Below, one piece after another: positions 1 through 64,000 of a stretch of DNA of 64,000 nt. The translations under genes were made by a program, and so were the position numbers. The notes beneath the pieces were generated by a model that saw only the letters and a program-made list of their open reading frames with translations, did no database searches and had not been told where the DNA came from. The stretch is from Sphaerisporangium rubeum (lineage in GTDB: Bacteria > Actinomycetota > Actinomycetes > Streptosporangiales > Streptosporangiaceae): NCBI RefSeq assembly GCF_014207705.1, contig NZ_JACHIU010000001.1, positions 1,302,001 to 1,366,000 of the forward strand. The letters run 5' to 3'. Position 1 is the stretch's first letter. Every line of letters begins with the position of its first letter.

Positions 1-40
1 CAAGAAGAGCGGTCACGAGCCGGCGCGGCTCCTTCCGGAC

Positions 41-247
41 TTGGCGCAGGGGCGGTTGCTCACGGTTCAGCAGGCGGCTGAACGGCTGAATACGTCGGTG
101 CGGTTTCCTCGGCGGCTGATCGAGGAGCGCCGGATCACGTTCGTCCACGTCGGCAGGAACGTCCGCATCCCAGAAGCGGCGCTTGAGGCGTTCATCGCGG
201 CGGGGGTTGTGGAGGCGATCACAACACGGAAGGGGAGGGCGGCCTGA
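41..247 (+). CDS. xis: Excisionase-like DNA-binding protein (5' end uncertain)
   Basis: Small protein with the helix-turn-helix layout of the excisionase/MerR-like family: a QQAAERLN helix near residue 10, then a RRLIEERRI recognition helix and a wing containing HVGRNVRIP. Such proteins bend DNA at attachment sites and steer the integrase towards excision. The reading frame is open to the left window edge, and position 41 is a TTG, so the true start may lie outside. Its stop overlaps the integrase ATG (TGATG), so the two are translationally coupled. FPRR replaces the more usual YRL..G-type helix, so activity is not certain. Confidence 0.8.
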   Translation: MAQGRLLTVQQAAERLNTSVRFPRRLIEERRITFVHVGRNVRIPEAALEAFIAAGVVEAITTRKGRAA

Positions 248-1440
248 TGGGTGGCAACAGCAGGGGACATCGGCGCCGGTTCGGGGCGGTGCGCAAGTTG
301 CCGTCCGGACGTTTCCAGGCGCGTTACAAGGGGCCGGACGACGCGGAGCACACGGCGCCTCAGACCTTCGCGAGCAAGACCGATGCGGAGATCTGGCTCA
401 CCAGGAAGGAAGCCGAGATCCACGCTCAGGAGTGGGCCGATCCGGACGCGGGGAAGATCCTCTTCCGGGACTATGCGGCTTCGTGGCTGGCGGAAAGGAC
501 GCTCAGGCCCAAGACTGCGCAGCTTTATGAGGGGGTGTTGCGGCTGCACATCTTCCCCGCCTTGGGGCACAGGCCGTTGAGTGAGATCACGTCGCGCCAT
601 GTTCGGCAGTGGCACACCAAGCTTGTGAACGACGGGCCGGGGGCCTCTACGGTGGCGAAGGCGTACCGGCTGGTGCGAGGCATCTTGAACACGGCGGTTG
701 AGGATGATCTGATCAAGAAGAATCCGTGCCGGATCAAGAATGCCGGTGTGGAGCGGCCGGTAGAGCGGCCGGTGCTGACGGTGCCTCAGGTCTTCGCGGT
801 GGCCGGCGCGTTGCCTCCGCGGTTCCGTGCGCTGGTGCTGCTGGCGACCTTCGGCGGTCTGCGGTGGGGTGAGCTGGCGGCGCTTCGCCGGTGCAATCTC
901 GATCTCGATGCGCGGACGGTCCGGGTTGATGCGTCGGTGTCGGAGATGAAGACGGGGGAGCTGATCACCGGTCGTCCGAAGTCGGATGCGGGGGTGCGGG
1001 TGGTGGCTCTGCCTGAGATCGTCATCGGTGATCTCGCGTGGCATCTCCAGCGCTTCAGTGAGGCCGGACCTGACGGGCTGGTCTTTGTGGGGGAGCACGG
1101 TGCGCAGCTTCGGCGGAGCAACTTCACGAAGATCTGGGCTAGGGCCGTCGCCAAGGCACAGGTGCCGGAGATTCACATTCACGACTTGCGGCATACGGGG
1201 AACACGCTGGCCGCGATGACAGGGGCGTCGCTCAAGGAACTGATGGCGCGCATGGGGCACTCCAGCACCAAGGCGGCGATGATCTATCTGCACGCGGCGA
1301 AGGATCGAGATCGGGCTATCGCCGATGCGCTGGGGGAGATCGTGAAGGCGGGGCTTCAGGCGGAGGGTGGCGAGGCGGCGGATTCGCCGGCCGACAAGGG
1401 CAAGATCAACCCATCTGGCACGGATCTGGCACGCCGGTGA
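247..1440 (+). CDS. int: Tyrosine site-specific integrase
   Basis: A 397-residue phage/AICE-type tyrosine recombinase. It has an N-terminal arm-binding AP2-like segment (about 10-65), a SAM-like core-binding domain (about 70-165) and a C-terminal catalytic domain. All catalytic residues are visible: Arg206 (GLRWGE), Lys245, His312 and Arg315 (HDLRH), His338 (MGHSS) and the nucleophile Tyr347. Nothing indicates inactivation. It is coupled to the upstream xis by a TGATG overlap and ends 63 bp before the 3' end of a tRNA-Gly, the usual place for an element that integrates into that tRNA. The remainder of the element lies left of the window. Confidence 0.95.
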   Translation: MGGNSRGHRRRFGAVRKLPSGRFQARYKGPDDAEHTAPQTFASKTDAEIWLTRKEAEIHAQEWADPDAGKILFRDYAASWLAERTLRPKTAQLYEGVLRLHIFPALGHRPLSEITSRHVRQWHTKLVNDGPGASTVAKAYRLVRGILNTAVEDDLIKKNPCRIKNAGVERPVERPVLTVPQVFAVAGALPPRFRALVLLATFGGLRWGELAALRRCNLDLDARTVRVDASVSEMKTGELITGRPKSDAGVRVVALPEIVIGDLAWHLQRFSEAGPDGLVFVGEHGAQLRRSNFTKIWARAVAKAQVPEIHIHDLRHTGNTLAAMTGASLKELMARMGHSSTKAAMIYLHAAKDRDRAIADALGEIVKAGLQAEGGEAADSPADKGKINPSGTDLARR

Positions 1441-1460
1441 GGAAAGGTCCTGAAACGAAT

Positions 1461-1498
1461 AAGGCCCTGGTCGGGATCATGTCCCTGACCTGGGCCTT
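1461..1498. terminator. Bidirectional intrinsic terminator between int and tRNA-Gly
   Basis: AAGGCCC at 1461-1467 pairs with GGGCCTT at 1492-1498, and the inner arms GGTC/GACC extend the stem to about 14 bp with one mismatch and one wobble. It would end int transcription from the left and tRNA transcription from the right. Confidence 0.7.
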
Positions 1499-1503
1499 TG
1501 GTG

Positions 1504-1545
1504 TGGAGCGGGTGACGGGAATCGAACCCGCGCTGTCAGCTTGGG
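1504..1545. other. Probable attachment site (att) of the integrated element
   Basis: Inferred from context. The integrase gene ends just left of the 3' half of an intact tRNA-Gly, and tyrosine integrases of this kind normally recombine at the anticodon-to-3'-end segment of a tRNA. The exact core cannot be set because the other attachment site lies outside the window. Confidence 0.45.
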
Positions 1546-1577
1546 AAGCTGATGTTCTGCCATTGAACTACACCCGC
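1504..1577 (-). tRNA. glyU: tRNA-Gly (anticodon CCC)
   Basis: Minus-strand cloverleaf. The acceptor GCGGGTG pairs with CACCCGC, the anticodon stem TCAGC/GCTGA closes the loop TTCCCAA (anticodon CCC), and the T-loop is GGTTCGATTCC. Discriminator U and an encoded CCA lie at 1507-1504. The gene is complete although it borders an integrase, so the element restores or spares the 3' half of the gene. Confidence 0.95.
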
Positions 1578-1659
1578 GTCGGTGTGACGGGGTCTACTGT
1601 AGCGGATCCTTGGGGGGGTGGGGGGATGGGATGGGGAGGTGGGGGTGGCGGGAGGTTGG

Positions 1660-1665
1660 TAGGTT
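1660..1665 (+). promoter_or_regulatory. -10 hexamer of dcd (leaderless)
   Basis: TAGGTT ends 6 nt before the GTG start at 1672, the spacing expected when transcription starts on the start codon. Confidence 0.5.
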
Positions 1666-1671
1666 GCTGAG

Positions 1672-2247
1672 GTGCTGCTTTCGGATGGGGATGTTCGGGC
1701 GGAGATCGCTTCGGGGCGGGTCGTTATTGATCCGTTTGATGAGGGGATGGTGCAGCCGTCCAGTGTGGATGTGCGGCTGGATCGGTACTTTCGGGTGTTC
1801 GAGAATCATCGGTATCCGCATATCGATCCGTCGGTGGAGCAGGCTGAGTTGACGCGGCTTGTGGTGCCGGAGGGGGATGAGGCGTTCATCCTGCATCCGG
1901 GGGAGTTCGTGCTGGCTTCCACCTATGAGGTGATCGGGTTGCCGGACGATATCGCGGGGAGGCTGGAGGGGAAGTCCAGTTTGGGGCGGTTGGGGTTGCT
2001 TACGCACTCTACGGCGGGGTTCATCGATCCGGGGTTCGAGGGGCATGTGACGTTGGAGTTGTCCAATGTCGCCACGTTGCCGATCAAGTTGTGGCCGGGG
2101 ATGAAGATCGGGCAGTTGTGTATGTTCCGGTTGAGTTCGCCGGCGGAGCATCCCTATGGGAGTGAGCGGTACGGGTCGCGGTATCAGGGGCAGCGGGGGC
2201 CGACGCCTAGCCGGTCGTTCCTGAACTTTCATCGGACGGTGGTCTGA
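1672..2247 (+). CDS. dcd: dCTP deaminase (probably dUMP-forming)
   Basis: A 191-residue trimeric dUTPase-fold enzyme that deaminates dCTP for dTMP synthesis. It carries the family signature [11 protein letters not shown] (residues 100-110), [10 protein letters not shown] (112-121) and the catalytic Glu in TLELSN (Glu129), and ends with [11 protein letters not shown]. It closely resembles the Mycobacterium tuberculosis enzyme along its whole length; that enzyme is bifunctional (deaminase plus dUTPase, giving dUMP), so dUMP formation is likely here too. The GTG at 1672 fits both the family N-terminus (LLSD) and a leaderless start. It stands alone between the tRNA and a gene-poor stretch. Confidence 0.96.
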
Positions 2248-2352
2248 GGGGGAGGGTGAGGTCGCGAGGGGTCGGTGACCTGGGGTCGCGTACGGCTTCC
2301 AGGGGTGCTCTGAGGAGTGTGTGATCTGGACCCGGGAGGTGAGTTGCGGGGA

Positions 2353-2588
2353 GCGGGCCGGCGACGTGCGTCGCGTACGGCTACTGAGTCGGCGGGCCCG
2401 CCGGACGCCGACGGCTGGCGGCATCGGCGCCTGCCGGTGGAGTCGGTGCGCGGGTGTGCGGTCTGGGCTCGGGAGGGGTTGGGGCGAGCGGGTCGGCGAC
2501 GTATGTCTGCCAGGAGTGGGTGTATTGGGTCCGGGAGTGGGTTTGAGGCGGCGAATCGGCGACGTGCGTCGCGTACGTTTGCAGGAGT
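2353..2588 (+). repeat. Degenerate repeats in a gene-free stretch (2248-2935)
   Basis: Three imperfect copies of a roughly 30-bp unit containing TCGGCGACGTGCGTC lie at 2353-2382, 2486-2515 and 2551-2588. A weaker relative, TCGCGTACGGCTTCCAGG, is at 2285-2303. Small open frames across the stretch consist of these repeats and show no recognisable domain. The rest of 2248-2935 holds no gene I can support; the part next to 2936 should contain the DUF47-pit promoter. Confidence 0.55.
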
Positions 2589-2935
2589 GTGCGGGCTCTT
2601 GTCGGCGTGCCTCTACGTCCTAGGCGGATGCTCGGTTCGTCCGGGTGCTCGCGGTGGGTGGTCGAGGTGTCACCTACAGGGGAGGGGGCAGGGGTGGGAG
2701 GGTTGGCGGGTAGGGTGTGTGAGGTTTGTGGTGATTTGTCATGGTTTGGGATGTTGAGGAGGGAGGGGTGATGAGGCTCGTACGGGCTGAGGTTGTGGCT
2801 TGGGTTGAGGGGGGCCTGAGGTGGACTCGGGGGAAACGGCAGGTTGCCGGAGTGTGTGCAGGGTGAGAACTTCGCATTTCAGCCGCTACCCCTTAACCTT
2901 CTCTGCGGACAGTTCCCGCACATCTGGAGAACGAC

Positions 2936-3553
2936 GTGCGCCTGCGACTCACGCCTCGTGAGGACAGTTACTATGATCTGTTCGCCGACTCGGCGAACAA
3001 TCTCGTCACCGCCTCCCGTCTGCTGGTGGAGATCATCAGCGACGGGTCGGACAGGGAAGCCCTGGCCGAGAAGATGCGTGCCTGCGAGCACGCGGGTGAC
3101 GAGCGTACTCACGCGATCATGAAAAGGCTCAACGAGAGCTTCATCACGCCGTTCGACCGGGAGGACATCTATCGCCTGGCGTCCAACCTGGACGACGTCA
3201 TGGACTATATGGAGGCCGCCGCCGACCTCATCGGCCTGTACAAGATCGACCAACTCCCCAAGGAGGTCGTCCGGCAGGTCGAGGTGCTCGAACGGGCCTC
3301 GGAGCTCACGGCCGAGGCCATGCCGCGGCTGCGGTCGATGAAGAATCTCAACGAGTACTGGATCGAGATCAACCGCCTGGAGAACCAGGCCGATCAGGTC
3401 TACCGGCGGCTGCTCGCCAAGCTCTTCGGTGGTGACTTCGACGCGCTCACCGTCATGAAGATGAAGGAAGTCATCGACCAGCTCGAGATGGCGGCCGACG
3501 CCTTCGAGCACGTCGCGAACACGATCGAGTCGATCGCGGTCAAGGAAAGCTAA
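2936..3553 (+). CDS. DUF47 (PhoU-like) partner of Pit
   Basis: A 205-residue all-helical DUF47 protein, a relative of PhoU that is usually co-transcribed with a Pit phosphate permease and thought to modulate it. It shows the three-helix repeats with acidic metal-binding motifs (E..GDERTH near 48-55, R.ED/DDVMDYME near 70-90, and E.QADQVY). The GTG start at 2936 follows a GGAGA ribosome site. The stop abuts the pit start with no gap, so both are one operon. It acts in the cytoplasm at the membrane. Confidence 0.9.
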   Translation: MRLRLTPREDSYYDLFADSANNLVTASRLLVEIISDGSDREALAEKMRACEHAGDERTHAIMKRLNESFITPFDREDIYRLASNLDDVMDYMEAAADLIGLYKIDQLPKEVVRQVEVLERASELTAEAMPRLRSMKNLNEYWIEINRLENQADQVYRRLLAKLFGGDFDALTVMKMKEVIDQLEMAADAFEHVANTIESIAVKES

Positions 3554-4552
3554 GTGGAGCTCGCGCTTGTCATCGGCGTGATCGTGGTTGCCCTGGTCTT
3601 CGACTACACCAACGGTTTCCACGACGCCGCGAACGCGATCGCGACCTCGGTCTCGACCCGCGCACTCACCCCCCGCGCCGCCCTGCTCATGGCGGCCGGC
3701 ATGAACTTCGTCGGTGCCCACATCAGCACCGAGGTGGCCCGTACGGTCGGCACCGGCATCATCGAGCCGCCGACCGGCACGCATGGGCTCGTCATCGTGG
3801 GTTCCGGCCTGATCGGCGCCATCGTGTGGAACCTCATCACGTGGTACTTCGGGCTGCCGTCCTCCAGCAGCCACGCGCTCATCGGCGGCCTGGTCGGCGC
3901 GGCGCTCGCGGCGCACACCGGCATCCTGTGGTCCGGTGTGGTGGAGAAGGTCGTCATCCCCATGGTGCTGTCGCCCCTCGTCGGGTTCCTGCTGGGGGCC
4001 ATCATCATGATCGCCATTCTATGGATCTTCCGGAGGGCCAATCCGCACAAGGCGACCCGTGGTTTCCGGCACGCGCAGACGATCTCGGCGGCGGCCATGG
4101 CGCTCGGCCACGGGCTCCAGGACGCGCAGAAGACCATGGGTGTCATGTTCCTCGCGCTGTACACCGGCGGCTATCTCGCCGCCGACGACCCCATCCCGCA
4201 GTGGGTGATCCTCGCGGCCGCCGCGGCGATCTCGCTCGGCACGTACGCGGGTGGCTGGCGCATCATGCGCACGCTCGGACGGCGCATCATCCACCTGAGC
4301 CCCGCGCAGGGGTTCGCGGCCGAGACCGCGGCGTCGGTGGTGTTGTACACCATGGCCATCGCGGCCAAGGCGCCGATCTCCACGACGCACACCATCACCA
4401 GCGCCATCATGGGTGTCGGGGCCACCAAGCGGCTGTCGGCGGTCCGGTGGGGGGTGGCCGGCAACATCCTGGTGGCGTGGGTGCTCACCATCCCGGCGGC
4501 GGCGGTGGTGGCCGCGTTGTCGTACTGGGTGATGCACGCCATCGTGGAGTAG
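3554..4552 (+). CDS. pit: Low-affinity inorganic phosphate transporter (Pit family)
   Basis: A 332-residue polytopic permease importing metal-phosphate with protons. The duplicated PiT signature is present: DYTNGFHDAANAIA near residue 15 with STRALTP, and GHGLQDAQKTMG near 180-195, each preceding a membrane helix; about ten hydrophobic segments can be counted. GLPSSSSHALIGG (near 100) and KAPISTTHTIT (near 275) are the matching second motifs of each half. It starts with GTG directly after the DUF47 stop. Together with phoU and phoR-phoP at 40-42.6 kb, this window holds both low-affinity uptake and the Pho regulators. Confidence 0.96.
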   Translation: MELALVIGVIVVALVFDYTNGFHDAANAIATSVSTRALTPRAALLMAAGMNFVGAHISTEVARTVGTGIIEPPTGTHGLVIVGSGLIGAIVWNLITWYFGLPSSSSHALIGGLVGAALAAHTGILWSGVVEKVVIPMVLSPLVGFLLGAIIMIAILWIFRRANPHKATRGFRHAQTISAAAMALGHGLQDAQKTMGVMFLALYTGGYLAADDPIPQWVILAAAAAISLGTYAGGWRIMRTLGRRIIHLSPAQGFAAETAASVVLYTMAIAAKAPISTTHTITSAIMGVGATKRLSAVRWGVAGNILVAWVLTIPAAAVVAALSYWVMHAIVE

Positions 4553-4569
4553 TCGAATTGTTACTGAAA

Positions 4570-4588
4570 ACCGTGGAATACGCACGGT
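4570..4588. terminator. Short hairpin after pit
   Basis: ACCGTG/CACGGT with a 7-nt loop, between the convergent pit and mshD genes. There is no U-tract, so terminator function is weakly supported. Confidence 0.3.
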
Positions 4589-4611
4589 ATCGGTGAGGGT
4601 ACGGCGGGGGG

Positions 4612-5505
4612 TCAGCTCCGCCGGTACTTCACGTCGGTGTCCCAGCGGGTGAAGCCGAGCGCGGTGTAGACCTTCACGGCCGCGGTGTTGTCCTCGTCGA
4701 CGTACAGCATCACTTCGGCGAGCCCGCGGGCCCGCAGGTATGTGAGACCGGCGATCGTCAGGGCCTTCCCCAGGCCGCCACCCTGCTCGGCGGGGTCGAC
4801 GCCGACGACGTACACCTCGCCGATGGGGTCGTGCCCCTCCTCGATGTGGATCTTGGTCCAGTGGAAGCCCACCGGCCGCGGCGGGTCCTCACGTACGGCG
4901 AGGAAGAAACCGGCCGGGTCGAACCACGGCTCCTCCTGGCGTCGCCGCAGGTCCTCGGCGGACCAGCCGCCCTGCTCGGGGTGGTGCGCGAACGCGCGCG
5001 CGTTCAGCGTGAGCCACGCCTCGTCGTCCGCGCCTGGACGGAACGCGCGCAGCCGCACCCCGGCCGGCAGGCGTACGGCCGGCAGCGGCTCGGCCAGCGG
5101 CCGGCGCATGCGCCACAGCGACCTGGCCCGGGTGAACCCCAGCGCGGACGCCAGCCGGCCGGCCGCGGGGTGGTCCCCGTGGGCCCACAGGCTGAGCGGG
5201 CCACCGGCCTCGTCCAGCGTGGCCTGGAGCAACAGGCGGCCGAGCCCGCGGCCCCGCAGATCGGGCCGCACGACCAGTTCGCCGCTCGCGCCGTCCTCGT
5301 CCGGCTCGAAGTGCGCGAAACCCGCGAGAGCGGAGCCGTCGTACAGCAGGAGCGCGCGCGCTCCGGGGCCGCCGCCGTGGCGCAGGCGGAGCGTCGCCTC
5401 CTCGTTGAGCGGCCGGACCCCGTCGGCCCGGGTGGCGGCCTCCACCAGGCCGGTCACGGCCGCGGCCTCGGGTTCGCTGAGCCTTTCGCGGACGTCCACT
5501 CTCAT
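4612..5505 (-). CDS. mshD: Mycothiol synthase
   Basis: A 297-residue protein with two tandem GNAT domains that transfers acetyl from acetyl-CoA to Cys-GlcN-inositol, the last step of mycothiol synthesis. The N-terminal domain has RPDLRGRGLGRLLL (near 80-93); the C-terminal domain has DPAEQGGGLGKAL followed by YLRARGL and a VKVYTALGF tail. The VRPLNEEA.LRLRH segment near residue 31 is characteristic of MshD. mshA, the first pathway gene, is at 37.3 kb. The ATG follows a TAGAGT -10 hexamer by 6 nt. Confidence 0.95.
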   Translation of the reverse strand: MRVDVRERLSEPEAAAVTGLVEAATRADGVRPLNEEATLRLRHGGGPGARALLLYDGSALAGFAHFEPDEDGASGELVVRPDLRGRGLGRLLLQATLDEAGGPLSLWAHGDHPAAGRLASALGFTRARSLWRMRRPLAEPLPAVRLPAGVRLRAFRPGADDEAWLTLNARAFAHHPEQGGWSAEDLRRRQEEPWFDPAGFFLAVREDPPRPVGFHWTKIHIEEGHDPIGEVYVVGVDPAEQGGGLGKALTIAGLTYLRARGLAEVMLYVDEDNTAAVKVYTALGFTRWDTDVKYRRS

Positions 5506-5511
5506 GGTCGA

Positions 5512-5517
5512 ACTCTA
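5512..5517 (-). promoter_or_regulatory. -10 hexamer of mshD (leaderless)
   Basis: On the minus strand TAGAGT ends 6 nt before the mshD ATG. Confidence 0.5.
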
Positions 5518-5591
5518 ATCTGGCGAAAAACGCCATCAACTAGCGGGGTAAATCGTTACCTCTGGTTCGTTTTATGCAGAGATCACATGCC

Positions 5592-5597
5592 TAGGGT
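5592..5597 (+). promoter_or_regulatory. -10 hexamer upstream of the secreted nucleotidase
   Basis: TAGGGT ends 8 nt before the ATG at 5606, giving a leaderless or nearly leaderless transcript. Confidence 0.4.
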
Positions 5598-5605
5598 CGT
5601 GGGCT

Positions 5606-7324
5606 ATGAGCTCAGGAACGTTCTTGCGGACCGCGGCCGCCGGCCTCGTCGCCGCTGCCGGTCTCGCTGTCGCCGCCGCCCCCGCGTCGGCGCACCCCAA
5701 CCCCAAACCTCCGAAACCCCCGGTGACGGTCCCCGTCCGCCTTGTCGCCATCAACGACTTCCACGGCAACCTGGAGCCCCCCACCGGTTCCGGCGGCGCC
5801 ATCGTGAACGAGGCCGGGACGTCGGTCCCCGCCGGTGGCGCGGCCTACCTGGCGACGCACCTGAAGTCGCTGGTCAACAAGGACACCGCCGTCGTGGCGG
5901 CCGGTGACCTGATCGGCGCCACGCCGCTGATCTCGGCCGCGTTCCACGACGAGCCCACCGTCGAACTGCTCGGCAAGCTCGGCCTGGACGTCTCCTCGGT
6001 CGGCAACCACGAGTTCGACGAAGGCATCACCGAGCTCAAGCGCATCCAGAACGGCGGCTGCCACCCGGTCGACGGCTGTTCCCCGGCCGGCCGCTGGAAG
6101 GGTGCCAAGTACGAGTACCTCGGCGCCAACGTCCTGAAGGAGAGCAATGGCCGGTACGCGCTGCCGCCGGTCGCCATCAAGAAGGTCAACGGCGTGAAGG
6201 TCGGCTTCATCGGCCTGGTCACCCAGACCACCCCGACCATCGTGACCGCCGCCGGCATCGAGGGCCTGAACTTCGCCGAGGAGGTCGAGTCCGGCAACCG
6301 CGCGGCCAAGCTGCTGCGTCAGGCCGGTGTGAAGGCCATCGTCGCGCTGGTGCACGAGGGCGACGCGGTCACGCCGAACCAGAGCCCGGACGCCTGCCCG
6401 GTCACCCCCGCCGCCGGCACCCGCATCGCGCAGGGCCTCAGCCCGGACGTGGACCTGGTCGTCATGGGCCACTCCCACCAGGCCTACATCTGCAAGACGC
6501 AGGACCCGGCGGGCCAGGACCGCTACTACACGCAGGGTTCGTCGTTCGGCCGGGTGCTGACCAGCATCGACTTCCAGGTGGACAAGAAGACCGGTGAGGT
6601 CGTCCGCTCGTCGGTGGTCCCGGACAACCACGTCGTCACGCGGGACGTGACGCCGGACGCGGCGACCGCGACGTTCGTGCAGACCTGGAAGGACCGGGTC
6701 GCGACGGTCGCGAACAAGCCCATCGGCAGCATCACGGCCGACATCACCAGGACCGCGGGCCCCTCAGGTGAGACGCCGCTCGGCGACCTGATCGCCGACG
6801 CGCAGCTCGAGGCCACCAAGACCGGTGGCGGTGCCGAGATCGCGCTGATGAACCCCGGTGGCGTGCGTGCCGACCTGACGTTCCCGCAGAGCGGTTCCGA
6901 AGGCAACGGCGTGGTGACGTACGGCGAGGCGTTCACCGTGCAGCCGTTCAACAACCTCATGCAGGTCGTCACGCTGACCGGCGCGCGGCTCGACGCGCTG
7001 CTCGAGCAGCAGTGGCAGAGCGGCGGCACCATCACCCGCATCCTGCAGCCGTCGGCGTCGCTGACCTACACGATGAACCTCTCGCAGCCGATCGGCTCGC
7101 GGATCTCGGACATCAAGATCAACGGCACGCCGGTCACCGACACGCAGCAGATCAGGGTCGCCGCCAACAACTTCCTCGTCGGCGGCGGCGACGGGTTCAG
7201 CGTCTTCCGCGAAGGCACCGGCCTGTGGAGCGGCCCGCTGGACATCGACGCGCTGGTCGACTACCTCGGCGCGCACTCGCCGATCGCACCGCCGGCGACG
7301 GGCCGCATCACCCTGGCGGGCTAG
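5606..7324 (+). CDS. Secreted 5'-nucleotidase / metallophosphatase (UshA/NadN type)
   Basis: A 572-residue exported enzyme that removes phosphate from extracellular nucleotides. It has a signal peptide (residues 1-29, ending ASA). The calcineurin-like metallophosphatase domain carries DFHG (51-54), GDLIG (100-104), GNHE (133-136) and GHSH (288-291) for the two metals. The 5'-nucleotidase C-terminal domain has GDLIADAQ, MNPGGVRADL and a substrate loop near NNFLVGGGDGF. There is no visible membrane anchor at the C-terminus. Role in phosphate scavenging is an inference from family and from neighbouring Pit. It also sits between mshD and glnR in Streptomyces-like gene order. Confidence 0.93.
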   Translation: MSSGTFLRTAAAGLVAAAGLAVAAAPASAHPNPKPPKPPVTVPVRLVAINDFHGNLEPPTGSGGAIVNEAGTSVPAGGAAYLATHLKSLVNKDTAVVAAGDLIGATPLISAAFHDEPTVELLGKLGLDVSSVGNHEFDEGITELKRIQNGGCHPVDGCSPAGRWKGAKYEYLGANVLKESNGRYALPPVAIKKVNGVKVGFIGLVTQTTPTIVTAAGIEGLNFAEEVESGNRAAKLLRQAGVKAIVALVHEGDAVTPNQSPDACPVTPAAGTRIAQGLSPDVDLVVMGHSHQAYICKTQDPAGQDRYYTQGSSFGRVLTSIDFQVDKKTGEVVRSSVVPDNHVVTRDVTPDAATATFVQTWKDRVATVANKPIGSITADITRTAGPSGETPLGDLIADAQLEATKTGGGAEIALMNPGGVRADLTFPQSGSEGNGVVTYGEAFTVQPFNNLMQVVTLTGARLDALLEQQWQSGGTITRILQPSASLTYTMNLSQPIGSRISDIKINGTPVTDTQQIRVAANNFLVGGGDGFSVFREGTGLWSGPLDIDALVDYLGAHSPIAPPATGRITLAG

Positions 7325-7334
7325 GAACGGCTCC

Positions 7335-7367
7335 CGGGCCCGTACTCCCCCCGGGGGGACGGGCCCG
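7335..7367. terminator. GC-rich terminator after the nucleotidase gene
   Basis: CGGGCCCGT (7335-7343) pairs perfectly with ACGGGCCCG (7359-7367), with an inner CCCCCC/GGGGGG stem. Confidence 0.75.
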
Positions 7368-7390
7368 CGACGCCGTCGGATCATCGCGAT

Positions 7391-7423
7391 GTGCCGGGTC
7401 GTCCGCCGTGGACGATCCGGCAT
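7391..7423. terminator. Terminator at the 3' end of glnR
   Basis: A 14-bp stem (GTGCCGGGTCGTCC against GGACGATCCGGCAT, two wobble pairs) with a 5-nt loop, placed 10 bp past the glnR stop on the minus strand. Two separate hairpins thus isolate the convergent genes. Confidence 0.65.
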
Positions 7424-7432
7424 GTCACGTTC

Positions 7433-8152
7433 CTAGCGGTGGACGGGTGCGGGCTCACGGTCGTCGAGCTGCTCGCCGCCGCGGTCCGGCACGAAGCGGT
7501 AGCCGACGTTGCGCACGGTGCCGATCAGCGACTCGTACTCGGCCCCCAGCTTGGCGCGCAGGCGCCGCACGTGGACGTCCACGGTGCGGGTGCCGCCGAA
7601 GTAGTCGTACCCCCAGACCTCCTGCAGCAGCTGAGCGCGGGTGAAGACCCGGCCGGGGTGCTGCGCGAGGTACTTGAGCAGTTCGAACTCCTTGAACGTC
7701 AGGTCGAGGGCTCGATTGCGCAGCCTGGCCGTGTAGGTGGCCTCGTCGATCGACAGATCGCCGCTGCGGATCTCGTCCGGGACCTCTTCGTTCGCGGAGA
7801 TGGACATGCGTCCGACGGCGAGACGCAGGCGCGCCTCGACCTCCGCCGGACCCGCCGTGTCGAGGAGAACGTCGTCGGCTCCCCACTCGGCGGTCATGGC
7901 GGCGAGGCCGCCTTCGGTGACGATCACCATCAGTGGACAGTCGATGCCGGTGGTGCGCAGGAGGCGGCACAGGCTCTTGGCGTGTACGAGCTCCCTCCTC
8001 GCGTCCACCAGCACGGCGTCCGCCGGCGGTGCGTCGATCAGGGCGGACGCCTCGGCCGGCGCCACGCGGACCGAGTGAAGGAGCAGCCCTAGGGCGGGCA
8101 GGACCTCAGCAGAGGGCTCCAATGCGTTGGTGAGCAGCAGCAGGTTACTCAC
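7433..8152 (-). CDS. glnR: Orphan OmpR-type response regulator GlnR
   Basis: A 239-residue global nitrogen regulator of actinobacteria. The N-terminus ([21 protein letters not shown]) and receiver core ([10 protein letters not shown]...[21 protein letters not shown]) match Streptomyces GlnR almost residue for residue. The C-terminal winged helix has [26 protein letters not shown] and [13 protein letters not shown]. The receiver lacks the classical phosphorylation pocket around the position of Asp51, as in other GlnR proteins, so it probably works without a kinase. GTG start with an AGGAGGTG site. The tail after the winged helix is much shorter than in Streptomyces. Confidence 0.94.
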
Positions 8153-8181
8153 AGCACCTCCTCATCCAGAGGCTGATCGGG

Positions 8182-8209
8182 GAGTGAGTGGACACGGCAT
8201 CGCTCACTC
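8182..8209. promoter_or_regulatory. Inverted repeat in the glnR-moaD divergent region (8153-8463)
   Basis: GAGTGAG at 8182-8188 and CTCACTC at 8203-8209, 30 bp upstream of glnR: a possible operator or leader hairpin. The rest of the 311-bp divergent region must hold both promoters, but no hexamer pair stands out. Confidence 0.35.
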
Positions 8210-8463
8210 ACCGCATCCGCCTCCTCCCCGCGTTGTGACGGCAGAGCCGTACAAAACACGTAAAGGACCCGGGGGCTTCATCGCCCAGGTCCCGTCAGTA
8301 CGTGAGAATAGCCCACGGGAAAGAGGCGTCCAGAGCCAGGTCACCGGTGAACGACGTCTCACGGTGGAAATACGCGGGAAATACGCGTAACCGGAGGCTT
8401 GCCGTGTGTCATCGACGTACTGTGGGGGCCGTCCGGTGTCCGCGCAGGCAAGGGCGGGTGAAG

Positions 8464-8721
8464 ATGGCGAAGGGCACGGTGCGCTACTGGGCCGCGGCCA
8501 AGGCGGCCGCCGGGGTGGCCGAGGAGCCGTTCGAGGCCGATACGCTGGCCGACCTGGTGGTTAAAATCACACTAAAATATGAGAATCCGGATTTGGAGCG
8601 CGTCCTCGGCCGGTCGTCCTTCCTCGTGGACGGCGACCCCGCGGGCATCCGGGACTTGAGCACGGTCGCGCTCAAGGACGGCGCGGTCGTGGAGGTCCTG
8701 CCGCCCTTCGCCGGCGGGTAG
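8464..8721 (+). CDS. MoaD/ThiS-family sulfur carrier-like protein
   Basis: An 85-residue ubiquitin-fold protein with the family ending PPFAGG, where the terminal Gly-Gly is adenylated and thiocarboxylated by an E1-like enzyme. VRYWAAAK at the N-terminus and VVEVLPPFAGG at the C-terminus fit MoaD more than ThiS. The start is ATG 8464 or GTG 8458; a GGGCGGG stretch serves weakly as ribosome site. There are no moaE or thiG neighbours, so the pathway (molybdopterin or another sulfur transfer) is open. Confidence 0.85.
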   Translation: MAKGTVRYWAAAKAAAGVAEEPFEADTLADLVVKITLKYENPDLERVLGRSSFLVDGDPAGIRDLSTVALKDGAVVEVLPPFAGG

Positions 8722-8787
8722 CGTTTCGCGACCCGGCCGCGGGGGAGTGAGCCGGGACCGGGCAGGTGGATCCCCCGAAGGAGTCGG

Positions 8788-9465
8788 ATGCGCAAGTTCC
8801 TGGTCTTCCTCATCCTGCTGGCCGTCGTGCTCGCCGTGCTCGACCGCGTCGCCGTCAGCGGAGTGCAGCGTGAGATCGCTCGCCAGGTCGCCGCCAAGTA
8901 CGACCTGCCGAGCGAGCCGCAGATCGAGGTGCGTGGCATCCCCTTCCTCACCCAGGCGGTCGCCGGCCGGTACGAAGAGATCAGCGTCAAGATCGGCCGC
9001 ATGTCCGTGCCGGGTGGCGCCAAGATCACCCGCATCGACGCCACGCTGTACGGCGTGCGTGCCCCCCTCATGGACCTCATCCAGAGCCCCGAGACCGCCG
9101 ACATCCGCGCCGACCGCGTCACCGGCCTGGTCGTGATCCCCAAGGAGACGCTCGACGCGCGCGCACCCCGCGGCCTGAAGGTCACCGGAGGCGGCGACGA
9201 TTCCCTCAACGTCACCGGCAAGTTCCTCCTCGCCGGCCAAGAGATCCCGATCAACGCCAAGATGAAGATCGAGGTCGTCAAAGGCGGCATCCGCCTCACC
9301 CCCGAGAACGTCAACGGCGTCCAGATCCCCGACGCCGCGCGCCTGCTCAGCTTCAACGTCCCCATCAAGGACCTCCCCCTCAGCCTGAAGATCGAGAGCG
9401 TGCGCAGCACCTCCGAAGGACTCGCCGTCGAGGGGACCGCCACGGACGTGCCGCTACGTGCCTGA
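8788..9465 (+). CDS. LmeA-like lipid-binding protein (DUF2993)
   Basis: A 225-residue DUF2993 protein. An N-terminal hydrophobic segment (residues 4-20) serves as signal or anchor; the rest is a beta-rich lipid-binding fold. Mycobacterial LmeA binds phospholipids in the cell envelope and supports mannan elongation; that role is not shown here. GAAGGAG ribosome site upstream of the ATG. Its last codons overlap the GTG of the sigma factor gene, so it is co-translated with the sigma/anti-sigma pair, suggesting an envelope-stress connection. Confidence 0.85.
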   Translation: MRKFLVFLILLAVVLAVLDRVAVSGVQREIARQVAAKYDLPSEPQIEVRGIPFLTQAVAGRYEEISVKIGRMSVPGGAKITRIDATLYGVRAPLMDLIQSPETADIRADRVTGLVVIPKETLDARAPRGLKVTGGGDDSLNVTGKFLLAGQEIPINAKMKIEVVKGGIRLTPENVNGVQIPDAARLLSFNVPIKDLPLSLKIESVRSTSEGLAVEGTATDVPLRA

Positions 9466-10009
9466 ACCGGATGGCCCCGGGATCCGTCATGAGGATGTGA
9501 CCCCCGCCGGAACAGCCGACGAGCAGCTGATCAGGACACTTTTCGACGAGCACGCGGGGTCGCTCTACGGTTACGTGTTGCGACTGACCGGGGACCCGGG
9601 CAAGGCGGAGGACGTGGTGCAGGAGACGCTGCTGCGAGCGTGGAAGCATCCGGACATGCTGGAAGGCCGTCCGGTCCGCGCCTGGCTGTTCACCGTCGCA
9701 CGCAACCTCGTGGTCGACCACCACCGGGCCCGCAGGTCGCGTCCACCGGAGACCGGCGACGAGGCGCTCGCGGTGATCCCCGCCGACGACGAGCTCGACC
9801 GCGCCGTCGAGTCATGGGCCATCGCCGACGCCATCGCGGCCCTGCGGCCCGAGCACCGCGAGGTGCTCGTCGAGACCTACTACCGCGGACGATCGGTGAA
9901 GGAGGCGGCCGAGATCCTCGGCATCCCGGCGGGCACCGTCAAATCACGCTCCTACTACGCCTTGCGTGCGCTCAAGCTCGCCTTGGAGGAACGGGGGCTG
10001 GCGCCATGA
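9458..10009 (+). CDS. ECF RNA polymerase sigma factor
   Basis: A 183-residue extracytoplasmic-function sigma factor. Region 2 (residues about 25-95) includes YGYVLRLTGDPGKAEDVVQETLLRAW and the -10 reading segment PVRAWLFTVARNLVVDHHRA; region 4 (about 120-175) contains LRPEHREVLVETYYRGRSVKEAAEILGIPAGTVKSRSYYAL split over helices. The GTG at 9458 overlaps the DUF2993 gene; ATG 9489 is an alternative. Its stop overlaps the anti-sigma start (ATGA), the typical coupling of a sigma factor with its own inhibitor. Confidence 0.95.
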   Translation: MPEPDGPGIRHEDVTPAGTADEQLIRTLFDEHAGSLYGYVLRLTGDPGKAEDVVQETLLRAWKHPDMLEGRPVRAWLFTVARNLVVDHHRARRSRPPETGDEALAVIPADDELDRAVESWAIADAIAALRPEHREVLVETYYRGRSVKEAAEILGIPAGTVKSRSYYALRALKLALEERGLAP

Positions 10010-10833
10010 CGTGCGAGGAGGTACGGATGTCGCTCGGCGCGCACATTCTCGGCGCGCTGGAGCCGCAGGAGGCCGTCCTGGTGGAGGCCCACCTCGCGAC
10101 CTGCGCGGACTGCCGGGCCGAGCTGGAGGAACTCGGCGGCCTGACCGCCATGCTCGCCAAGGTCGAGGAGCAGGACATCGAGCAGGTGGGACGGCCGCCG
10201 CAGGCCGTGCTCGACCGCCTGATCGCCACGTCGGTACGCCGGCGCCGGCTCAACCGCGCTGTGCTCGGCCTCGCCGCGTCCCTGGTCGTGGCCGCGCTCG
10301 GCGGCGCCGCCTTCGTCGGCCTCACCGGTGACGGGCCCGGTTCCGACGCCGCCGGCGCGCCGGCCGCGCTGTCCCAGGCGACGCCGGCCCCGAGCGCCGA
10401 GGCGTACGGCAGCGCGCGCGACTCCGCCGAGCAGCCGATGCTCGCCACAGGGGAGCCGGTTCCCGGTTCGCCGCCACCGGAGGCGGCGACCACCGCCGAG
10501 TCGCCGGAACTGCGCAAGAACGCCGCGCGCACGCTGACCGGCGAACAGGACGGCGTACGCGCCGACCTCACCCTCACCTCGCGCGGCCCCGAAGGCACCG
10601 CGATCGTGGTCCGGCTGTCCGGCGTGCCGGACGGCACGTCCTGTCGCGTCACCGCGGTCGGCCTCGACGGCACCAGGGCCCCCGCCGGGGGCTGGACCGC
10701 CGACAAGGCCGACTACCACGGCGGCACCGCGACGTTCACCGGCCAGACGGAACTGACGGCGGAAAGCATCGAAGGATTCGACATCAGCACCTCGACGGGC
10801 CGCCGGTTGCTGTGGCTACCCTTGCGGTCGTAG
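10006..10833 (+). CDS. Membrane-anchored zinc-finger anti-sigma factor
   Basis: A 275-residue protein. The cytoplasmic anti-sigma domain has the zinc motif H29-x3-C33-x2-C36 with Cys3 upstream, as in ZAS/zf-HC2 proteins. A membrane helix follows near residues 84-105 (VLGLAASLVVAALGG), then a Pro/Ala-rich linker and an extracellular beta-rich domain ending LLWLPLRS. It should hold the adjacent ECF sigma factor until an envelope signal arrives. The length and extracellular sensor are typical of the actinobacterial type. Coupled to the sigma gene by ATGA. Confidence 0.92.
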   Translation: MTCEEVRMSLGAHILGALEPQEAVLVEAHLATCADCRAELEELGGLTAMLAKVEEQDIEQVGRPPQAVLDRLIATSVRRRRLNRAVLGLAASLVVAALGGAAFVGLTGDGPGSDAAGAPAALSQATPAPSAEAYGSARDSAEQPMLATGEPVPGSPPPEAATTAESPELRKNAARTLTGEQDGVRADLTLTSRGPEGTAIVVRLSGVPDGTSCRVTAVGLDGTRAPAGGWTADKADYHGGTATFTGQTELTAESIEGFDISTSTGRRLLWLPLRS

Positions 10834-10871
10834 CGCCGCCGGTCCGCGGCGCGCGGTGAGGGGCCTTTGCG

Positions 10872-11201
10872 ATGGAGACCGTGTCGGCGGCCGACCTCGG
10901 CGCGGAACTCGGTGAACGCGCCACGCTCGTGCATTTCTCCACGGCGTTCTGCCAGCCGTGCCGTGCGACCAGGCGTGTGCTGACGGAGGTCGCCGATCTC
11001 GTCCCCGGCGTGCGGCACGTGGAGGTGGACGCCGAGTCGCGGCTCGACCTCGTCAGGCGGCTCGGCGTGGAAAGCACGCCGACGGTGTTCGTGCTGGACG
11101 CGGCAGGAAAAGTGACGAAGAGAGCGGCCGGTCTGCCACGCAAAGTTGACGTGATCGCCGTGCTCGGCCGCACTTTATCTCAGGGGACGGACGCGACGTG
11201 A
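10872..11201 (+). CDS. Thioredoxin-family protein
   Basis: A 109-residue single-domain thioredoxin fold with the active site CQPC (Cys27, Cys30) in place of CGPC, and a cis-proline in STPTVFVLD. It lacks a signal peptide, so it is cytoplasmic. It stands first in a sulfur-related set (leader peptide, DUF4395 remnant, sulfurtransferase, DUF1416); in related actinobacteria a thioredoxin accompanies the same set. Role as a thiol reductant in sulfur transfer is inferred. Confidence 0.9.
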   Translation: METVSAADLGAELGERATLVHFSTAFCQPCRATRRVLTEVADLVPGVRHVEVDAESRLDLVRRLGVESTPTVFVLDAAGKVTKRAAGLPRKVDVIAVLGRTLSQGTDAT

Positions 11202-11227
11202 CAGATTCCGAGACCGGAGGTACTGTC

Positions 11228-11314
11228 ATGGCTATGACATCCTCGACAGGGCTGACGAAGCGGCGGGCGGTAGATTTCTGCCGCGTCGCCACCGCGCTCT
11301 GTCGCATTGCCTGA
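11228..11314 (+). CDS. Cysteine-containing leader peptide (putative attenuator)
   Basis: A 28-codon ORF with a GGAGG ribosome site 7 nt upstream of the ATG. It ends in KRRAVDFCRVATALCRIA, the style of the short actinobacterial leader peptides with basic residues, a V-D motif and cysteines found upstream of sulfur genes. Two Cys codons (TGC, TGT) lie seven codons apart near the stop. Short cysteine-containing leader ORFs act as cysteine-responsive attenuators of sulfurtransferase/DUF1416 operons in mycobacteria; the downstream genes here are the same two families. Inference: low Cys-tRNA stalls the ribosome and raises downstream expression. Confidence 0.7.
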   Translation: MAMTSSTGLTKRRAVDFCRVATALCRIA

Positions 11315-11400
11315 GGGCGATCCGTCGCGGCTTTCACGCCGCCACCGATCTGAAGAGTGCCCGTTCCCATCGGCACGACCCCTTCAGGAGCATCCAGTCA

Positions 11401-11546
11401 TGCAGGTTGACCCCGCAGGCCCGCGCCACGGCGCGGACGTGTCCTGCCCTCGGGCCGGCGGCCTGCTCGCCACGTTCCTGAACCGCGCCGCGACCGCACC
11501 GTCCGGCGTCACGACGTACCTGATCACACCGCCGATAACCCGATAA
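11401..11546 (+). pseudogene. Remnant of a DUF4395 gene
   Basis: A 48-codon ORF with an AGGAG site. Its first residues MQVDPAGPRHGA look like the N-terminus of DUF4395 membrane proteins, which normally lie between thioredoxin and sulfurtransferase in this operon. After about 12 residues the resemblance stops: no membrane helices and no cysteine-rich end follow, and the ORF terminates within 150 bp. The simplest reading is internal deletion or decay. Alternatively it is a small translated spacer ORF. The remaining sequence of 11315-11561 holds only this ORF and the sulfurtransferase ribosome site. Confidence 0.5.
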
Positions 11547-11561
11547 ACGGGAGGTTCCCCA

Positions 11562-12401
11562 ATGAGCCGCTCCGCCGTCCTGGTGGATGCCGAGTGGGTC
11601 GAGGCCAACCTCGACACCCCTGGCGTCGTGCTCGTCGAAGTCGACGAGGACGCCAGCGCCTACGACAAGGGCCACATCCGTGGCGCCGTGAAGATCGACT
11701 GGAGGCAGGACCTGCAGGACCCGGTCCGCCGTGACTTCGTGGACCGCGAGGGTTTCCAGGCCCTCCTCTCGGCTCGGGGCATCTCGAACGACGACACCGT
11801 GGTGCTGTACGGCGGCAACAACAACTGGTTCGCGTCCTACGCCTACTGGTACTTCAAGCTGTACGGCCACGACAACGTGCGCCTGCTCGACGGCGGCCGC
11901 AAGAAGTGGGAGCTCGACTCCCGCGAGCTGGTGACCGAGGTTCCCTCGCGTCCCGCCACGCAGTACACCGCCAAGGAGCAGGACCTGTCGCTGCGCGCGT
12001 TCCGCGACGACGCCGTCAACGCCATCGGCAAGCTCAACCTCGTCGACGTCCGCTCTCCCGACGAGTTCACCGGCAAGCTCCTCGCGCCGGCCCACCTGCC
12101 GCAGGAGCAGGCGCAGCGCGCCGGCCACATCCCGACCGCGCGCAACATCCCGTGGTCCAAGGCGGCCAACGACGACGGCACCTTCCGCTCCGACGACGAA
12201 CTGCGCGCGCTGTACACCGAGGCCGGCGTCGACTTCGGCAAGGACACCATCGCCTACTGCCGCATCGGTGAGCGCTCCGCGCACACCTGGTTCGTCCTGC
12301 ACGAGATCCTCGACCAGGCCAATGTCAAGAACTACGACGGTTCGTGGACCGAATACGGCTCGCTGGTAGGCGTGCCGATCGAGCTAGGGGAGGCCCGATG
12401 A
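11562..12401 (+). CDS. cysA: Thiosulfate sulfurtransferase (double rhodanese)
   Basis: A 279-residue protein with two rhodanese domains. The N-terminal domain is inactive; the C-terminal one has the active Cys233 in CRIGERS, the loop expected for thiosulfate as donor. HIRGAVKIDW (domain 1) and AGHIPTARNIPW (domain 2) are the family landmarks. It moves sulfane sulfur from thiosulfate to cyanide or thiols in the cytoplasm. A GGGAGG ribosome site precedes the ATG, and the stop overlaps the DUF1416 start (ATGA). Named cysA by its actinobacterial relatives; it is not the sulfate ABC transporter ATPase of the same name. Confidence 0.95.
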   Translation: MSRSAVLVDAEWVEANLDTPGVVLVEVDEDASAYDKGHIRGAVKIDWRQDLQDPVRRDFVDREGFQALLSARGISNDDTVVLYGGNNNWFASYAYWYFKLYGHDNVRLLDGGRKKWELDSRELVTEVPSRPATQYTAKEQDLSLRAFRDDAVNAIGKLNLVDVRSPDEFTGKLLAPAHLPQEQAQRAGHIPTARNIPWSKAANDDGTFRSDDELRALYTEAGVDFGKDTIAYCRIGERSAHTWFVLHEILDQANVKNYDGSWTEYGSLVGVPIELGEAR

Positions 12402-12700
12402 GCACCACCCAAGGCTGCGCCGCACCGGAGCAGACCGTCGCACTGCCGGCCGGCATCGACCTGGCCACCCAGGCCGTGATCCAGGGTGTCGTCACCGGCG
12501 CCAAGACGGCCTACGCACGCCTGCTCGACCACTCCGGTGAGTTCACCGGCGAGGTCGTCGTCTCCGACGAGGGCATCTTCCGCTTCTTCGCCGCTCCTGG
12601 GTCGTGGACCGTCCGCATCATCGCGGGTGGCGGCAAGACCAAGGACATCCCGGTGGAGGCCCGCCTCGGCGAGGTCTCCCAGCTCCAGGTCGCCGTCTGA
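12398..12700 (+). CDS. DUF1416 protein
   Basis: A 100-residue DUF1416 protein of unknown function, with a beta-sandwich pattern (carboxypeptidase-regulatory-like: YARLLDHSGEFTGEVVVSDEGIFRFF). It is nearly always the next gene after this sulfurtransferase in actinobacteria, coupled here by an ATGA overlap. One Cys near the N-terminus (QGCAAPEQ) is conserved in the family as far as I recall. It may assist sulfur transfer; nothing in the sequence shows a reaction. Confidence 0.9.
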   Translation: MSTTQGCAAPEQTVALPAGIDLATQAVIQGVVTGAKTAYARLLDHSGEFTGEVVVSDEGIFRFFAAPGSWTVRIIAGGGKTKDIPVEARLGEVSQLQVAV

Positions 12701-12721
12701 CCTGATCACGCGAACGCCGGA

Positions 12722-12756
12722 ACGGCCGGTGTCCCCGATGCGGGGGCACCGGCCGT
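12722..12756 (+). terminator. Strong terminator of the sulfur operon
   Basis: ACGGCCGGTG pairs perfectly with CACCGGCCGT, an inner CCCC/GGGG stem extends it, and CACTTTTCCC follows. Confidence 0.85.
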
Positions 12757-12810
12757 CACTTTTCCCGGCCAGGGCTTCTGATGCTGCTGCGGCTGTTGTG
12801 ACGGCGTCGA

Positions 12811-12816
12811 TAGGAT
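12811..12816 (+). promoter_or_regulatory. -10 hexamer of the 12.8-kb membrane protein gene
   Basis: TAGGAT ends 7 nt before ATG 12824. This favours 12824 over the in-frame ATG at 12815, which lies inside the hexamer. Confidence 0.45.
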
Positions 12817-12823
12817 GCACCGG

Positions 12824-14206
12824 ATGTCCGAAATCCGCACCCCCTCTGTCTGGGCCCTGCCGTGGCACACCTTGCGGCTCGCCGGCCGCTGCGTCCTGCC
12901 GCTCGTCATGTGGTTCTCGGCGGGGGAGCTGGCACGGTTCGGGCTGATGGTCGGCGGCACCGAACTGTCCCACGGGTCGATGCGCGACCTGCGGCTGGTG
13001 CTCACCATGCTGGTGTTCCTGGTCATGGTGCTGATCGGTCTCATCGTGTCCGTCGGCATGTTCATGTCGCTGCGCGGCGCGCTGTACGAGACACAGGCGC
13101 GGCGTGCCGAAGGCGAGGAGCACGAGAGCTTCGTCGCGGGGGTCGCGCGGACCATCGTGCCGTTCACGGCGCTGTACCTGAGCTGGGGATGGCACCTCGA
13201 CGACGTCCGCGACTTCCTCAACACCGACATCGAGCGGCAGAGCGGCGAGAAGGGGTACCTCGGCGCCTGGTCGGACTTCTTCACCGGAGCGAGCCAGGGG
13301 ACGGCCACAGGGCTCACCGATCTGAACCTCAACATCGCGCTGGCCATCACATTCGTCGCCTTCGCCGCGCGGTTCCCGCTCACCTTGCTGTTCGAGAAGC
13401 GTGGCGGCCGGATGCTCGCTCTCACCATCGCGTTCTGCGAACTCGCCTTCTTCTACTACGGCGTCAACGTGTTGTTCTCGCGCAGCACCTGGCTGGACAC
13501 CCGGGTCGGCGTGCACTGGTGGAACGGCTTCCTGGCGGACCTGTCGGCGAACATCCCCGGCTGGCAGGCGTTCTGGTCGTTCGTCGGCGAGATCTGGCCG
13601 CAGGTGTGGGACGCGGTGATCCTGCCGGGTGCGTGGCTGACCGTGGCCATCCTCGTGTACGGCGCCTACGCCGAGGACGCCGCCTCCGTGGTCAAGGGCA
13701 CCCGGTTGGAAGGCGGGATGACCGAGGCGCAGCGGGCCTTCGAACGAAGCAGCCACTCGATGACCCGGCGTACGCTGACCCGGTTCTTCGGCCGGTGGAC
13801 CCACTGGGTGGCGCTCGCGAACACGTTCCGGCTGACGGTACGCGGCGGTGCGCCCCTGTTCGGCCTGTTCGCCGTGTGCTTCGCCGCGATCCAGATCGGC
13901 GAGGGGTACGCCGTGCGCGGCCTGCAGTACCTCGTGAACGGGGACTTCCCGATCTTCTACTGGAACGTCCTCGGCGTGCCGATCAACTTCGCGGTGGACC
14001 TGGTGGTGGCGGTGCTGACGACGTGCCTGCTCGCCGCGACGTTCGACGTGGCCGCCGGGGCCGAGCGGCGGCGCGCGCGGGCCGCCGCGGTCAGCGATCG
14101 AAGTGCAGAGCCTTCCCTGTCCGGCCCAGCGCCTGGCGCTCGTTCTGCCACAGTTCCAGCTCCACCTGGCCCGCCAGTTCCTTTGGGACCGCGGCCACGA
14201 GGGTGA
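12824..14206 (+). CDS. Polytopic membrane protein of unknown function
   Basis: A 460-residue protein with about eight hydrophobic segments (for example near residues 20-38, 60-85, 105-120, 160-200, 260-280, 335-355 and 385-405), a loop with WHLDDVRDFL and a basic, proline-rich tail. I do not recognise the family. It leads a cluster that continues with three membrane-anchored proteins on the other strand and two ATPase-like proteins, so it may be the channel or scaffold of one complex; that is inference. Its last 116 bp overlap the 3' end of the convergent gene at 14091, so the tail beyond the last helix may be unconserved. Confidence 0.75.
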   Translation: MSEIRTPSVWALPWHTLRLAGRCVLPLVMWFSAGELARFGLMVGGTELSHGSMRDLRLVLTMLVFLVMVLIGLIVSVGMFMSLRGALYETQARRAEGEEHESFVAGVARTIVPFTALYLSWGWHLDDVRDFLNTDIERQSGEKGYLGAWSDFFTGASQGTATGLTDLNLNIALAITFVAFAARFPLTLLFEKRGGRMLALTIAFCELAFFYYGVNVLFSRSTWLDTRVGVHWWNGFLADLSANIPGWQAFWSFVGEIWPQVWDAVILPGAWLTVAILVYGAYAEDAASVVKGTRLEGGMTEAQRAFERSSHSMTRRTLTRFFGRWTHWVALANTFRLTVRGGAPLFGLFAVCFAAIQIGEGYAVRGLQYLVNGDFPIFYWNVLGVPINFAVDLVVAVLTTCLLAATFDVAAGAERRRARAAAVSDRSAEPSLSGPAPGARSATVPAPPGPPVPLGPRPRG

Positions 14207-14906
14207 ACCTGCCGGGGATCCCCTGCAGCAGTTCCTCGGGGGCCTTCCACACCTGAGCCAGCCACGACCGGCCACGGGTGTCGGTCACCACGGCACCAGG
14301 TGGTGTCGTCGTGTAGAACCTGCCCTCCTCGTTGAGCGCCGTGGCCTCCAGGTCGATCTGGATCACCAGACGGTCGGGGGTGTCAGGTGACTGCTCGGGG
14401 AACTGGGAGAAGCCGATCAGCTTCCACTCGGCGTTCTCCAGGCTCGCCGTCATGCCGTGGGCCACGTACCGCACCTCGGTCCTCGGCACCCGGCTCTCGT
14501 AGCGGTGCAGAGCGTCGTACGCCTGGACGGCGAGCAGCGCGGCACTCAGCCCGACCGCGCCGAACAGACGCAGGCCGAAGCGCGCCACCGGGGGCATGGG
14601 CCTGCGTTTGCGCCGGCCGGCCGGACGGTCCTCGGCGGCCGGCCGCGCGGGCTCCGAGGCCTGTTGCGGCGGTGGCGGCCACAACGGCGGCGGCATCTGC
14701 GGTACGTCGGCCGGCGGCGACCACGCGGGGCCGGACGGCGTGTCCTGGACCTTCGGGATGGGGAGCGTCGAGCTGCTGCGGGAGTCCGGCGGCGGCCAGA
14801 CGCGGGTGTCGGGACGAGGCAGCCGTGGCCCCGGCGTGAACCACGACGGCTCACCCGCCGGCGGCTGGAACACGCCGGTGTCGTCCTGGTCGCGGTTCCT
14901 GCGCAT
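14091..14906 (-). CDS. Membrane-anchored beta-rich protein, third of a trio
   Basis: A 271-residue protein. A cytoplasmic proline-rich tail (1-95, with WPPP and PPLWPPPP stretches) and a basic stop-transfer RRKRRPMPP precede one membrane helix (GLRLFGAVGLSAALLAVQAY). An extracellular domain of about 150 residues follows, with alternating strands (LVIQIDLEATALN.EGRF) resembling DUF4352-like sandwiches. Function unknown. Its ATG overlaps the stop of the gene before it (TGATG). It converges on, and overlaps by 116 bp, the polytopic protein gene. Confidence 0.75.
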   Translation of the reverse strand: MRRNRDQDDTGVFQPPAGEPSWFTPGPRLPRPDTRVWPPPDSRSSSTLPIPKVQDTPSGPAWSPPADVPQMPPPLWPPPPQQASEPARPAAEDRPAGRRKRRPMPPVARFGLRLFGAVGLSAALLAVQAYDALHRYESRVPRTEVRYVAHGMTASLENAEWKLIGFSQFPEQSPDTPDRLVIQIDLEATALNEEGRFYTTTPPGAVVTDTRGRSWLAQVWKAPEELLQGIPGRFTLVAAVPKELAGQVELELWQNERQALGRTGKALHFDR

Positions 14907-15490
14907 CAGCCGCTCACCTCGTACACGTCCTTGGCGGCGCCGACCGCCTGCTTGGCGGCGGCCCCGTCGAGACCGGTGTCGAACGCCGCCTCCGACAGGA
15001 ACTGGTCGCCGAACAGGGGACTGATCTCCTCCGACACGACGACCTTGGCGCCGGCGACCGCGTCCGGCGGCACCTCGAAGAAGTACAGACCCGAGCGCCA
15101 CCAGCCGGGCTGCACCCATTTGGTGTTCATCGCCGCGGTGTCGGACACCCGCTCCGTCGGGTCGAACCGCCTGCCGTCCGCCGTGAACAGCCGCGCGTGC
15201 AACTGCACGGGGTGCTTCGGCGCGGTGGCCCCGACCTTGGCGATCAGGAAGATCTGGCCGGTCGGCGCGTCCTCGCCGCCGTACCGCTTGTTGACCCGCA
15301 CCGTGCGCGCGAACTCGACCCGCTCCAGCCGCGCGGAGAACCGCGGCATGGACAGCTCGTCGTGCATGCCGCCGGACGCGGTGATCGGCTCGTTGAGCCG
15401 TTCCGGGGCCAGGCGCAGCGGCTGCATCGCGACGGCCGCCGCGACCAGGGCCAGCCCGGTGACGGCGCGGAGCGCGGTGAGCCACCCCAT
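14906..15490 (-). CDS. Membrane-anchored protein, second of a trio
   Basis: A 194-residue protein with an N-terminal membrane helix or signal (residues 5-22) and an extracellular beta-rich domain (FARTVRVNKRYGGED, IFLIAKVGATAPK, LYFFEVPPDAVAGAKVVV). The pattern of strands resembles its two neighbours and DUF4352-like folds, so the trio may be paralogous. Function unknown. Coupled on both sides by TGATG overlaps. Confidence 0.75.
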   Translation of the reverse strand: MGWLTALRAVTGLALVAAAVAMQPLRLAPERLNEPITASGGMHDELSMPRFSARLERVEFARTVRVNKRYGGEDAPTGQIFLIAKVGATAPKHPVQLHARLFTADGRRFDPTERVSDTAAMNTKWVQPGWWRSGLYFFEVPPDAVAGAKVVVSEEISPLFGDQFLSEAAFDTGLDGAAAKQAVGAAKDVYEVSG

Positions 15491-16167
15491 CACGCGGCCT
15501 CCGACCGGACCGGCATGTCGACCTCGGCGATGATCAGTGGTTCGTCGGGGTGCGAGCCCTCCTCGGCCGCGTCCTGCACGCTCGGCGGCTTGGGTGCCAT
15601 GACCCTGATCCACTCGTGGGTCTGGCTGAAGAACGTCTCCCGCCATTCGTACGTGGCGGCGGCGATCCGTACGGACTTCGGCGCGGGTTCGTTCTCCCTG
15701 AGCTCGAACACGATGATCACCTTGGCCGGGACGCCGGGGTGCAGCTGGCTGTAGGCGTGTCCCGGTGCCGAGACGACGTACCGCGGGCCGAGGCCCTGCG
15801 ACGGGTCCTTCGGCTTGATGGCCTTGCCGTCCGCGAGCACGGTGGGGAGCGCGGTGTCCATCGTGTACGAGGAGATGGTGCGGTCGGACTGGTTGGTGAC
15901 GTCGAGGACGATCTCCAGGTACCGCTTGTCGGAGACGCCGATGCCGTCGTGTCCTCCCGCGCGCACCACGGCGTCCAGGAACTTCGTCCGCATCCGTCCT
16001 TGGTCCACCTCGGCACCCCTGCCGAGCGACTCAGGCTCCGAAGGCGGGGCCTGGTGGAAGCCGCCGAGGAACGCGCCGGCCGCCAGCACCCCCGCCACGA
16101 GGACGGCCAGGATGGGCAGCAGCACCATCCGCCGGGCCCGGCGGCCGCGTGCGGCTGGAGAAGTCAT
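15490..16167 (-). CDS. Membrane-anchored protein, first of a trio
   Basis: A 225-residue protein. The basic start (RGRRARRMVLLP) and a membrane helix (LLPILAVLVAGVLAAGAFLGG) put the rest outside the cell. The domain shows KRYLEIVLDVTNQSDRTIS and VIIVFELRENEP, again like a DUF4352/Ig-like sandwich. The start is taken at ATG 16167, which begins a typical anchor; the open frame reaches 16299. Transcription of the trio begins here and diverges from the ATPase pair at 16390, so one intergenic region may control the whole module. Confidence 0.75.
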   Translation of the reverse strand: MTSPAARGRRARRMVLLPILAVLVAGVLAAGAFLGGFHQAPPSEPESLGRGAEVDQGRMRTKFLDAVVRAGGHDGIGVSDKRYLEIVLDVTNQSDRTISSYTMDTALPTVLADGKAIKPKDPSQGLGPRYVVSAPGHAYSQLHPGVPAKVIIVFELRENEPAPKSVRIAAATYEWRETFFSQTHEWIRVMAPKPPSVQDAAEEGSHPDEPLIIAEVDMPVRSEAA

Positions 16168-16389
16168 GGGACAGGATGCTAGTGACTCTTCACATCCGCC
16201 GCATTCGTCCCACCGTTCTCCCGAGGTGACCCCCGTCGTCCCGCCCCTGTCAGGAAATCGGTCCGAATGGCGAGAACCGTGCCCGAATGAGGGGAGCACC
16301 TCTTACGCTTGCACAGTCGGAGAGGGGACACGGCGGTGCGAGCCGGGCCTCGCTTCAGCAGGCGCGACCATCGAACAGGTGGAGGTCCG

Positions 16390-18339
16390 GTGGCGGAAGG
16401 GCACCCAGACCATGCGCAGCTCCAGGCTGATCGCATCTACCTTGGCTGGCAGTATGCCCTGATGTACCCCGATCCGGGGCCGCCGCCGAAGCGGCCGTCG
16501 CCGAGTGAGGTGGCCGAGGAGCCGGGGGCCGCGGTCGATCCGGCGTGGATCCGCAGGGAGCGGTTCCAGAAGGATCTGCTCAACCGGCCGGTGAAGACCC
16601 TCGGGGTCCTCATGGCGCTGCTCAGCGTGCTGATCCTGGTGCTCGGGTTCACCGAGGTGCTCGGGTGGTCGTTCGCGCTGATCGGGCTGGTGGTCACCGG
16701 TGGGGTGGCGCTGGCCTGCGGGTACGCGGTCGGGCAGGGGGAGCGTGCGCTGCGGTCGCGCATCAGGGAGCAGGAGGCGCGGGCCGAGCGGCGGCGCGAG
16801 TCGCGCGAGCGGAAGCTGTTCGACGCGCAGGAGGACCACGCCGAGCGGTACCGCGAGTGGGCCGCCAAGAAGGAGCAGTACGACAAACAGCTCAACTGGT
16901 ACGCCGTGGCGATCCCCGACGAGATCGACCGCATCGACGTCGCCGGCGGCACGCTGCCGGGGTGGTCGGCGCTGATCACGCTGCTCGGGGCCACGCGGCT
17001 GTACAGCGGGGGGCATCTCACGGTGCTCGACCTGTCCGAGGGGGCCATCGCCAAGGACCTCATCGAGCTGGCCCGCCGGGGTGGCGACGACCCGCTGGTG
17101 TGGGTGCTGCCGGTGGACCTGCCGCGGCTGGACCTCGGGGCCACGCTGCCGCCTGAGGCGTTCGCCGACGTGCTGGCGCATGTCGTGAGCGTCAGCGAGG
17201 AGCACCGCACCACGCGGGACCTGAGCTTCGACAACGCGATCCTGGAGCGGGTGCTCGAAGTGCTCGGCGACAACGCCAGGATCAACCAGGTGACCGCGGC
17301 GCTGCGCGCGCTCGCGCAGGTGGGGGACCCGCGGGACGACCTGCGGTCGGGCCTGCTGACCGCCACGCAGCTCGAACGCATCGGCACGCTGTTCGGCCGC
17401 GGCGTCACCGACCGCGTCGTCATCGAGCGGGCCTGGGCCCTTGAGTCGCAGCTCCGCAAGCTGGAGGCCCTCGGGTCCGAGGCCGTGCGGCTGCCGCCGG
17501 CGCGGCTGCGCGTCGTGTCCATGGACCGGCAGGCCGGGGTGTTCGGCAACCGCGTGCTCGGCACGTACGTCGCCACGGCGCTCACCCACGTGCTGCGCCA
17601 GTCACCGGCCTCCGACCGGCCGTGGTACCACACCATCATCGTGGCCGGCGCGGACAAGCTGCGCGGCGACGTGCTCGACCGGCTCATGGACGCCTGCGAG
17701 ACCTCGCAGACGGGCCTCGTGCTGACGTACCGCTCGCTCACGCCGACCGTGCGCGAGCGGCTTGGCCGGGGCCATGCCGCTGTGGCGTTCATGCGGCTCG
17801 GCAACGCCGAGGACGCGCGGGTGGCGAGCGAGCACATGGGGACCGAGCACCGCCTTGAGCTGGCCCAGCTCACCGAGACCATCAGCCCCACCGTGGACGG
17901 CCTCAACGGCACCTACATCTCGACCGTGCGCGACGGCGCCGCGTCCGAGGAGCCGGAGAGCGAGGACAAGGCCGGGGAAGGCGGGCTGCGTGAAGGCATC
18001 ACCGAGTCCACCGAGTGGGGACGAAGCGCCACCAAGGCCATGGGGGAGGAGCGGGTGCTGCACCGCAGCCGCGAGTTCCTCGTGGAGCCGCACCAGCTCC
18101 AGCAACTGCCGACCACGTCCGTCATCGTCACCCACGCCACCGCCGAGGGCCGCCAGGTGCGGCTCGCCGACGCCAACCCGGCCATCCTCACGTTCCCCAA
18201 GACCACTTTGGGAGAGTTCGAGGAGGTACGCCGGGTCATGCTCACCCCTGGCACGCCGGACGACGAGTCCGCCGAGGACCCGTTCCCGCCGAACCTCGGT
18301 CCGCCGCCGGAGCGGCTGGACTGGAGGAGAACGCATTGA
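16390..18339 (+). CDS. Membrane VirD4/FtsK-like protein without a clear P-loop
   Basis: A 649-residue protein: two membrane helices (about 60-105), a charged coiled-coil stretch rich in Arg/Glu (about 110-165), then a large cytoplasmic domain. Near the C-terminus IIVAGADKL and AFMRLGNAEDA resemble the recognition parts of VirD4/TraG-like coupling ATPases, but no GxxGxGKS motif is present, so it is probably a non-hydrolysing partner. It lies 50 bp upstream of a HerA/VirB4-like ATPase. The start is uncertain: GTG 16390 follows a GGAGG; ATG 16462 is an alternative. I do not know a function. Confidence 0.7.
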   Translation: MAEGHPDHAQLQADRIYLGWQYALMYPDPGPPPKRPSPSEVAEEPGAAVDPAWIRRERFQKDLLNRPVKTLGVLMALLSVLILVLGFTEVLGWSFALIGLVVTGGVALACGYAVGQGERALRSRIREQEARAERRRESRERKLFDAQEDHAERYREWAAKKEQYDKQLNWYAVAIPDEIDRIDVAGGTLPGWSALITLLGATRLYSGGHLTVLDLSEGAIAKDLIELARRGGDDPLVWVLPVDLPRLDLGATLPPEAFADVLAHVVSVSEEHRTTRDLSFDNAILERVLEVLGDNARINQVTAALRALAQVGDPRDDLRSGLLTATQLERIGTLFGRGVTDRVVIERAWALESQLRKLEALGSEAVRLPPARLRVVSMDRQAGVFGNRVLGTYVATALTHVLRQSPASDRPWYHTIIVAGADKLRGDVLDRLMDACETSQTGLVLTYRSLTPTVRERLGRGHAAVAFMRLGNAEDARVASEHMGTEHRLELAQLTETISPTVDGLNGTYISTVRDGAASEEPESEDKAGEGGLREGITESTEWGRSATKAMGEERVLHRSREFLVEPHQLQQLPTTSVIVTHATAEGRQVRLADANPAILTFPKTTLGEFEEVRRVMLTPGTPDDESAEDPFPPNLGPPPERLDWRRTH

Positions 18340-18389
18340 ACAGGTAATCCCCTGGCAAACGTCCATGGCGTAAGGCAGGTGGGCTTGAT

Positions 18390-21300
18390 ATGCAGGCAAG
18401 CGTGTCATCAGCAGCGTCCAGCGCGCCGATCCCGCTGAGCGGTCCGTGGTACCGCATCCAGGCGATCACGGCCCCCTCGCGCACCTCCTCGGCCGAATGG
18501 GACTTCGTCACGGTCCTCCCCGCCGTCCTGTCCGCGGCCCAGCGCAACCGGCCGTTCGTCATCGGCTGGCTGTCGCGGGGCTCCGGCGCGCCACTCGAAC
18601 TCATCACCAACGCCGGGCCGCTCACCCCGCCGCGTCCGCCGCGCCGCGCGGCCGGCGGCGCGGTGGAGGAGCCGCCGCAGGGGCCGCAGCCGCTGCTGTT
18701 CCCCGGCGGCGCGCGCGGCGTGCGCGTCGGCGACGACTGGCTCGACGACCTCACCGACCTGACCTGGACGCTCTGTCCGGGACGGCAGGCGCCGCCGCTC
18801 ACCGGCCGCAGGGAGCCGGGGCCCGACGACCTGCTGCGGCCCACGCTGTTCGAGTCGACCCTGGTGACGCTGATGTCGCGGCCGTTCGCGTGGCTCGTGG
18901 TCGCCGAGCCGACCAACCTGCTCGACGAGGAGGTCGCCTACCTGCGCACCCAGCTCAACGTGCTGCGGCAGTACGGCGACGCCTCCGAGCGCAGCCGGTA
19001 CGACGCCGAGCGGGCCGAGCGGCGCATGCAGGAGCTCGACGCGTTCCGTGAGGCGGGGCTGTGGAACGTCCGCGTGCTCGCCGGGGCCGCCGGGCCGGAC
19101 GAACTACGGCAGATCGCTCCTGTGCTGGTCGGTTCGGTGGAGATGAGCCACCACCCGTACCGGCTGCGCAGCGGGTTGTCCCTGCCGATACTCGCCGGGT
19201 TCGGCAGGCCCGGCGTGGTGGAGCCGGTGTACGGCTTCCCCGAGGTGCTCGCCGTCACCCTGCAGGACCAGGCCGACGCCATGGGGCAGCCGTTCGCCGC
19301 GACCACCGGCACGCCGTTCGTGACCGCGGGCGCGCCGTTCGCGGCCACCGCCGGTGCGCTCGCGGCCCTCGCCGGGCTGCCACGCCGCGAGGTGCCGGGG
19401 GTGCGGGTGCTCGACGCCGGGTTCTTCGACGTGACGAGCGAGGCCGACGTGCGCAGCACCGGGGAGCCGCTGCTCGACCTCGGGGCCATCATCGACGGAC
19501 AGGACCGCGCCGTCGGGTCGTTCCGCGTACCGCTCGCCACGCTCAACCGGCACGCGTTCGTCACCGGCGCCACCGGGTCAGGCAAGTCGCAGACCGTGCG
19601 CCACCTGCTGGAGCAGCTCACCGAGGCCGGCATCCCGTGGCTCGCCATCGAGCCCGCCAAGTCCGAGTACGCCGCGATGGCGGGCCGCGTGGCGCACCTG
19701 GCGCCGCTCACCGTGATCAACCCGTCGGCGCCTGGCGACGTGCCGTTCAGCGTCAACCCGCTGGCCCCCGAGCCCGGCTACCCGGTGCAGGCCCACATCG
19801 ACATGGTGCGCGCGCTGTTCATGGCGGCGTTCGACGCCGAGGAGCCGTTTCCGCAGATCATGTCGCTGGCGCTCCAGCGGGTGTACGAGGCCAACGGCTG
19901 GGACGTCGTCACCGGCGGCGGCATCCCCGGCGCGCCGGTGCGGCCCGCCGTGCCGACCCTTGAGCAGTTACAGGCGCACGCGCTGGAGGTCATCCAGGAG
20001 ATCGGGTACGGCAACGAGGTGCAGGCCGACGTCGAGGGCTTCATCTCGCTGCGGCTGCGCAGCCTGCGGGTCGGCTCCGCCGGCCGGTTCTTCGAAGGCG
20101 GCCACCCCGCCGACATCGGCGGCCTGCTGCGGCGCAACGTCGTGCTCGCCATCGAGGACGTCGCCAACGACGAGGACAAGGCGTTCCTCATGGGGACGCT
20201 CATCATCCGCATCGTGGAGCACCTGCGCATGCGGGCCAGGCAGGAGAAGACCGGCGGCCTGCGGCACGTCATCGTCATCGAGGAGGCGCACCGCCTGCTG
20301 CGCGACCGGGGCTCACAGAGGGCCAGCACACACGCCGTCGAGCTGCTCGCCGGCATGCTCGCCGAGATCCGCGCGTACGGCGAAGGCATCGTGGTGGCCG
20401 AGCAGATCCCCACCAAGCTCATCGCGGACGTCGTGAAGAACACCGCCTTGAAGGTCGTGCACCGGCTGCCGGCCGAGGACGACCGGCGGCTGGTCGGCGC
20501 CGCGATCAACCTCAGCGAGGAGCAGTCCCGCCAGGTCGTGTCGCTGCAACCCGGCACCGCCGCCGTGTTCGCCGACGGCATGGACCGGCCGCTGCGCATC
20601 CAGGTGCCGCTCGGCGAAGGCCGCGAACGCACCGTCCCCGGACCCATCCCGCCGATCGTCGGCCGCCGTTCCACCGCGTGCGGCCACGAATGCACCACAG
20701 GCACCGCCTGCACGCTCGTCGAGCTGCGCGAGGCCGACCTGCTGGCCGACGCACCCGAATGGGCCTGGCTGCGCATCTGGACCGACACGCTCGTGCTGGC
20801 GTTCTGCGTCAACCGGCCACTGCCAGGAGTGCCCCGCGTGCTCGCCGGCATCTGGGACGAGCTGCCGGCCCGGCGCCGCGAATGCCTGCTCGCCACCCTG
20901 GTGGAACGTGCCGTGGCACGCCGAGCGTGGTCGCTGCGCACCACGTACGACCCCGGGCTGCTCACGGTGAAGGCCGCCGAAGTGGCGGCGGCGCTGCTGC
21001 CCCCCGGGTTCTCCGGCGCCGGCGGCCTCACGGCGGGGGACCGGCCCGGCCCGTCCTGGGTCATCCCGCAGATCCGCTGGCTGCACGAAGTGGACCGGCT
21101 CTTCCCGTACGGCCACCCACCCGACCGGCACGGCCCCGCACCCGCCATGGAGTACCCGCTGTTCGGCGCCGACGCCACCGGACGGCCGTACCCGCACCTG
21201 GGGCTCAACGGCGCGTCCGTCGACACCGCCACCCGCACCGAGCTGCTCGGCCACCGGGCCAAGGCGCTGCGGCACCACCCGCTGTCCATGGAGATGGAAC

Positions 21301-21530
21301 GCAACCGCGTGCTCGCCTGGCGCGTGCTGCTCGGCGACGACGAACACGACGGCATCGAGCGGGACTTCGCGACCGTCGCCGTCGGCGTCGAGCCGCGTGA
21401 GCGGGTGCGGCACATCGCGCAGACCATGGCCGCCGGGTGGCTGGAGACCGTGCTGAGCTGGCCGGGCCGGTTCGTCCACCCCTTCGACGGCGACGAGGAG
21501 AGCCAGCCCGAGCTTTCGTTCCTGGAATAG
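18390..21530 (+). CDS. HerA/VirB4-like P-loop ATPase
   Basis: A 1046-residue ATPase of the HerA-FtsK superfamily (DUF87-like). Walker A GATGSGKS lies near residues 392-399, followed by AIEPAKSEY; Walker B VIVIEEAH is near 627-634; a PGTAAVF sensor segment follows near 728. The roughly 390 N-terminal residues and the 300 C-terminal residues are not recognised. A Cys/His cluster (CGHECTTGTAC, near 764) could bind zinc. Together with the membrane VirD4-like protein upstream it probably forms a membrane-associated motor for DNA or protein; the substrate is unknown. Confidence 0.8.
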   Translation: MQASVSSAASSAPIPLSGPWYRIQAITAPSRTSSAEWDFVTVLPAVLSAAQRNRPFVIGWLSRGSGAPLELITNAGPLTPPRPPRRAAGGAVEEPPQGPQPLLFPGGARGVRVGDDWLDDLTDLTWTLCPGRQAPPLTGRREPGPDDLLRPTLFESTLVTLMSRPFAWLVVAEPTNLLDEEVAYLRTQLNVLRQYGDASERSRYDAERAERRMQELDAFREAGLWNVRVLAGAAGPDELRQIAPVLVGSVEMSHHPYRLRSGLSLPILAGFGRPGVVEPVYGFPEVLAVTLQDQADAMGQPFAATTGTPFVTAGAPFAATAGALAALAGLPRREVPGVRVLDAGFFDVTSEADVRSTGEPLLDLGAIIDGQDRAVGSFRVPLATLNRHAFVTGATGSGKSQTVRHLLEQLTEAGIPWLAIEPAKSEYAAMAGRVAHLAPLTVINPSAPGDVPFSVNPLAPEPGYPVQAHIDMVRALFMAAFDAEEPFPQIMSLALQRVYEANGWDVVTGGGIPGAPVRPAVPTLEQLQAHALEVIQEIGYGNEVQADVEGFISLRLRSLRVGSAGRFFEGGHPADIGGLLRRNVVLAIEDVANDEDKAFLMGTLIIRIVEHLRMRARQEKTGGLRHVIVIEEAHRLLRDRGSQRASTHAVELLAGMLAEIRAYGEGIVVAEQIPTKLIADVVKNTALKVVHRLPAEDDRRLVGAAINLSEEQSRQVVSLQPGTAAVFADGMDRPLRIQVPLGEGRERTVPGPIPPIVGRRSTACGHECTTGTACTLVELREADLLADAPEWAWLRIWTDTLVLAFCVNRPLPGVPRVLAGIWDELPARRRECLLATLVERAVARRAWSLRTTYDPGLLTVKAAEVAAALLPPGFSGAGGLTAGDRPGPSWVIPQIRWLHEVDRLFPYGHPPDRHGPAPAMEYPLFGADATGRPYPHLGLNGASVDTATRTELLGHRAKALRHHPLSMEMERNRVLAWRVLLGDDEHDGIERDFATVAVGVEPRERVRHIAQTMAAGWLETVLSWPGRFVHPFDGDEESQPELSFLE

Positions 21531-21570
21531 CGATTGGCGGCTCGTTAGGCGTTCTTCGCGCCACCCCCAC

Positions 21571-21576
21571 TAGGAT
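21571..21576 (+). promoter_or_regulatory. -10 hexamer of murT (leaderless)
   Basis: TAGGAT ends 7 nt before the murT ATG at 21584. Confidence 0.5.
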
Positions 21577-21583
21577 CTCGGGC

Positions 21584-22813
21584 ATGACCCAGCTTCCGCT
21601 GCGGGCTCAGCTCGCGAGTGCCCTCGGGCGTACGGCGGCCACGCTATCCCGGGTCACCGGGCGTGGCGACGGATCGGTCATCGGGGGGCGGGTCGGGCTC
21701 ATCCTTGAGCCTGACCTTCTGCGCAAACTGGCCGCGGACCGCAAGCTTGTGCTGGTCAGCGCCACCAACGGCAAGACGACCACCACCCGGTTGATCACCT
21801 CCGAGCTCCAGGAGCTCGGCGAGGTCGCCACCAACGCCTTCGGCGCCAACATGCCGGCGGGCCACGTGTCCGCGTTGTCGCAGGCCAAGCAGGCCCCGAT
21901 CGCCGTGCTCGAAGTCGACGAGAAATACCTCCCCGAGGTCATCGACACCACCAAGGCCGGGGTCGTGTGCCTGATGAACCTCAGCCGCGACCAGATGGAC
22001 CGCGCCGCCGAGATCTGGCTGCTCGCGCAGAAATGGCGCCGCGCGCTCGCCGGCCGCGACACCCACGTCATCGCCAACTGCGACGACCCGCTCGTCACCT
22101 GGGGTGCGAGCACCGCCACCCAGGTCACGTGGGTCTCCTGCGGCCAGCCGTGGAAAGAGGACTCCTGGTGCTGCCCCGAGTGCGGCGGCCCCCTCGACCG
22201 CAAGGGTGACGACTGGGCCTGCCGCGAATGCACGTTCCGCCGGCCCGAGCCGGCCTGGCGCCTCGACGACGACGCCGTGATCGACCCGGCCGGGCAGCGC
22301 TGGGTGCTCGACCTCCAGCTCCCCGGCCGCGCCAACCGCGCCAACGCCGCCATCGCGCTCGCCACCGCCGAGGTGTTCGGCCTGACCGTCGAACGCGCGC
22401 TGCCTCGCCTGCGCGACGTGCGGTCCGTCGCCGGCCGGTACACCACCGTGGAGCGGGACGGCCGGGTGTTGCGGCTGCTGCTGGCCAAGAACCCCGCGGG
22501 GTGGCTGGAGGCGTTCGAGGTCGCCGACCCCGCGCTGCCGATCATCCTGTCGGTCAACGCGCAGGGCCCCGACGGCCGCGACACCTCCTGGCTCTGGGAC
22601 GTCGACTACCGCGTGCTCAGCGGCCGGCCGGTGTACGTCACCGGTGAACGCCGCCTCGACCTCGCGCTCCGGCTCGACGTCGCCGGAGTCGCGTTCGAGC
22701 TCTGCGACACCTTCGACGACGCGGTACGGCGCCAAGGGCCGGGCCGGGTCGATGTGATCGCCAACTACACCGCCTTCCAGCACATTCGAGCGGAGTTCGG
22801 CCGTGCCGTCTGA
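21584..22813 (+). CDS. murT: Lipid II isoglutaminyl synthase, Mur-ligase subunit
   Basis: A 409-residue Mur-ligase-like protein that, with GatD, converts the D-Glu of lipid II to D-isoglutamine using ATP and glutamine. It has the ATP loop NGKTTTT (62-68), the central domain with LEVDEKYLP and NLSRDQMDR, a four-cysteine zinc ribbon (CCPEC...C..C near 195-220) inserted as in other MurT proteins, and the C-terminal DUF1727 domain (SVAGRYTTVERDG). The ATG is set by a leaderless promoter. It overlaps gatD by 11 bp. Confidence 0.95.
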   Translation: MTQLPLRAQLASALGRTAATLSRVTGRGDGSVIGGRVGLILEPDLLRKLAADRKLVLVSATNGKTTTTRLITSELQELGEVATNAFGANMPAGHVSALSQAKQAPIAVLEVDEKYLPEVIDTTKAGVVCLMNLSRDQMDRAAEIWLLAQKWRRALAGRDTHVIANCDDPLVTWGASTATQVTWVSCGQPWKEDSWCCPECGGPLDRKGDDWACRECTFRRPEPAWRLDDDAVIDPAGQRWVLDLQLPGRANRANAAIALATAEVFGLTVERALPRLRDVRSVAGRYTTVERDGRVLRLLLAKNPAGWLEAFEVADPALPIILSVNAQGPDGRDTSWLWDVDYRVLSGRPVYVTGERRLDLALRLDVAGVAFELCDTFDDAVRRQGPGRVDVIANYTAFQHIRAEFGRAV

Positions 22814-23516
22814 CAGCGCACTGCGCATCGTGTGGATCTACCCTGACCTGCTGAGCACCTACGGCGACCAGGGCAACGTCCTCATCCTCGAACAGCGGGC
22901 CCGCAAACGCGGCATCCCCGTCGAGACCATCTACGTCCGCTCCGCCGACCCCGTCCCCGACTCCGGCGACATCTACCTCATCGGCGGCGGCGAGGACCGT
23001 CCCCAGATCCTCGCCGCGGAACGCCTGCGCCGCGACAACGGCCTGTCCCGCGCCATCGACAACGGCGCGTCCCTGCTCGCCGTCTGCGCCGGCTACCAGA
23101 TCATGGGAACCGTCTTCGGCGGCGAAGAAGGCCAGCCCGTGGCCGGCATCGGCCTGCTCGACATAGAAAGCCGCCGCGGCCCCTCCCGCGCCGTAGGCGA
23201 ACTCGCCGCCGAGGTCGACACCGGCCTGGGCGGCCACATGCTCACCGGCTTCGAGAACCACATGGGTGTCACCCGCCTCGGCTCCGCCGTCCGCCCCCTC
23301 TCCCGCACCGTGGTAGGCACCGGCAACGGCGACGGCACCGAAGGCTGCCACACCGGCAAAATAGTAGGCACCTACCTCCACGGCCCCGCCCTGGCCCGCA
23401 ACCCCTGGCTGGCCGACGTCTTCCTGGGCTGGGCCACCGGCCCCCTGCTCCCCATAGACGACACCTGGTACGACCGCCTGAGAAAAGAACGCCTGACCAC
23501 CGTCCTCCCCACCTGA
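22803..23516 (+). CDS. gatD: Lipid II isoglutaminyl synthase, glutaminase subunit
   Basis: A 237-residue class I glutamine amidotransferase that releases ammonia for MurT. The nucleophile is Cys95 (AVCAGYQ) and the catalytic His is His193 (YLHGP); the glutamine-binding GGGEDRPQ loop is at 61-68. GTG start overlapping murT, so both subunits are co-translated. The enzyme acts on the cytoplasmic face of the membrane on lipid-linked peptidoglycan precursor. Confidence 0.95.
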   Translation: MPSDSALRIVWIYPDLLSTYGDQGNVLILEQRARKRGIPVETIYVRSADPVPDSGDIYLIGGGEDRPQILAAERLRRDNGLSRAIDNGASLLAVCAGYQIMGTVFGGEEGQPVAGIGLLDIESRRGPSRAVGELAAEVDTGLGGHMLTGFENHMGVTRLGSAVRPLSRTVVGTGNGDGTEGCHTGKIVGTYLHGPALARNPWLADVFLGWATGPLLPIDDTWYDRLRKERLTTVLPT

Positions 23517-23530
23517 CCCACCCCACCCCG

Positions 23531-23786
23531 CGGCGCAACCCCCACCCACGCCAACCCTCACCCACGCCAACCCCCACCCGCGCCAAGTCTCACCCGCGCC
23601 AAGTCTCACCCGCGCCAAGTCTCACCCGCGCCAAGTCTCACCCGCGCCAAGTCTCACCCGCGCCAAGTCTCACCCGCGCCAAGTCTCACCCGCGCCAAGT
23701 CTCACCCGCGCCAAGTCTCACCCGCGCCAAGTCTCACCCGCGCCAACCCCCACCCGCGCCAACCCCCACCCGCGCCAAGTCTCGCC
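23531..23786 (+). repeat. 16-bp tandem repeat array, 16 units
   Basis: Sixteen head-to-tail units; ten central copies (23579-23738) are identical CGCGCCAAGTCTCACC, and outer copies vary at AAGTCT (CAACCCCC) or in the first two bases. There are no spacers, so this is not CRISPR. The array begins 15 bp after the gatD stop. Confidence 0.95.
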
Positions 23787-23827
23787 CCGCTCACGTCCCC
23801 CGCTCGCCGCTACGGGTCTCCTCACCC

Positions 23828-24428
23828 GGCGCCGACGCGGCGGGACGTGGTACGGCGAATACGGCGCCGTCCCACGGCGGCCGGCCGGTCAATGGGGACG
23901 TTCAGCGGATCAGAACCGCATTCCAACTACCTCCACGCGCGTAAGTCCCACCCACGCCACGTACCCCCGCGCGGCGTGACCCCCCACCATCACGGCCCCT
24001 CGTCCCGGCGCCGACGCGGCGGGACGTGGTACGGCGAATACGGCGCCGTCCCACGGCGGCCGGCCGGTCAATGGGGACGTTCAGCGGATCAGAACCGCAT
24101 TCCAACTACCTCCACGCGCGTAAGTCCCACCCACGCCACGTACCCCCGCGCGGCGTGACCCCCCACCATCACGGCCCCTCGTCCCGGCGCCGACGCGGCG
24201 GGACGTGGTACGGCGAATACGGCGCCGTCCCACGCCGGTCGGCCGGTCAATGGGGACGTTCAGCGGATCAGAACCGCATTCCAACTACCTCCACGCGCGT
24301 AAGTCCCACCCACGCCACGTACCCCCGCGCGGCGTGACCCCCCACCATCACGGCCCCTCGTCCCGGCGCCGACGCGGCGGGACGTGGTACGGCGAATCCG
24401 GCGCCGTCCCACGCCGGTCGGCCGGTCA
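23828..24428 (+). repeat. 179-bp tandem repeat (three full copies and a partial fourth)
   Basis: Period exactly 179 bp, copies starting at 23828, 24007, 24186 and 24365. Each copy opens with a core, GGCGCCGACGCGG then GGGACGTGGTACGGCGAAT, containing inverted arms GGGACG/CGTCCC and GGCGCC. The last copy stops 10 bp short of the DsrE gene. Open frames inside are repeat artefacts. The core recurs at 44.7-44.9 kb. Together with the 16-bp array this fills the 922-bp gap 23517-24438. Confidence 0.95.
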
Positions 24429-24438
24429 GGGGGGACAG

Positions 24439-24801
24439 TCAGTAGACCAGAGCCTGGACGCCTTCGCCGAGTGCCTCCTCCACGAACGTCGGAGCCCCGG
24501 CGATGCGTACCCCGTCGATCACGTCGTCCGGCCCGATCCCCCGGCGCGCCGCGCACTGCGTGCAGACGGTGACCTTGCCGTTGGCGAGCACGATGTCCAG
24601 CAGGTCGGCCAGCGGCGTGGCCTCCGGCAGGGTGAACTCCTTCGCGCGGTCAGGCAGGCCGTACCACGCCGACTCGCCGGTCAGCCACAGGGACACCGGT
24701 ACACCGCTCGCCAGTGCCGCCGCGGCGACTGTGAACGCCTGGTTGCACCGCTCAGGAGCGTCCATCCCGGCCGTCACCTTTATCACCATTGATCGCGCCA
24801 T
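24439..24801 (-). CDS. DsrE-family protein
   Basis: A 120-residue DsrE/DsrF-like protein. The fold is clear from MVIKVTAGMDAPERCNQAFTVA at the start (split into strand and helix) and CTQCAARRG with two Cys in the last third, where DsrE relatives carry their sulfur-accepting cysteine. Such proteins bind persulfide or act in tRNA thiolation relays; the actinobacterial type has no assigned partner. A TAGGCT hexamer sits 6 nt before the ATG. It is divergent to nitrobindin, and its 3' end borders the repeat array. Confidence 0.85.
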   Translation of the reverse strand: MARSMVIKVTAGMDAPERCNQAFTVAAAALASGVPVSLWLTGESAWYGLPDRAKEFTLPEATPLADLLDIVLANGKVTVCTQCAARRGIGPDDVIDGVRIAGAPTFVEEALGEGVQALVY

Positions 24802-24807
24802 GATCCC

Positions 24808-24813
24808 AGCCTA
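24808..24813 (-). promoter_or_regulatory. -10 hexamer of the DsrE gene (leaderless)
   Basis: Minus-strand TAGGCT ends 6 nt before the ATG at 24801. Confidence 0.5.
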
Positions 24814-24875
24814 TTAGCCGGTGTCGGGCCTCCACCAGGGCCGTTCCCCTGTTCCGGCGCACCTGCGCGGCCCTC

Positions 24876-24881
24876 TAGGCT
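24876..24881 (+). promoter_or_regulatory. -10 hexamer of the nitrobindin gene
   Basis: TAGGCT ends 8 nt before ATG 24890, supporting that ATG over the upstream GTG at 24821. Confidence 0.45.
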
Positions 24882-24889
24882 CTGTATAC

Positions 24890-25378
24890 ATGGATGCCCC
24901 AGAACTGCACCCCGCCCTGGAGCCGATCGCCTTCCTGCTCGGCAGGTGGGAAGGGGCCGGCGTAGGCGGCTACCCGTCGATAGAGAGCTTCCGCTACGGC
25001 CAGGAGATCGTCTTCGACCACAACGGCAAGCCGTTCCTGACCTACGAGAGCCGCACCTGGCTCCTCGACGACGACGGCAACATGGTGAGGCCCCTGGCCA
25101 GGGAGACCGGCTACTGGCGAGCCCAGCCCGACCGCCAGCTCGAAGTGGTCCTGGCCCACCCCACCGGCATCGTCGAGATCTACATCGGCGAGGTGGCCTT
25201 CCACAAGATCGAGCTGCGGACCGACGTGGTGGCCCGCACCGGCACCGCGAAGGAATACACCGCAGGCCACCGCCTCTACGGCCTCGTCAACGGCAACCTC
25301 ATGTACGCCTACGACATGGCCGCAGAAGGCCACCCCCTGACGTCCCACCTCTCCGCCGACCTCAAGAAGGTCTCCTGA
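24890..25378 (+). CDS. Nitrobindin-like heme-binding protein
   Basis: A 162-residue beta-barrel of the nitrobindin/THAP4 family (DUF1794). It has the signature LLGRWEGAGVGGYPSI (residues about 16-31) and RETGYWR near 70, and the C-terminal H in AAEGHPLTSHLSADL is positioned as the proximal heme ligand. Family members bind ferric heme and isomerise peroxynitrite to nitrate; this role fits a redox-active actinobacterium but is inferred. Start chosen by the leaderless promoter and by the family N-terminus (HP.L.PIAFLLG). Confidence 0.92.
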   Translation: MDAPELHPALEPIAFLLGRWEGAGVGGYPSIESFRYGQEIVFDHNGKPFLTYESRTWLLDDDGNMVRPLARETGYWRAQPDRQLEVVLAHPTGIVEIYIGEVAFHKIELRTDVVARTGTAKEYTAGHRLYGLVNGNLMYAYDMAAEGHPLTSHLSADLKKVS

Positions 25379-25428
25379 CCCGGAGAATCCGCCGGCCCCG
25401 CAAGGCCGCCGACCTGGAGAAAAGGAAA

Positions 25429-25519
25429 AACCCCGGGCGCGCTCCACCTCCACGAAGGAGGCGGGCCGGCTGGACCATGGAAGAAGTCCCACGACTTCCC
25501 CCGCCGGCTGCCCGGGGTT
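25429..25519 (-). terminator. Multi-stem terminator of the candidate RNA
   Basis: On the minus strand the outer 10-bp stem AACCCCGGGC/GCCCGGGGTT is followed by TTTTTCCTTTTC. It encloses two further hairpin domains, unusual for a plain terminator, and also faces the convergent nitrobindin gene. Confidence 0.6.
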
Positions 25520-25609
25520 CCGGTGTCTGCCTTGGATTACGCCGGACGCCACCCGCACCCCACAAGGAGGCAGGCCGTCTGGACGGAAGGTCCTGACTCA
25601 GGCGATGTC

Positions 25610-25651
25610 CTAGCGGACAGCCACCTCGCTAGTCCAATAATGACTAACCAT
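25610..25651 (-). CDS. 13-residue peptide ORF inside the candidate RNA
   Basis: Minus-strand ATG at 25651, stop TAG at 25610, encoding MVSHYWTSEVAVR. The SD AAAGGAGGTG lies 9 nt upstream, better than that of almost any protein gene in this window, which is why I list so short an ORF. One Trp, one Tyr and one His sit together (HYW). It may be a leader peptide, a regulated small protein or a ribosome landing site. Confidence 0.5.
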   Translation of the reverse strand: MVSHYWTSEVAVR

Positions 25652-25683
25652 TGTTCGGACCACCTCCTTTCTGCGTGCCTAGT

Positions 25684-25712
25684 ACGCTATGCGACCCCCG
25701 GATCAAAGGCAA
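25684..25712 (-). promoter_or_regulatory. Promoter of the candidate RNA
   Basis: Minus strand: -35 TTGCCT (25707-25712), 17-nt spacer, -10 TAGCGT (25684-25689); predicted start near 25677. Confidence 0.5.
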
Positions 25713-25780
25713 ACAATTAACCCCACCCCCACTGACCTGCACGTCCACCGCCCCCAGTCCTCTCACAGACAGTCCCCGAG

Positions 25781-25831
25781 CACACCGTCATGACGCGCAC
25801 ACCGTCATGACGCGCACACCGTCATGACGCG
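25781..25831. repeat. Three 17-bp repeats, each with a CGTCATGACG palindrome
   Basis: CACACCGTCATGACGCG occurs three times head to tail (25781, 25798, 25815). The central 10 bp of each is a perfect palindrome, the arrangement of a cooperative operator. It lies about 70 bp upstream of the minus-strand promoter at 25684-25712. No gene starts directly to its right. Confidence 0.8.
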
Positions 25832-26044
25832 TACGTCACCAAGAGTGCGTCCATGTCGAGGCTGGACGCACTCGCCGCTCCGGCGAAGAGAGGCCGCGCT
25901 CCCTGTCATGGCCCTCGCTCCGCTCGGACAGTGCTTGTCGGGGCTCCCGCCCCAAACCCCAAGGCAGGGGCTTCGCCCCCGCACCCCCACTCGGCACTGC
26001 CGCGGACACTGGCAGCTATCTCCCGTCAGGCCACGCTTCAGAAC

Positions 26045-26443
26045 TCATATCCGGACCTCGAACCACACCGTGCGACCCGCATCGTGCTGTCCCCACCCCC
26101 ACGACGAGGACAGCTCATGTACCATCCACAGTCCACGACCACCCTCGCTGAGCAGACTCGGCCGCTCCCGAACCTGTGGCATGGTCTCGGATGAGCCTTC
26201 GTCGGTCACTTCGACGCGAACCGTCTCGCCGTCGTCGTACACACGCAGGGTGACGACGCCGCCGTTCCGGCGTCCGGAGCCGGAATGCCTGACCGCGTTG
26301 GTGAAAACCTCGCTGACGAGCAACTCGATGTCCTCTACGGATCGCCTTCCGATTCGGCGCAGAGTGGAGCGTACGTAGGCACGAGCCACCTCGACCGAGC
26401 TGTCCAGGCCTGGAAGATCGACCTTGCCCACAAGTTCTGTCAC
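26045..26443 (-). CDS. RsbW/SpoIIAB-like ATP-binding anti-sigma-type protein
   Basis: A 132-residue stand-alone HATPase_c_2 domain. The N box reads ELLVSEVFTNAVRHSG (about 42-57), the G1 box VTDEGS and the G2 box GGRGLWMV; there is no dimerisation/phosphorylation domain. Such proteins act as serine kinases or anti-sigma factors. Next to the DUF5753 regulator and DUF397 protein it completes a WhiJ/AbaA-like trio common in actinobacteria with complex development. It is divergent to the regulator across a region with two palindromes. Confidence 0.9.
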   Translation of the reverse strand: MTELVGKVDLPGLDSSVEVARAYVRSTLRRIGRRSVEDIELLVSEVFTNAVRHSGSGRRNGGVVTLRVYDDGETVRVEVTDEGSSETMPQVRERPSLLSEGGRGLWMVHELSSSWGWGQHDAGRTVWFEVRI

Positions 26444-26499
26444 GGCTCATACCCCGTGATCTTCAGAGCGAGCGACATCCCGGTACTCCAAACCGATCT

Positions 26500-26549
26500 G
26501 CGATCACCGTACTTCTGTGATCGCTTGGTCTTATCCAACCTCCTTGGAT
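26500..26549. promoter_or_regulatory. Two palindromes between the divergent WhiJ-like genes
   Basis: GCGATCAC/GTGATCGC with a 9-nt spacer (26500-26524) and ATCCAA/TTGGAT with a 5-nt spacer (26533-26549). They lie 57 bp upstream of the RsbW-like gene and are plausible binding sites of the adjacent XRE regulator. The rest of 26444-26774 shows no gene I can support. Confidence 0.45.
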
Positions 26550-26774
26550 CACTCGGACTGCGTGACTGAAATGTTCTTTTCAGGTCTATAGCGTGTTTGG
26601 TGTGGATCGAGGGATCGCTGTGCTCGCGGCCTCGACCTTTCATATGCTGCGCCATGCATCGACCATCCCGTGGACAGCGCGGTATTTCTCAAGAATTGCA
26701 CGCCGACGGACGCCGTCCCGTGGGACGCTGGACGTATCAGGAATCGGTTCCGGAATAGTTGGATTGGCAGTGGC

Positions 26775-27569
26775 GTGGATGCTCGCGAGGCGACAGCCAA
26801 GTTCGGTGCCGAACTCCGGTACCACCGGCGACGTGCCGGCCTTTCCCAGGAGGCCCTGGCCGCGCGACTCCGCATCAGCCAGGGGCAGATCTCCAAGCTG
26901 GAACTTGCCTTACGGAAGCCGCCGCGAGACCTCTGCGGAGCCTTGGACCGTGTCCTGGCCCAGCAGGGCCACTTCATCGACCTGCACGACCGGTTGTTCG
27001 AGCCCAGACGCGGGGCGGACGAGTGGTTCCTGTCGTACCTCGATCTGGAACCCAGAGCTTCGGTCATCAGGTCGTGGGATCTCGCTCTGGTTCCTGGACT
27101 TTTCCAGACAGAGGAGTACGCACGGCTCATCTTCACCGGCGGTCTGGTCAAACGACACGAGATCGAAGATCGGGTCAATGCGAGACTCGCCCGGCAGGAG
27201 ATTCTGGAGCGAGAGGACTGTCCGGAGGTCTACGCACTGATCGACGAGGGGGTTCTCTACCGTCCGATCGGCGGGCCGGCGGTGATGCTGGGCCAGTTGA
27301 AGCGGCTCGTGGAGGCGAATCGGCATCCGGCGGTGTGTCTGCAGGTCGTCCCATACGGAGCACAGACCACGACCGGATTGACAAGCGGCTTCGTCATGGT
27401 CCAACTCCCTGATGGGACTGCGTACGTATCCGTGGAATCCGCTGGAGCGAGCACACTCAGCAGTGACCATGAGTTGATCCAGCAGTCCGTCGCCAGGCTC
27501 GATAGGCTACGGACAGAAGCCTTGAACCGTATACAGTCCACAAATTTAATCGAAGAAGGTATAAAATGA
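26775..27569 (+). CDS. WhiJ-like XRE regulator with DUF5753
   Basis: A 264-residue protein: an N-terminal Cro/CI helix-turn-helix (residues about 8-65; LSQEALAARLRISQGQISKLE) and a C-terminal DUF5753 domain of about 170 residues (LVPGLFQTEEYAR, RQEIL, IDEGVL.RPIGG, VQLPDG). Relatives such as WhiJ repress developmental genes and are relieved by a partner DUF397 protein. GTG 26775 puts the first residues directly before the HTH; GTG 26670 would add 35 residues of unlike character. It overlaps the DUF397 gene by ATGA. Confidence 0.92.
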   Translation: MDAREATAKFGAELRYHRRRAGLSQEALAARLRISQGQISKLELALRKPPRDLCGALDRVLAQQGHFIDLHDRLFEPRRGADEWFLSYLDLEPRASVIRSWDLALVPGLFQTEEYARLIFTGGLVKRHEIEDRVNARLARQEILEREDCPEVYALIDEGVLYRPIGGPAVMLGQLKRLVEANRHPAVCLQVVPYGAQTTTGLTSGFVMVQLPDGTAYVSVESAGASTLSSDHELIQQSVARLDRLRTEALNRIQSTNLIEEGIK

Positions 27570-27751
27570 TGGAGTTGACGTTCCGTAAGTCCTCGTACTC
27601 CGGTGAAGGCGGCCAGTGCGTCGAGATCGCCGACTTGATTTCCAACGTGGTGGTCCGCGACAGCAAAGTGCCTGACGGTCCGACGCTCGTATTTCCCAGA
27701 GACGAGTTCGTCGCATTCCTGCGCGGGCTCAAGGTATCCGTGCATGGCTGA
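27566..27751 (+). CDS. DUF397 protein, partner of the WhiJ-like regulator
   Basis: A 61-residue DUF397 protein (FRKSSYSGEGGQCVEIA, VVVRDSK, LVFPRDEFVAFL). DUF397 proteins are paired with DUF5753 regulators and are thought to bind and modulate them. It starts inside the regulator stop (ATGATG). Confidence 0.93.
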   Translation: MMELTFRKSSYSGEGGQCVEIADLISNVVVRDSKVPDGPTLVFPRDEFVAFLRGLKVSVHG

Positions 27752-27863
27752 GGCCCCGTGTGACCATCAGCGCTCAGCGGTTTCGGCTGGGCCAGGGTCG
27801 ATGTAACGGCGTGCCGGAGGGCTTGCTTACGTCGTGGAGCGGTGTTCGGGGTGTGGGGAACCG

Positions 27864-27869
27864 TAGACT
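27864..27869 (+). promoter_or_regulatory. -10 hexamer of nur (leaderless)
   Basis: TAGACT ends 6 nt before the ATG at 27876. Confidence 0.5.
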
Positions 27870-27875
27870 CGGGGC

Positions 27876-28289
27876 ATGGCCGGGACTTGGCACGAGGAGT
27901 TACGTTCGCGGGGGTATCGGGTCACGCCGCAGCGGCAGCTTGTGCTGGAGGCGGTGACGAAGCTGGGGCATGCCACGCCGGAGGACATCTGCGGTGAGGT
28001 GCAGGAGACGGCGCGTGGGGTCAACATCTCCACGGTGTACCGGACGCTGGAGTTGCTCGAAGAGCTGGGGATGGTGACGCATACTCATCTCGGGCACGGA
28101 GCGCCGACGTACCACCTGGCCAGTGAGGCCGATCATGTTCATCTGGTGTGCCGGAACTGCGAGAAGGTCACCGAGATACGGCCCGATGTCGTGCAGGGGC
28201 TGGTGGACACGCTGGACCGTGAGTTCGGGTTCGTGACGGACGTGCACCATCTCACGATCTTCGGACAGTGCCGCGACTGTAAGTCCTGA
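27876..28289 (+). CDS. nur: Fur-family regulator, probable Nur (nickel-responsive)
   Basis: A 137-residue Fur-family repressor: winged helix at residues 1-80 (RGYRVTPQRQLVLEAV, NISTVYRTLELLEELG) and a metal-binding dimerisation domain with HLGHGAPTYHLA, DHVHLVCRNC and a C-terminal CRDC. The sequence follows Streptomyces coelicolor Nur closely, and the neighbouring DsrE, nitrobindin and ygfZ genes fit that assignment. Nur represses nickel uptake and the Fe superoxide dismutase when nickel is present. Two Cys pairs could hold structural zinc. Fur or Zur function is less likely but not excluded. Confidence 0.85.
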   Translation: MAGTWHEELRSRGYRVTPQRQLVLEAVTKLGHATPEDICGEVQETARGVNISTVYRTLELLEELGMVTHTHLGHGAPTYHLASEADHVHLVCRNCEKVTEIRPDVVQGLVDTLDREFGFVTDVHHLTIFGQCRDCKS

Positions 28290-28358
28290 CGAGAGGCCGG
28301 GGTCGGCCACAGGCATTCAGGGCTGTGGATGACGGTCCCGGCGCGGTCCGCGGCGCAA

Positions 28359-28364
28359 TAGCCT
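28359..28364 (+). promoter_or_regulatory. -10 hexamer of ygfZ (leaderless)
   Basis: TAGCCT ends 7 nt before ATG 28372, which decides this start over GTG 28366. Confidence 0.5.
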
Positions 28365-28371
28365 TGTGGGT

Positions 28372-29427
28372 ATGCGAAGCCCTCTGCTGGACACTCCTGG
28401 CGCGGTCGCCGCGGACGCTCCCGATCAGGCCGTGGCGGCGCACTACGGTGAGCCGTACGCCGAGCAGCGTGCGCTCGCGGCGGGTGCGGCGCTGGTCGAC
28501 CGGAGCGGTCGTGAGGTCGTGCGGATCACGGGGCCTGATCGGCTCAAGTGGCTCAACGATCTCAGTTCCCAGAAGCTCGACACGATGGGGCCTGGCACGC
28601 CGACGCAGACGTTGCTGCTCGATCCGCAGGGGAGGGTGGAGCATCACCTGAGCCTTGTGGACGACGGCGGGTCGGTGTGGGCTCATGTCGAGCCGGGTAC
28701 GGCGGGGCCGCTGGTCGCGTTCCTGGAGAAGATGCGGTTCATGTTGCGGGTCGAGGTGACCGACATGACGGCTTCGTACGCGGTGGTGACGGTCGGCGCG
28801 CCTGGTTCCGGGGTGCCTGCGACCCTGCCGGACGGGGTGATCGCGGTCGGGGAGGATCTGCTGGTGCCGCGTGAGCGGCTGGCCGGGTTGCCTGGGGAGC
28901 TCGGGCTGGGGCTCGCGGGTCTTTGGGCCTATGAGGCGTTGCGGATCGAGGCGCATCTGCCGCGGCTGGGGTTCGACACCGATCACAAGACGATCCCGCA
29001 TGAGGTCGGGTGGATCGGCGCCGCGGTGCACCTCACGAAGGGGTGTTACCGGGGTCAGGAGACCGTGGCCCGTGTCCACAACCTCGGCCATCCGCCGCGC
29101 AGGCTGGTCTTCCTGCACCTCGACGGCAGTGCCGACACTCTGCCTCCCCACGGCGCGCCGGTGACCCTCGGTGTGAGCACGCCGGTGGAGGCCGACCCGG
29201 AGGCCGCCGTCGACGGCACCGCCGAGCCCGGCCAGATCGGTTTCGTCGGCTCGTCGGCCCGTCACCACGAACTCGGCCCCATCGCGCTGGCCGTGGTGAA
29301 ACGCACCGTCCCGGTCGACATCGACCTGCTCGCCGGCGGCGTCGCCGCGTCCCAAGAGGTCATCGTCCCCCCGGACGCCGGCCGCAACGTCAAGATCGAC
29401 CCCAATCTCCGCCGCCGCATCCGCTGA
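28372..29427 (+). CDS. ygfZ: YgfZ/GcvT-like folate-binding Fe-S protein
   Basis: A 351-residue GcvT-fold protein needed for the assembly or repair of certain Fe-S enzymes such as MiaB, in a folate-dependent way. The YgfZ fingerprint K-G-C-Y-x-G-Q-E is present as KGCYRGQE near residue 224. The upstream segment GLWAYEALRIEAHLPRLG and the C-terminal barrel domain fit full length. It is convergent to dtd with only 16 bp between. Confidence 0.93.
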   Translation: MRSPLLDTPGAVAADAPDQAVAAHYGEPYAEQRALAAGAALVDRSGREVVRITGPDRLKWLNDLSSQKLDTMGPGTPTQTLLLDPQGRVEHHLSLVDDGGSVWAHVEPGTAGPLVAFLEKMRFMLRVEVTDMTASYAVVTVGAPGSGVPATLPDGVIAVGEDLLVPRERLAGLPGELGLGLAGLWAYEALRIEAHLPRLGFDTDHKTIPHEVGWIGAAVHLTKGCYRGQETVARVHNLGHPPRRLVFLHLDGSADTLPPHGAPVTLGVSTPVEADPEAAVDGTAEPGQIGFVGSSARHHELGPIALAVVKRTVPVDIDLLAGGVAASQEVIVPPDAGRNVKIDPNLRRRIR

Positions 29428-29443
29428 CCGGTCCCCTGGGTGG

Positions 29444-29869
29444 TCAGACTTCGACGATCAAGGTGATGGGGCCGTCGTTCACCAGGTGGACCTTCATGTC
29501 GGCGCCGAAGAGACCCGTTTCCACGTGGGCTCCGAGGGTGCGTAGTTCCGTGATCAGGGTTTCGATCAGGGGTTCGGCGATCGGGCCGGGGGCGGCGGAC
29601 TGCCAGGTGGGGCGGCGGCCTTTGCGGGTGTCGCCGTAGAGGGTGAACTGGCTGACGACCAGGAGGGGGGCGGCGGTGTCGGAGCAGGACTTCTCGCCGT
29701 CGAGGATGCGGAGGCCCCAGAGTTTGGTGGCGAGTTTTCTCGCCTCGGCGGGGGTGTCGGTGTGGGTGACGCCGGCGAGGACCAGGAGGCCGGGGGTGTC
29801 GATGGCGCCTACGGTCCGGCCGTCGACGATCACTGAGGCGGACGTCACTCTTTGCACCACGGCACGCAT
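29444..29869 (-). CDS. dtd: D-aminoacyl-tRNA deacylase
   Basis: A 141-residue DTD-fold enzyme that hydrolyses D-aminoacyl- and mischarged Gly-tRNA. It has the catalytic SQFTLYGD (Ser-Gln-Phe motif, near 80) and the Gly-cisPro motif NDGPITL near the C-terminus. The start is set at ATG 29869 (RAVVQRV follows, the usual N-terminus) rather than TTG 29875. Single gene. Confidence 0.95.
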
Positions 29870-29969
29870 GGTCAATCATTCTTGCATCGTCCGCAGGTGG
29901 GTGGAGGTCCGGACGCGCTGAACGCGGCGCTTCGGGCATCCGTAAACTCGTGCGGCGAAGGGAGATGAC

Positions 29970-30920
29970 GTGTCTGCTGATCCGCTCATCGTGGAAGTCG
30001 TCCGGTCCGGGTTCGTCGAGTCGGTTCACCAGGCCTGGGTGTTCGCTGTGGACGCCGGGGGGTCGCCGGTCGCGGTACGGGGGGACGTGACGGCGGCGGC
30101 CTCGCCGCGGTCGTCGATGAAGCCTCTGCAGGCGCTCGGCATGCTGCGGGCCGGGCTTGAGCTGGACGGCGAGTCGCTGGCACTGGCGTGTGCCAGTCAC
30201 GCGGGGGAGGAGTTCCACGTCCAGGGGGTTTCCAAGATCCTCATCGGGGCCGGTCTGGACGAGGACGCGTTGCGTTGCCCGGAGGACCTTCCCGGGGACA
30301 CCGGAGCGGCGCACCGCGTGCTGCGCGCCGGCGGTGGACCGGCACGGATCACCATGAACTGTTCCGGCAAGCATGCGGCGATGCTCGCCACCTGTGTGGT
30401 GAACGGGTGGCCGCTGGACGACTACCGTTTCCCCGGTCATCCGCTGCAACGTGCCATCCGCGGCACCATCGAGGAGCTGACCGGTGAGCGGGTGGCGGCC
30501 ACCGGGGTGGACGGCTGCGGTGCGCCTTTGTACTTCGCCTCGATGACGGGGGTGACCCGCGCGTTCCGCACGATGGTCCTGGCGGCGCCAGGCACCCCGG
30601 AGCGTCGTATCGCGGACGCCATGCGGGCCCACCCGGAGTGGACGTCCGGCACCGCACGACCCGAGGCCGCGCTGATGCGCGCCGTTCCCGGGCTGATGCT
30701 CAAGGCGGGGGCCGAGGCCTTCGACGCGTTCGCGTTCGAGGACGGCCGCGCCGCCACGGTGAAGATCGTGGACGGGGGACAGCGCGCCAGAGTGCCTGCC
30801 ACCGTCGCCGCTTTGCGCGCGCTCGGCCTGGACTCCCCGGAACTGGCGCCGCTGGCCACCCCGCCGCAGTACGGCGGCGGGTTGCCGGTGGGGGAGGTCC
30901 GCGTGCGCGGCCACCTGTGA
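29970..30920 (+). CDS. Type II (Rhizobium-type) asparaginase
   Basis: A 316-residue serine-type asparaginase of pfam06089, unrelated to the E. coli enzymes. Landmarks are SSMKPLQAL (near 48, Ser-x-x-Lys), ACASHAGE (near 74), NCSGKHAAML (near 130, with the catalytic Ser and Lys) and a VDGCG..L loop (near 180). It hydrolyses asparagine to aspartate and ammonia in the cytoplasm. A TAAACT hexamer at 29943-29948 and a GGGAG site precede the GTG. Its last eight codons form the first unit of a 39-bp repeat. Confidence 0.9.
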   Translation: MSADPLIVEVVRSGFVESVHQAWVFAVDAGGSPVAVRGDVTAAASPRSSMKPLQALGMLRAGLELDGESLALACASHAGEEFHVQGVSKILIGAGLDEDALRCPEDLPGDTGAAHRVLRAGGGPARITMNCSGKHAAMLATCVVNGWPLDDYRFPGHPLQRAIRGTIEELTGERVAATGVDGCGAPLYFASMTGVTRAFRTMVLAAPGTPERRIADAMRAHPEWTSGTARPEAALMRAVPGLMLKAGAEAFDAFAFEDGRAATVKIVDGGQRARVPATVAALRALGLDSPELAPLATPPQYGGGLPVGEVRVRGHL

Positions 30921-31040
30921 CGGCCGAGAGCTGAGGCTCGCCTGCGCGGCCAGTTGTGATGGCCGGGGGCTGAGGTCCGCGTGCGCGGTCAGCTGTGACG
31001 GCCGAGGGCTGAGGTTCGCCTGCGCGGACGGCGGTGACGG
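30894..31040 (+). repeat. 39-bp repeat that begins inside the asparaginase 3' end
   Basis: Units at 30894-30932 (containing the last codons and stop), 30933-30971, 30972-31010, and a partial unit 31011-31040, each starting GAGGTCCGC or GAGGYTCGCC and containing TGYGCGG and GGCCGRG. It looks like expansion of the gene end. Confidence 0.85.
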
Positions 31041-31041
31041 A

Positions 31042-32679
31042 CTAGAGGCGGCGGTGGAACTGGCGGGAGGAGGAGATGGCGCCTGAGGTGGTGGCGGTGA
31101 AGGTGGTCATGGAGGCGGCGAAGTTGGACAGGTCCCACTCGGCGGGGCCGTGGTACCAGTACAGGGTGTCGGCCTGGTGGCCGTTGCCGTTGATGGAGGC
31201 GACGACCCGGGCCCAGTGGTCGACGGTGTCGAAGACCACGGCGTACGGCAGGTAGCGCGAGAAGAGCTCCACCCGCTGGGCCGGGTCGACGTCGCCGATC
31301 TCGCCGGTGGTGAGGTACTGGCGGAACCCGAGGGTGTGGGCCAGCGCGGCGGCACCCTTGCCGGTCTTGGCCGGCATGTACTGGCCGCCGACGGCGAGCG
31401 CGGCCCCGGCGATGATCAGGGCCAGGCCGAGGAGGCCGTAGGTGGTGAACCACGCGAGCAGGACGGTGGCGGCCACGCCGAGGAACGTGACGAGGACGCC
31501 GAGGGTGGTCCAGCGGGTGCGGACGGCGTCGGGACGGCGCGCGAACCAGCCCTGGCGCACCACGTCGCGGTACAAGGCGTCGCGGACCTTGCCGAGACCG
31601 GCGGCGAAGGAGCCGTGGAGCTGGGACAGGAGGACGGTGTCACGGCCGTCGAAGATGGCGTTGTGGAGCGCGCGCTCGTAGTCGAGAAGCTCGTCCAGCG
31701 GCGGGCCGGACGTCTTGACCAGCAGCCAGTCGGGAGCGTCGTACGCGCCTCTCGGCTGCTCGTCGATGCGTAGATAGCCGCGGACGGCGAGGTCGACGAC
31801 GGTGGCGGTGACGTCCACGACGTCGGCCTGCTCGTCGATCAGGGTGCCGATCTGGCCGGGCCGCACGCCGTCCGGCGGGGAGAAGTGACCGTTCTCGACG
31901 GCGGTGAGAGAGTCCGGCTCGCTGTGCACGGCGCGCGCGTCACGGCCGCGCGTCCAGTAAAGGACGGCGAGGCCGCCGAGCAGCAGCACCAGTAGGCCGG
32001 CCAGCGCTCCGCCGGTGACGGTGTCGAGGGTGAAGGCGCTCGCCAGGTCGAAACGGTGCGAAAGGATCGGCGCGCCGCCGGTGGCGCCGGAAGGGAAGCC
32101 CGCCACGACGGTGAACGTCTGGCCCGCCGGAAGGTCCTGCTGCTCGAATTCCGCGCGGGTCCCGCCTTCGTCCATGGACACCGACGTGCACCCGATGGCG
32201 GACGTCAGGTCGCCGGCGAAACACGACAGGCTCTGCAGCGGCGCCGGACCGGCCAGCGTGACCAGCGCGGCTTCGACCGGCGCGTCCCACCCGTCGGCGG
32301 CGAACCACCGCAGCTCCTCGCCGCCGCTGATGGGGGTGACGGCGCCTGCCACGTCGTACTCGAACGTGGCCTTGCCGTTCCCCGAGGGGGTGATGGTGTC
32401 CCCCGACAGGGTGCCGTCCCCCTTGAAGCCGGTGACGCGGTACAGCCGGTCGTTGGCGTCGTCGTGGCGCACCCGGGTGAGCAGGGTGCGGCTGACCTGG
32501 CCGGTGTAGGCGATCTGCTCCTTGACGTGCAGCACTCCGCCGGGCCGCAGCTCCATAGTCATGGTGGTGCGGCTGATCCGGCCGGCCGCGGCGGACGCGG
32601 AGGCGGCGGAAGGCGCGGCGAGCACGGGAAGGACCGCGAGCACGGCCACGGGGGCGAGCCGACGGAGAAGATCCATCAT
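31042..32679 (-). CDS. DUF2207 membrane protein
   Basis: A 545-residue DUF2207 protein: signal peptide (1-30), an extracellular beta-rich DUF2207 domain (about 35-215), a membrane helix (about 220-245), a cytoplasmic domain with winged-helix character (QADVVDVTATVVDLAVRGYL), two further helices (about 385-425) and a tail. Related proteins are common in actinobacteria and unassigned. Its TAGGCT hexamer lies 8 nt before the first of two ATGs. The tail ends inside the 39-bp repeat zone downstream of the asparaginase gene, so the two genes are convergent. Confidence 0.88.
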   Translation of the reverse strand: MMDLLRRLAPVAVLAVLPVLAAPSAASASAAAGRISRTTMTMELRPGGVLHVKEQIAYTGQVSRTLLTRVRHDDANDRLYRVTGFKGDGTLSGDTITPSGNGKATFEYDVAGAVTPISGGEELRWFAADGWDAPVEAALVTLAGPAPLQSLSCFAGDLTSAIGCTSVSMDEGGTRAEFEQQDLPAGQTFTVVAGFPSGATGGAPILSHRFDLASAFTLDTVTGGALAGLLVLLLGGLAVLYWTRGRDARAVHSEPDSLTAVENGHFSPPDGVRPGQIGTLIDEQADVVDVTATVVDLAVRGYLRIDEQPRGAYDAPDWLLVKTSGPPLDELLDYERALHNAIFDGRDTVLLSQLHGSFAAGLGKVRDALYRDVVRQGWFARRPDAVRTRWTTLGVLVTFLGVAATVLLAWFTTYGLLGLALIIAGAALAVGGQYMPAKTGKGAAALAHTLGFRQYLTTGEIGDVDPAQRVELFSRYLPYAVVFDTVDHWARVVASINGNGHQADTLYWYHGPAEWDLSNFAASMTTFTATTSGAISSSRQFHRRL

Positions 32680-32687
32680 GGGCCGTC

Positions 32688-32693
32688 AGCCTA
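32688..32693 (-). promoter_or_regulatory. -10 hexamer of the DUF2207 gene
   Basis: Minus-strand TAGGCT ends 8 nt before the ATG at 32679. Confidence 0.45.
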
Positions 32694-32766
32694 GCGGCCG
32701 GATGTGACACGGCGCCGGGGGATGAGGGGCACCTGTGGACAACCTGTGATCAGTGGCGGCGCGGGA

Positions 32767-33099
32767 TCACCAGGGGCCGTACGGGCCGCTCGAACCGCTG
32801 CCGCCCCGGCCGATCTCGTTCACGGCCGGCTTGACGTCGGCGAGGTAGATGCCGGAGCCGATGACCGACGCGATCACGAAGATGCTCAGCGTCGGAAGGT
32901 ACTGCACGACGGCCGCGAAGGAGAAGAGCGTGGCGAAGGCCAAGATGAGCAGCCAGATCTGCTTCTTGAGCTTGCCCGCCACGGCGAAGGCGCGCGCGGG
33001 GGTGCGCACGGCGTGCACCAGGGCCCAGACGCACAGGCCGAGTGCCCCGAGGGCGAGCACCCAGAAAATGAGATCCAGGACTCCGTGGATCTGGAACAT
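32767..33099 (-). CDS. DUF2516 small membrane protein
   Basis: A 110-residue protein with three or four hydrophobic segments (residues 7-28, 47-66, 70-86) and a glycine-rich end. The family (DUF2516) follows hbhA-like genes in mycobacteria and streptomycetes, as here, where the hbhA-like gene is 153 bp upstream on the same strand. No function is known. GGGAGA ribosome site. Confidence 0.88.
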   Translation of the reverse strand: MFQIHGVLDLIFWVLALGALGLCVWALVHAVRTPARAFAVAGKLKKQIWLLILAFATLFSFAAVVQYLPTLSIFVIASVIGSGIYLADVKPAVNEIGRGGSGSSGPYGPW

Positions 33100-33206
33100 C
33101 GACGTCTCCCAGGGGTATATGGCCTGCCGGTGTTCAGCCTAGCTCGGACGGCGGTCATTCCGGTGCGCGTGCAGGGACGGGACCGGCCGTAACCGGACGA
33201 ACGGCT

Positions 33207-33236
33207 ACGGCCCGTCCGGAGTTCCGGACGGGCCGT
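33207..33236. terminator. Terminator downstream of the hbhA-like gene
   Basis: A perfect 13-bp stem (ACGGCCCGTCCGG with its complement) and a 4-nt loop, between the hbhA-like gene and the DUF2516 gene. Confidence 0.75.
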
Positions 33237-33251
33237 GCGATGTGTCGAAAT

Positions 33252-33698
33252 CTAGGCCTTGGACCCGGTGGTGCGCGCCGGCTTCCTGGCCGTGGTGGTC
33301 TTCGGACGGGTGGCCGCCGGCGGCTCGGCGGCGGTGGAGGCCTCCTGCAGTTCCAGCGCGGCCTCCCCGGTGACCCGGCTGACGACCTTGCGGCCGCGGC
33401 TCGCGAACTGGTCGTAGAGCAGGCCGGCCTTGCCGGCGAGCTGGTCGGCGTACACCTTGGCGAGGTTGGGCAGGTCCTTGGCCACGGACTCGGCCTTCAC
33501 CTGCACGTTGCCGGCGTAGCGCCGGGCCATGGTCGGCAGTTCGCGCGCGACCTCGCGCACCTCGCCGCGCCGGGACTGCAGACGCTGGATCTGCTCCGGC
33601 AGCTCGCGCAGCTTCTCGACCGCGAAGTCGCCGGCGCCGGCGACGGCGTAGAACGGCTTGGAGTCCGTCAGTTTCTTGACCTCGGCGTTGAGAGCCAT
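33252..33698 (-). CDS. HbhA-like heparin-binding hemagglutinin homolog
   Basis: A 148-residue protein: a long helical, coiled-coil-prone body (residues 1-115) and a Lys/Arg/Pro/Ala-rich tail (RPKTTTARKPARTT), the plan of mycobacterial HbhA, though the tail is much shorter and lacks the KKAAPAK repeats. Gene order XRE-hbhA-DUF2516 is the same as in Mycobacterium. The role of such proteins outside pathogens is not established; binding to lipid bodies or the envelope has been proposed for some. It starts 3 bp after the XRE stop. Confidence 0.8.
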   Translation of the reverse strand: MALNAEVKKLTDSKPFYAVAGAGDFAVEKLRELPEQIQRLQSRRGEVREVARELPTMARRYAGNVQVKAESVAKDLPNLAKVYADQLAGKAGLLYDQFASRGRKVVSRVTGEAALELQEASTAAEPPAATRPKTTTARKPARTTGSKA

Positions 33699-33701
33699 GG
33701 G

Positions 33702-34190
33702 TTAACCTTCCTTGGGTTCGGTTTGAACACGGCCGTTCCGCGCCGCGCGCGAGGAGGCGGCATCCTCCTCGGCGTGGTTCGCGCCGGTCCCGCGAGACTC
33801 CGGCTCCGGCGGGGTGTGAACGAAATCCCCGTCCGGCGCCGGGGCCTCGGCGCGGTTCTCCTTGCGGAACGATTCGTATATGTCGATGAGCACCTGTCGT
33901 TGACGTTCGGACAGGTGCGGGTCGGTACGTACCGCGGCGAGCACGTCGCTGTCGGGCACGCGGTCGTCCATGAGACCCGCCTGCACGTACAGCGCCTGGG
34001 ACGAGATGCGCAGTCCCTTGGCGATCTGGTTGAGGATCTCCGCGCTCGGCTTGCGCAGGCCGCGCTCGATCTGGCTCAGGTAGGGGTTGGACACCCCTGC
34101 CTGGCTGGCGAGCTGGCGCAGCGAGATCTTCGCCTGCTTCCGCTGGTCGCGGATGTACTCGCCGATCGAGCCGACCTTCGGTAGTTCCAT
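33702..34190 (-). CDS. XRE-family regulator (upstream of the hbhA-like gene)
   Basis: A 162-residue protein with an N-terminal Cro/CI helix-turn-helix (SLRQLASQAGVSNPYLSQIERG, residues about 23-44) and a charged, probably flexible tail. It matches the regulator upstream of hbhA in mycobacteria in place and start (ELPKVGSIGEYIR). Start at ATG 34190; the open frame upstream is unlikely to be translated. Confidence 0.9.
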   Translation of the reverse strand: MELPKVGSIGEYIRDQRKQAKISLRQLASQAGVSNPYLSQIERGLRKPSAEILNQIAKGLRISSQALYVQAGLMDDRVPDSDVLAAVRTDPHLSERQRQVLIDIYESFRKENRAEAPAPDGDFVHTPPEPESRGTGANHAEEDAASSRAARNGRVQTEPKEG

Positions 34191-34260
34191 GGCTCCAGTC
34201 TGCCGCATGATGCTTGCAATTGCAAACGCTGCGGCTAACACCAGCAAGCGCCGGTGACGG

Positions 34261-35187
34261 TCACCCCGGATAGACCCACAGGAACGGCGCCGACACCGAC
34301 AGAAGCACAGAGAACGTCACCAGCCCGTACCGGAAGCGCCTCGGCAGCGCCGCACCGGGCTTGACCAGGCGATTGACCCGCGCCATGACCTGCTCGCCTC
34401 CCGCGCCGAGCGCGCCGCTAGGCGCCGGCAAGGTGCCGGCGGTGCCGAACCGCAGCAGCGCCGTGGCGAGTCGCCGCGCCGAGCAGTAACGGCGCGCGCG
34501 GTCGTCGGCGGCCATCTCGACCAGCAGGGCCACCGAGGAGTGCGCGTCACGCACCACGCCGAGCCACGGCAGCGCGCGGGTGAGCGCGGTGAACGGCAGC
34601 AGCACCAGGTCGTGCCGCTCGCGCGCGTGCGCGGCCTCGTGCGCGAGCACCGCCGACAGCTCGTCCTGGCTGAGCAGCGACAACGTGCCGGCGCTCACCA
34701 CGACCTCGGACCGCAGGCCCGGCAGGCAGTACGCGGTGGCGCCGGGGTGGTCGAGGACCCGCACCCCCGGCACCCCGGGGTCCTCACGGGAGATCAGCGA
34801 CAGCAGCACCCGGTGGCGCCGCCGCGCGAGCAGCGTCTGCGCACCGGCCGCGAGCAGCACCGACACCAGCACGCCGAGCAGCGTCAGCCCCGCGATCAGC
34901 GCGGCCACGCGGGGAAGGTCGTGCGGCAGCACCGCCCCCTGCGCCGTGCCGGACGAGAGCGCCGAGTCGGCGTAGGCGTGCAGGCCGAACACCACGCCGC
35001 CGCCGTAGGGGGCCAGAGCGTACGCCAGCAGCGCGCCGACGCTCGCGAGGCCCCAGGTCACGCCGAGCGACTGCCACAGCAGGATCGCCGCACGCGGGGT
35101 GCGCCAGGGCCAGCGCGCGAACGTCAGCCGCCACGCGCCAACCGCGCACGCCATGGCGAGCGCGGTCAGGACGGCGGCGGCGATCAC
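34261..35187 (-). CDS. M56-family (BlaR1-like) membrane metallopeptidase
   Basis: A 308-residue membrane protease: helices near 1-20, 35-60 and 95-118, then the zinc domain with HEAAH (183-187) and a further helix at the C-terminus. It lacks the penicillin-binding sensor domain of BlaR1. With the overlapping BlaI-type repressor gene it forms the pair in which the protease cleaves the repressor after a membrane or cell-wall signal. The stop of blaI overlaps this start by 4 bp. Confidence 0.92.
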   Translation of the reverse strand: MIAAAVLTALAMACAVGAWRLTFARWPWRTPRAAILLWQSLGVTWGLASVGALLAYALAPYGGGVVFGLHAYADSALSSGTAQGAVLPHDLPRVAALIAGLTLLGVLVSVLLAAGAQTLLARRRHRVLLSLISREDPGVPGVRVLDHPGATAYCLPGLRSEVVVSAGTLSLLSQDELSAVLAHEAAHARERHDLVLLPFTALTRALPWLGVVRDAHSSVALLVEMAADDRARRYCSARRLATALLRFGTAGTLPAPSGALGAGGEQVMARVNRLVKPGAALPRRFRYGLVTFSVLLSVSAPFLWVYPG

Positions 35188-35540
35188 TCTTCTTCCAGCT
35201 CCGTGAGTGCTTTGCGCAGGATCTCGGCCTCGGAGCCGGAGACCGTCTGCGCGAAACGGGTGAGCGCCGCGGAGCGGTCTCCGGTCATGTCCAAGGCTTC
35301 CAGCATAAGCTCGGCGACGTACGCGTCGCGGCCGGCCACCGGTTCGTACCGCCAGGCGCGGCCGTCGCGGGTGCGGCGAAGGAATCCTTTACGCGTGAGC
35401 CGGTCCAGGACGGTCATGACCGTGGTCGGCGCGAGGTCGCGGTCGGCGATGAGGCGGCCGACCTCTCGTGCGGTCAGAGGGGCTTTCTGGGCCCACAAGA
35501 TGTCCATGACGCTGCGTTCAAGCTCACCGAGACCCTTCAC
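35184..35540 (-). CDS. BlaI/MecI/CopY-family repressor
   Basis: A 118-residue winged-helix repressor (LGELERSVMDILW, PLTAREVGRLI, TTVMTVLDRLTRKGFL) with a helical dimerisation tail. In the family the M56 protease encoded next door inactivates it. Its GTG start lies 7 nt after TAGGCT, and a dyad sits between that hexamer and the -35 region, so it probably represses itself. Confidence 0.93.
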   Translation of the reverse strand: MKGLGELERSVMDILWAQKAPLTAREVGRLIADRDLAPTTVMTVLDRLTRKGFLRRTRDGRAWRYEPVAGRDAYVAELMLEALDMTGDRSAALTRFAQTVSGSEAEILRKALTELEEE

Positions 35541-35547
35541 GCCGACA

Positions 35548-35575
35548 AGCCTACCTTGGGTAGTACTACGTCGTG
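35548..35575 (-). promoter_or_regulatory. blaI promoter with a GTAGTACTAC operator
   Basis: Minus strand: -10 TAGGCT at 35548-35553. The perfect 10-bp palindrome GTAGTACTAC (35560-35569), flanked by CTAC and GTAG half-sites, lies in the spacer. The sequence style fits BlaI-type operators. It overlaps the last codons of the upstream methyltransferase gene. Confidence 0.6.
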
Positions 35576-36381
35576 TAGAGGACCGGCGCCACCGCGGTCC
35601 AGGGCACGGTGACCTCCCCCAGCCGCCACCTGCGCTGGCCTCCGAGCGGTGGTGTGGCCGCCACCGGCCAGGCGCCGGCGAGCCGTTCCACCGCCGCCGT
35701 CCACCGGGCCCGCATGCCGTAGGCGCCGTACGGCGCCGCCACCTGCCAGCAGTGCTCGAAGTCCCGCAGGAAGGCGTGCACCGGTTCCCCCGGCACGTTC
35801 CGGTGGATCAGGGTTTTCGGCAGCCGTTCCGCCAGATCGGCCGGGCTGCCGAACCCCGCGAGGCGTGCCGCCAGCGTCACCGTGCGCGGCCCCGCGGCGT
35901 CCAGCGCCACCCACGACGCGCGGTGGCCGACCTCGGAGCACGTGCCCTCCACGATCACACCGTGCGGCGCCAGCCGGGAACGCAGCAGGTCCCACGCCGC
36001 GAAGGCCCGCGCCTCGTCGTACTGCCGTAGCACGTTGAAGGCCCGCACGATCAGCGGCGGCCGGTCCACCGGCAGCTCGAACCCGCCGTACGCGAACGAC
36101 AACCCCGGCCGCTGGTACGGCCGCGCCGCCGCCACCCGCACCGGGTCGATCTCGACCCCCACGACCTCGACGTCCGGCCGGACGCGCCGCAGCCGCCAGA
36201 ACAGCTCGGTCGTGGTGACGTGGGACGCGCCGTACCCGAGGTCGACGACCAGAGGACGCTCGGCCGACACCAGCAGCGAGCCGTACACGGCGGTGAGGAA
36301 GCGGTCGGCGCGCCGCAGCCGGTTGTGTCCCGTGGTGCCTCGGGTGATCTCGCCGGACGGCCGGCCGGTCCGTGCGCGCAC
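35566..36381 (-). CDS. Class I SAM-dependent methyltransferase
   Basis: A 271-residue protein with SAM-binding motif I (LVVDLGYGAS, near 44-53) and an acidic residue ending strand 2 (VVGVEIDP). The substrate is unknown. The gene keeps this place between blaI and an SDR/mshA region in related actinobacteria. It starts with GTG 10 bp after the SDR stop, so they are probably one transcript. The last codons carry the blaI operator. Confidence 0.85.
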   Translation of the reverse strand: MRARTGRPSGEITRGTTGHNRLRRADRFLTAVYGSLLVSAERPLVVDLGYGASHVTTTELFWRLRRVRPDVEVVGVEIDPVRVAAARPYQRPGLSFAYGGFELPVDRPPLIVRAFNVLRQYDEARAFAAWDLLRSRLAPHGVIVEGTCSEVGHRASWVALDAAGPRTVTLAARLAGFGSPADLAERLPKTLIHRNVPGEPVHAFLRDFEHCWQVAAPYGAYGMRARWTAAVERLAGAWPVAATPPLGGQRRWRLGEVTVPWTAVAPVLYTT

Positions 36382-36391
36382 GCGGTGACCC

Positions 36392-37132
36392 TCAGGTGAC
36401 CCGGTGGACCTTGTGCTGCGCGGCCTGCGCGCGCGGCCTGATCACCAGCCGGTCGATGTTGACGTTCCACGGCCGGGTGACGCACCAGGCGATGGCGTCG
36501 GCCACGTCGTCGGCGCTCAGCGGCCCCGGCACCCCTTCGTACACCCGCTCGGCGCTCTCGGCGTCCCCCCGGAACCGGGTGAGTGAGAACTCCTCGGTGT
36601 GCACCATGCCAGGAGCGATCTCGACGACACGCACGGGCTCTCCGCACAGTTCCAGCCGCAACGTCTCGGCCATGGAGGTCTGCGCGTGCTTGGCCGCGAC
36701 GTACCCGCCGCCTCCCTCGTAGGCGACCAGTCCGGCGACCGACGTGAGCAGCACCAGCACGCCGTCCCCCGACGCGATCAGCCTGGGGAGCAGCGCCTTG
36801 GTCATGCGCAGCGACCCCAGCACGTTGACCTCGTACATGCGCCGCCAGTCGTCCACCTGGCCCTCGGCGACCGGTTCGAGCCCGATGGCGCCGCCGGCGT
36901 TGTTGACCAGCACGTCGCAGCGGTCCAGCGTGGCGGCGAAGGCGGCGACCGACTCGTCGGAGGTGACGTCGAGCGTGGCGGGACGGATCGACGGCACCTC
37001 GGCGGCCAGCTTGTCCAGCCGGTCCCCGCGCCGCGCCGCCGCGACCACGTCGAAGCCCTCGGCGGCGAGCCGCCGCGCGGTCGCCTCCCCGATGCCGCTG
37101 CTCGCGCCGGTCACCACCGCTGTCCTCGTCAT
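36392..37132 (-). CDS. SDR-family oxidoreductase
   Basis: A 246-residue short-chain dehydrogenase: cofactor loop TGASSGIG (8-15), NNAG (near 77), catalytic Ser in LTSVAG and the Tyr-x3-Lys pair in GYVAAKHA. An Arg after strand 2 (AARR) suggests NADP. It is closest in style to serine 3-dehydrogenase/YdfG-like enzymes; the substrate cannot be told. Confidence 0.92.
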   Translation of the reverse strand: MTRTAVVTGASSGIGEATARRLAAEGFDVVAAARRGDRLDKLAAEVPSIRPATLDVTSDESVAAFAATLDRCDVLVNNAGGAIGLEPVAEGQVDDWRRMYEVNVLGSLRMTKALLPRLIASGDGVLVLLTSVAGLVAYEGGGGYVAAKHAQTSMAETLRLELCGEPVRVVEIAPGMVHTEEFSLTRFRGDAESAERVYEGVPGPLSADDVADAIAWCVTRPWNVNIDRLVIRPRAQAAQHKVHRVT

Positions 37133-37263
37133 CGCCTGTCCTCACCGTTCACGGTCGTGTCCGGGGAGCCCGCCGCGTCCCCGCAGGCAATCCTGCCAGC
37201 GTCGCGGCGGTGGCGTCGCGCGAGGTCGGTACGCCGGAATTCGGGGAATCTACCGGACTATCC

Positions 37264-37279
37264 ACCGGTTATAACCGGT
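37264..37279. promoter_or_regulatory. Perfect 16-bp palindrome upstream of mshA
   Basis: ACCGGTTATAACCGGT, 16 nt before the GTG of mshA and between it and the divergent SDR gene. Its centre TTATAA could overlap a -10 element, so a regulator bound here would block mshA. Confidence 0.6.
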
Positions 37280-37295
37280 TTGGAGGTGGTGTCAG

Positions 37296-38582
37296 GTGGC
37301 GGGAACGCCGCTCGTGCCCAGCGTGAGACGGGTCGCGACGATCAGTATGCATACTTCACCGCTGGACCAGCCGGGCACCGGCGACGCGGGGGGGATGAAC
37401 GTCTACATCGTCGAGGTGGCCAAACGCCTCGCGGGCCGCGGCGTGGAGGTCGAGATCTTCACCAGGCAGACCTGCAGGGATCTGCCGCCGACCGTCGAGC
37501 TCGTGCCGGGGGTGACGGTGCGCCATGTGACCGCCGGACCGTACGAGGAACTCGACAAAGGTGACCTTCCCAGCCAGCTGTGCGGCTTCCTGTCCGGTGT
37601 GCTGCGCACCGAGGCGGCGTACGACCCGGGCCGCTACGACGTGATCCACTCGCACTACTGGCTGTCCGGCCAGGTCGGCTGGCTCGCTAAGGAGCGGTGG
37701 GGTGTGCCGCTCGTCCACACCATGCACACCATGGCCAAGGTCAAGAACCTCCTGCTCGCGCGCGGCGACAAACCCGAGCCGGTGGTGCGGGTGCTCGGCG
37801 AGGAACAGGTGGTGGAGGTCGCCGACCGCCTGGTCGCCAACACCGCCACCGAGGCCGGCGAGCTGATCGACCTGTACGGCGCTCCTGCCTCGCGGGTCGA
37901 GGTGGTCAATCCCGGCGTCAGTCTCCAGGTGTTCAAACCCGGGTCCAAGCCCGAGGCCCGCGCGCGGCTCGGCCTGCCGCACGACGCGTACGTCATGCTG
38001 TTCGTCGGCCGCATCCAGCCGCTCAAGGGCCCGGACGTGCTGCTCAAGGCCGCCGCGCGCATGGTCGCCGAGGACCCCGCGCTGCGGTCGCGGCTGCTGG
38101 TGGCGTTCGTCGGCGGACTCAGCGGCAACGGCCTCGCCAGGCCGTCCCACCTGACCGACCTCGCCGCGGCGCTCGGCATCGGCGACATCGTCAGGGCCGC
38201 GCCGCCGGCGCCGCAGCACGAGCTCGCCGACTGGTACCGCGCGGCCGACGTGACCGCCGTGCCGTCGTACAACGAGTCGTTCGGCCTGGTCGCGCTGGAG
38301 TCGCAGGCCTGCGGCACACCGGTCGCCGCGGCGTCCGTCGGCGGCCTGCGCACGGCCGTACGGGACGGCGTCTCCGGCACGCTCATCGAGGGGCACGACC
38401 CGCGGGTGTGGGCCGGGGCTCTGCGGACGCTGGCCGACCGGCCCGCGTGGCGCGGGGTGCTCGGCAGGGGGGCCAGGGACCACGCCGCGGCGTTCGGCTG
38501 GTCGGCCACCGCGGGCCGCCTGCTTGAGGTGTACGAGTCCACCATCCGGCTGGCGCGCGCGCGGGTGGCGGCCGGTCTCTGA
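37296..38582 (+). CDS. mshA: D-inositol-3-phosphate glycosyltransferase
   Basis: A 428-residue GT-B glycosyltransferase (family GT4) that joins N-acetylglucosamine from UDP-GlcNAc to 1L-myo-inositol 1-phosphate, the first step of mycothiol synthesis. Fingerprints: [10 protein letters not shown]-type start ([12 protein letters not shown]), [10 protein letters not shown] near 30, [12 protein letters not shown] in the C-terminal domain and the E-x7-E site (ESFGLVALE). GTG start with a GGAGGTG site. mshD is 32 kb upstream in this window. Confidence 0.96.
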
Positions 38583-38650
38583 CCGGCCCCGTGTGGAGTC
38601 CCCGGGCCGTACTCCTGATACACCTGGTCGTCCGGGGTAGTCACGCGGGA

Positions 38651-39172
38651 GTGAAGGACATGGATCACGAAGCCGTCGTCGAAGCCGCGCTCAAGTCCGC
38701 CGAGGTCACCTACGAGCATCCACGTCCCGGCGCGTTCCTGGTGCGCCTGCCGGGACAGCACAAGCTGGCCACCATGACCTGGCTCACCGTCACCGACCAG
38801 GCGCTGCTCGTCGAGGCGTTCTTCTGCCGCAGGCCCGACGAGAACCACACCGAGTTCTACCGATGGCTGCTCAACAAGAACGGTTCCATGTACGGCGTTC
38901 ACTTCGCGCTGGATTCCATGGGGGACGTGCATCTGGTGGGCCGCCTGCCGCTGTCGGCGGTGTCCGCGGAGGAGATCGACCGGCTGCTCGGCTGCGTCCT
39001 CACCTACGCCGACGAGTGGTTCGACCGGGCCTTGGAGCTGGGGTTCGCCTCCTCCATCCGCCGCGAATGGGATTGGCGGGTGAAACGCGGCGAATCCCTC
39101 GCCAACCTGCGGGCCTTCGCCGGCATCGTCGAGCGGGACCGGCGCGAGAACGGGCCCCCGGCCACACCCTAA
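38651..39172 (+). CDS. YbjN-domain protein
   Basis: A 173-residue YbjN/type III chaperone-like protein ([45 protein letters not shown]). In actinobacteria it lies between mshA and gpm, as here. No reaction is known. The start may be GTG 38651 or ATG 38660; the long upstream frame from 38591 is unlikely. Confidence 0.88.
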
Positions 39173-39175
39173 GCT
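39170..39175 (+). promoter_or_regulatory. -10 hexamer of gpmA (leaderless)
   Basis: TAAGCT, sharing its TAA with the stop of the YbjN gene, ends 7 nt before the ATG at 39183. Confidence 0.5.
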
Positions 39176-39182
39176 TGGGCCC

Positions 39183-39926
39183 ATGGCGACTTTGGTGCTA
39201 TTGCGGCATGGCGAGAGCGAATGGAACGCGAAAGGCCTTTTCACCGGCTGGGTCGACGTCTCGCTCTCGACGACGGGTGAAGAGGAGGCCCGCCGCGGCG
39301 GCCGTCTGCTGCTCGACACGGGGGTGCGTCCCGACGTCGTGCACACCTCGGTGCTCACCCGTGCGATCCAGACGGCGAACATCGCGCTCGGCGCCGCCGA
39401 CCTGCTGTGGCTGCCGGTCACGCGGTCCTGGCGGCTCAACGAGCGCCACTACGGCGCTCTGCAGGGCAAGGACAAGGCGCAGACCCGCGAGGAGTTCGGC
39501 GACGAGCAGTTCATGCTGTGGCGCCGCTCCTACGACGTGCCGCCGCCGCCCCTGCCGGACGACGACGAGTACTCCCAGGCCGGCGACCTCCGCTACGCGG
39601 GGCTGCCGCCTGAGCTGCTGCCGCGCACCGAGTGCCTGAAGGACGTCGTCGGCCGCATGCTGCCGTACTGGTACGACAGCATCGTCCCCGACCTCGCCGC
39701 CGGCCGCACCGTGCTGGTGGTCGCGCACGGCAACTCGCTGCGCGCGCTGGTCAAACACCTCGACGGCATCTCCGACGAGGCGATCGCCAAGCTCAACATC
39801 CCCACCGGCATCCCGCTGCGGTACGAGCTCGACGCCGGCTTCAAGCCCGTCGTGGCCGGCGGCGAGTACCTCGACCCCGAGGCCGCCAAGGCCGCGGCCG
39901 AGGCCGTGGCCAACCAGGGCCGCTGA
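39183..39926 (+). CDS. gpmA: 2,3-bisphosphoglycerate-dependent phosphoglycerate mutase
   Basis: A 247-residue glycolytic enzyme interconverting 3- and 2-phosphoglycerate. The phosphohistidine motif [10 protein letters not shown] (His9) is present with [10 protein letters not shown], and the second His lies in [11 protein letters not shown]. Full length for the dPGM family. Own leaderless promoter; followed by a strong terminator. Confidence 0.97.
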
Positions 39927-39943
39927 CCGAAACGAAATGACAA

Positions 39944-39970
39944 GGGGGCGCGGCCGGTGGCCGCGCCCCC
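39944..39970. terminator. Bidirectional terminator between gpmA and phoU
   Basis: A perfect 12-bp stem GGGGGCGCGGCC/GGCCGCGCCCCC with a 3-nt loop, shared by the convergent genes. Confidence 0.8.
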
Positions 39971-40016
39971 ATCTATGTGAACGTCCCTCGCCAGGAGAGG
40001 GCCGGTGGACGTCCCC

Positions 40017-40673
40017 TCACTCCGACGGGTCGGGGTCCCTGCTGCCGGTGACCAGGTACACCACGTCACGCGCCACCCGGACCGCGTGGTCGGCGTACCG
40101 CTCGTAGTACCGGCCGGTCAGCGTGATGTCGATCGCCGGCTCGATGCCGTGCGACCAGTTCTTGGACAGCAGCACACGGAACAACCGCCGGTGCAGGCGG
40201 TCCATCTCGTCGTCGTCGGTCTCCAGCTCCTTGGCCAGCTCGATGTCCTGGCCGACGATGCAGGCGCCGGTCTTGGTCACCAGCCGCTCGGCGATCTGCC
40301 CCATCTCGAGGATGGTGTCGCGCACCTCGGCGGGGATCGCCGACTCGGGGTGGCGCATCCGGGCGATCTTCGCCACGTGCTCGGCGAGGTCACCCATCCG
40401 CTCCAGGTCGCTGCCCATCCGCAGCGCCGTGATGGCCGTACGCAGGTCGACCGCCACCGGCTGCTGCGTGGCCATGAGCTCGTAGATCGAGGACTCCAGG
40501 CCGGCGTGGATCCTGTCCACCTCGGCGTCCTGGGAGATGACGCTCTCCGCGAGCTGCAGGTCGGCGTCGATCAGCGCCGTGGTGGCCCTCGACATGGCGG
40601 AACGGACCAGGCGGGTCATCTCCACCAGGCGGTCGGTGAGAGCGTTGAGTTCGTCGTGGAAAGCGTCGCGCAT
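40017..40673 (-). CDS. phoU: Phosphate signalling protein PhoU
   Basis: A 218-residue protein made of two three-helix PhoU domains, each with the metal-binding pattern (ERMGDLAEHVAKIA near 118-131; YYERYADHAVRVA near the C-terminus). It couples phosphate transport to the PhoR kinase and lowers its activity when phosphate is plentiful. It is divergent from phoR-phoP and separated from them by 115 bp. The ATG follows a TAGCGT hexamer by 7 nt, which also rules out the longer open frame. Confidence 0.95.
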   Translation of the reverse strand: MRDAFHDELNALTDRLVEMTRLVRSAMSRATTALIDADLQLAESVISQDAEVDRIHAGLESSIYELMATQQPVAVDLRTAITALRMGSDLERMGDLAEHVAKIARMRHPESAIPAEVRDTILEMGQIAERLVTKTGACIVGQDIELAKELETDDDEMDRLHRRLFRVLLSKNWSHGIEPAIDITLTGRYYERYADHAVRVARDVVYLVTGSRDPDPSE

Positions 40674-40680
40674 GGCGCTC

Positions 40681-40686
40681 ACGCTA
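40681..40686 (-). promoter_or_regulatory. -10 hexamer of phoU (leaderless)
   Basis: Minus-strand TAGCGT ends 7 nt before the ATG at 40673. Confidence 0.45.
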
Positions 40687-40711
40687 CGCGCGCGATCGTG
40701 AACGAACTTCG

Positions 40712-40734
40712 TCCAGCAGATGAACTCTGCTGGA
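40712..40734. promoter_or_regulatory. Inverted repeat in the phoU/phoR intergenic region
   Basis: TCCAGCAGA and TCTGCTGGA, a perfect 9-bp dyad with a 5-nt centre, roughly midway between the two divergent starts. It overlaps both -35 zones and is a candidate operator. It is not a direct-repeat PHO box. Confidence 0.5.
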
Positions 40735-40775
40735 AAGGGACGTCTCGGGGTACCGGTCCAGCAGGTCAGGCCGCC

Positions 40776-40781
40776 TACCAT
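40776..40781 (+). promoter_or_regulatory. -10 hexamer of phoR (leaderless)
   Basis: TACCAT ends 7 nt before the GTG at 40789, and this sets the start. Confidence 0.45.
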
Positions 40782-40788
40782 CGAAAGC

Positions 40789-41964
40789 GTGAGTGAGATC
40801 GTGACGAGCCTGGCGGCGCTGGCGGGGTTCGTCGTCGGGGCGATCGCGATGATGGCGGTTCGCTCGCGCGACAAACATCCCGCCATGACCGGCGAAGCCG
40901 CAGAGAACGCACTTCCCCAAGGTGTGGCGTCCGTGCTCGCCGTGCTGCCGTCGTCGGCGGTCGTGCTCGGCCGCGACGACCGCGTGCTGCGCGCGAGCTC
41001 CGCGGCCCGAGCGTTCGGCCTGGTCAAAGGCGACCAGCTCACCGCCGCCGAGCTGATGGCCCTCGCACGTCAGGTGCGGCGCAGCGGCGAGATCCGCGAA
41101 AGCGAGATCGAGGTCGCCGGCAACAGGTTCGGCGTCGAGCCCACGACGTTCGCCGTACGGGTGGCGCCGCTCGGCTCGCACGGCCAGGTGCTGGTGCTCG
41201 CCGAGGACCAGACCGAGCGCCGCCGCGTCGAGGCCGTGCGCCGCGACTTCGTCGCCAACGTCAGCCACGAGCTCAAGACCCCCGTCGGCGCGCTCAGCCT
41301 GCTCGCCGAGACCGTGCAGGACGCCGCCGACGACCCCGTCGCGGTGACCCGCTTCGCCGGCCGCATGCAGCACGAGGCGGCACGGCTGACGTACCTCGTG
41401 CAGGACCTGATCACCCTGTCCCGCATCCAGGGCGGCGAACCCATCCCCACCCCGAGCCGCGTGCCGGTGGACGAAGTGGTGCACGAGGCCATCGACCGCT
41501 GCGGCACCCGCGCGAGCGCCAAGGAGATCGCGCTGGTGGCCGGCGGCACCGAGGGCCTGAGCGTGTGGGGGGACGACGAACTGCTCGTCACCGCGCTGCG
41601 CAACCTCATCGACAACGCCGTCGCCTACAGCCCCGAGAACACCAGGGTCGTGGTGTGCGCGCGGGCCAAGGGTGACAACACCGTCGAGGTCAGCGTCAGC
41701 GACCAGGGCATCGGCATCCCGGAGAGTTCCCTGGAGCGCATCTTCGAACGTTTCTTCCGCGTGGACCCCGCGAGGTCCCGCGCGACAGGCGGCACCGGTC
41801 TCGGTCTCGCCATCGTCAAGCACGTCGCCGTGGCGCACAACGGCGAGGTGACGGTCTGGAGCAAGGAAGGCTCGGGCTCCACCTTCACCCTTCGTCTACC
41901 GGCCTTCGGCGGCGCGGCGGTGGCCGCGTCGAGCACAACTCATCCCCTGGAGGCCGCTCAGTGA
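40789..41964 (+). CDS. phoR: Phosphate-sensing histidine kinase (PhoR/SenX3 type)
   Basis: A 391-residue sensor kinase: one membrane helix (about 7-24), a PAS-like region (about 45-140), HisKA with His160 (NVSHELKTPVG) and HATPase_c with N box (LRNLIDNAVAYS), DQGIGIP and GGTGLGLAIV. It is membrane-bound with almost nothing outside the cell, as for PhoR proteins that read phosphate through Pst/PhoU. GTG start; the stop overlaps phoP (GTGA). Confidence 0.95.
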   Translation: MSEIVTSLAALAGFVVGAIAMMAVRSRDKHPAMTGEAAENALPQGVASVLAVLPSSAVVLGRDDRVLRASSAARAFGLVKGDQLTAAELMALARQVRRSGEIRESEIEVAGNRFGVEPTTFAVRVAPLGSHGQVLVLAEDQTERRRVEAVRRDFVANVSHELKTPVGALSLLAETVQDAADDPVAVTRFAGRMQHEAARLTYLVQDLITLSRIQGGEPIPTPSRVPVDEVVHEAIDRCGTRASAKEIALVAGGTEGLSVWGDDELLVTALRNLIDNAVAYSPENTRVVVCARAKGDNTVEVSVSDQGIGIPESSLERIFERFFRVDPARSRATGGTGLGLAIVKHVAVAHNGEVTVWSKEGSGSTFTLRLPAFGGAAVAASSTTHPLEAAQ

Positions 41965-42650
41965 CCCGCGTGCTCGTCGTCGAGGACGAAGAGTCGTTCT
42001 CGGACGCCTTGTCCTACATGCTCCGCAAGGAAGGGTTCGAGGTCGCGGTGGCGACCACCGGGCCCGAGGCACTGGACACCTTCGATCGCAACGGCGCCGA
42101 CCTGGTGCTGCTCGACCTGATGCTCCCCGGCCTGCCAGGCACCGAGGTGTGCCGTTCGCTGCGGCAGCGGTCCAAGGTGCCGGTCATCATGCTGACCGCC
42201 AAGGACAGCGAGATCGACAAGGTCGTGGGGCTGGAGCTCGGCGCCGACGACTACGTCACCAAGCCGTTCTCCTCACGTGAGCTGGTGGCCCGCATCCGCG
42301 CCGTACTGCGGCGGCAGGGCGACGTCGAGGAGATCGAGTCGGCGGTGCTGACCGCGGGGCCGGTGCGCATGGACGTCGACCGGCACATCGTCGCGGTCCG
42401 CGGCCGTCCCGTGCAGCTTCCGCTGAAGGAGTTCGAGCTGCTTGAGGTGCTGCTGCGCAACGCCGGCCGGGTGCTGACCCGCGGGCAGCTGATCGACCGC
42501 GTGTGGGGGGCCGACTACGTGGGGGACACCAAGACGCTGGACGTCCACGTGAAGCGGCTCAGGGCCAAGGTGGAGTCCGACCCGTCCAACCCGCGGTGCA
42601 TCCTCACCGTGCGAGGGCTCGGCTACAAGTTCGATCCCACGGAGGCCTAG
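41961..42650 (+). CDS. phoP: Phosphate response regulator (PhoP/RegX3 type)
   Basis: A 229-residue OmpR-type regulator: receiver with Asp52 (VLLDLMLPG), Lys in MLTAKDS, and a C-terminal winged helix (PLKEFELLEVLLRN, QLIDRVWGADYVG, LDVHVKRLRAK). It turns on phosphate-scavenging genes and, in Streptomyces, represses secondary metabolism and crosses with GlnR, whose gene is also in this window. Co-translated with phoR. Confidence 0.96.
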   Translation: MTRVLVVEDEESFSDALSYMLRKEGFEVAVATTGPEALDTFDRNGADLVLLDLMLPGLPGTEVCRSLRQRSKVPVIMLTAKDSEIDKVVGLELGADDYVTKPFSSRELVARIRAVLRRQGDVEEIESAVLTAGPVRMDVDRHIVAVRGRPVQLPLKEFELLEVLLRNAGRVLTRGQLIDRVWGADYVGDTKTLDVHVKRLRAKVESDPSNPRCILTVRGLGYKFDPTEA

Positions 42651-42658
42651 AACGAATC

Positions 42659-42697
42659 GGGGCCTCCCACCTCTCGTACGGAGAGAGGGGGAGGCCC
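42659..42697. terminator. Terminator after phoP
   Basis: GGGGCCTCCC (42659-42668) pairs with GGGGAGGCCC (42687-42696), with an inner CTCTC/GAGAG stem, followed by TTCG. It also serves the convergent lipoprotein gene. Confidence 0.75.
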
Positions 42698-42727
42698 TTC
42701 GTCGTTCTCGTGCCGCTGTGGTGCGGC

Positions 42728-43351
42728 TCAGGGGGTCGTGGAGGCCTCGGCCGTGGGGCTGGCGCTCGTCTCGGCCGGGGCGGTGGCGGACGGCGTCGGC
42801 GCGGCGCTCGGCGCGGGGGACAGGCTGCTGAACTCGCGGCTGCGGGTGATCACCGGGACGGTCATGGTGATGTTCCCCGCGTTGGTGAAGCTGAGGGTCA
42901 GCGCCATGGTCTCGCCGCCGAGCAGTTCCTTCTGCGTGCCTTCCACGACGAACTTGGACGCCGGCATGCCGGTGTTGACCAGCTGGCCCGGCGGCAGCGT
43001 GAGCGGGCCGGGGGCCGTGACCTTCGCGCCGGCCTGACCGGCCACAGTGATGCCGTTCAGGGTGTCAGGCGCCGTTCCGTAGTTCACCATGGAGAGATAC
43101 AGGGGCAGCGAGCCGCCGGCCGGGATGCGCTTCCCCGAGTCAGGGCCGAGGAGGAAAGCTTGCGGGATCTTGATGCCGTTCCTGCCGTACGTCTTGGCGG
43201 AGCCGCTGCTGTCCATCAGCACGCCGGCCTCGGTCGGAGCGTAGGCGTTGCTGGTGTTCGCGTCGGGCCCGGCGCCGCACGCGGCCAGCGCCGGGGACAA
43301 GGCGAGCAGCGCGGTGACGACGGTCACCCGGCGACGGCTGGTGCTGGTCAC
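42728..43351 (-). CDS. LpqE-like lipoprotein
   Basis: A 207-residue lipoprotein: basic start, hydrophobic stretch and lipobox LAAC (Cys near 25), then a beta-rich domain (AYAPTEAG, GSLPLYLSMVNYG, LPPGQLVNTGMP) resembling copper-chaperone PCuAC-like folds and M. tuberculosis LpqE, and a Ser/Pro/Ala/Thr-rich end. Placed divergently from carD, just as lpqE is in mycobacteria. Start at GTG 43351 with an AAGGAG site. Metal binding is not evident. Confidence 0.82.
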   Translation of the reverse strand: MTSTSRRRVTVVTALLALSPALAACGAGPDANTSNAYAPTEAGVLMDSSGSAKTYGRNGIKIPQAFLLGPDSGKRIPAGGSLPLYLSMVNYGTAPDTLNGITVAGQAGAKVTAPGPLTLPPGQLVNTGMPASKFVVEGTQKELLGGETMALTLSFTNAGNITMTVPVITRSREFSSLSPAPSAAPTPSATAPAETSASPTAEASTTP

Positions 43352-43580
43352 TGTTCGGGGTCTCCTTGGTGCACACGGGTATGGCCAGGGGCCCACCTTA
43401 TCGGCGTCCGCCGTCCCTCCTGCAGTCACCCCGGGGGCGTCGCGAGGCTCGTCGGGGTGCAGGTCACCGGGGGTTTTTCCGAGACGGATTCACATCCCCG
43501 TGCAGTTGTCAAGTCCCAAATGGAGGCTTTGACCTGCAGTTATGTTGATTTCACTGTTCCGGGAGGGGACTGACGCGTGG

Positions 43581-43586
43581 TATCCT
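43581..43586 (+). promoter_or_regulatory. Extended -10 of carD
   Basis: TGG-TATCCT, 28 nt before the carD ATG; the -35 is weak. The remainder of 43352-43614 contains nothing else I can assign. Confidence 0.35.
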
Positions 43587-43614
43587 GGAGTACAGCGGAA
43601 GGGGTACTTGTCAC

Positions 43615-44097
43615 ATGACTTTCCAGGTCGGCGACACTGTCGTCTACCCCCACCACGGGGCTGCTCGAATCGAAGCCATCACGACCCGCACCATCAAGGG
43701 CGAGGACAGAACCTATCTGGTGCTGAAGGTCGACAAGGGCGACCTTACCGTTCAGGTGCCGGCGGACAACGCCGAGCTCGTCGGTGTGCGTGACGTTGTA
43801 GGCCAGGAAGGCCTGGAGCGTGTCTTCGATGTGCTGCGCATGCCGCACACAGAAGAGCCCACCAACTGGTCCCGCCGTTACAAGGCCAACCTTGAGAAGC
43901 TTGCCTCCGGCGATGTCAACAAGGTTGCCGAGGTGGTGCGCGACCTCTGGCGGCGCGACAAGGAGCGCGGTCTGTCGGCCGGCGAGAAGCGCATGCTCGC
44001 CAAGGCCAGGCAGATACTGGTCAGCGAGCTCGCCCTCGCTGAGAAGACCAACGAGGACAAGGCGGAAGCCCTCCTCGACGAGGTCCTGAACTCCTGA
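43615..44097 (+). CDS. carD: RNA-polymerase-binding transcription factor CarD
   Basis: A 160-residue essential regulator that stabilises open complexes at promoters including rRNA promoters. The N-terminal Tudor-like RNA polymerase interaction domain ([18 protein letters not shown]) and C-terminal DNA-binding helical domain ([33 protein letters not shown]) with the minor-groove Trp are all present. Its stop codon overlaps the presumed CTG start of ispF. Confidence 0.97.
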
Positions 44098-44570
44098 ACA
44101 CACCATCACTGCCTAGGGTGGGCATCGGCGTCGATGTCCACCCTTTCGCATCCGGCCGTGACCTCCATCTCGCCGGCCTTCACTGGCCCGGCGAGACAGG
44201 CCTGTCCGGCCACTCCGACGGCGACGCCGCCGCACACGCCTGCTGCGACGCCTTGCTCTCCGCAGCCGGCCTGGGCGACCTAGGCGCGCTCTTCGGCACC
44301 GCCGACCCCCGATGGTCCGGCGCCTCCGGTGTAACCCTCCTGGAGGAAACCGCCCGCCACGTAAGAGCCGCCGGCTTCACCATCGGCAACGTAGCCGTAC
44401 AAATCATCGGCAACCGCCCCAAATTGGCCCCCCGCCGACCCGAAGCCGAAAAAGCCCTGACCACCGCCGTCGGCGCTCCTGTCTCCATAAGCGCCACCAC
44501 AACCGACGGCCTGGGCCTGACCGGCCGCAACGAAGGCATAGCCGCCATCGCCACCGCCCTGGTCCTCTAA
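44094..44570 (+). CDS. ispF: 2-C-methyl-D-erythritol 2,4-cyclodiphosphate synthase
   Basis: A 158-residue MEP-pathway enzyme making the cyclodiphosphate precursor of isoprenoids. Metal ligands Asp and His are in GVDVHPF; SGHSDGD and [15 protein letters not shown] are family motifs. The usual N-terminus [11 protein letters not shown] needs residues upstream of the only near start (GTG 44118). In that frame there is no ATG, GTG or TTG, only CTG 44094, which overlaps the carD TGA (CTGA) and follows GAGG by 10 nt. I therefore place the start at CTG 44094; GTG 44118 would remove about eight residues. ispD, expected between carD and ispF, is absent. Confidence 0.88.
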
Positions 44571-44605
44571 CCCCCCAACACCGTCCTGGTCCTCTACCTC
44601 CCAAC
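44553..44605 (+). repeat. 26-27-bp duplication of the ispF 3' end
   Basis: ACCGCCCTGGTCCTCTAACC (the last codons and stop) recurs at 44580 as ACCGTCCTGGTCCTCTACC, each followed by CCCAAC. Confidence 0.8.
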
Positions 44606-44665
44606 ACCACCCCGCCACCGGCGTTCTCTCCCACTCCTAGCCCTCCCTTTCGATGTGCTCTCGGT

Positions 44666-44891
44666 CCGCTCTCACTCCGTGCGGCATCCGACCTTTGCCA
44701 TCTCGCACGGCCCTCGCCTCATCCCGCACGACACCCGTCCGTCGCCGAAGCGGTGGGACGTGTACGGCGAATCCGCTCTCACTCCGTGCGGCGTCCGACC
44801 TTTGCCATCTCGCACGGCACTCGCCTCATCCCGCACGGCACTTGTCCGGCGCCGAAGCGGTGGGACGTGGTACGGCGAATCCGGCGCCGTC
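44666..44891 (+). repeat. 106-108-bp direct repeats sharing the core of the 24-kb array
   Basis: Two tandem copies (44666-44771 and 44772-44879) differing by a few bases and one 1-bp indel. Each ends in CGCCGAAGCGGTGGGACGTG then TACGGCGAATCC; the second continues to GGCGCCGTC. The same core with GACGCGGCGGGACG is in every 179-bp unit at 23.8-24.4 kb. The gap 44571-45193 otherwise holds no gene I can support. Confidence 0.9.
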
Positions 44892-45193
44892 GTACGGTGG
44901 TCCACCCGGCGGACGGTCATACGTGCGGCGCAAGGTAAGGGTTCCGTGGCGGTGTCGGCACCATCCGGCGGTGCTCGCCATACGTCGTACTAGCAGGATC
45001 CCGGGCGGCTGCACCCCGACTCGTGAATCCCCTTCGGACGGCGTGTCCCGCGGACCGGCGCGGGTGCGTGGGGCCGCCGTTCGATTTCTTTACCTTCCTG
45101 ACCTGCGGATTTAAAATTTCCAGGAATAGTCCTCCAAGACGGGGTAGCCATCTGTTCAGCGTGAAGGTGCGACCCTCACAGGGGAGGCTCAAT

Positions 45194-45463
45194 ATGACCA
45201 TCGAAACCATCCTCGGCGCGATTGTGATCGGCGCGATCATCGGTGCGCTCGGCCGCCTGGTTCTTCCTGGCCGCCAGCCCATCGGATGGCTGCTGACCAT
45301 CGTCGTCGGCATCGTCGCTGCCCTGATCGGCACGGCGATCGCCCAGGTGCTCGGCGTGGCCACTACAGACGGCATCGACTGGATCGAACTGGTTCTCCAG
45401 GTCGTCCTCGCCGTCGTGGGTGTCGGCCTTGTCGCCGGCCTCCGCGGTCGCACCAGGGTCTGA
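45194..45463 (+). CDS. GlsB/YeaQ/YmgE-family stress membrane protein
   Basis: An 89-residue hydrophobic protein of the transglycosylase-associated family with three membrane helices and the GAIIGALGRLVLPGRQPIGW motif. Relatives are stress-induced; the mechanism is unknown. GGGGAGG site before the ATG. A GGGTAG element at 45142-45147 could be the -10 of a sigmaB-type promoter, which would fit, but the -35 is not convincing. Confidence 0.88.
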   Translation: MTIETILGAIVIGAIIGALGRLVLPGRQPIGWLLTIVVGIVAALIGTAIAQVLGVATTDGIDWIELVLQVVLAVVGVGLVAGLRGRTRV

Positions 45464-45510
45464 CAAGGCAACTCGACACAGGTGGCCACAGCTGCCATCG
45501 CCCACTGAGC

Positions 45511-45542
45511 AAGGCCCGTCCGGCACCCGCCGGGCGGGCCTT
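45511..45542. terminator. Terminator after the GlsB-like gene
   Basis: AAGGCCCG...CCGG pairs with CCGG...CGGGCCTT with a short loop; convergent with the next gene. Confidence 0.75.
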
Positions 45543-45591
45543 CGCGTTGTGGCGTGACAGATCCGTGGATCCACCCGGTCCCCGAGGACCG

Positions 45592-46965
45592 TCACTCCTC
45601 CGGAGGCAGCGGCGTGCTGCGCATACGTCCGGACGGCGGGGCGGCCGCCTCCTCCGCGGGGTGGGGCCGACGCTGAGCAGGACCGGCTTCGTCCTGGACG
45701 GCGATCTCCTCGGGTTCGGCCACCCACGCGCCGTGCGCCGGGTCAGGCTCCTGTCCGGTGGCAGGCAACCGCGGGGACTCCTCACGGAGGTTGGGGTACG
45801 GCTGTGTGTCGCGGTCCACCTCGGCCGGGGTCGGCTCGGGGTCGCGCTCGTCGTCCCGCTCCACGTAGCGGCCGGGATCGTACTCGTCCGCACCGGTGAA
45901 CGCCGGATACGGCTGAGTGCCGACGTCCTCAGACGACGGAAGCGGATGTACCAGTACGTCACCGCTGGCAGGACGGACGAGGTCACCCCACCGGAGCGGA
46001 GCGTCGGGCTCGCGGCGCCGTGGCTCAGGCACCAGCGGCTGGTCCTTGAGCGGCTCGGGACTCTCCGGCACGGGTGTCCGGCCGGCCGGCGGCTCGGGGC
46101 TGTGCGCGACAGGTGTGCGGCCGGCCGGTGGTGCGGGGTCATCAAGCACAGGTGTCCGCTCGGGATCTGTCACGACAGGTGTCCGGCGGGCCGGCTCAGG
46201 GTTCTGCGGCGCGGGTGTCCGGTCGACCGGCGGTGTCTCAGGCGCGGGAGTCGGCCCGACCACCGGCTCGGCCTCGGGAAGTTGCCGCGCCACAGCCTCA
46301 CGCTCCTCAGGGGTGACGGACTCCTCAAGAGGAGGCGCCAGCTCAGGGGCTCTGATCGCGACCGCCTCGTCGGGAACAGGCGACGGCTCACGGTCCCTGG
46401 TCGAGAGGGGCTCGGCGGTGGTCCGCTCCACACCGAACGGCACGAGATCCGCGTCGGACTCGCCGCCGGCCGCTCGCGGGGCCCGTACGGAGAGCAGCAG
46501 CAGCCACAGGCCGAGCACCACCATGACCCAGGGCGCGATGGCCACGGTCACGGCGGCCGCACGGGAATCGACGACGGCCCCGGTGGCCACGACCGTGTTG
46601 GCCGTCGCGGCGGCCACGATCAGCACGGCGAGCACGACCCCGGCCTGCAGCCGCGCGGCCCAGCCCCGGGTCCGCAGCAGGAAGACACTGATCAGGGCGA
46701 CCACGAGCAAGGCGGCGAAGCCCGCCGGGTAGAGGTACGCCAGATCGGTCCGGGCCCCGCCGGTGACGGCGAGTGAGCGCAGGGGCTCGAACGAGAGCGT
46801 GCAGGCGGCGGCGGCGAGTGCGGCGACGGCCAGCACGGCGACGGCGGTCCCGGTACGGCGCAGCGCGAGCGCGATCCGGCTCGGCGGCGTGGCGAGAACG
46901 GGTGCGGCGGGGGTGGCGGAACGACGGGCCGGCTGGCCCGCCGTCAGCGGAGGGGTGACGTCCAT
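45592..46965 (-). CDS. Membrane protein with DUF2637-like domain and proline-rich tail
   Basis: A 457-residue protein. Four membrane helices (about 38-58, 80-97, 106-125, 138-160) show the DUF2637-like spacing ([26 protein letters not shown]). The long cytoplasmic tail (165-457) is low in hydrophobics and repeats RTPV/RTPA-P with E/P-rich spacers at least five times. Function unknown; relatives occur on actinobacterial chromosomes and plasmids. It is divergent to cysS. Confidence 0.75.
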
Positions 46966-47252
46966 GGCCCTTCGAAGCCTACAGAATCGCCGCAGCCCCG
47001 GCCGTCGGCCGCGCCGGTAGGGCCGCCGCGAGGGGCCGTGACGGCCGCTTGCGGACGCGCCACGACCACTGTTTCGGACCGGTCAAGCAACCCGGTAAAT
47101 GTCGCAAAGAGGCATATATTCTCCGGGGCAAGTCGCCCTTCGCCGGAGAAGACACACACTCACGCGGCCAGGGAGAAAAGAGCGCAGGAATCACTTTGGT
47201 TTTACAGACGTGTGAGGTCGGGCAACCTGTCCTGTCAGAGCCTGGAAGGCAT

Positions 47253-47258
47253 TAGCCT
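47253..47258 (+). promoter_or_regulatory. -10 hexamer of cysS (leaderless)
   Basis: TAGCCT ends 7 nt before GTG 47266 and supports that start. The 300-bp region 46966-47265 also holds a hairpin (CTCCGG/CCGGAG) near 47121-47148, but no gene or T-box-like leader that I can support. Confidence 0.5.
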
Positions 47259-47265
47259 TGCGTTC

Positions 47266-48663
<1,398 letters not shown>

Positions 48664-48672
48664 TCGCACCGG

Positions 48673-48678
48673 TAGGCT
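48673..48678 (+). promoter_or_regulatory. -10 hexamer of rlmB (leaderless)
   Basis: TAGGCT ends 6 nt before ATG 48685, giving rlmB its own promoter next to cysS. Confidence 0.5.
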
Positions 48679-48684
48679 TACGAC

Positions 48685-49641
48685 ATGGCAGGTGCGGGTA
48701 AAGGCTCCGGCGGTTCCGGCGGCAGAAGAAAAGGTGCCACGCGAGGCACCGGCGGCAAGGGCCGCGGTTCGCTCGCGGGCAAAGGCGCGACACCGCCGGC
48801 CCACATGCGCCACTGGTACAAGGATCGCCAGCAAGGCTCTCCACGTACGGCCGCGCGTCCCGCCGACCAGCCCGCGCGCCGTCCCCGCAAGGACGAGAAC
48901 GCTCCTGAGGTCATCGGCGGCCGCAACCCCGTGGTCGAGGCCCTGCGCGCCGAGATCCCCGCCAACGTCCTCTACGTCGCTCAGCGCGTCGACAACGACG
49001 ACCGCATCCGCGACGCCATCAAGATGGCGGCCGACCGCGGCATAGCCCTCCTGGAAGTCAGCCGCGACAAGCTGGACAGACTCACCGACGGCAGCGTCCA
49101 CCAAGGCATAGCCCTCCAGCTCCCTCCGTACGAGTACGCGCACCCCGACGACCTGGTCGTCCGCGCCGAGGAAGCCGCCGAGATCCCCCTGATCCTCGCT
49201 CTGGACGGCGTCACCGATCCCCGCAACCTCGGCGCCATAGCCCGCTCCGCCACCGCCTTCGCCGCACACGGCATCCTGGTCCCGGCCCGCCGCTCCGCCG
49301 GCGTGACCGCAGGCGCCTGGAAGACCAGCGCAGGCACCCTGGCCCACCTCCCCGTGGCCAAGGCCCCCAACCTCACCAGCACCCTCCGCGACTACCGCTC
49401 AAGAGGCCTCTTCGTCGTCGGCCTCGACGGCACCGCCGACACCGACATTGCCGACATAGACCTGGCCAAAGAGCCCCTGGTCCTCGTCATAGGCTCCGAA
49501 GGCAAAGGCCTTTCCCGCCTGGTCCGCGAAACCTGCGACACCATAGCCCGCATCCCCATCCAAGCAGCCGCCGAGTCCCTCAACGCCTCAGTGGCCGCCG
49601 CCATCTCCCTCTACGAAATCACCCGCCTCCGCCACTCCTAG
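48685..49641 (+). CDS. rlmB: 23S rRNA (guanosine-2'-O-)-methyltransferase, SpoU/TrmH family
   Basis: A 318-residue SPOUT methyltransferase that methylates G2251 of 23S rRNA. A Gly/Lys/Arg-rich disordered N-terminus (1-65) is followed by the substrate-binding domain (VIGGRNPVVEALRA) and the knotted catalytic domain (ALDGVTDPRNLGAIARSA, VIGSEGKGLSRL, SLNASVAAAISLYE). The order cysS-rlmB is conserved in actinobacteria. Confidence 0.94.
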   Translation: MAGAGKGSGGSGGRRKGATRGTGGKGRGSLAGKGATPPAHMRHWYKDRQQGSPRTAARPADQPARRPRKDENAPEVIGGRNPVVEALRAEIPANVLYVAQRVDNDDRIRDAIKMAADRGIALLEVSRDKLDRLTDGSVHQGIALQLPPYEYAHPDDLVVRAEEAAEIPLILALDGVTDPRNLGAIARSATAFAAHGILVPARRSAGVTAGAWKTSAGTLAHLPVAKAPNLTSTLRDYRSRGLFVVGLDGTADTDIADIDLAKEPLVLVIGSEGKGLSRLVRETCDTIARIPIQAAAESLNASVAAAISLYEITRLRHS

Positions 49642-49695
49642 CCCCACCTCCATGACGACCACCACCGAAGCCCACTAAACTCGATCCCACCACCC

Positions 49696-49768
49696 GCCGA
49701 CGTAGCTCAATCGGCAGAGCAACGGTCTTGTAAACCGTAGGTCAGGGGTTCGATTCCCCTCGTCGGCT
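49696..49768 (+). tRNA. thrT: tRNA-Thr (anticodon UGU)
   Basis: Complete cloverleaf: acceptor GCCGACG/CGTCGGC, anticodon stem ACGGT/ACCGT around CTTGTAA (anticodon TGT), T-loop GGTTCGATTCC. CCA is not encoded (TCCCA follows). Confidence 0.96.
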
Positions 49769-49776
49769 CCCACATC

Positions 49777-49809
49777 AAAGGCCCCTTGCGACCATCACAA
49801 GGGGCCTTT
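49777..49809 (+). terminator. Terminator of tRNA-Thr
   Basis: AAAGGCCCCTTG pairs perfectly with CAAGGGGCCTTT and ends in TTTT. Confidence 0.9.
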
Positions 49810-49877
49810 TGCCAACACTTCTGCTAACACGAGCCACGCGGCGCCGTCCTTGATCGTCGTAGCCGCCGGCTTGCCGG

Positions 49878-52736
49878 TCACCCTCGGTTGGTCAGGCCGT
49901 CGCAGGACCGTTCGTAGGGGAGTTGGGGGATGAGGTTCTTCCAGCCCTCAGGAGTGAGATCGGGGCCGGTGAGCCGTCCGCATATCTGCTCGGCGACGCG
50001 TCGGGGGTCGATGTTCCATACCAGTGGCGGGCCGATCCCGGTGGCGACCACGGTCCGGTTCTGTGCGTCGTAGGCCACCGCGACGATCTTGTGATCGGCG
50101 GTCAGACCGGCCAGCAGGGTCTTGTCTCGCATGTTCCAGACGCGCACGGTCTTGTCGTCGCTCGCGCTGATGAGGGTCGCACCGTCCGGTGAGTACACCA
50201 GGTCGTTGATCTGAGCGGTGTGCGCCGACAAGGTGGTGGATACCTTCCTGGTGGCGAGATCATAGAGGCGGATGAGGGTGTCGCCGCTTCCACCCGTGGC
50301 GAGCGTGCGGCCGTCGGGGCTGAAGGCGAGGGCCGGCACACCGCTGCGTTGTGAGAGCCGGTCGTCGGCCAGTGCGTTGCGGCGCGTGTCCCAGAGACGG
50401 ACGATGCCGTCGAAGCTTCCGGCGGCCAGGGTCCGGCCGTCGGGACTGTAGGCCAGTGACTGGACGCCTTGTGTCAGGGCTGTCGCACGAGTTAAGGCGA
50501 GGTCGCCGCCATTGCCTTTGAGTGTCGCGCGAAGTGAGCCGTCCGCCGGGTTCCACAGGCGGACTGTGGGGTCGTAAATGGCGGATGTGGCCAGCGTGCG
50601 GCCGTCAGGACTGAAGGCGATCGCGTTCATCGCACCGTGGTGGTGGGTCGCGATGGTCTTGAGCAACTTCTGATGGGAGACGTCCCACAGGCGCACGGTG
50701 CCGTAACGGTCGGGCTCCGCACCGGACGCGACGGCCAGCAGCGTCCCGTCCCGGCTGAACGCGACGGCCATGGGGATGAGGCCCGGACCAGGAAACGTCG
50801 CGACGCGGCGGCGCGCGGGCATCGAGTAGAGGACGACGTCGGAGTACTCGGCCACCGCCAGCAGGCTCCGGGCCGGTGAGAAGGCCACGGTGACACCAGG
50901 ACTGAATCGGCCGTTGAGGAAGTTGCCGCGCATGTTCCACAACTGGACGACATGGTCGGTGCCGGCGCTGGCCAGCGTCGCGCCGTCAGGGCTGAACTCG
51001 ACACTGCTCACCTGGGCGATGTGGCCGGTCAGATCGGCCAGGAGCCGGTCACCCGCTGCGTGGTCCCAAATCCGCACGTGAGAGTCGTAGCCACCGGCGG
51101 CGAGGAGATTGCCGTCCGGGCTGAACGCGAGGGCGGCGACAGCCCTGCCGAGGTCGTCACCCGTGATGGTGTTCAGCCGCCTGCGCCGGGGGAGGTCCCA
51201 GAGCTGTACTCCGCCGTTCTCGGCCGGCAAGGCCAGGGTGCGGCCGTCGCGGCTGATCGCGAGCGCGGTGTTGAGTTTCGCGGTATGGCGGGTCAGTGAA
51301 CGGGTGAACCGGCGGTGCCGTACGTCCCAGAGTCGCACGGCGCCGTAGGGGGACGCGATGACCAGAGTCCGCGCGTCCGGAGTGAAGGCCGCGTGGCTTC
51401 CCTCGCCGACGTGGAACGGCGCGGCGATCAGACGGCGGTGGACGACATCCCAGACGCGCAGCTTCCCCCCGCCGCTAATGCCGGCCATCAGCCTGCCGTC
51501 GCGGCTGAAGGCGCCAAAGCTGACTTGTTCTACGTCGCCTGTATTCAGCGCGGGGAGAACTCTCGGATGGTCACGATCTGTAACCTCCCACAAGCGGATC
51601 ATTCCCATCATCGTCGCGGCCAAGTTCGTGCCGTCCGGACTGAACGCGACGGTCGTGATGTTCATGGACCTGCCGGGTCCTGCGAGGTTGGGGATCGTGG
51701 TGATCTGCCGATGGGTCGTGGCGTCCCACAACTTCACCTCTCCGTTACTGCTTCCTGTGGCGATCGTCTTCCCGTCCGGGCTGAAGACCGCCTTCCAGAT
51801 AGGCGCGCCGTTCCTCGGGTCGAGCGTGTCGTCGAAATGCTGGTTCTGGGTGCTGAGCAGAGTGCTGATCGCCTGGACGCTGTCCGGAGCCAGGCGGTAG
51901 GCCTCCACCGCCAGTTTGTGCGAGCCAAGGGGGTTACCGGCCGCGTACTGGATGGCCACCATAGGGACGACTTGGCCGGACACCGCCGCGCGAAGCCGTT
52001 GTTCCGCGGCAGCCCTGCTCTCCTGGATCAGGACACCACCTCCGGCCGCCATCAGGATCAGGACGCTCAGCGCGGAGGCAAACCTGATCCTCCCCCTTCT
52101 CCGGTTACGTCGGCTTTGGCGGAGGAAGTCCTGCTCGAGAGGGCCGAGTTGCCGGTTGTGCCCTACGGCCCACGACTCCGCGGACTTCAGGGACACGCCA
52201 CGCAACAGCAGGTGGGGGTCACGGCCCTGCTCGTGCCAGGTCGTGGCCGCAGTCGCCAGCCGTTGACGCAGGCGCAGTTCGTCGCGGTCCTCGGCTATCC
52301 ACTCACGCAGGCGTGGCCAGGCGCGCAGGAGCGCCTCGTGGGATATCTCCGCACCCTTCTCCGTCACGCTGATCAGACGGGCCTCGACCAGTGCGTCCCT
52401 CGCCGCGACGACAGGGCCAGGGACGGCGCCGGCCCTCGCGAGAAGCCCCGGCAGGTCGATCTCGCGCCGGGTGTCCTCCGTCCCCTCGCCGATCTGGACG
52501 CCGGCGAGGAGGATCCTCCTGATGGCCTCGCGTCCCTCGCCGTCCAGGCTGTCGTACACTTCCTCCGCGCTCGTGGTGACCGACTGCCAGATCCCTCCCG
52601 TGGCGCGGTAGCCGGACATGGTGAGGGTCTTGCCCTCTCTGTTCTGCCAGGTGACCAGCAGTGCGTGGGAGAGCAGGGGAAGCGCGCTCAGCATCCCCTC
52701 CTCGCCGGGCCGTAGGTCGTGGAGAAGGAGGTCCAC
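49878..52736 (-). CDS. WD40 half of a split caspase-STAND-WD40 protein
   Basis: The frame continues the upstream caspase/NTPase gene but is separated from it by one TAG at 52797-52799. It holds the end of the STAND module (EEVYDSLDGEGREAIRRIL, ISHEALLRAWPRLREWI), one membrane-like helix (SALSVLILMAAGGGVLI) and about fourteen WD40 repeats (FSPDG...LW/VWD), enough for two seven-bladed propellers that would sense a ligand. GTG 52736 could start a separate product. As one protein the family would be about 1440 residues. Confidence 0.85.
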   Translation of the reverse strand: MDLLLHDLRPGEEGMLSALPLLSHALLVTWQNREGKTLTMSGYRATGGIWQSVTTSAEEVYDSLDGEGREAIRRILLAGVQIGEGTEDTRREIDLPGLLARAGAVPGPVVAARDALVEARLISVTEKGAEISHEALLRAWPRLREWIAEDRDELRLRQRLATAATTWHEQGRDPHLLLRGVSLKSAESWAVGHNRQLGPLEQDFLRQSRRNRRRGRIRFASALSVLILMAAGGGVLIQESRAAAEQRLRAAVSGQVVPMVAIQYAAGNPLGSHKLAVEAYRLAPDSVQAISTLLSTQNQHFDDTLDPRNGAPIWKAVFSPDGKTIATGSSNGEVKLWDATTHRQITTIPNLAGPGRSMNITTVAFSPDGTNLAATMMGMIRLWEVTDRDHPRVLPALNTGDVEQVSFGAFSRDGRLMAGISGGGKLRVWDVVHRRLIAAPFHVGEGSHAAFTPDARTLVIASPYGAVRLWDVRHRRFTRSLTRHTAKLNTALAISRDGRTLALPAENGGVQLWDLPRRRRLNTITGDDLGRAVAALAFSPDGNLLAAGGYDSHVRIWDHAAGDRLLADLTGHIAQVSSVEFSPDGATLASAGTDHVVQLWNMRGNFLNGRFSPGVTVAFSPARSLLAVAEYSDVVLYSMPARRRVATFPGPGLIPMAVAFSRDGTLLAVASGAEPDRYGTVRLWDVSHQKLLKTIATHHHGAMNAIAFSPDGRTLATSAIYDPTVRLWNPADGSLRATLKGNGGDLALTRATALTQGVQSLAYSPDGRTLAAGSFDGIVRLWDTRRNALADDRLSQRSGVPALAFSPDGRTLATGGSGDTLIRLYDLATRKVSTTLSAHTAQINDLVYSPDGATLISASDDKTVRVWNMRDKTLLAGLTADHKIVAVAYDAQNRTVVATGIGPPLVWNIDPRRVAEQICGRLTGPDLTPEGWKNLIPQLPYERSCDGLTNRG

Positions 52737-52796
52737 GAGTCCCGGTTCCAGTGACAGCCCGGCCTCCTCGGCGGGACCCTCGATCGCGCGGCGTAC

Positions 52797-54206
52797 CTAA
52801 GGCCCGGTCATGGGTCCGACCGGCACGTGTCCCCCGCCGAGTGCGGTGAGCAGGCCGGGATACGCCAGGCAGTGGCCGTAGAAGTCGGCTCGGACGGCCG
52901 GTACGACCAGTGCATGGGAAGGGTCGGCTGCGCACAGCGCGGAGATGAAGGCGTTTCGCTCGGCCGGGTCCTGGCAACGGGTGAAAACCTCCTCGAACTG
53001 GTCGACGACGAGGATCAGGCGGTCCGTGGGGCGGTCCCGGTTCTTCAACGTTCTTTCGATGAGGCGGTTCACGGCATGCGGAGCGTCGGCGATCTCACCG
53101 GCCGCGTCGTCGGCCTCCTCAGTGGACATCGCCTGGACCAGCGCGGTCATGGGGCTGTCGCCGGGGGTGAGGATGAGAGGCAGCCAGCCGTCCTCGGCGC
53201 GGGACAGTGCCTGCAACAGGCCCGCCTGCAGAACTGAGGACTTTCCCGAACCTGACGGGCCGATCACGAACAGCGGACCCGTTCGCCGGGTGCCGACGGC
53301 CCGCACGAGTTCCTCGACCAGCTCCTCTCTGCCGAAGAAGAAGCGCGCGTCGTCGGAGGTGAACGCGAACGGTTTCAATCCCCGGTAGGGACAGGGGCTC
53401 TCGGCCGGAGGTTTTTTGGGTCCGATACCGGGAGGTGTGTAGGCCCGATTCTGGGTGAGGGTGATTTCCCCCGCGCGTCCGAAATGCTGAGGAAAGTGCT
53501 GCGGAAATCCGCGCCTGGGTAGTTCCCGGTCGAGATAGCGGCTGATGTCGTCCAGGCTCAGCATGCGTGGACCGAGTTCGTCGCCCTCGCGCAGGACGGT
53601 GAGCAGGCATCCGGTGTACGCGGTGTGCCGCGCACCCAGGGGAGCCAGGGCTTGTTCGTCTCGGGCGGCGGACGCGAGCAGGTGGCTGCGCCGCACCCGC
53701 ATGCGGCCGAAGGCGTCGCTGATGCCGCGCACCGCCGCGCCGTTCGCCCGTCCGGCGAAGCAGCAGTCCAGGACGACGATGATCGTTTCCGCTGGGCTGG
53801 CGATGAGCGCCTCACGCACCGCGGAGTACGGCAGCGCCTTGTACATGAGCCCCGCGCTCGCCCCGTCGGTGGCGGATGTGGCGAGGTAGAGCTCACCGTC
53901 CGCGTCGAGGAGCCCGTGTCCCACGAAGGAGAACAGAAACGTGCCGCGCGCCTGCGAGGCCGCTCTGGCCAGTGTGCTTCTCAGTTCGGCCGGGCCCGCC
54001 GGATCCAAGAGTATTTCCAGGTGGCCGGGGGCGAGGCCGCAGTACTCCACCAGAGCCTGTCCCAGGTCCAGCGCCGTCGCGGCGGCAGCTTCCACGTCCG
54101 GAAGGGTGGATTGCGGGACATGGCGGCCGGTGCCGACCACGAGCGCGCGGCTTCCCGCGTGTTCCAGCGCTCGGCCGGCCCGGTCCGCTCCGGGGACGGT
54201 CGTCAC
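52797..54206 (-). CDS. Caspase-like + STAND NTPase, N-terminal half (amber-truncated)
   Basis: 469 residues from GTG 54206. The caspase-like peptidase domain (1-250) has His97 (FVGHG) and Cys149 (VVLDCCFAG). The STAND NTPase follows: PCPYRGLKPF, FFGREELVEEL, Walker A GPSGSGKSS (316-324) and Walker B LILVVDQFEE (397-406). It ends at TAG 52797 after VGPMTGP, where relatives continue with T-x-x-E/D-L-R-x-A-I-E-G. The next codons in the same frame read VRRAIEGPAEEAG, so a single GAG-to-TAG change would explain the break. Coupled to EACC1 by GTGA. Likely an abortive-infection effector. Confidence 0.85.
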   Translation of the reverse strand: MTTVPGADRAGRALEHAGSRALVVGTGRHVPQSTLPDVEAAAATALDLGQALVEYCGLAPGHLEILLDPAGPAELRSTLARAASQARGTFLFSFVGHGLLDADGELYLATSATDGASAGLMYKALPYSAVREALIASPAETIIVVLDCCFAGRANGAAVRGISDAFGRMRVRRSHLLASAARDEQALAPLGARHTAYTGCLLTVLREGDELGPRMLSLDDISRYLDRELPRRGFPQHFPQHFGRAGEITLTQNRAYTPPGIGPKKPPAESPCPYRGLKPFAFTSDDARFFFGREELVEELVRAVGTRRTGPLFVIGPSGSGKSSVLQAGLLQALSRAEDGWLPLILTPGDSPMTALVQAMSTEEADDAAGEIADAPHAVNRLIERTLKNRDRPTDRLILVVDQFEEVFTRCQDPAERNAFISALCAADPSHALVVPAVRADFYGHCLAYPGLLTALGGGHVPVGPMTGP

Positions 54207-54610
54207 CCGCGCTCCGAGGGCTCTGGCAACTCCCGGTCCTGCGTCCGGTGAGTTCCTTTGTCCCCACCCATGGTGTCTTCGAGCCGGCGCGTCAGCTCTG
54301 TGAGTTGTGCCGAGTCGAGCCTTCGGACGTTCCTGGCGGTGAGCGTGATCTCCCCGCCGTCCGGCCGGCGGACCGTGATCTCCACGTCTCCCACTCGCCG
54401 CCGCAGCCACGCCACCAGTGCGCTCGCCAGTGCGGTGGCGGCTCCCCCCTGGCCGACGGCGGCGACGAGCACCTCAAGCGTCCCAAGGCGGCCCGGGCCG
54501 GGTGGGGTCCCCTGGTTCCGTATCTGCTTGAGTAAGTCAGGGTCTTTGTTCAGCCAGCGGCGCAGAGCGTCGACGCTCTCCTCGCCTGAGACGGCGATCT
54601 GCACATCCAT
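54203..54610 (-). CDS. EACC1-type effector-associated protein
   Basis: A 135-residue protein with the EACC1 pattern: DVQIAVSGEESVDALRRWL, a hydrophobic glycine-rich middle (TLEVLVAAVGQGGAATALASALVAWL, split helix) and VEITVRRPDGGEITLTARN. EACC1 proteins are constant partners of caspase- or trypsin-headed STAND conflict systems and are thought to couple threat sensing to the effector. Start at ATG 54610, 7 nt after TAGTGT. The stop overlaps the caspase start, so this is the first gene of the operon. Confidence 0.88.
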   Translation of the reverse strand: MDVQIAVSGEESVDALRRWLNKDPDLLKQIRNQGTPPGPGRLGTLEVLVAAVGQGGAATALASALVAWLRRRVGDVEITVRRPDGGEITLTARNVRRLDSAQLTELTRRLEDTMGGDKGTHRTQDRELPEPSERG

Positions 54611-54617
54611 GACGTCC

Positions 54618-54623
54618 ACACTA
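54618..54623 (-). promoter_or_regulatory. -10 hexamer of the EACC1-caspase operon (leaderless)
   Basis: Minus-strand TAGTGT ends 7 nt before the ATG at 54610. The remaining sequence to 54798 is AT-richer than the surroundings and holds no gene. Confidence 0.45.
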
Positions 54624-54798
54624 CAAAGATTCTCCCTATTGGCGGCATGTACCACGAATCATTACGCACAGGAGGCCGATCTGATCTTTATTGCGGTGCC
54701 GGATGAGGGATTTCGCATTCTTTGATTGATAATTCGGCTTTGTGTGAGATTGGAGGGATTCATATTTTCAGTCCCCTGGCCGGCGGGCCCGGTTGTGT

Positions 54799-57321
54799 TC
54801 AGGTCGAGATGGCGAGGGTTTCCGCCGGTGTTTTCCTCATGGCCTGGTGGGTGGCGGCGAGGGTGACAGGGATGATCAGGGACGTCACCACGGCGAGGAG
54901 GCTGAGGACGGTCAGGATCGGGGTGGGGTGGAGGAGGGTGCCGGAGGTCGCGGTCGTCGTGGGGATGATCGCGGCGGCGGCCACGATCAGGCCTGCGGTG
55001 ATGCCTGTGGTGGTCAGCAACAGGATTTCGGTGGTGAGGGTGGTTCGGACCTGGCGGCGGGTTGCTCCGGAGAGGCGGAGCAGGGCCAGTTCGCGGCGGC
55101 GGGTGAGGATCGAGATGCCGAGGGTGTTGACGACGGCTATCGCCGCGTAGGCGATGGTGATGGCGACCATCAGGGAGTTGACGGTTCCCTGTACGCCGGC
55201 GCCTTGGTTGAGGACGGTTTCGATGGCGGTGCGGTCGCCGACGGTCGTGCCGGGGGTGCCGGCCAGTGCCGAGAGGAGTGCTTGCCGGGTTTCTCCAGGG
55301 TTTTCGGGGTGGACGGTGATGAGCAACTGGGGGACGTGGCGAGATGAGGTGTGCGCGGCCAGAAGGCGGTGGGGGAGGAGCAGGGTTTCGTAGCCGGAGC
55401 GGTCGGCGTAGGTCGCGACCAGGCGCAGGGGTGCGGAGGCGCCGTCGCCGAAGCGGAAGGTGAGGGTGTCGCCGACTGCGAGGGCCAGGGTTTCGGCGGT
55501 CGCCTGGGGCAGCGCGATGGTGTCGCCGGTGAGGCCGGACAGGGAGCCGGTGACGACCGGGGTGGTGAGGACCTTGGTCGCTGCGTCGGCGGTCACGCCG
55601 CGGACGGGCCAGGGCCGGTCGCGGTGGGAGGGGTCGTAGGGGTGTTCGATCCAGCCGCCGCTGGTCACGAACGCGCTCGCGGCTTCGACGCCTTCGACGG
55701 TGCTTACCTGGTGGATGAGTTTCTCGTCGGCGCCACCGGGGACCTGGACGACGAGGTCCGCGCGGATGCTCGCGATCGATGCGTCTCGTTGTGCCTGGAG
55801 TTGGATCGACTGTGCGACCAGGTTGCCGGCGCCGATGCCGACGACGAGTGCGATGGAGGTGACGACGGTGGCGGTCTCGGCGGCGCGTGCGCGGGTGTTG
55901 TGGACGGCGAGGCCGGCCAGGGAGCCGGCGCGCAGGCGTGCGACCCCTCGCAGCAGGGGGAGGACGGCTCGGAGCACGGCGGGGGCGAGGAGCGCCACGG
56001 CGATGCTGCCGGTGAGTACGGCGGGTCCGCTGGTGGCGGAGGTCAGGGCCGGGCTCATCAGGCTGGTGAGGACGGCCAGGGCCACGGTGCCGAGTGCGAA
56101 CAGGACGCCGAGGATCCAGCGCAGCGGGCCGACTCGGGAAGAGCCGACTCGGGAAGAGGGGAGGTCGGCTTCCCGTAGCGCGTCGATCGCTCGTGCGCGC
56201 AGGGCCGGTCGTGCCGCGACGCGTGCCGCCGTCCACGTCACCAGCAGTGTGGTGGCCGTCGCGACGGCGAACGGCAGGGGGCCGATGCTCAGGGAGAGCA
56301 TGTCCGGCACGATGCCGTTGCCGGTCAGCAGGGTGAACACCAGCGTCGTCAGAGGGACGCCGAGGACCAGGCCGGTCAGCACGCCTGCGAGGCTCACGAT
56401 CATCGTCTCGGCGACGATCAGCCTGCGTGCTTGTCTCCCGGTGGCGCCACTGGCGCGCAACAGGCTGATCTCCCGGCTTCGCTGACGCACGGAGAGGCTG
56501 ATGAGGGCCGATACGACGGTGGCCAGCACCACCAGGACGATGCCGCCGAAGACGGCGCCGATGACGATCGTCGAGGTGCGGGAGGCGGCCACCGCGGGGT
56601 CTTCCGCTGCGCCTCGCTGGTCGCCCGTCAGCACCCGGACGCCGTCGGCCGAGGCGGCGATGCGCGCGGTGATCCGGTCGATGTCGGCGCCGGGGTCCGG
56701 CAGGACGGCGACGGCGTCGGGTCTGCCGTCTCCGCTGAGCGCGGTGGCGCGTGTGTCGGTGAAGAACAGCGTGACGGGGGAGTCCGGGTCTCCCGCGATG
56801 CCGGCGACGCGGTAGGTCGCGTCGGCCAGACGCACCGTGTCACCTGGTGCGGTTCGTAACCGCCGCGCCAGTGCGGGGGTCACCACGATCTCGTCGTCGG
56901 CGGCGGGTTTCCCGCCTTCGGTCAAGGCGAAGGGGCCGAGGGCCGCCGAGGTCCAGTTCTGGCCGGTCAGCGTGCCGGTGGGGCCTGCTACCGAGAGGAG
57001 GAAGACCGGCACACCGGCGGCCACTCCGTCGATCCTGGCTGTCGTTCCGATGACGGCCGGGTCCAGGCGGTGCCGTTCGGGGTAAGGACGGTAGTCGGTG
57101 GTGGGACGGCCGCGCTCGTCGAGCATGCGGTAGCTCGGTTCGCCGATGAGGACGATCGGCGCGGACGTCAGGCGTTTCGGCGGTGCGGCCAGCCGGATGC
57201 CGGTCTCGAACAGTGAACCCGACAGAAGAACCAGAGCGGCGCCGAGCATCGCGGCCATGAAGATCGCGCTCAGCGCGGCGAGCCGTCGCCGGACACCGCT
57301 CAGCACCAGGGGCCACATCAT
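54799..57321 (-). CDS. FtsX-like ABC transporter permease (MacB type)
   Basis: An 840-residue permease with an N-terminal helix, a periplasm-side MacB-like domain, a first FtsX block of three helices (about 255-370), a central four-helix linker with a second extracellular domain, and a final FtsX block (about 700-830) containing VNTLGISILTRRRELALLRLSGATRRQVR. The first block has RSREISLLRASGATGRQARR. These permeases pair with a cytoplasmic ATPase and export peptides or lipids or act as mechanotransmitters. Starts at ATG 57321 or 57318 with an AGAGGAA site, within a 68-bp triplication. Confidence 0.92.
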   Translation of the reverse strand: MMWPLVLSGVRRRLAALSAIFMAAMLGAALVLLSGSLFETGIRLAAPPKRLTSAPIVLIGEPSYRMLDERGRPTTDYRPYPERHRLDPAVIGTTARIDGVAAGVPVFLLSVAGPTGTLTGQNWTSAALGPFALTEGGKPAADDEIVVTPALARRLRTAPGDTVRLADATYRVAGIAGDPDSPVTLFFTDTRATALSGDGRPDAVAVLPDPGADIDRITARIAASADGVRVLTGDQRGAAEDPAVAASRTSTIVIGAVFGGIVLVVLATVVSALISLSVRQRSREISLLRASGATGRQARRLIVAETMIVSLAGVLTGLVLGVPLTTLVFTLLTGNGIVPDMLSLSIGPLPFAVATATTLLVTWTAARVAARPALRARAIDALREADLPSSRVGSSRVGPLRWILGVLFALGTVALAVLTSLMSPALTSATSGPAVLTGSIAVALLAPAVLRAVLPLLRGVARLRAGSLAGLAVHNTRARAAETATVVTSIALVVGIGAGNLVAQSIQLQAQRDASIASIRADLVVQVPGGADEKLIHQVSTVEGVEAASAFVTSGGWIEHPYDPSHRDRPWPVRGVTADAATKVLTTPVVTGSLSGLTGDTIALPQATAETLALAVGDTLTFRFGDGASAPLRLVATYADRSGYETLLLPHRLLAAHTSSRHVPQLLITVHPENPGETRQALLSALAGTPGTTVGDRTAIETVLNQGAGVQGTVNSLMVAITIAYAAIAVVNTLGISILTRRRELALLRLSGATRRQVRTTLTTEILLLTTTGITAGLIVAAAAIIPTTTATSGTLLHPTPILTVLSLLAVVTSLIIPVTLAATHQAMRKTPAETLAIST

Positions 57322-57454
57322 CGGGTTCCTCTCGCGCTCGGTACGGCGAGCTGTCGCCGTACGCCGCTCAGTGCCGGCGGCCACATGATCGGGTTCCTTT
57401 CGTGCTCGGTGTGGCGGTTTGTCGCGGTACGTCGCTCAGGGCCGGCGGCCACAT
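57251..57454 (-). repeat. 68-bp triplication of the permease start region
   Basis: The ATG of the sequence ATGTGGCC occurs at 57454, 57386 and 57318 on the minus strand, each followed by CTGAGCG-like codons and preceded by a GGAACCCG or GGAGCCCG site. As 68 is not a multiple of three, the first two copies encode only short peptides (28 and 22 residues). The first ATG overlaps the ATPase stop (TGATG). Confidence 0.85.
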
Positions 57455-58230
57455 CAGCGGGCTCCTGTGGCGGGTCGTGCGGCGAGGCCGACGAGGCGGT
57501 CGGCCACCTGGGTGGCCGTGGGCCGGGTCATGTGGTCGGCGATGCGGCCGTCGACCAGGAAGACGACGGTGTCGGCGAAGGAGGCGGCGACGGGGTCGTG
57601 GGTGGTCATCATGATCGTCTGGCCGGTCTCGTCGACGGCGGAGCGCAGCAGCGCGAGGATCCGGCCGGCGGTGGCGGTGTCGAGAGCGCCGGTCGGCTCG
57701 TCGGCGAACAGCACCTCCGCGCCGCCGGCCACGGCCCGTGCGATCGCCACTCGCTGTTGCTGTCCGCCGGAGAGCTCGGCCGGCAGGTGGTGTGCGCGGT
57801 CGGCGAGGCCCACTCGCTCGATGGCCTCCATGACGGCGTGCGGGTCGGGTCTGCGTCCGGCGAGGACGTATGGCAGGCCGACGTTCTGGGTGACGTTCAG
57901 GGTCGGCATCAGGTTGAAGGACTGGAACACGAACGCGGCTCGCTCGCGGCGCAGGACCGTCAGCTGGTCCTCGGTCAGTCCGTCCAACGGCCGGTCCGCC
58001 AGCACCACGCTGCCGGAGGTCGGCGCGTCCAGGCCCGCCGCGCAGTGCAGCAGGGTGCTCTTCCCGGAGCCCGACGGGCCCATCACCGCGGTGAACGTCC
58101 CCGCGGGCAGGGCCAGGCTGAGCTCGTCGAGCGCGCGGACCGCGCGGCCGGACCTGCCGTACACCTTGGTCACCTGATGGAGCTGCACAGGGGTGCGCGA
58201 CCGTGGCCGGGTCGGGAAACGCGAGCTCAT
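57454..58230 (-). CDS. ABC transporter ATP-binding protein (MacB/LolD type)
   Basis: A 258-residue ATPase: Walker A GPSGSGKST (near 49), Q-loop FVFQSFNLMPTL, signature LSGGQQQR, Walker B VLFADEPTGALD, and H-loop TTHDP. Partner of the downstream permease. Start at ATG 58230 with an AGAGG site. It is divergent from a TetR gene with an operator-like dyad between, so the transporter is probably repressed by that regulator. Confidence 0.95.
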   Translation of the reverse strand: MSSRFPTRPRSRTPVQLHQVTKVYGRSGRAVRALDELSLALPAGTFTAVMGPSGSGKSTLLHCAAGLDAPTSGSVVLADRPLDGLTEDQLTVLRRERAAFVFQSFNLMPTLNVTQNVGLPYVLAGRRPDPHAVMEAIERVGLADRAHHLPAELSGGQQQRVAIARAVAGGAEVLFADEPTGALDTATAGRILALLRSAVDETGQTIMMTTHDPVAASFADTVVFLVDGRIADHMTRPTATQVADRLVGLAARPATGAR

Positions 58231-58241
58231 GACGGTACCTC

Positions 58242-58280
58242 TTCTGTATATGGCTCTCACTGTTCAATGGTTATACAGAA
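58242..58280. promoter_or_regulatory. TTCTGTATA dyad between the ABC operon and the tetR gene
   Basis: TTCTGTATA (58242-58250) and TATACAGAA (58272-58280) are exact complements 21 nt apart. A second pair, CTGTTCAATGG and CCATGAACAG, interleaves with them (58260-58299). Likely operator of the adjacent TetR protein. Confidence 0.6.
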
Positions 58281-58300
58281 AAGTTTAGCCCATGAACAGT

Positions 58301-58306
58301 TAGGAT
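58301..58306 (+). promoter_or_regulatory. -10 hexamer of the tetR gene (leaderless)
   Basis: TAGGAT ends 6 nt before the ATG at 58313. Confidence 0.5.
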
Positions 58307-58312
58307 GCCGTC

Positions 58313-59074
58313 ATGCCGTCCAGCACATCCGAAGGCCCCCCGCCGGGCTCCCTGCCGAGCGGGCTGCGCCGCGCCTGGGGGATCGCCGACCCCGCTCCCG
58401 GCCGCGGTCCCAAGGCGTCGCTGAGCGTCGACGTCATCGTCGACGCGGCCGTGGCTCTCGGGGACGCCGAGGGAATCGGCGGCGTGTCCCTGACCCGGGT
58501 CGCCGGCCGGCTGGGGGTCACCCCCAATGCCCTCTACCGTTACCTCGACTCACGTGACGAGCTCCATCTCCTCGCCGCCGAGCGCGCCATCGGCACCCCC
58601 GGCCCTCTTCCGGAGTCCCCCCGCTGGCAGGACCGGACCGCCGCGTGGGCCCACGCGCTGCGCGCACGGTACGCGGAGCACCCATGGCTCGCGGACCTCG
58701 CGATCCGCCTCCCTCTCGCCCCCAACGCACTCGCCTGGTTCGAGGCGCTTCTCGACGCGCTGCGCTCGGCACCCCTCGAGCTGGCCGACAAGGTCCGCAC
58801 CGCGGTCCTGCTCGACGGTTTCGTACGCGCCAGCGCCGTCGCCGCACGCGACCTCGCCACCGGCGGCGCGCCGCTGGACGAGGGTCACGCCGCCATGCCG
58901 GCCATGGGTGAGCTCCTGGCCCGGCGCGGCCTGACGCAGGTCGCCGAGGTGCTGGCGTCAGGCCTCTACCAGGAGCCGCCGGACCGGACCAACGACGCCG
59001 ACTTCCGCTTCGGGCTCGACCGGATCATCGCGGGAATCGACGCGCTCGCGTCCCGGCCGTCCCACGGCACGTGA
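58313..59074 (+). CDS. TetR-family regulator of the adjacent ABC transporter
   Basis: A 253-residue TetR protein with an unusually long N-terminal extension (1-38) before the helix-turn-helix ([40 protein letters not shown] split over helices). The C-terminal ligand domain is of the TetR_C_1 (tetracycline-repressor-like) type. Divergent to the ABC operon; a dyad overlaps the shared promoters. Confidence 0.92.
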
Positions 59075-59160
59075 GGCGACCGCGCGCCGCGTCTGATGAT
59101 CCAGGCGGTGCGACACAGGGAAGCGCCGGTGATCAGCGGTGTCGGTGCCCCCGGTCATGG

Positions 59161-59559
59161 CACGGGTTCCAGGGGGTGCCGGCCGCTGAGGGGCAGCAGT
59201 TCGCCGAGCTCAACGCCAACCAGTTCTCGACGCTCTACCAGGATCTGCCTACCGTGCCGGGAACCGTCATGACGTGGTCGCTGTACCACCGGGGGGTCGC
59301 GGGGACCGACACGATGCATGTGCTCATCGGGGCCCCCGGCGCGACCGTCGCGCAGACTCCGGCCGGCGCCGTCTCGCCGGACATCACCGACGGCAGCACC
59401 GCCTGGCGCCGGTACACCGGGACGTACACCGTCCCGCCGAGACAGACCACCACGCGGTTCGCCTTCCAGTCGGTGACGACCGCGGGGGGCAACCCGGCGA
59501 CCGGCAACCTGCTGGACGGGGTCGTCTTCGAGACGCCGCGGTGCCCGAGCACTCCCTGA
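59161..59559 (+). pseudogene. 3' remnant of a secreted, probably carbohydrate-binding protein
   Basis: From about 59176 the frame encodes a domain ([49 protein letters not shown]) typical of the galactose-binding-like end of large cell-surface proteins. Nothing before it in frame encodes a signal peptide or the N-terminal part; the frame merges with the end of the tetR gene. I read it as a leftover 3' fragment ending at TGA 59559. A GTG at 59071 could only make an odd fusion. Confidence 0.6.
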
Positions 59560-59666
59560 TCGCCTGCTGAGCGAGCCGCGGTACGGGGGTCCCCTACCGC
59601 GGCTCCGCCGGACGAGCCGGTGTGAGGAGAGGTCGTGTGTCGTCGAGGGCCGTGGTGAGGTCCGCG

Positions 59667-60632
59667 TCAGGGGAGTGTCAGGTGCGCGAATACGGCGCGG
59701 TGGTCGGTCTTCGGGACGAGGTGGGTGCTGTAGTCGCGGACGGCGACCCGGGGGTCGGTGAGTATGTGGTCGAGGGTGACGCCGGGGACCGGTTTCCAGC
59801 CTTTGGCGGGCCAGGTCGGTGACAGGCCGCGGCCGGTGACGTCGGCGGCGTCCCGGTAACCGGTGGCGAGCAGGCGCCGTAGCGCGCCGTGGTCCAGGGT
59901 GGCGTTGAAGTCGCCGGCGAGGACGCGCACCGTCCCGCGGGGAGTGGCGGGGGGAAGCGCGCGCAGACCCTGCGACCAGCACGGGACCTTGTAGGCGTAC
60001 CGGGGTGCGCACGGGTGCACGGACGCGATGTACACCTCGGGGCCGCCTGGCATTTTCACGACGGTCTCGGCCTGGCGGAAGTTTCCGTGCTCGATGACGG
60101 ATCCGGCGGTGAGGGGGTGGCGCGCGTAGATGCCGGAACCCCACGGCCCGTTCGCGGGCCGTCCCGTCCGGTACGGCAGGAGGTCCTCCAGCCCGGCCTG
60201 CCGCAGGCCGGTCACCGCGGACGGTGTGAGTTCCTGGATCGTCAGCACGTCGGGGGTGAGCTGCCGCACGAGGCGCACGATGTCAGGCGCCGAGGCGGCG
60301 CCGACGGCGAGGTTGGCGGCCATGACGCGCAGGTCGCGTCCCGCCGCGGGGGGATTGCCGTCTGCCAGTGCTCTTGGCAGTACGCAGGCGGTGAGCACCG
60401 TCGTGACCAGCGCACTCGCCACGAGGGCCGGACGGCGGCGCAGCACGAGCGCGGTGACGGGGACGACGGCCGAGACGGCGGCGGCGAACGGGGTGAAGGC
60501 GACGAGCTGGATCCAGTACAGGCCGAGGTCCCACCCGAGGAGGCGGAGTACGGCCCACGTCGCGAACGGCAGGAGGGCCACCCACACCAGGACGGTCACC
60601 CACCGGCGGCCGTGCGCCGGTTTGTCGATCAC
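59667..60632 (-). CDS. Membrane-anchored endonuclease/exonuclease/phosphatase-family protein
   Basis: A 321-residue protein: three N-terminal membrane helices (about 12-32, 37-60, 70-90) and an EEP domain with RVMAANLAVG, TIQELTP (catalytic Glu), GDFNATLDH (Asp, Asn) and KTDHRAVFA (Asp, His). The catalytic domain lies outside the cell by helix count. Such actinobacterial proteins may cleave phosphodiesters of nucleic acid or lipid; the substrate is unknown. GTG start. Confidence 0.9.
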   Translation of the reverse strand: MIDKPAHGRRWVTVLVWVALLPFATWAVLRLLGWDLGLYWIQLVAFTPFAAAVSAVVPVTALVLRRRPALVASALVTTVLTACVLPRALADGNPPAAGRDLRVMAANLAVGAASAPDIVRLVRQLTPDVLTIQELTPSAVTGLRQAGLEDLLPYRTGRPANGPWGSGIYARHPLTAGSVIEHGNFRQAETVVKMPGGPEVYIASVHPCAPRYAYKVPCWSQGLRALPPATPRGTVRVLAGDFNATLDHGALRRLLATGYRDAADVTGRGLSPTWPAKGWKPVPGVTLDHILTDPRVAVRDYSTHLVPKTDHRAVFAHLTLP

Positions 60633-60872
60633 ATGGGGATTGTCCCAGGAGGCGGACGGTCGCGCGCCGGTTCGGGGACGGGGACGTCTGAGGCGTGTGG
60701 TCGTGGGGTGGGGGAGGGCTGAGCGCGCGGTGGGTCGTGGGAGAGGTGAGGCGTGTGGCCGGGGGTCGCGGAGGATTGTCCCTTGACGGGGGGTCTGGGG
60801 GGGATCGGCAGGTCAGAGGATCTTCGCACCCAGCACTTTGTTTGCAATCGGGTCTGATTTCGTGTCAACCGT

Positions 60873-60920
60873 CATAACTTCTTCCAAAAACACCAAAAGA
60901 AGCGTAACTTCCTCGAAAAG
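60873..60920 (+). promoter_or_regulatory. Direct repeat upstream of the TIM-barrel/PQQ genes
   Basis: CATAACTTCTTCCAAAAA at 60873 and CGTAACTTCCTCGAAAAG at 60903, 30 bp (about three helical turns) apart, in an A-rich island of a gap (60633-61092) that otherwise holds no gene I can support. Candidate activator or repressor site. Confidence 0.45.
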
Positions 60921-61092
60921 GATCGCCGCACAACGTCGCCGAGACGGAGTGAGCCGGGTGGCGGCTCATGTCCCTGTGGGGTTCGCGGGGATCCTCAGCA
61001 AGTGCGGAGCCGTGAAAGGACCGGATCAGGGCGACTCGTTCCACGGGGGATCACGCACCATCACCACCCATGCAAGCCGGGAGCACACGCCA

Positions 61093-62232
61093 ATGAGTTC
61101 ACACGAAGAAGACATCGAGATCGCCGGTGCGCTGCGCCGCGGGCTGGGCCTGAACCGGCGCCAGTTCCTCGCGGCCACGACCGGTGTCACCGCCGCCGCG
61201 GCCGTCGCCCTGACCGGCGGGACCGCCAGGCCCGCGCACGCGGCCCCTGGCCCGAACGGCGTTCTCATCCCGCCGCCGAGGCGCGGCATCATCCTCTACA
61301 CCGTGCGGGACGCCATCTCGCGCGACCCGAACACCACGCCGCTGGCCTCCGGTTTCCGCAAGGTCTTCGAGGAGCTCGGCCGCATCGGCTACAGCCAGAT
61401 CGAGTTCGCCGGGTACCGCCAGCACGCCAACGCCGAAGGCGGCGCGAACCTGGAGACCGTCGAAGGTGCCAAGCTGCTGCGGGGCTGGCTCGACGACAAC
61501 GGGCTGCGCGCGCAGGGCAACCACGGCTTCATCCCGGGGTCGTGGCCGTTCACCCAGGCGGACCTCGACCGGTTCAAGCAGCACCTGGAGATGGCCAACA
61601 TCCTCGGCATGGACCACATGGGGACCGGCAGCGACCCGACGAGCAGCGCCTACAAGGCCGACTGGGACGTGGCCGCCGAGAAGTGGAACGCGCTCGGCGC
61701 CATCGCGCGTGACGCCGGCATCAAGCTGTACACCCACAACCACGACGTCGCCTACAGCTTCCTGCTGGACAGCGGTCCGCTGGACGCGCAGGGCCGGCCC
61801 ACCCGCTCCTCCGGGATCCGCAGGCTTGAGTACTTCCTCACGATCAGCGACCCCAAGCTCGTCCACCTGGAGATGGACATCTTCTGGGCCTACGTGGCCC
61901 AGTTCAAGCACCGCACCTACACCGCACCCGACGGCTCGACGCAGACCGACGTGTTCGACCCGCTCGCGGTGGTGCGGCCCAACACCATGCGCTTCCCGCT
62001 GTTCCACGCCAAGGACGGCAAGTCCAATCCCGCGACCGCCAACGGCTACGACATGGTGCCGTTCGGCACCGGTGACATCGACTACGCGACGTTCCTGCGC
62101 GGCGTCGGCGCCAAGGGCTCGCACAACCCGATGTACGAGCAGGACACCGCACCCGGCGGCACCGCCAACCCGGCGCAGTCGCTGCAGTTCGCCGACCTGA
62201 GCTACCAGAACATGGCCGCGCTGCGCGGCTGA
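61093..62232 (+). CDS. Tat-exported sugar phosphate isomerase/epimerase-like protein
   Basis: A 379-residue protein. Twin-arginine signal LNRRQFLAATTG followed by a hydrophobic stretch and cleavage near AHA (residue 50). The rest is a xylose-isomerase-like TIM barrel (LYTVRDAI, GYSQIEFAGY, THNHDVAY, VHLEMDIFWAY, PLFHAKDG) with the His/Glu/Asp metal set visible. It is followed 95 bp later by a PQQ-type sugar dehydrogenase; TIM-barrel proteins of this type accompany dehydrogenases in keto-sugar breakdown, so a role in extracellular sugar modification is plausible but inferred. Confidence 0.9.
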   Translation: MSSHEEDIEIAGALRRGLGLNRRQFLAATTGVTAAAAVALTGGTARPAHAAPGPNGVLIPPPRRGIILYTVRDAISRDPNTTPLASGFRKVFEELGRIGYSQIEFAGYRQHANAEGGANLETVEGAKLLRGWLDDNGLRAQGNHGFIPGSWPFTQADLDRFKQHLEMANILGMDHMGTGSDPTSSAYKADWDVAAEKWNALGAIARDAGIKLYTHNHDVAYSFLLDSGPLDAQGRPTRSSGIRRLEYFLTISDPKLVHLEMDIFWAYVAQFKHRTYTAPDGSTQTDVFDPLAVVRPNTMRFPLFHAKDGKSNPATANGYDMVPFGTGDIDYATFLRGVGAKGSHNPMYEQDTAPGGTANPAQSLQFADLSYQNMAALRG

Positions 62233-62327
62233 GTGAAGTGGTCCAGCGGGCCGCCACGTGTTTCGTTCGCAGCGCCGCACGTGACGGCCCGCCTTTCTGC
62301 CTGAACCCCCCCATAGAAGAGGCGCAG

Positions 62328-64000
62328 TTGTCCAAGTTTATCCGCATTATGCTTGGTGGCGTACTCGCCGCCGCCGCGCTGGTGGCCGCGGCCCCCGCCG
62401 GCCCCGCCGCCGCTCATCCCGGGCACGACCCCGCCACCGAGTGGACGAGCTACGAGAAGATCACCCTGAGCAAGTCGGTCGGGGAGCCGATCGACCTCGC
62501 GGTGCTGCCGGACCGGCGCGTGCTGCACACCGCGCGCAGTGGTGACATCCGGCTGACCGACCCCGCCACCGGCATCACCAAGGTCATCAACACCGTGCCG
62601 GTGTACAACAACTCCGAGGACGGTCTGCAGACCATCGCGATCGACCCCGGGTTCGCCGAGAACAAGTGGGTCTACGTCTACTACGCGCCGAAGACGATGA
62701 CGGCGCCGTACCCGCCGTCCACCCCCACCGGCTCGGCGCCGAACTCGCTGCCTGCCGGGGCCGACGCGTCGTACTGGGACCAGTGGAAGGGCTACAACCA
62801 GCTCTCCCGGTTCAAGTGGACCGGCGACAAGCTGGACATGTCGACCGAGCAGGTCATCATCAAGGTCGAGACCCAGCGCGGCCAGTGCTGCCACGTGGCG
62901 GGTGACCTCGACTGGGACGACGACGGCAACCTGTACCTGGCGACCGGTGACAACACCCCGGCGAGCGCGCCAGGGGCCAACGGCATGGCGCCGAACAACG
63001 ACGCACCCGGCATGAACCCGGGCCTGGACACCCGCCGCGGCTCCGGCAACACCAACGACCTGCGTGGCAAGATCCTGCGCATCAAGGTGGCGGACGACGG
63101 CTCGTACACCGTGCCGGAAGGCAACCTGTTCGCCGCCGGCACCGCGAAGACCCGGCCGGAGATCTTCGTGATGGGGGTGCGCAACCCGTTCCGCATGGAC
63201 GTGGACCCCGAATCCGGCACGGTCTCGTGGGCCGACTACGGCCCCGACGCCGGCGCGCCGGACCCGGCGCGCGGCCCGATGGGGTACGTCGAGTGGAACG
63301 TCACCCCGATCAGCCGGCCGATGAACAGCGGCTGGCCGTACTGCACGGGGAACAACTTCAACTACAACGACTGGGACTTCGCCGCGGTGGGGCCGCGTGA
63401 GTGGTTCGACTGCGCGGCCGGTGCGAAGAACACCTCGCGGTGGAACACCGGCCTCGCGCAGGTGCCGCCGGCGACGCCGGCTGACCTGTACTACGGCGAC
63501 AACAACACCCACCAGCCCGCCGAGTGGGCCGGTCTGACCGACTTCGACCCGCAGACCGGCCAGGGCCCGATGGGTGGCCCGGTCTACCACTACGACGCGG
63601 ACAACCCCTCGACCACCAAGTTCCCCGAGTACTGGGACGGCAAGTTCTTCTTCGCCGAGTTCTCCCAGGACTACCTGGCCGCGTTCACCGTGACCGGGGA
63701 CGACGGGCCGGTGACCAACATCGAGCACTTCCTGCCGAACAGCGCTCTGCGCCAGATGGCCATGCCGATCACCGACAGTCCGATGGACATCGAGTTCGGC
63801 CCGGACGGGTCGCTGTACGTCCTCGACTACGGCAACGGGTTCTTCCGGGAGAACCGCGAGGCGGGCCTGTACCGCATCGACTACTCCCCCGGCGACAAGT
63901 CACCGCAGGCGAAGATCACCGCCGACCGTACGTCGAGCAGCACGGCGCCGCTCACGGTGGCGTTCAGCGGCGCGGGGTCCACCGACACCGAGCCCGGTGA
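62328..64000 (+). CDS. Secreted PQQ-type sugar dehydrogenase with PKD domain (3' truncated by window)
   Basis: Open frame to the window end (557 codons seen). TTG 62328 has an AGAAGAGG site; ATG 62349 is an alternative. Signal peptide ends near AAA (about residue 30). The beta-propeller shows GLQTIAIDPGF, WVYVYYAP, RGQCCHVAGDLDWDDDGNLYLATGDN (split blade), LRGKILRI and IFVMGVRNPFRMDVDP, the glucose/sorbosone dehydrogenase fold. It then reaches DIEFGPDGSLYVLDYG and the beginning of a PKD domain (APLTVAFSGAGSTDTEPG). Probably a large multi-domain secreted oxidase of carbohydrates. Confidence 0.9.
   Translation, partial: MSKFIRIMLGGVLAAAALVAAAPAGPAAAHPGHDPATEWTSYEKITLSKSVGEPIDLAVLPDRRVLHTARSGDIRLTDPATGITKVINTVPVYNNSEDGLQTIAIDPGFAENKWVYVYYAPKTMTAPYPPSTPTGSAPNSLPAGADASYWDQWKGYNQLSRFKWTGDKLDMSTEQVIIKVETQRGQCCHVAGDLDWDDDGNLYLATGDNTPASAPGANGMAPNNDAPGMNPGLDTRRGSGNTNDLRGKILRIKVADDGSYTVPEGNLFAAGTAKTRPEIFVMGVRNPFRMDVDPESGTVSWADYGPDAGAPDPARGPMGYVEWNVTPISRPMNSGWPYCTGNNFNYNDWDFAAVGPREWFDCAAGAKNTSRWNTGLAQVPPATPADLYYGDNNTHQPAEWAGLTDFDPQTGQGPMGGPVYHYDADNPSTTKFPEYWDGKFFFAEFSQDYLAAFTVTGDDGPVTNIEHFLPNSALRQMAMPITDSPMDIEFGPDGSLYVLDYGNGFFRENREAGLYRIDYSPGDKSPQAKITADRTSSSTAPLTVAFSGAGSTDTEPG

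Follow-up and report, generated by a model that had tools for sequence, protein, structure and literature searches.

A minus-strand RF02471 RNA of Sphaerisporangium rubeum built around a conserved mini-ORF: a putative ribosome-gated RNA switch

The minus strand of the window (the whole 64,000-nt stretch of the Sphaerisporangium rubeum genome that was analysed) carries a member of the Rfam family RF02471 (Ms_IGR-5, "Actinobacteria sRNA"), whose model (positions 1–184) matches the entire element with 55.2 bits at a gathering score of 45. The element is read here as the local copy of a free-standing RNA switch with a translated mini-ORF, which the ribosome would gate; the probability of this reading is put at about 0.6. 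A very short conserved frame and the best 16S complement of the window form the core of this widespread RNA, which is filed as an sRNA. Were ribosomes indeed to gate it, the RNA would directly sense ribosome supply or the integrity of the anti-Shine-Dalgarno (anti-SD) sequence, in Actinobacteria and beyond. The preliminary description, made from the letters of the sequence, missed the family. The examined excerpts of the family literature mention neither the ORF nor the 16S complement nor the wider range; relative to these excerpts the anatomy given below, including helices P0–P2, and a testable mechanism for this known family are new.

Read directly, the element comprises promoter boxes, an extended SD, a mini-ORF, stems and a U-tract, in that order. 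Its main parts and its neighbour are as follows (R1 is a covariance model built on the family alignment A1).

25707..25712, minus strand: −35 box TTGCCT, read directly; 58 of 77 copies (window included) have TTG here, with a TANNNT box 16–19 nt away
25684..25689, minus strand: −10 box TAGCGT, with a 17-nt spacer to the −35 box; TANNNT at the same place in 70 of 77 copies (window included)
25425..25676, minus strand: predicted transcript of about 252 nt with putative start and end; RF02471 match 25676–25422, R1 match 25676–25421
25657..25672, minus strand: extended SD AGAAAGGAGGTGGTCC, forming 16 bp (one of them G·U) with the 3' tail of the 16S rRNA
25610..25651, minus strand: 13-codon ORF MVSHYWTSEVAVR, ATG 25651 to TAG 25610, read directly, with a conserved frame
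24890..25378, plus strand: nitrobindin gene (PF08768), convergent neighbour, outside the RNA and 44 bp from it

The R1 score of the element is 144.8 bits, the window sequence itself being part of that model. The TTGCCT-N17-TAGCGT promoter of the preliminary description was recovered, with the box counts given above, as were its SD and 13-codon ORF, the former nearly perfect and the latter conserved. Its structured 3' part with a terminator also held, in the form of several stems filling about 180 nt between the stop codon and the U-tract (25430–25426).

The 16S tail GGCTGGATCACCTCCTTTCT is present at four places in the genome of the strain, and the 13-mer AAGGAGGTGRTCC occurs five times in the 7.5 Mb of this genome: four times opposite the 16S tails, on the antisense strands of the four 16S genes, and a fifth time in this RNA. 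Outside the rRNA antisense strands, the SD is the only such 16S complement in the genome. Its 16-bp duplex with the 16S tail amounts to −27.8 kcal/mol, against −8.7 kcal/mol for GGAGG alone. When 20-nt stretches of the window were scanned for binding of the 16S tail (every third base, both strands), the SD site was the best of 42,654 stretches (−29.8 kcal/mol), and the next site reached −21.4 kcal/mol.

The reading frame was counted in 77 copies (76 located by the covariance model plus the window), of which 75 are distinct. Before the GAGGTG motif, in-frame stops number 0 in 573 codons, compared with 118 in 630 and 34 in 621 in the other two frames; an in-frame ATG, GTG or TTG lying 2–8 nt 3' of GGTCC, with an open path to GAGGTG, was found in 72 of the 75 distinct copies, with 0 and 3 in the other frames. 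The stop codons of these copies are TAG (68), TGA (6) and TAA (1). The locus finder behind this count had required GAGGTG and an in-frame start, and it dropped one of 79 ids (L189, which is without ATG, GTG or TTG in frame yet scores 90.8 bits with R1); the count was therefore repeated without any frame, start or GAGGTG demand and with L189 restored. In this recount, GAGGTG is present in 78 of 78 model-located copies, a stop follows five codons after GAG-GTG in all 78, and an in-frame start at 1–9 nt is present in 73, the other five being without an in-frame ATG, GTG or TTG; with the 1–9 nt start window, a further start that is open to GAGGTG exists in one other frame in 20 of the 78 copies. 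Pattern-found copies were counted after 40 of the 120 listed pattern loci had been set aside by eye (30 as chance, 10 as Rhodobacterales). Among the matches listed, the 78 distinct pattern-found copies, which have GAGGTG by selection, show a start in frame in 68 and the five-codon stop in 77, and three of the ten without an in-frame start have a GTG one base before the counting window. Judged from the compared sequences, the reading frame, which in Actinobacteria mostly has 12–14 codons, is conserved, as would be expected of the translated ORF of a dual-function RNA. In L075, L085, L118, L147, L192 and L198 the frame would need a CTG start; the start place holds only ACG in L149 and L189 and only ATC in L156 and L193.

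Alignment A1 contains 66 of the 77 sequences; eight near-duplicates (L036, L039, L043, L045, L046, L047, L049, and L195) and three sequences with badly placed 3' ends (L038, L041, and L048) were left out of it, and L190, the window's own genome, was left out of the set. The helix labels P0–P5 were coined in this analysis. The paired segments of the window RNA are listed below.

25673..25675, minus strand: 5' arm of P0, pairing with 25627–25629 (A1 columns 3–6/54–57)
25627..25629, minus strand: 3' arm of P0, within the ORF (A1 columns 3–6/54–57)
25632..25635, minus strand: GGAC, pairing with GUCC of the SD at 25657–25660 (P1) or with GUCC of the terminator loop
25616..25625, minus strand: 5' arm of P2, GGUGGCUGUC, in the ORF; two-sided changes in 6 of 10 pairs, 7 of 10 pairs drawn unaided by RNAalifold
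25522..25531, minus strand: 3' arm of P2, GGCAGACACC, beside the terminator; two-sided changes and RNAalifold
25610..25615, minus strand: 5' arm of P3, containing the stop codon; two-sided changes in 6 of 7 pairs, 4 of 7 pairs drawn by RNAalifold
25540..25545, minus strand: 3' arm of P3, CCGGCG; two-sided changes and RNAalifold
25511..25520, minus strand: 5' arm of the terminator stem P4, 95.6% paired, two-sided changes in 9 of 10 pairs
25428..25437, minus strand: 3' arm of P4, from direct reading and covariation
25472..25475, minus strand: GUCC in the loop of the terminator hairpin, GUC in 66 of 66 and GUCC in 64 of 66 sequences
25601..25625, minus strand: predicted local hairpin with the stop codon in or beside its loop, excluding P2/P3, from folding and coevolution

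On A1, the P0–P5 model has 89.2% of its cells paired and two-sided changes in 29 of 40 pairs. Such changes fill 254 cells; the shuffled alignments average 77, and sliding the model gave no more than 74. Shuffling among related species inflates significance. Column pair 4–56, within the P0 columns, ranked first in an unsupervised scan of A1 (paired in 66 of 66 sequences, 29 two-sided changes); P0 joins the 5' leader to the bases just 5' of AGGTG. Across the family, P2 pairs GGUGGCUGUC with GGCAGNCACC next to the terminator, and P3 pairs the stop-codon region with YGGCG. P1, formed by the SD end and GGAC with the start codon in the loop, is 95.5% paired and free of two-sided changes; since it is nearly invariant, covariation speaks neither for nor against it. 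The pairing of GGAC with the terminator-loop GUCC (97.7% paired) is only suggested, because two-sided change is confined to a single one of its four pairs and to two sequences. RNAalifold drew P4 together with 7 of 10 P2 pairs and 4 of 7 P3 pairs, and a 3-bp hairpin inside the SD instead of P0 and P1. The window RNA folds better than 200 of 200 shuffles (z −3.99). The Rfam structure of RF02471, a family labelled as an Actinobacteria sRNA, has P3 and the terminator and is without P0, P1 and P2. Its first hairpin, between the SD and the P2 strand, forms its six pairs in 53–66 of the 66 sequences; its SD side is nearly invariant, so that the hairpin is neither supported nor refuted.

As deduced from sequence comparison, both the ORF frame and the RNA structure are well supported by conservation. 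The preliminary description had suggested a covariance model of relatives as a check and had named missing conservation or covariation of the stems and the ORF as grounds for refutation; conservation proved to be clear and covariation strong. Its 3' stems were retained, while P2, the main helix between the ORF end and the motif beside the terminator, and the 5'-leader helix had escaped it. It had also offered two segments, each with AAGGAGG and CTGGAC, as ribosome binders. Both lie on the plus strand, and the RNA reads CCUCCUU and GUCCAG; in the RNA they would therefore resemble an anti-SD, not an SD, and cannot serve as ribosome sites. From these segments, only the GUCC in the terminator hairpin loop is kept across the alignment, and the CCUCCUU copies in the RNA are by eye not conserved.

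The end of the ORF has two predicted partners. In the local fold, at least four pairs between the ORF end and the 16 nt after the stop are formed in 66 of 66 sequences, a count without control. The local partner binds with −13.1 kcal/mol in its own sequence and with −10.9 kcal/mol when taken from other species (0 of 100 shuffles), and none of 60 letter-shuffled partners was as good; the next 16 nt gave no such fit, 55 of 60 shuffles being as good. For the long-range partner, the values are −20.0 kcal/mol for its own and −17.1 kcal/mol for other species' partners (0 of 100 shuffles). The local and the long-range partner use the same ORF bases and thus cannot form together. The minimum free energy structure of the window RNA contains P1, the local hairpin and P4 and is without P2/P3, the local hairpin winning. 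Attenuator-like alternative pairings of the ORF end are accordingly predicted by folding, and they coevolve. A short ORF ahead of exclusive stems, as in a leader-peptide attenuator, is indicated by the sequence, the frame and this coevolution, with translation predicted.

The RNA is free-standing: it has promoter boxes and a terminator of its own, and no gene that it could control follows it. As long as the RNA is free, the SD end and the start codon would sit in hairpin P1, which the 16S tail would have to open for docking. The ribosome would then read the short ORF to the stop codon fixed within P2/P3 and, standing at the stop, would hold the strand shared by the local hairpin and the long-range P2/P3 beside the terminator hairpin. 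With a ribosome placed on the shared strand and then released, its arrival and release would determine how the 3' part folds. The ORF would count as a place to be translated and not as a source of peptide, and the output, as a guess, may be that the RNA signals the presence of 30S subunits whose anti-SD is free, or sequesters them. The docking site, the frame, the helices and the exclusivity of the partners can be read from the compared sequences; the opening of P1 and the choice of fold we infer, and the alternative folds with switching between them are predictions.

Two other accounts of the ORF and its SD have to be weighed, and both appear improbable. Were the element a micropeptide gene, the 12–14-residue product would act as a molecule and the RNA would merely be its mRNA. 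The conserved frame, start and stop agree with this, as do the Glu-Val present in every copy and the Thr two residues before the Glu in 59 of 73. However, the conserved residues are those whose codons are paired in P0, P1 and P2, whereas the N-terminal codons outside the helices are highly variable and the last three residues vary too; moreover, every one of the 78 copies has an unaltered GAGGTG, third positions included, which fits a constraint on the RNA. The RNA might also be a ribosome trap or reservoir, in which the very long SD duplex would hold the 30S subunit while the start codon is poorly used and nothing switches. The duplex energy with the 16S tail (−27.8 against −8.7 kcal/mol for GGAGG alone) and the distance of 11 nt between GGAGG and the start codon of the window speak for it. 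Ribosome reads on the homologs in M. abscessus and M. smegmatis, given in the excerpt of PMC4974804, do so as well and also count in favour of the gated switch; by the same excerpt, most characterised E. coli ncRNAs have a footprint too. A trap of this kind leaves the fixed position of the stop and the two rival partners of the ORF end unexplained.

The remaining accounts concern the role of the RNA as a regulator. That it is a base-pairing sRNA which merely happens to hold an ORF would suit its free-standing nature, its terminator and its Rfam listing as an sRNA, but the frame statistics (0 in-frame stops in 573 codons, the five-codon stop in 78 of 78 copies) make this quite unlikely; base pairing combined with translation is conceivable. 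Least credible is a transcription attenuator of a downstream gene. Its order of SD, leader ORF, alternative stems and terminator is that of the element, and a distant look-alike stands upstream of a same-strand arfB-like gene in five of ten listed Rhodobacterales loci; against it, the nitrobindin gene is convergent in the window, with nothing between it and the RNA, and it lies 3' of the RNA on the opposite strand in 62 of the 62 relatives' loci where it was found (62 of 201 scanned, many with short flanks), at up to 1 kb from the SD in 55 and within 400 nt in 44 of them. An attenuator of nitrobindin is ruled out by this gene order, no same-strand gene following the RNA. The preliminary description was right that no gene lies downstream and that the RNA ends against nitrobindin; as to its guess of an attenuator or a dual-function RNA, the alternative pairings and the conserved ORF speak for it, whereas the attenuated gene is missing from the window.

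Where the flanks of relatives are available, the RNA and a Fur-type gene are divergent. The distance from the end of this gene to the SD is 0.1–0.7 kb in most relatives with a Fur match and 2.2 kb here, where an ATPase-domain gene, an HTH/DUF5753 regulator gene and a DUF397 gene (window 26045–27751) stand between the two; given the greater distance, this three-gene stretch looks like a local insertion. A 17-bp unit, CACACCGTCATGACGCG, is repeated three times in tandem at window positions 25781–25831, some 70–120 bp upstream of the −35 box. On the other side, ORFs of identical or nearly identical translation begin every 179 bp (23847, 24026, and 24205) in window 23847–24792, near a cobQ-like gene, which points to a tandem repeat of about 179 bp.

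RF02471 was found in 54 of 60 related genomes (own included) at E 0.001, 53 of them above the family cut-off, and, with strict filters, in 57 of 296 genomes of the phylum at E 0.001, 26 of them above the family cut-off. The same searches at E 0.001 found it in 0 of 14 control genomes. The copy number is nearly always one per genome. According to the excerpts consulted, an RNA of this family was confirmed by RNA-seq in S. lividans (PMC8079986), forms an sRNA unit in S. avermitilis (PMC8780764), and corresponds in M. smegmatis to a transcript overlapping IGR-5 (PMC10454040). For the window element itself a small RNA is predicted, transcripts being known from these three species. The excerpts of PMC9094748 and PMC4633059, which deal with mycobacterial translation, do not name the RNA, and one literature collection, searched for ORF, SD and sRNA combined, gave no paper whose entry names the RF02471 ORF. 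A guessed name, scr4389, found no support. A phage or plasmid origin was also considered and dropped, the element having no phage match; its two PLSDB matches are on records of 11.85 and 2.66 Mb. The DNA pattern is present in 54 viral contigs; a single one of them reaches an R1 score of 20.5 bits, the others not being listed at E 0.1.

The pattern search yielded at least 120 loci, and among the matches listed R1 scores 77 of 120 at 40 bits or more. Of the 30 listed loci set aside as chance, R1 lists no more than two at E 1, scoring 12.8 and 11.7 bits. The high R1 scorers include records named Acidobacteria, Zixibacteria, Sumerlaeota, Nitrospirae, Deltaproteobacteria, and Rokuibacteriota (40.9–86.1 bits); all of them are metagenome assemblies, in which mis-binning is conceivable. 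The copy of L162, labelled Acidobacteriota, resembles those of Acidimicrobiia and is perhaps mis-binned. When 99 genomes from the phylum to which one Acidobacteria record belongs were searched independently of the pattern, 13 had a match, 12 besides the starting genome, and all 12 further loci hold the frame with the five-codon stop, such a frame being what the finder looked for. In 20 non-actinobacterial copies aligned to the model, an alignment that leans towards the model, 90.0% of cells are paired, P1 is paired to 75.0%, and the P5 letters are present in at most 4 of 20. In L123 and L154 (Bryobacterales records), the copy lies directly upstream of a frame that presumably encodes ribosomal protein L31.

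Several known systems resemble the element in part. Dual-function sRNAs are small RNAs with both a translated frame and base-pairing regulation of mRNAs in trans; like them, the RF02471 RNA is a small RNA that also holds a translated frame, translation here being predicted. In leader-peptide attenuators, a ribosome on a short ORF chooses between exclusive stems, as is proposed here; however, the regulated gene follows there and none follows here, and, unlike their leaders, the window ORF is without a run of codons for one amino acid. Among the sRNAs that belong to such attenuators is rnTrpL. The peTrpL system is of the same kind (PMC7298713).

The arfB-linked loci of Rhodobacterales (L057, L082, L087, L135, and L163, from ten listed, one of which ends right after the SD) share the extended SD and have a frame resembling VSRVILERGVGTVRG. 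Their R1 matches, upstream of the same-strand arfB-like gene, are weak (14.3–26.3 bits), and the distance from the SD to the arfB-like match is 205–251 nt; the protein downstream of L057 has a Pfam RF-1 match of 75.7 bits. RF01867 (CC2171, a Caulobacter sRNA) shows the same kind of extended SD with a short ORF, of 22–35 codons from the first start (18 loci); 6 of the 18 loci have UCAUUGUC in the ORF and, directly ahead of the terminator, a complementary GACAAUGG. Its peptide and helices differ from those of RF02471. The window element scores 14.2 bits (E 0.99) with the CC2171 model, below the 75-bit cut-off, and with R1 10 of 19 CC2171-found loci score 12.9–16.5 bits, the other nine not being listed at E 0.1. 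At a single Rhodobacterales place the models of both families match, with E 1.8e-4 and E 2.2e-5; the second of these matches stays below its own cut-off. No paper on CC2171 and Caulobacter was found in the one literature collection searched. The two families are alike, their kinship is unproven, and the shared SD may explain the likeness. It is conceivable, if rather doubtful, that RF02471 would be the actinobacterial branch of a multi-phylum group of ribosome-gated RNAs, sensing subunits with a free, intact anti-SD by a unique, near-complete complement of the 16S tail, with the alphaproteobacterial CC2171 and the RNAs linked to arfB, a ribosome-rescue gene, as other branches. Several CC2171 RNAs (L229–L246) contain an internal CUGGAUC...GCCUC stretch similar to the 16S tail; judged by eye, with no control, it could pair with their own SD.
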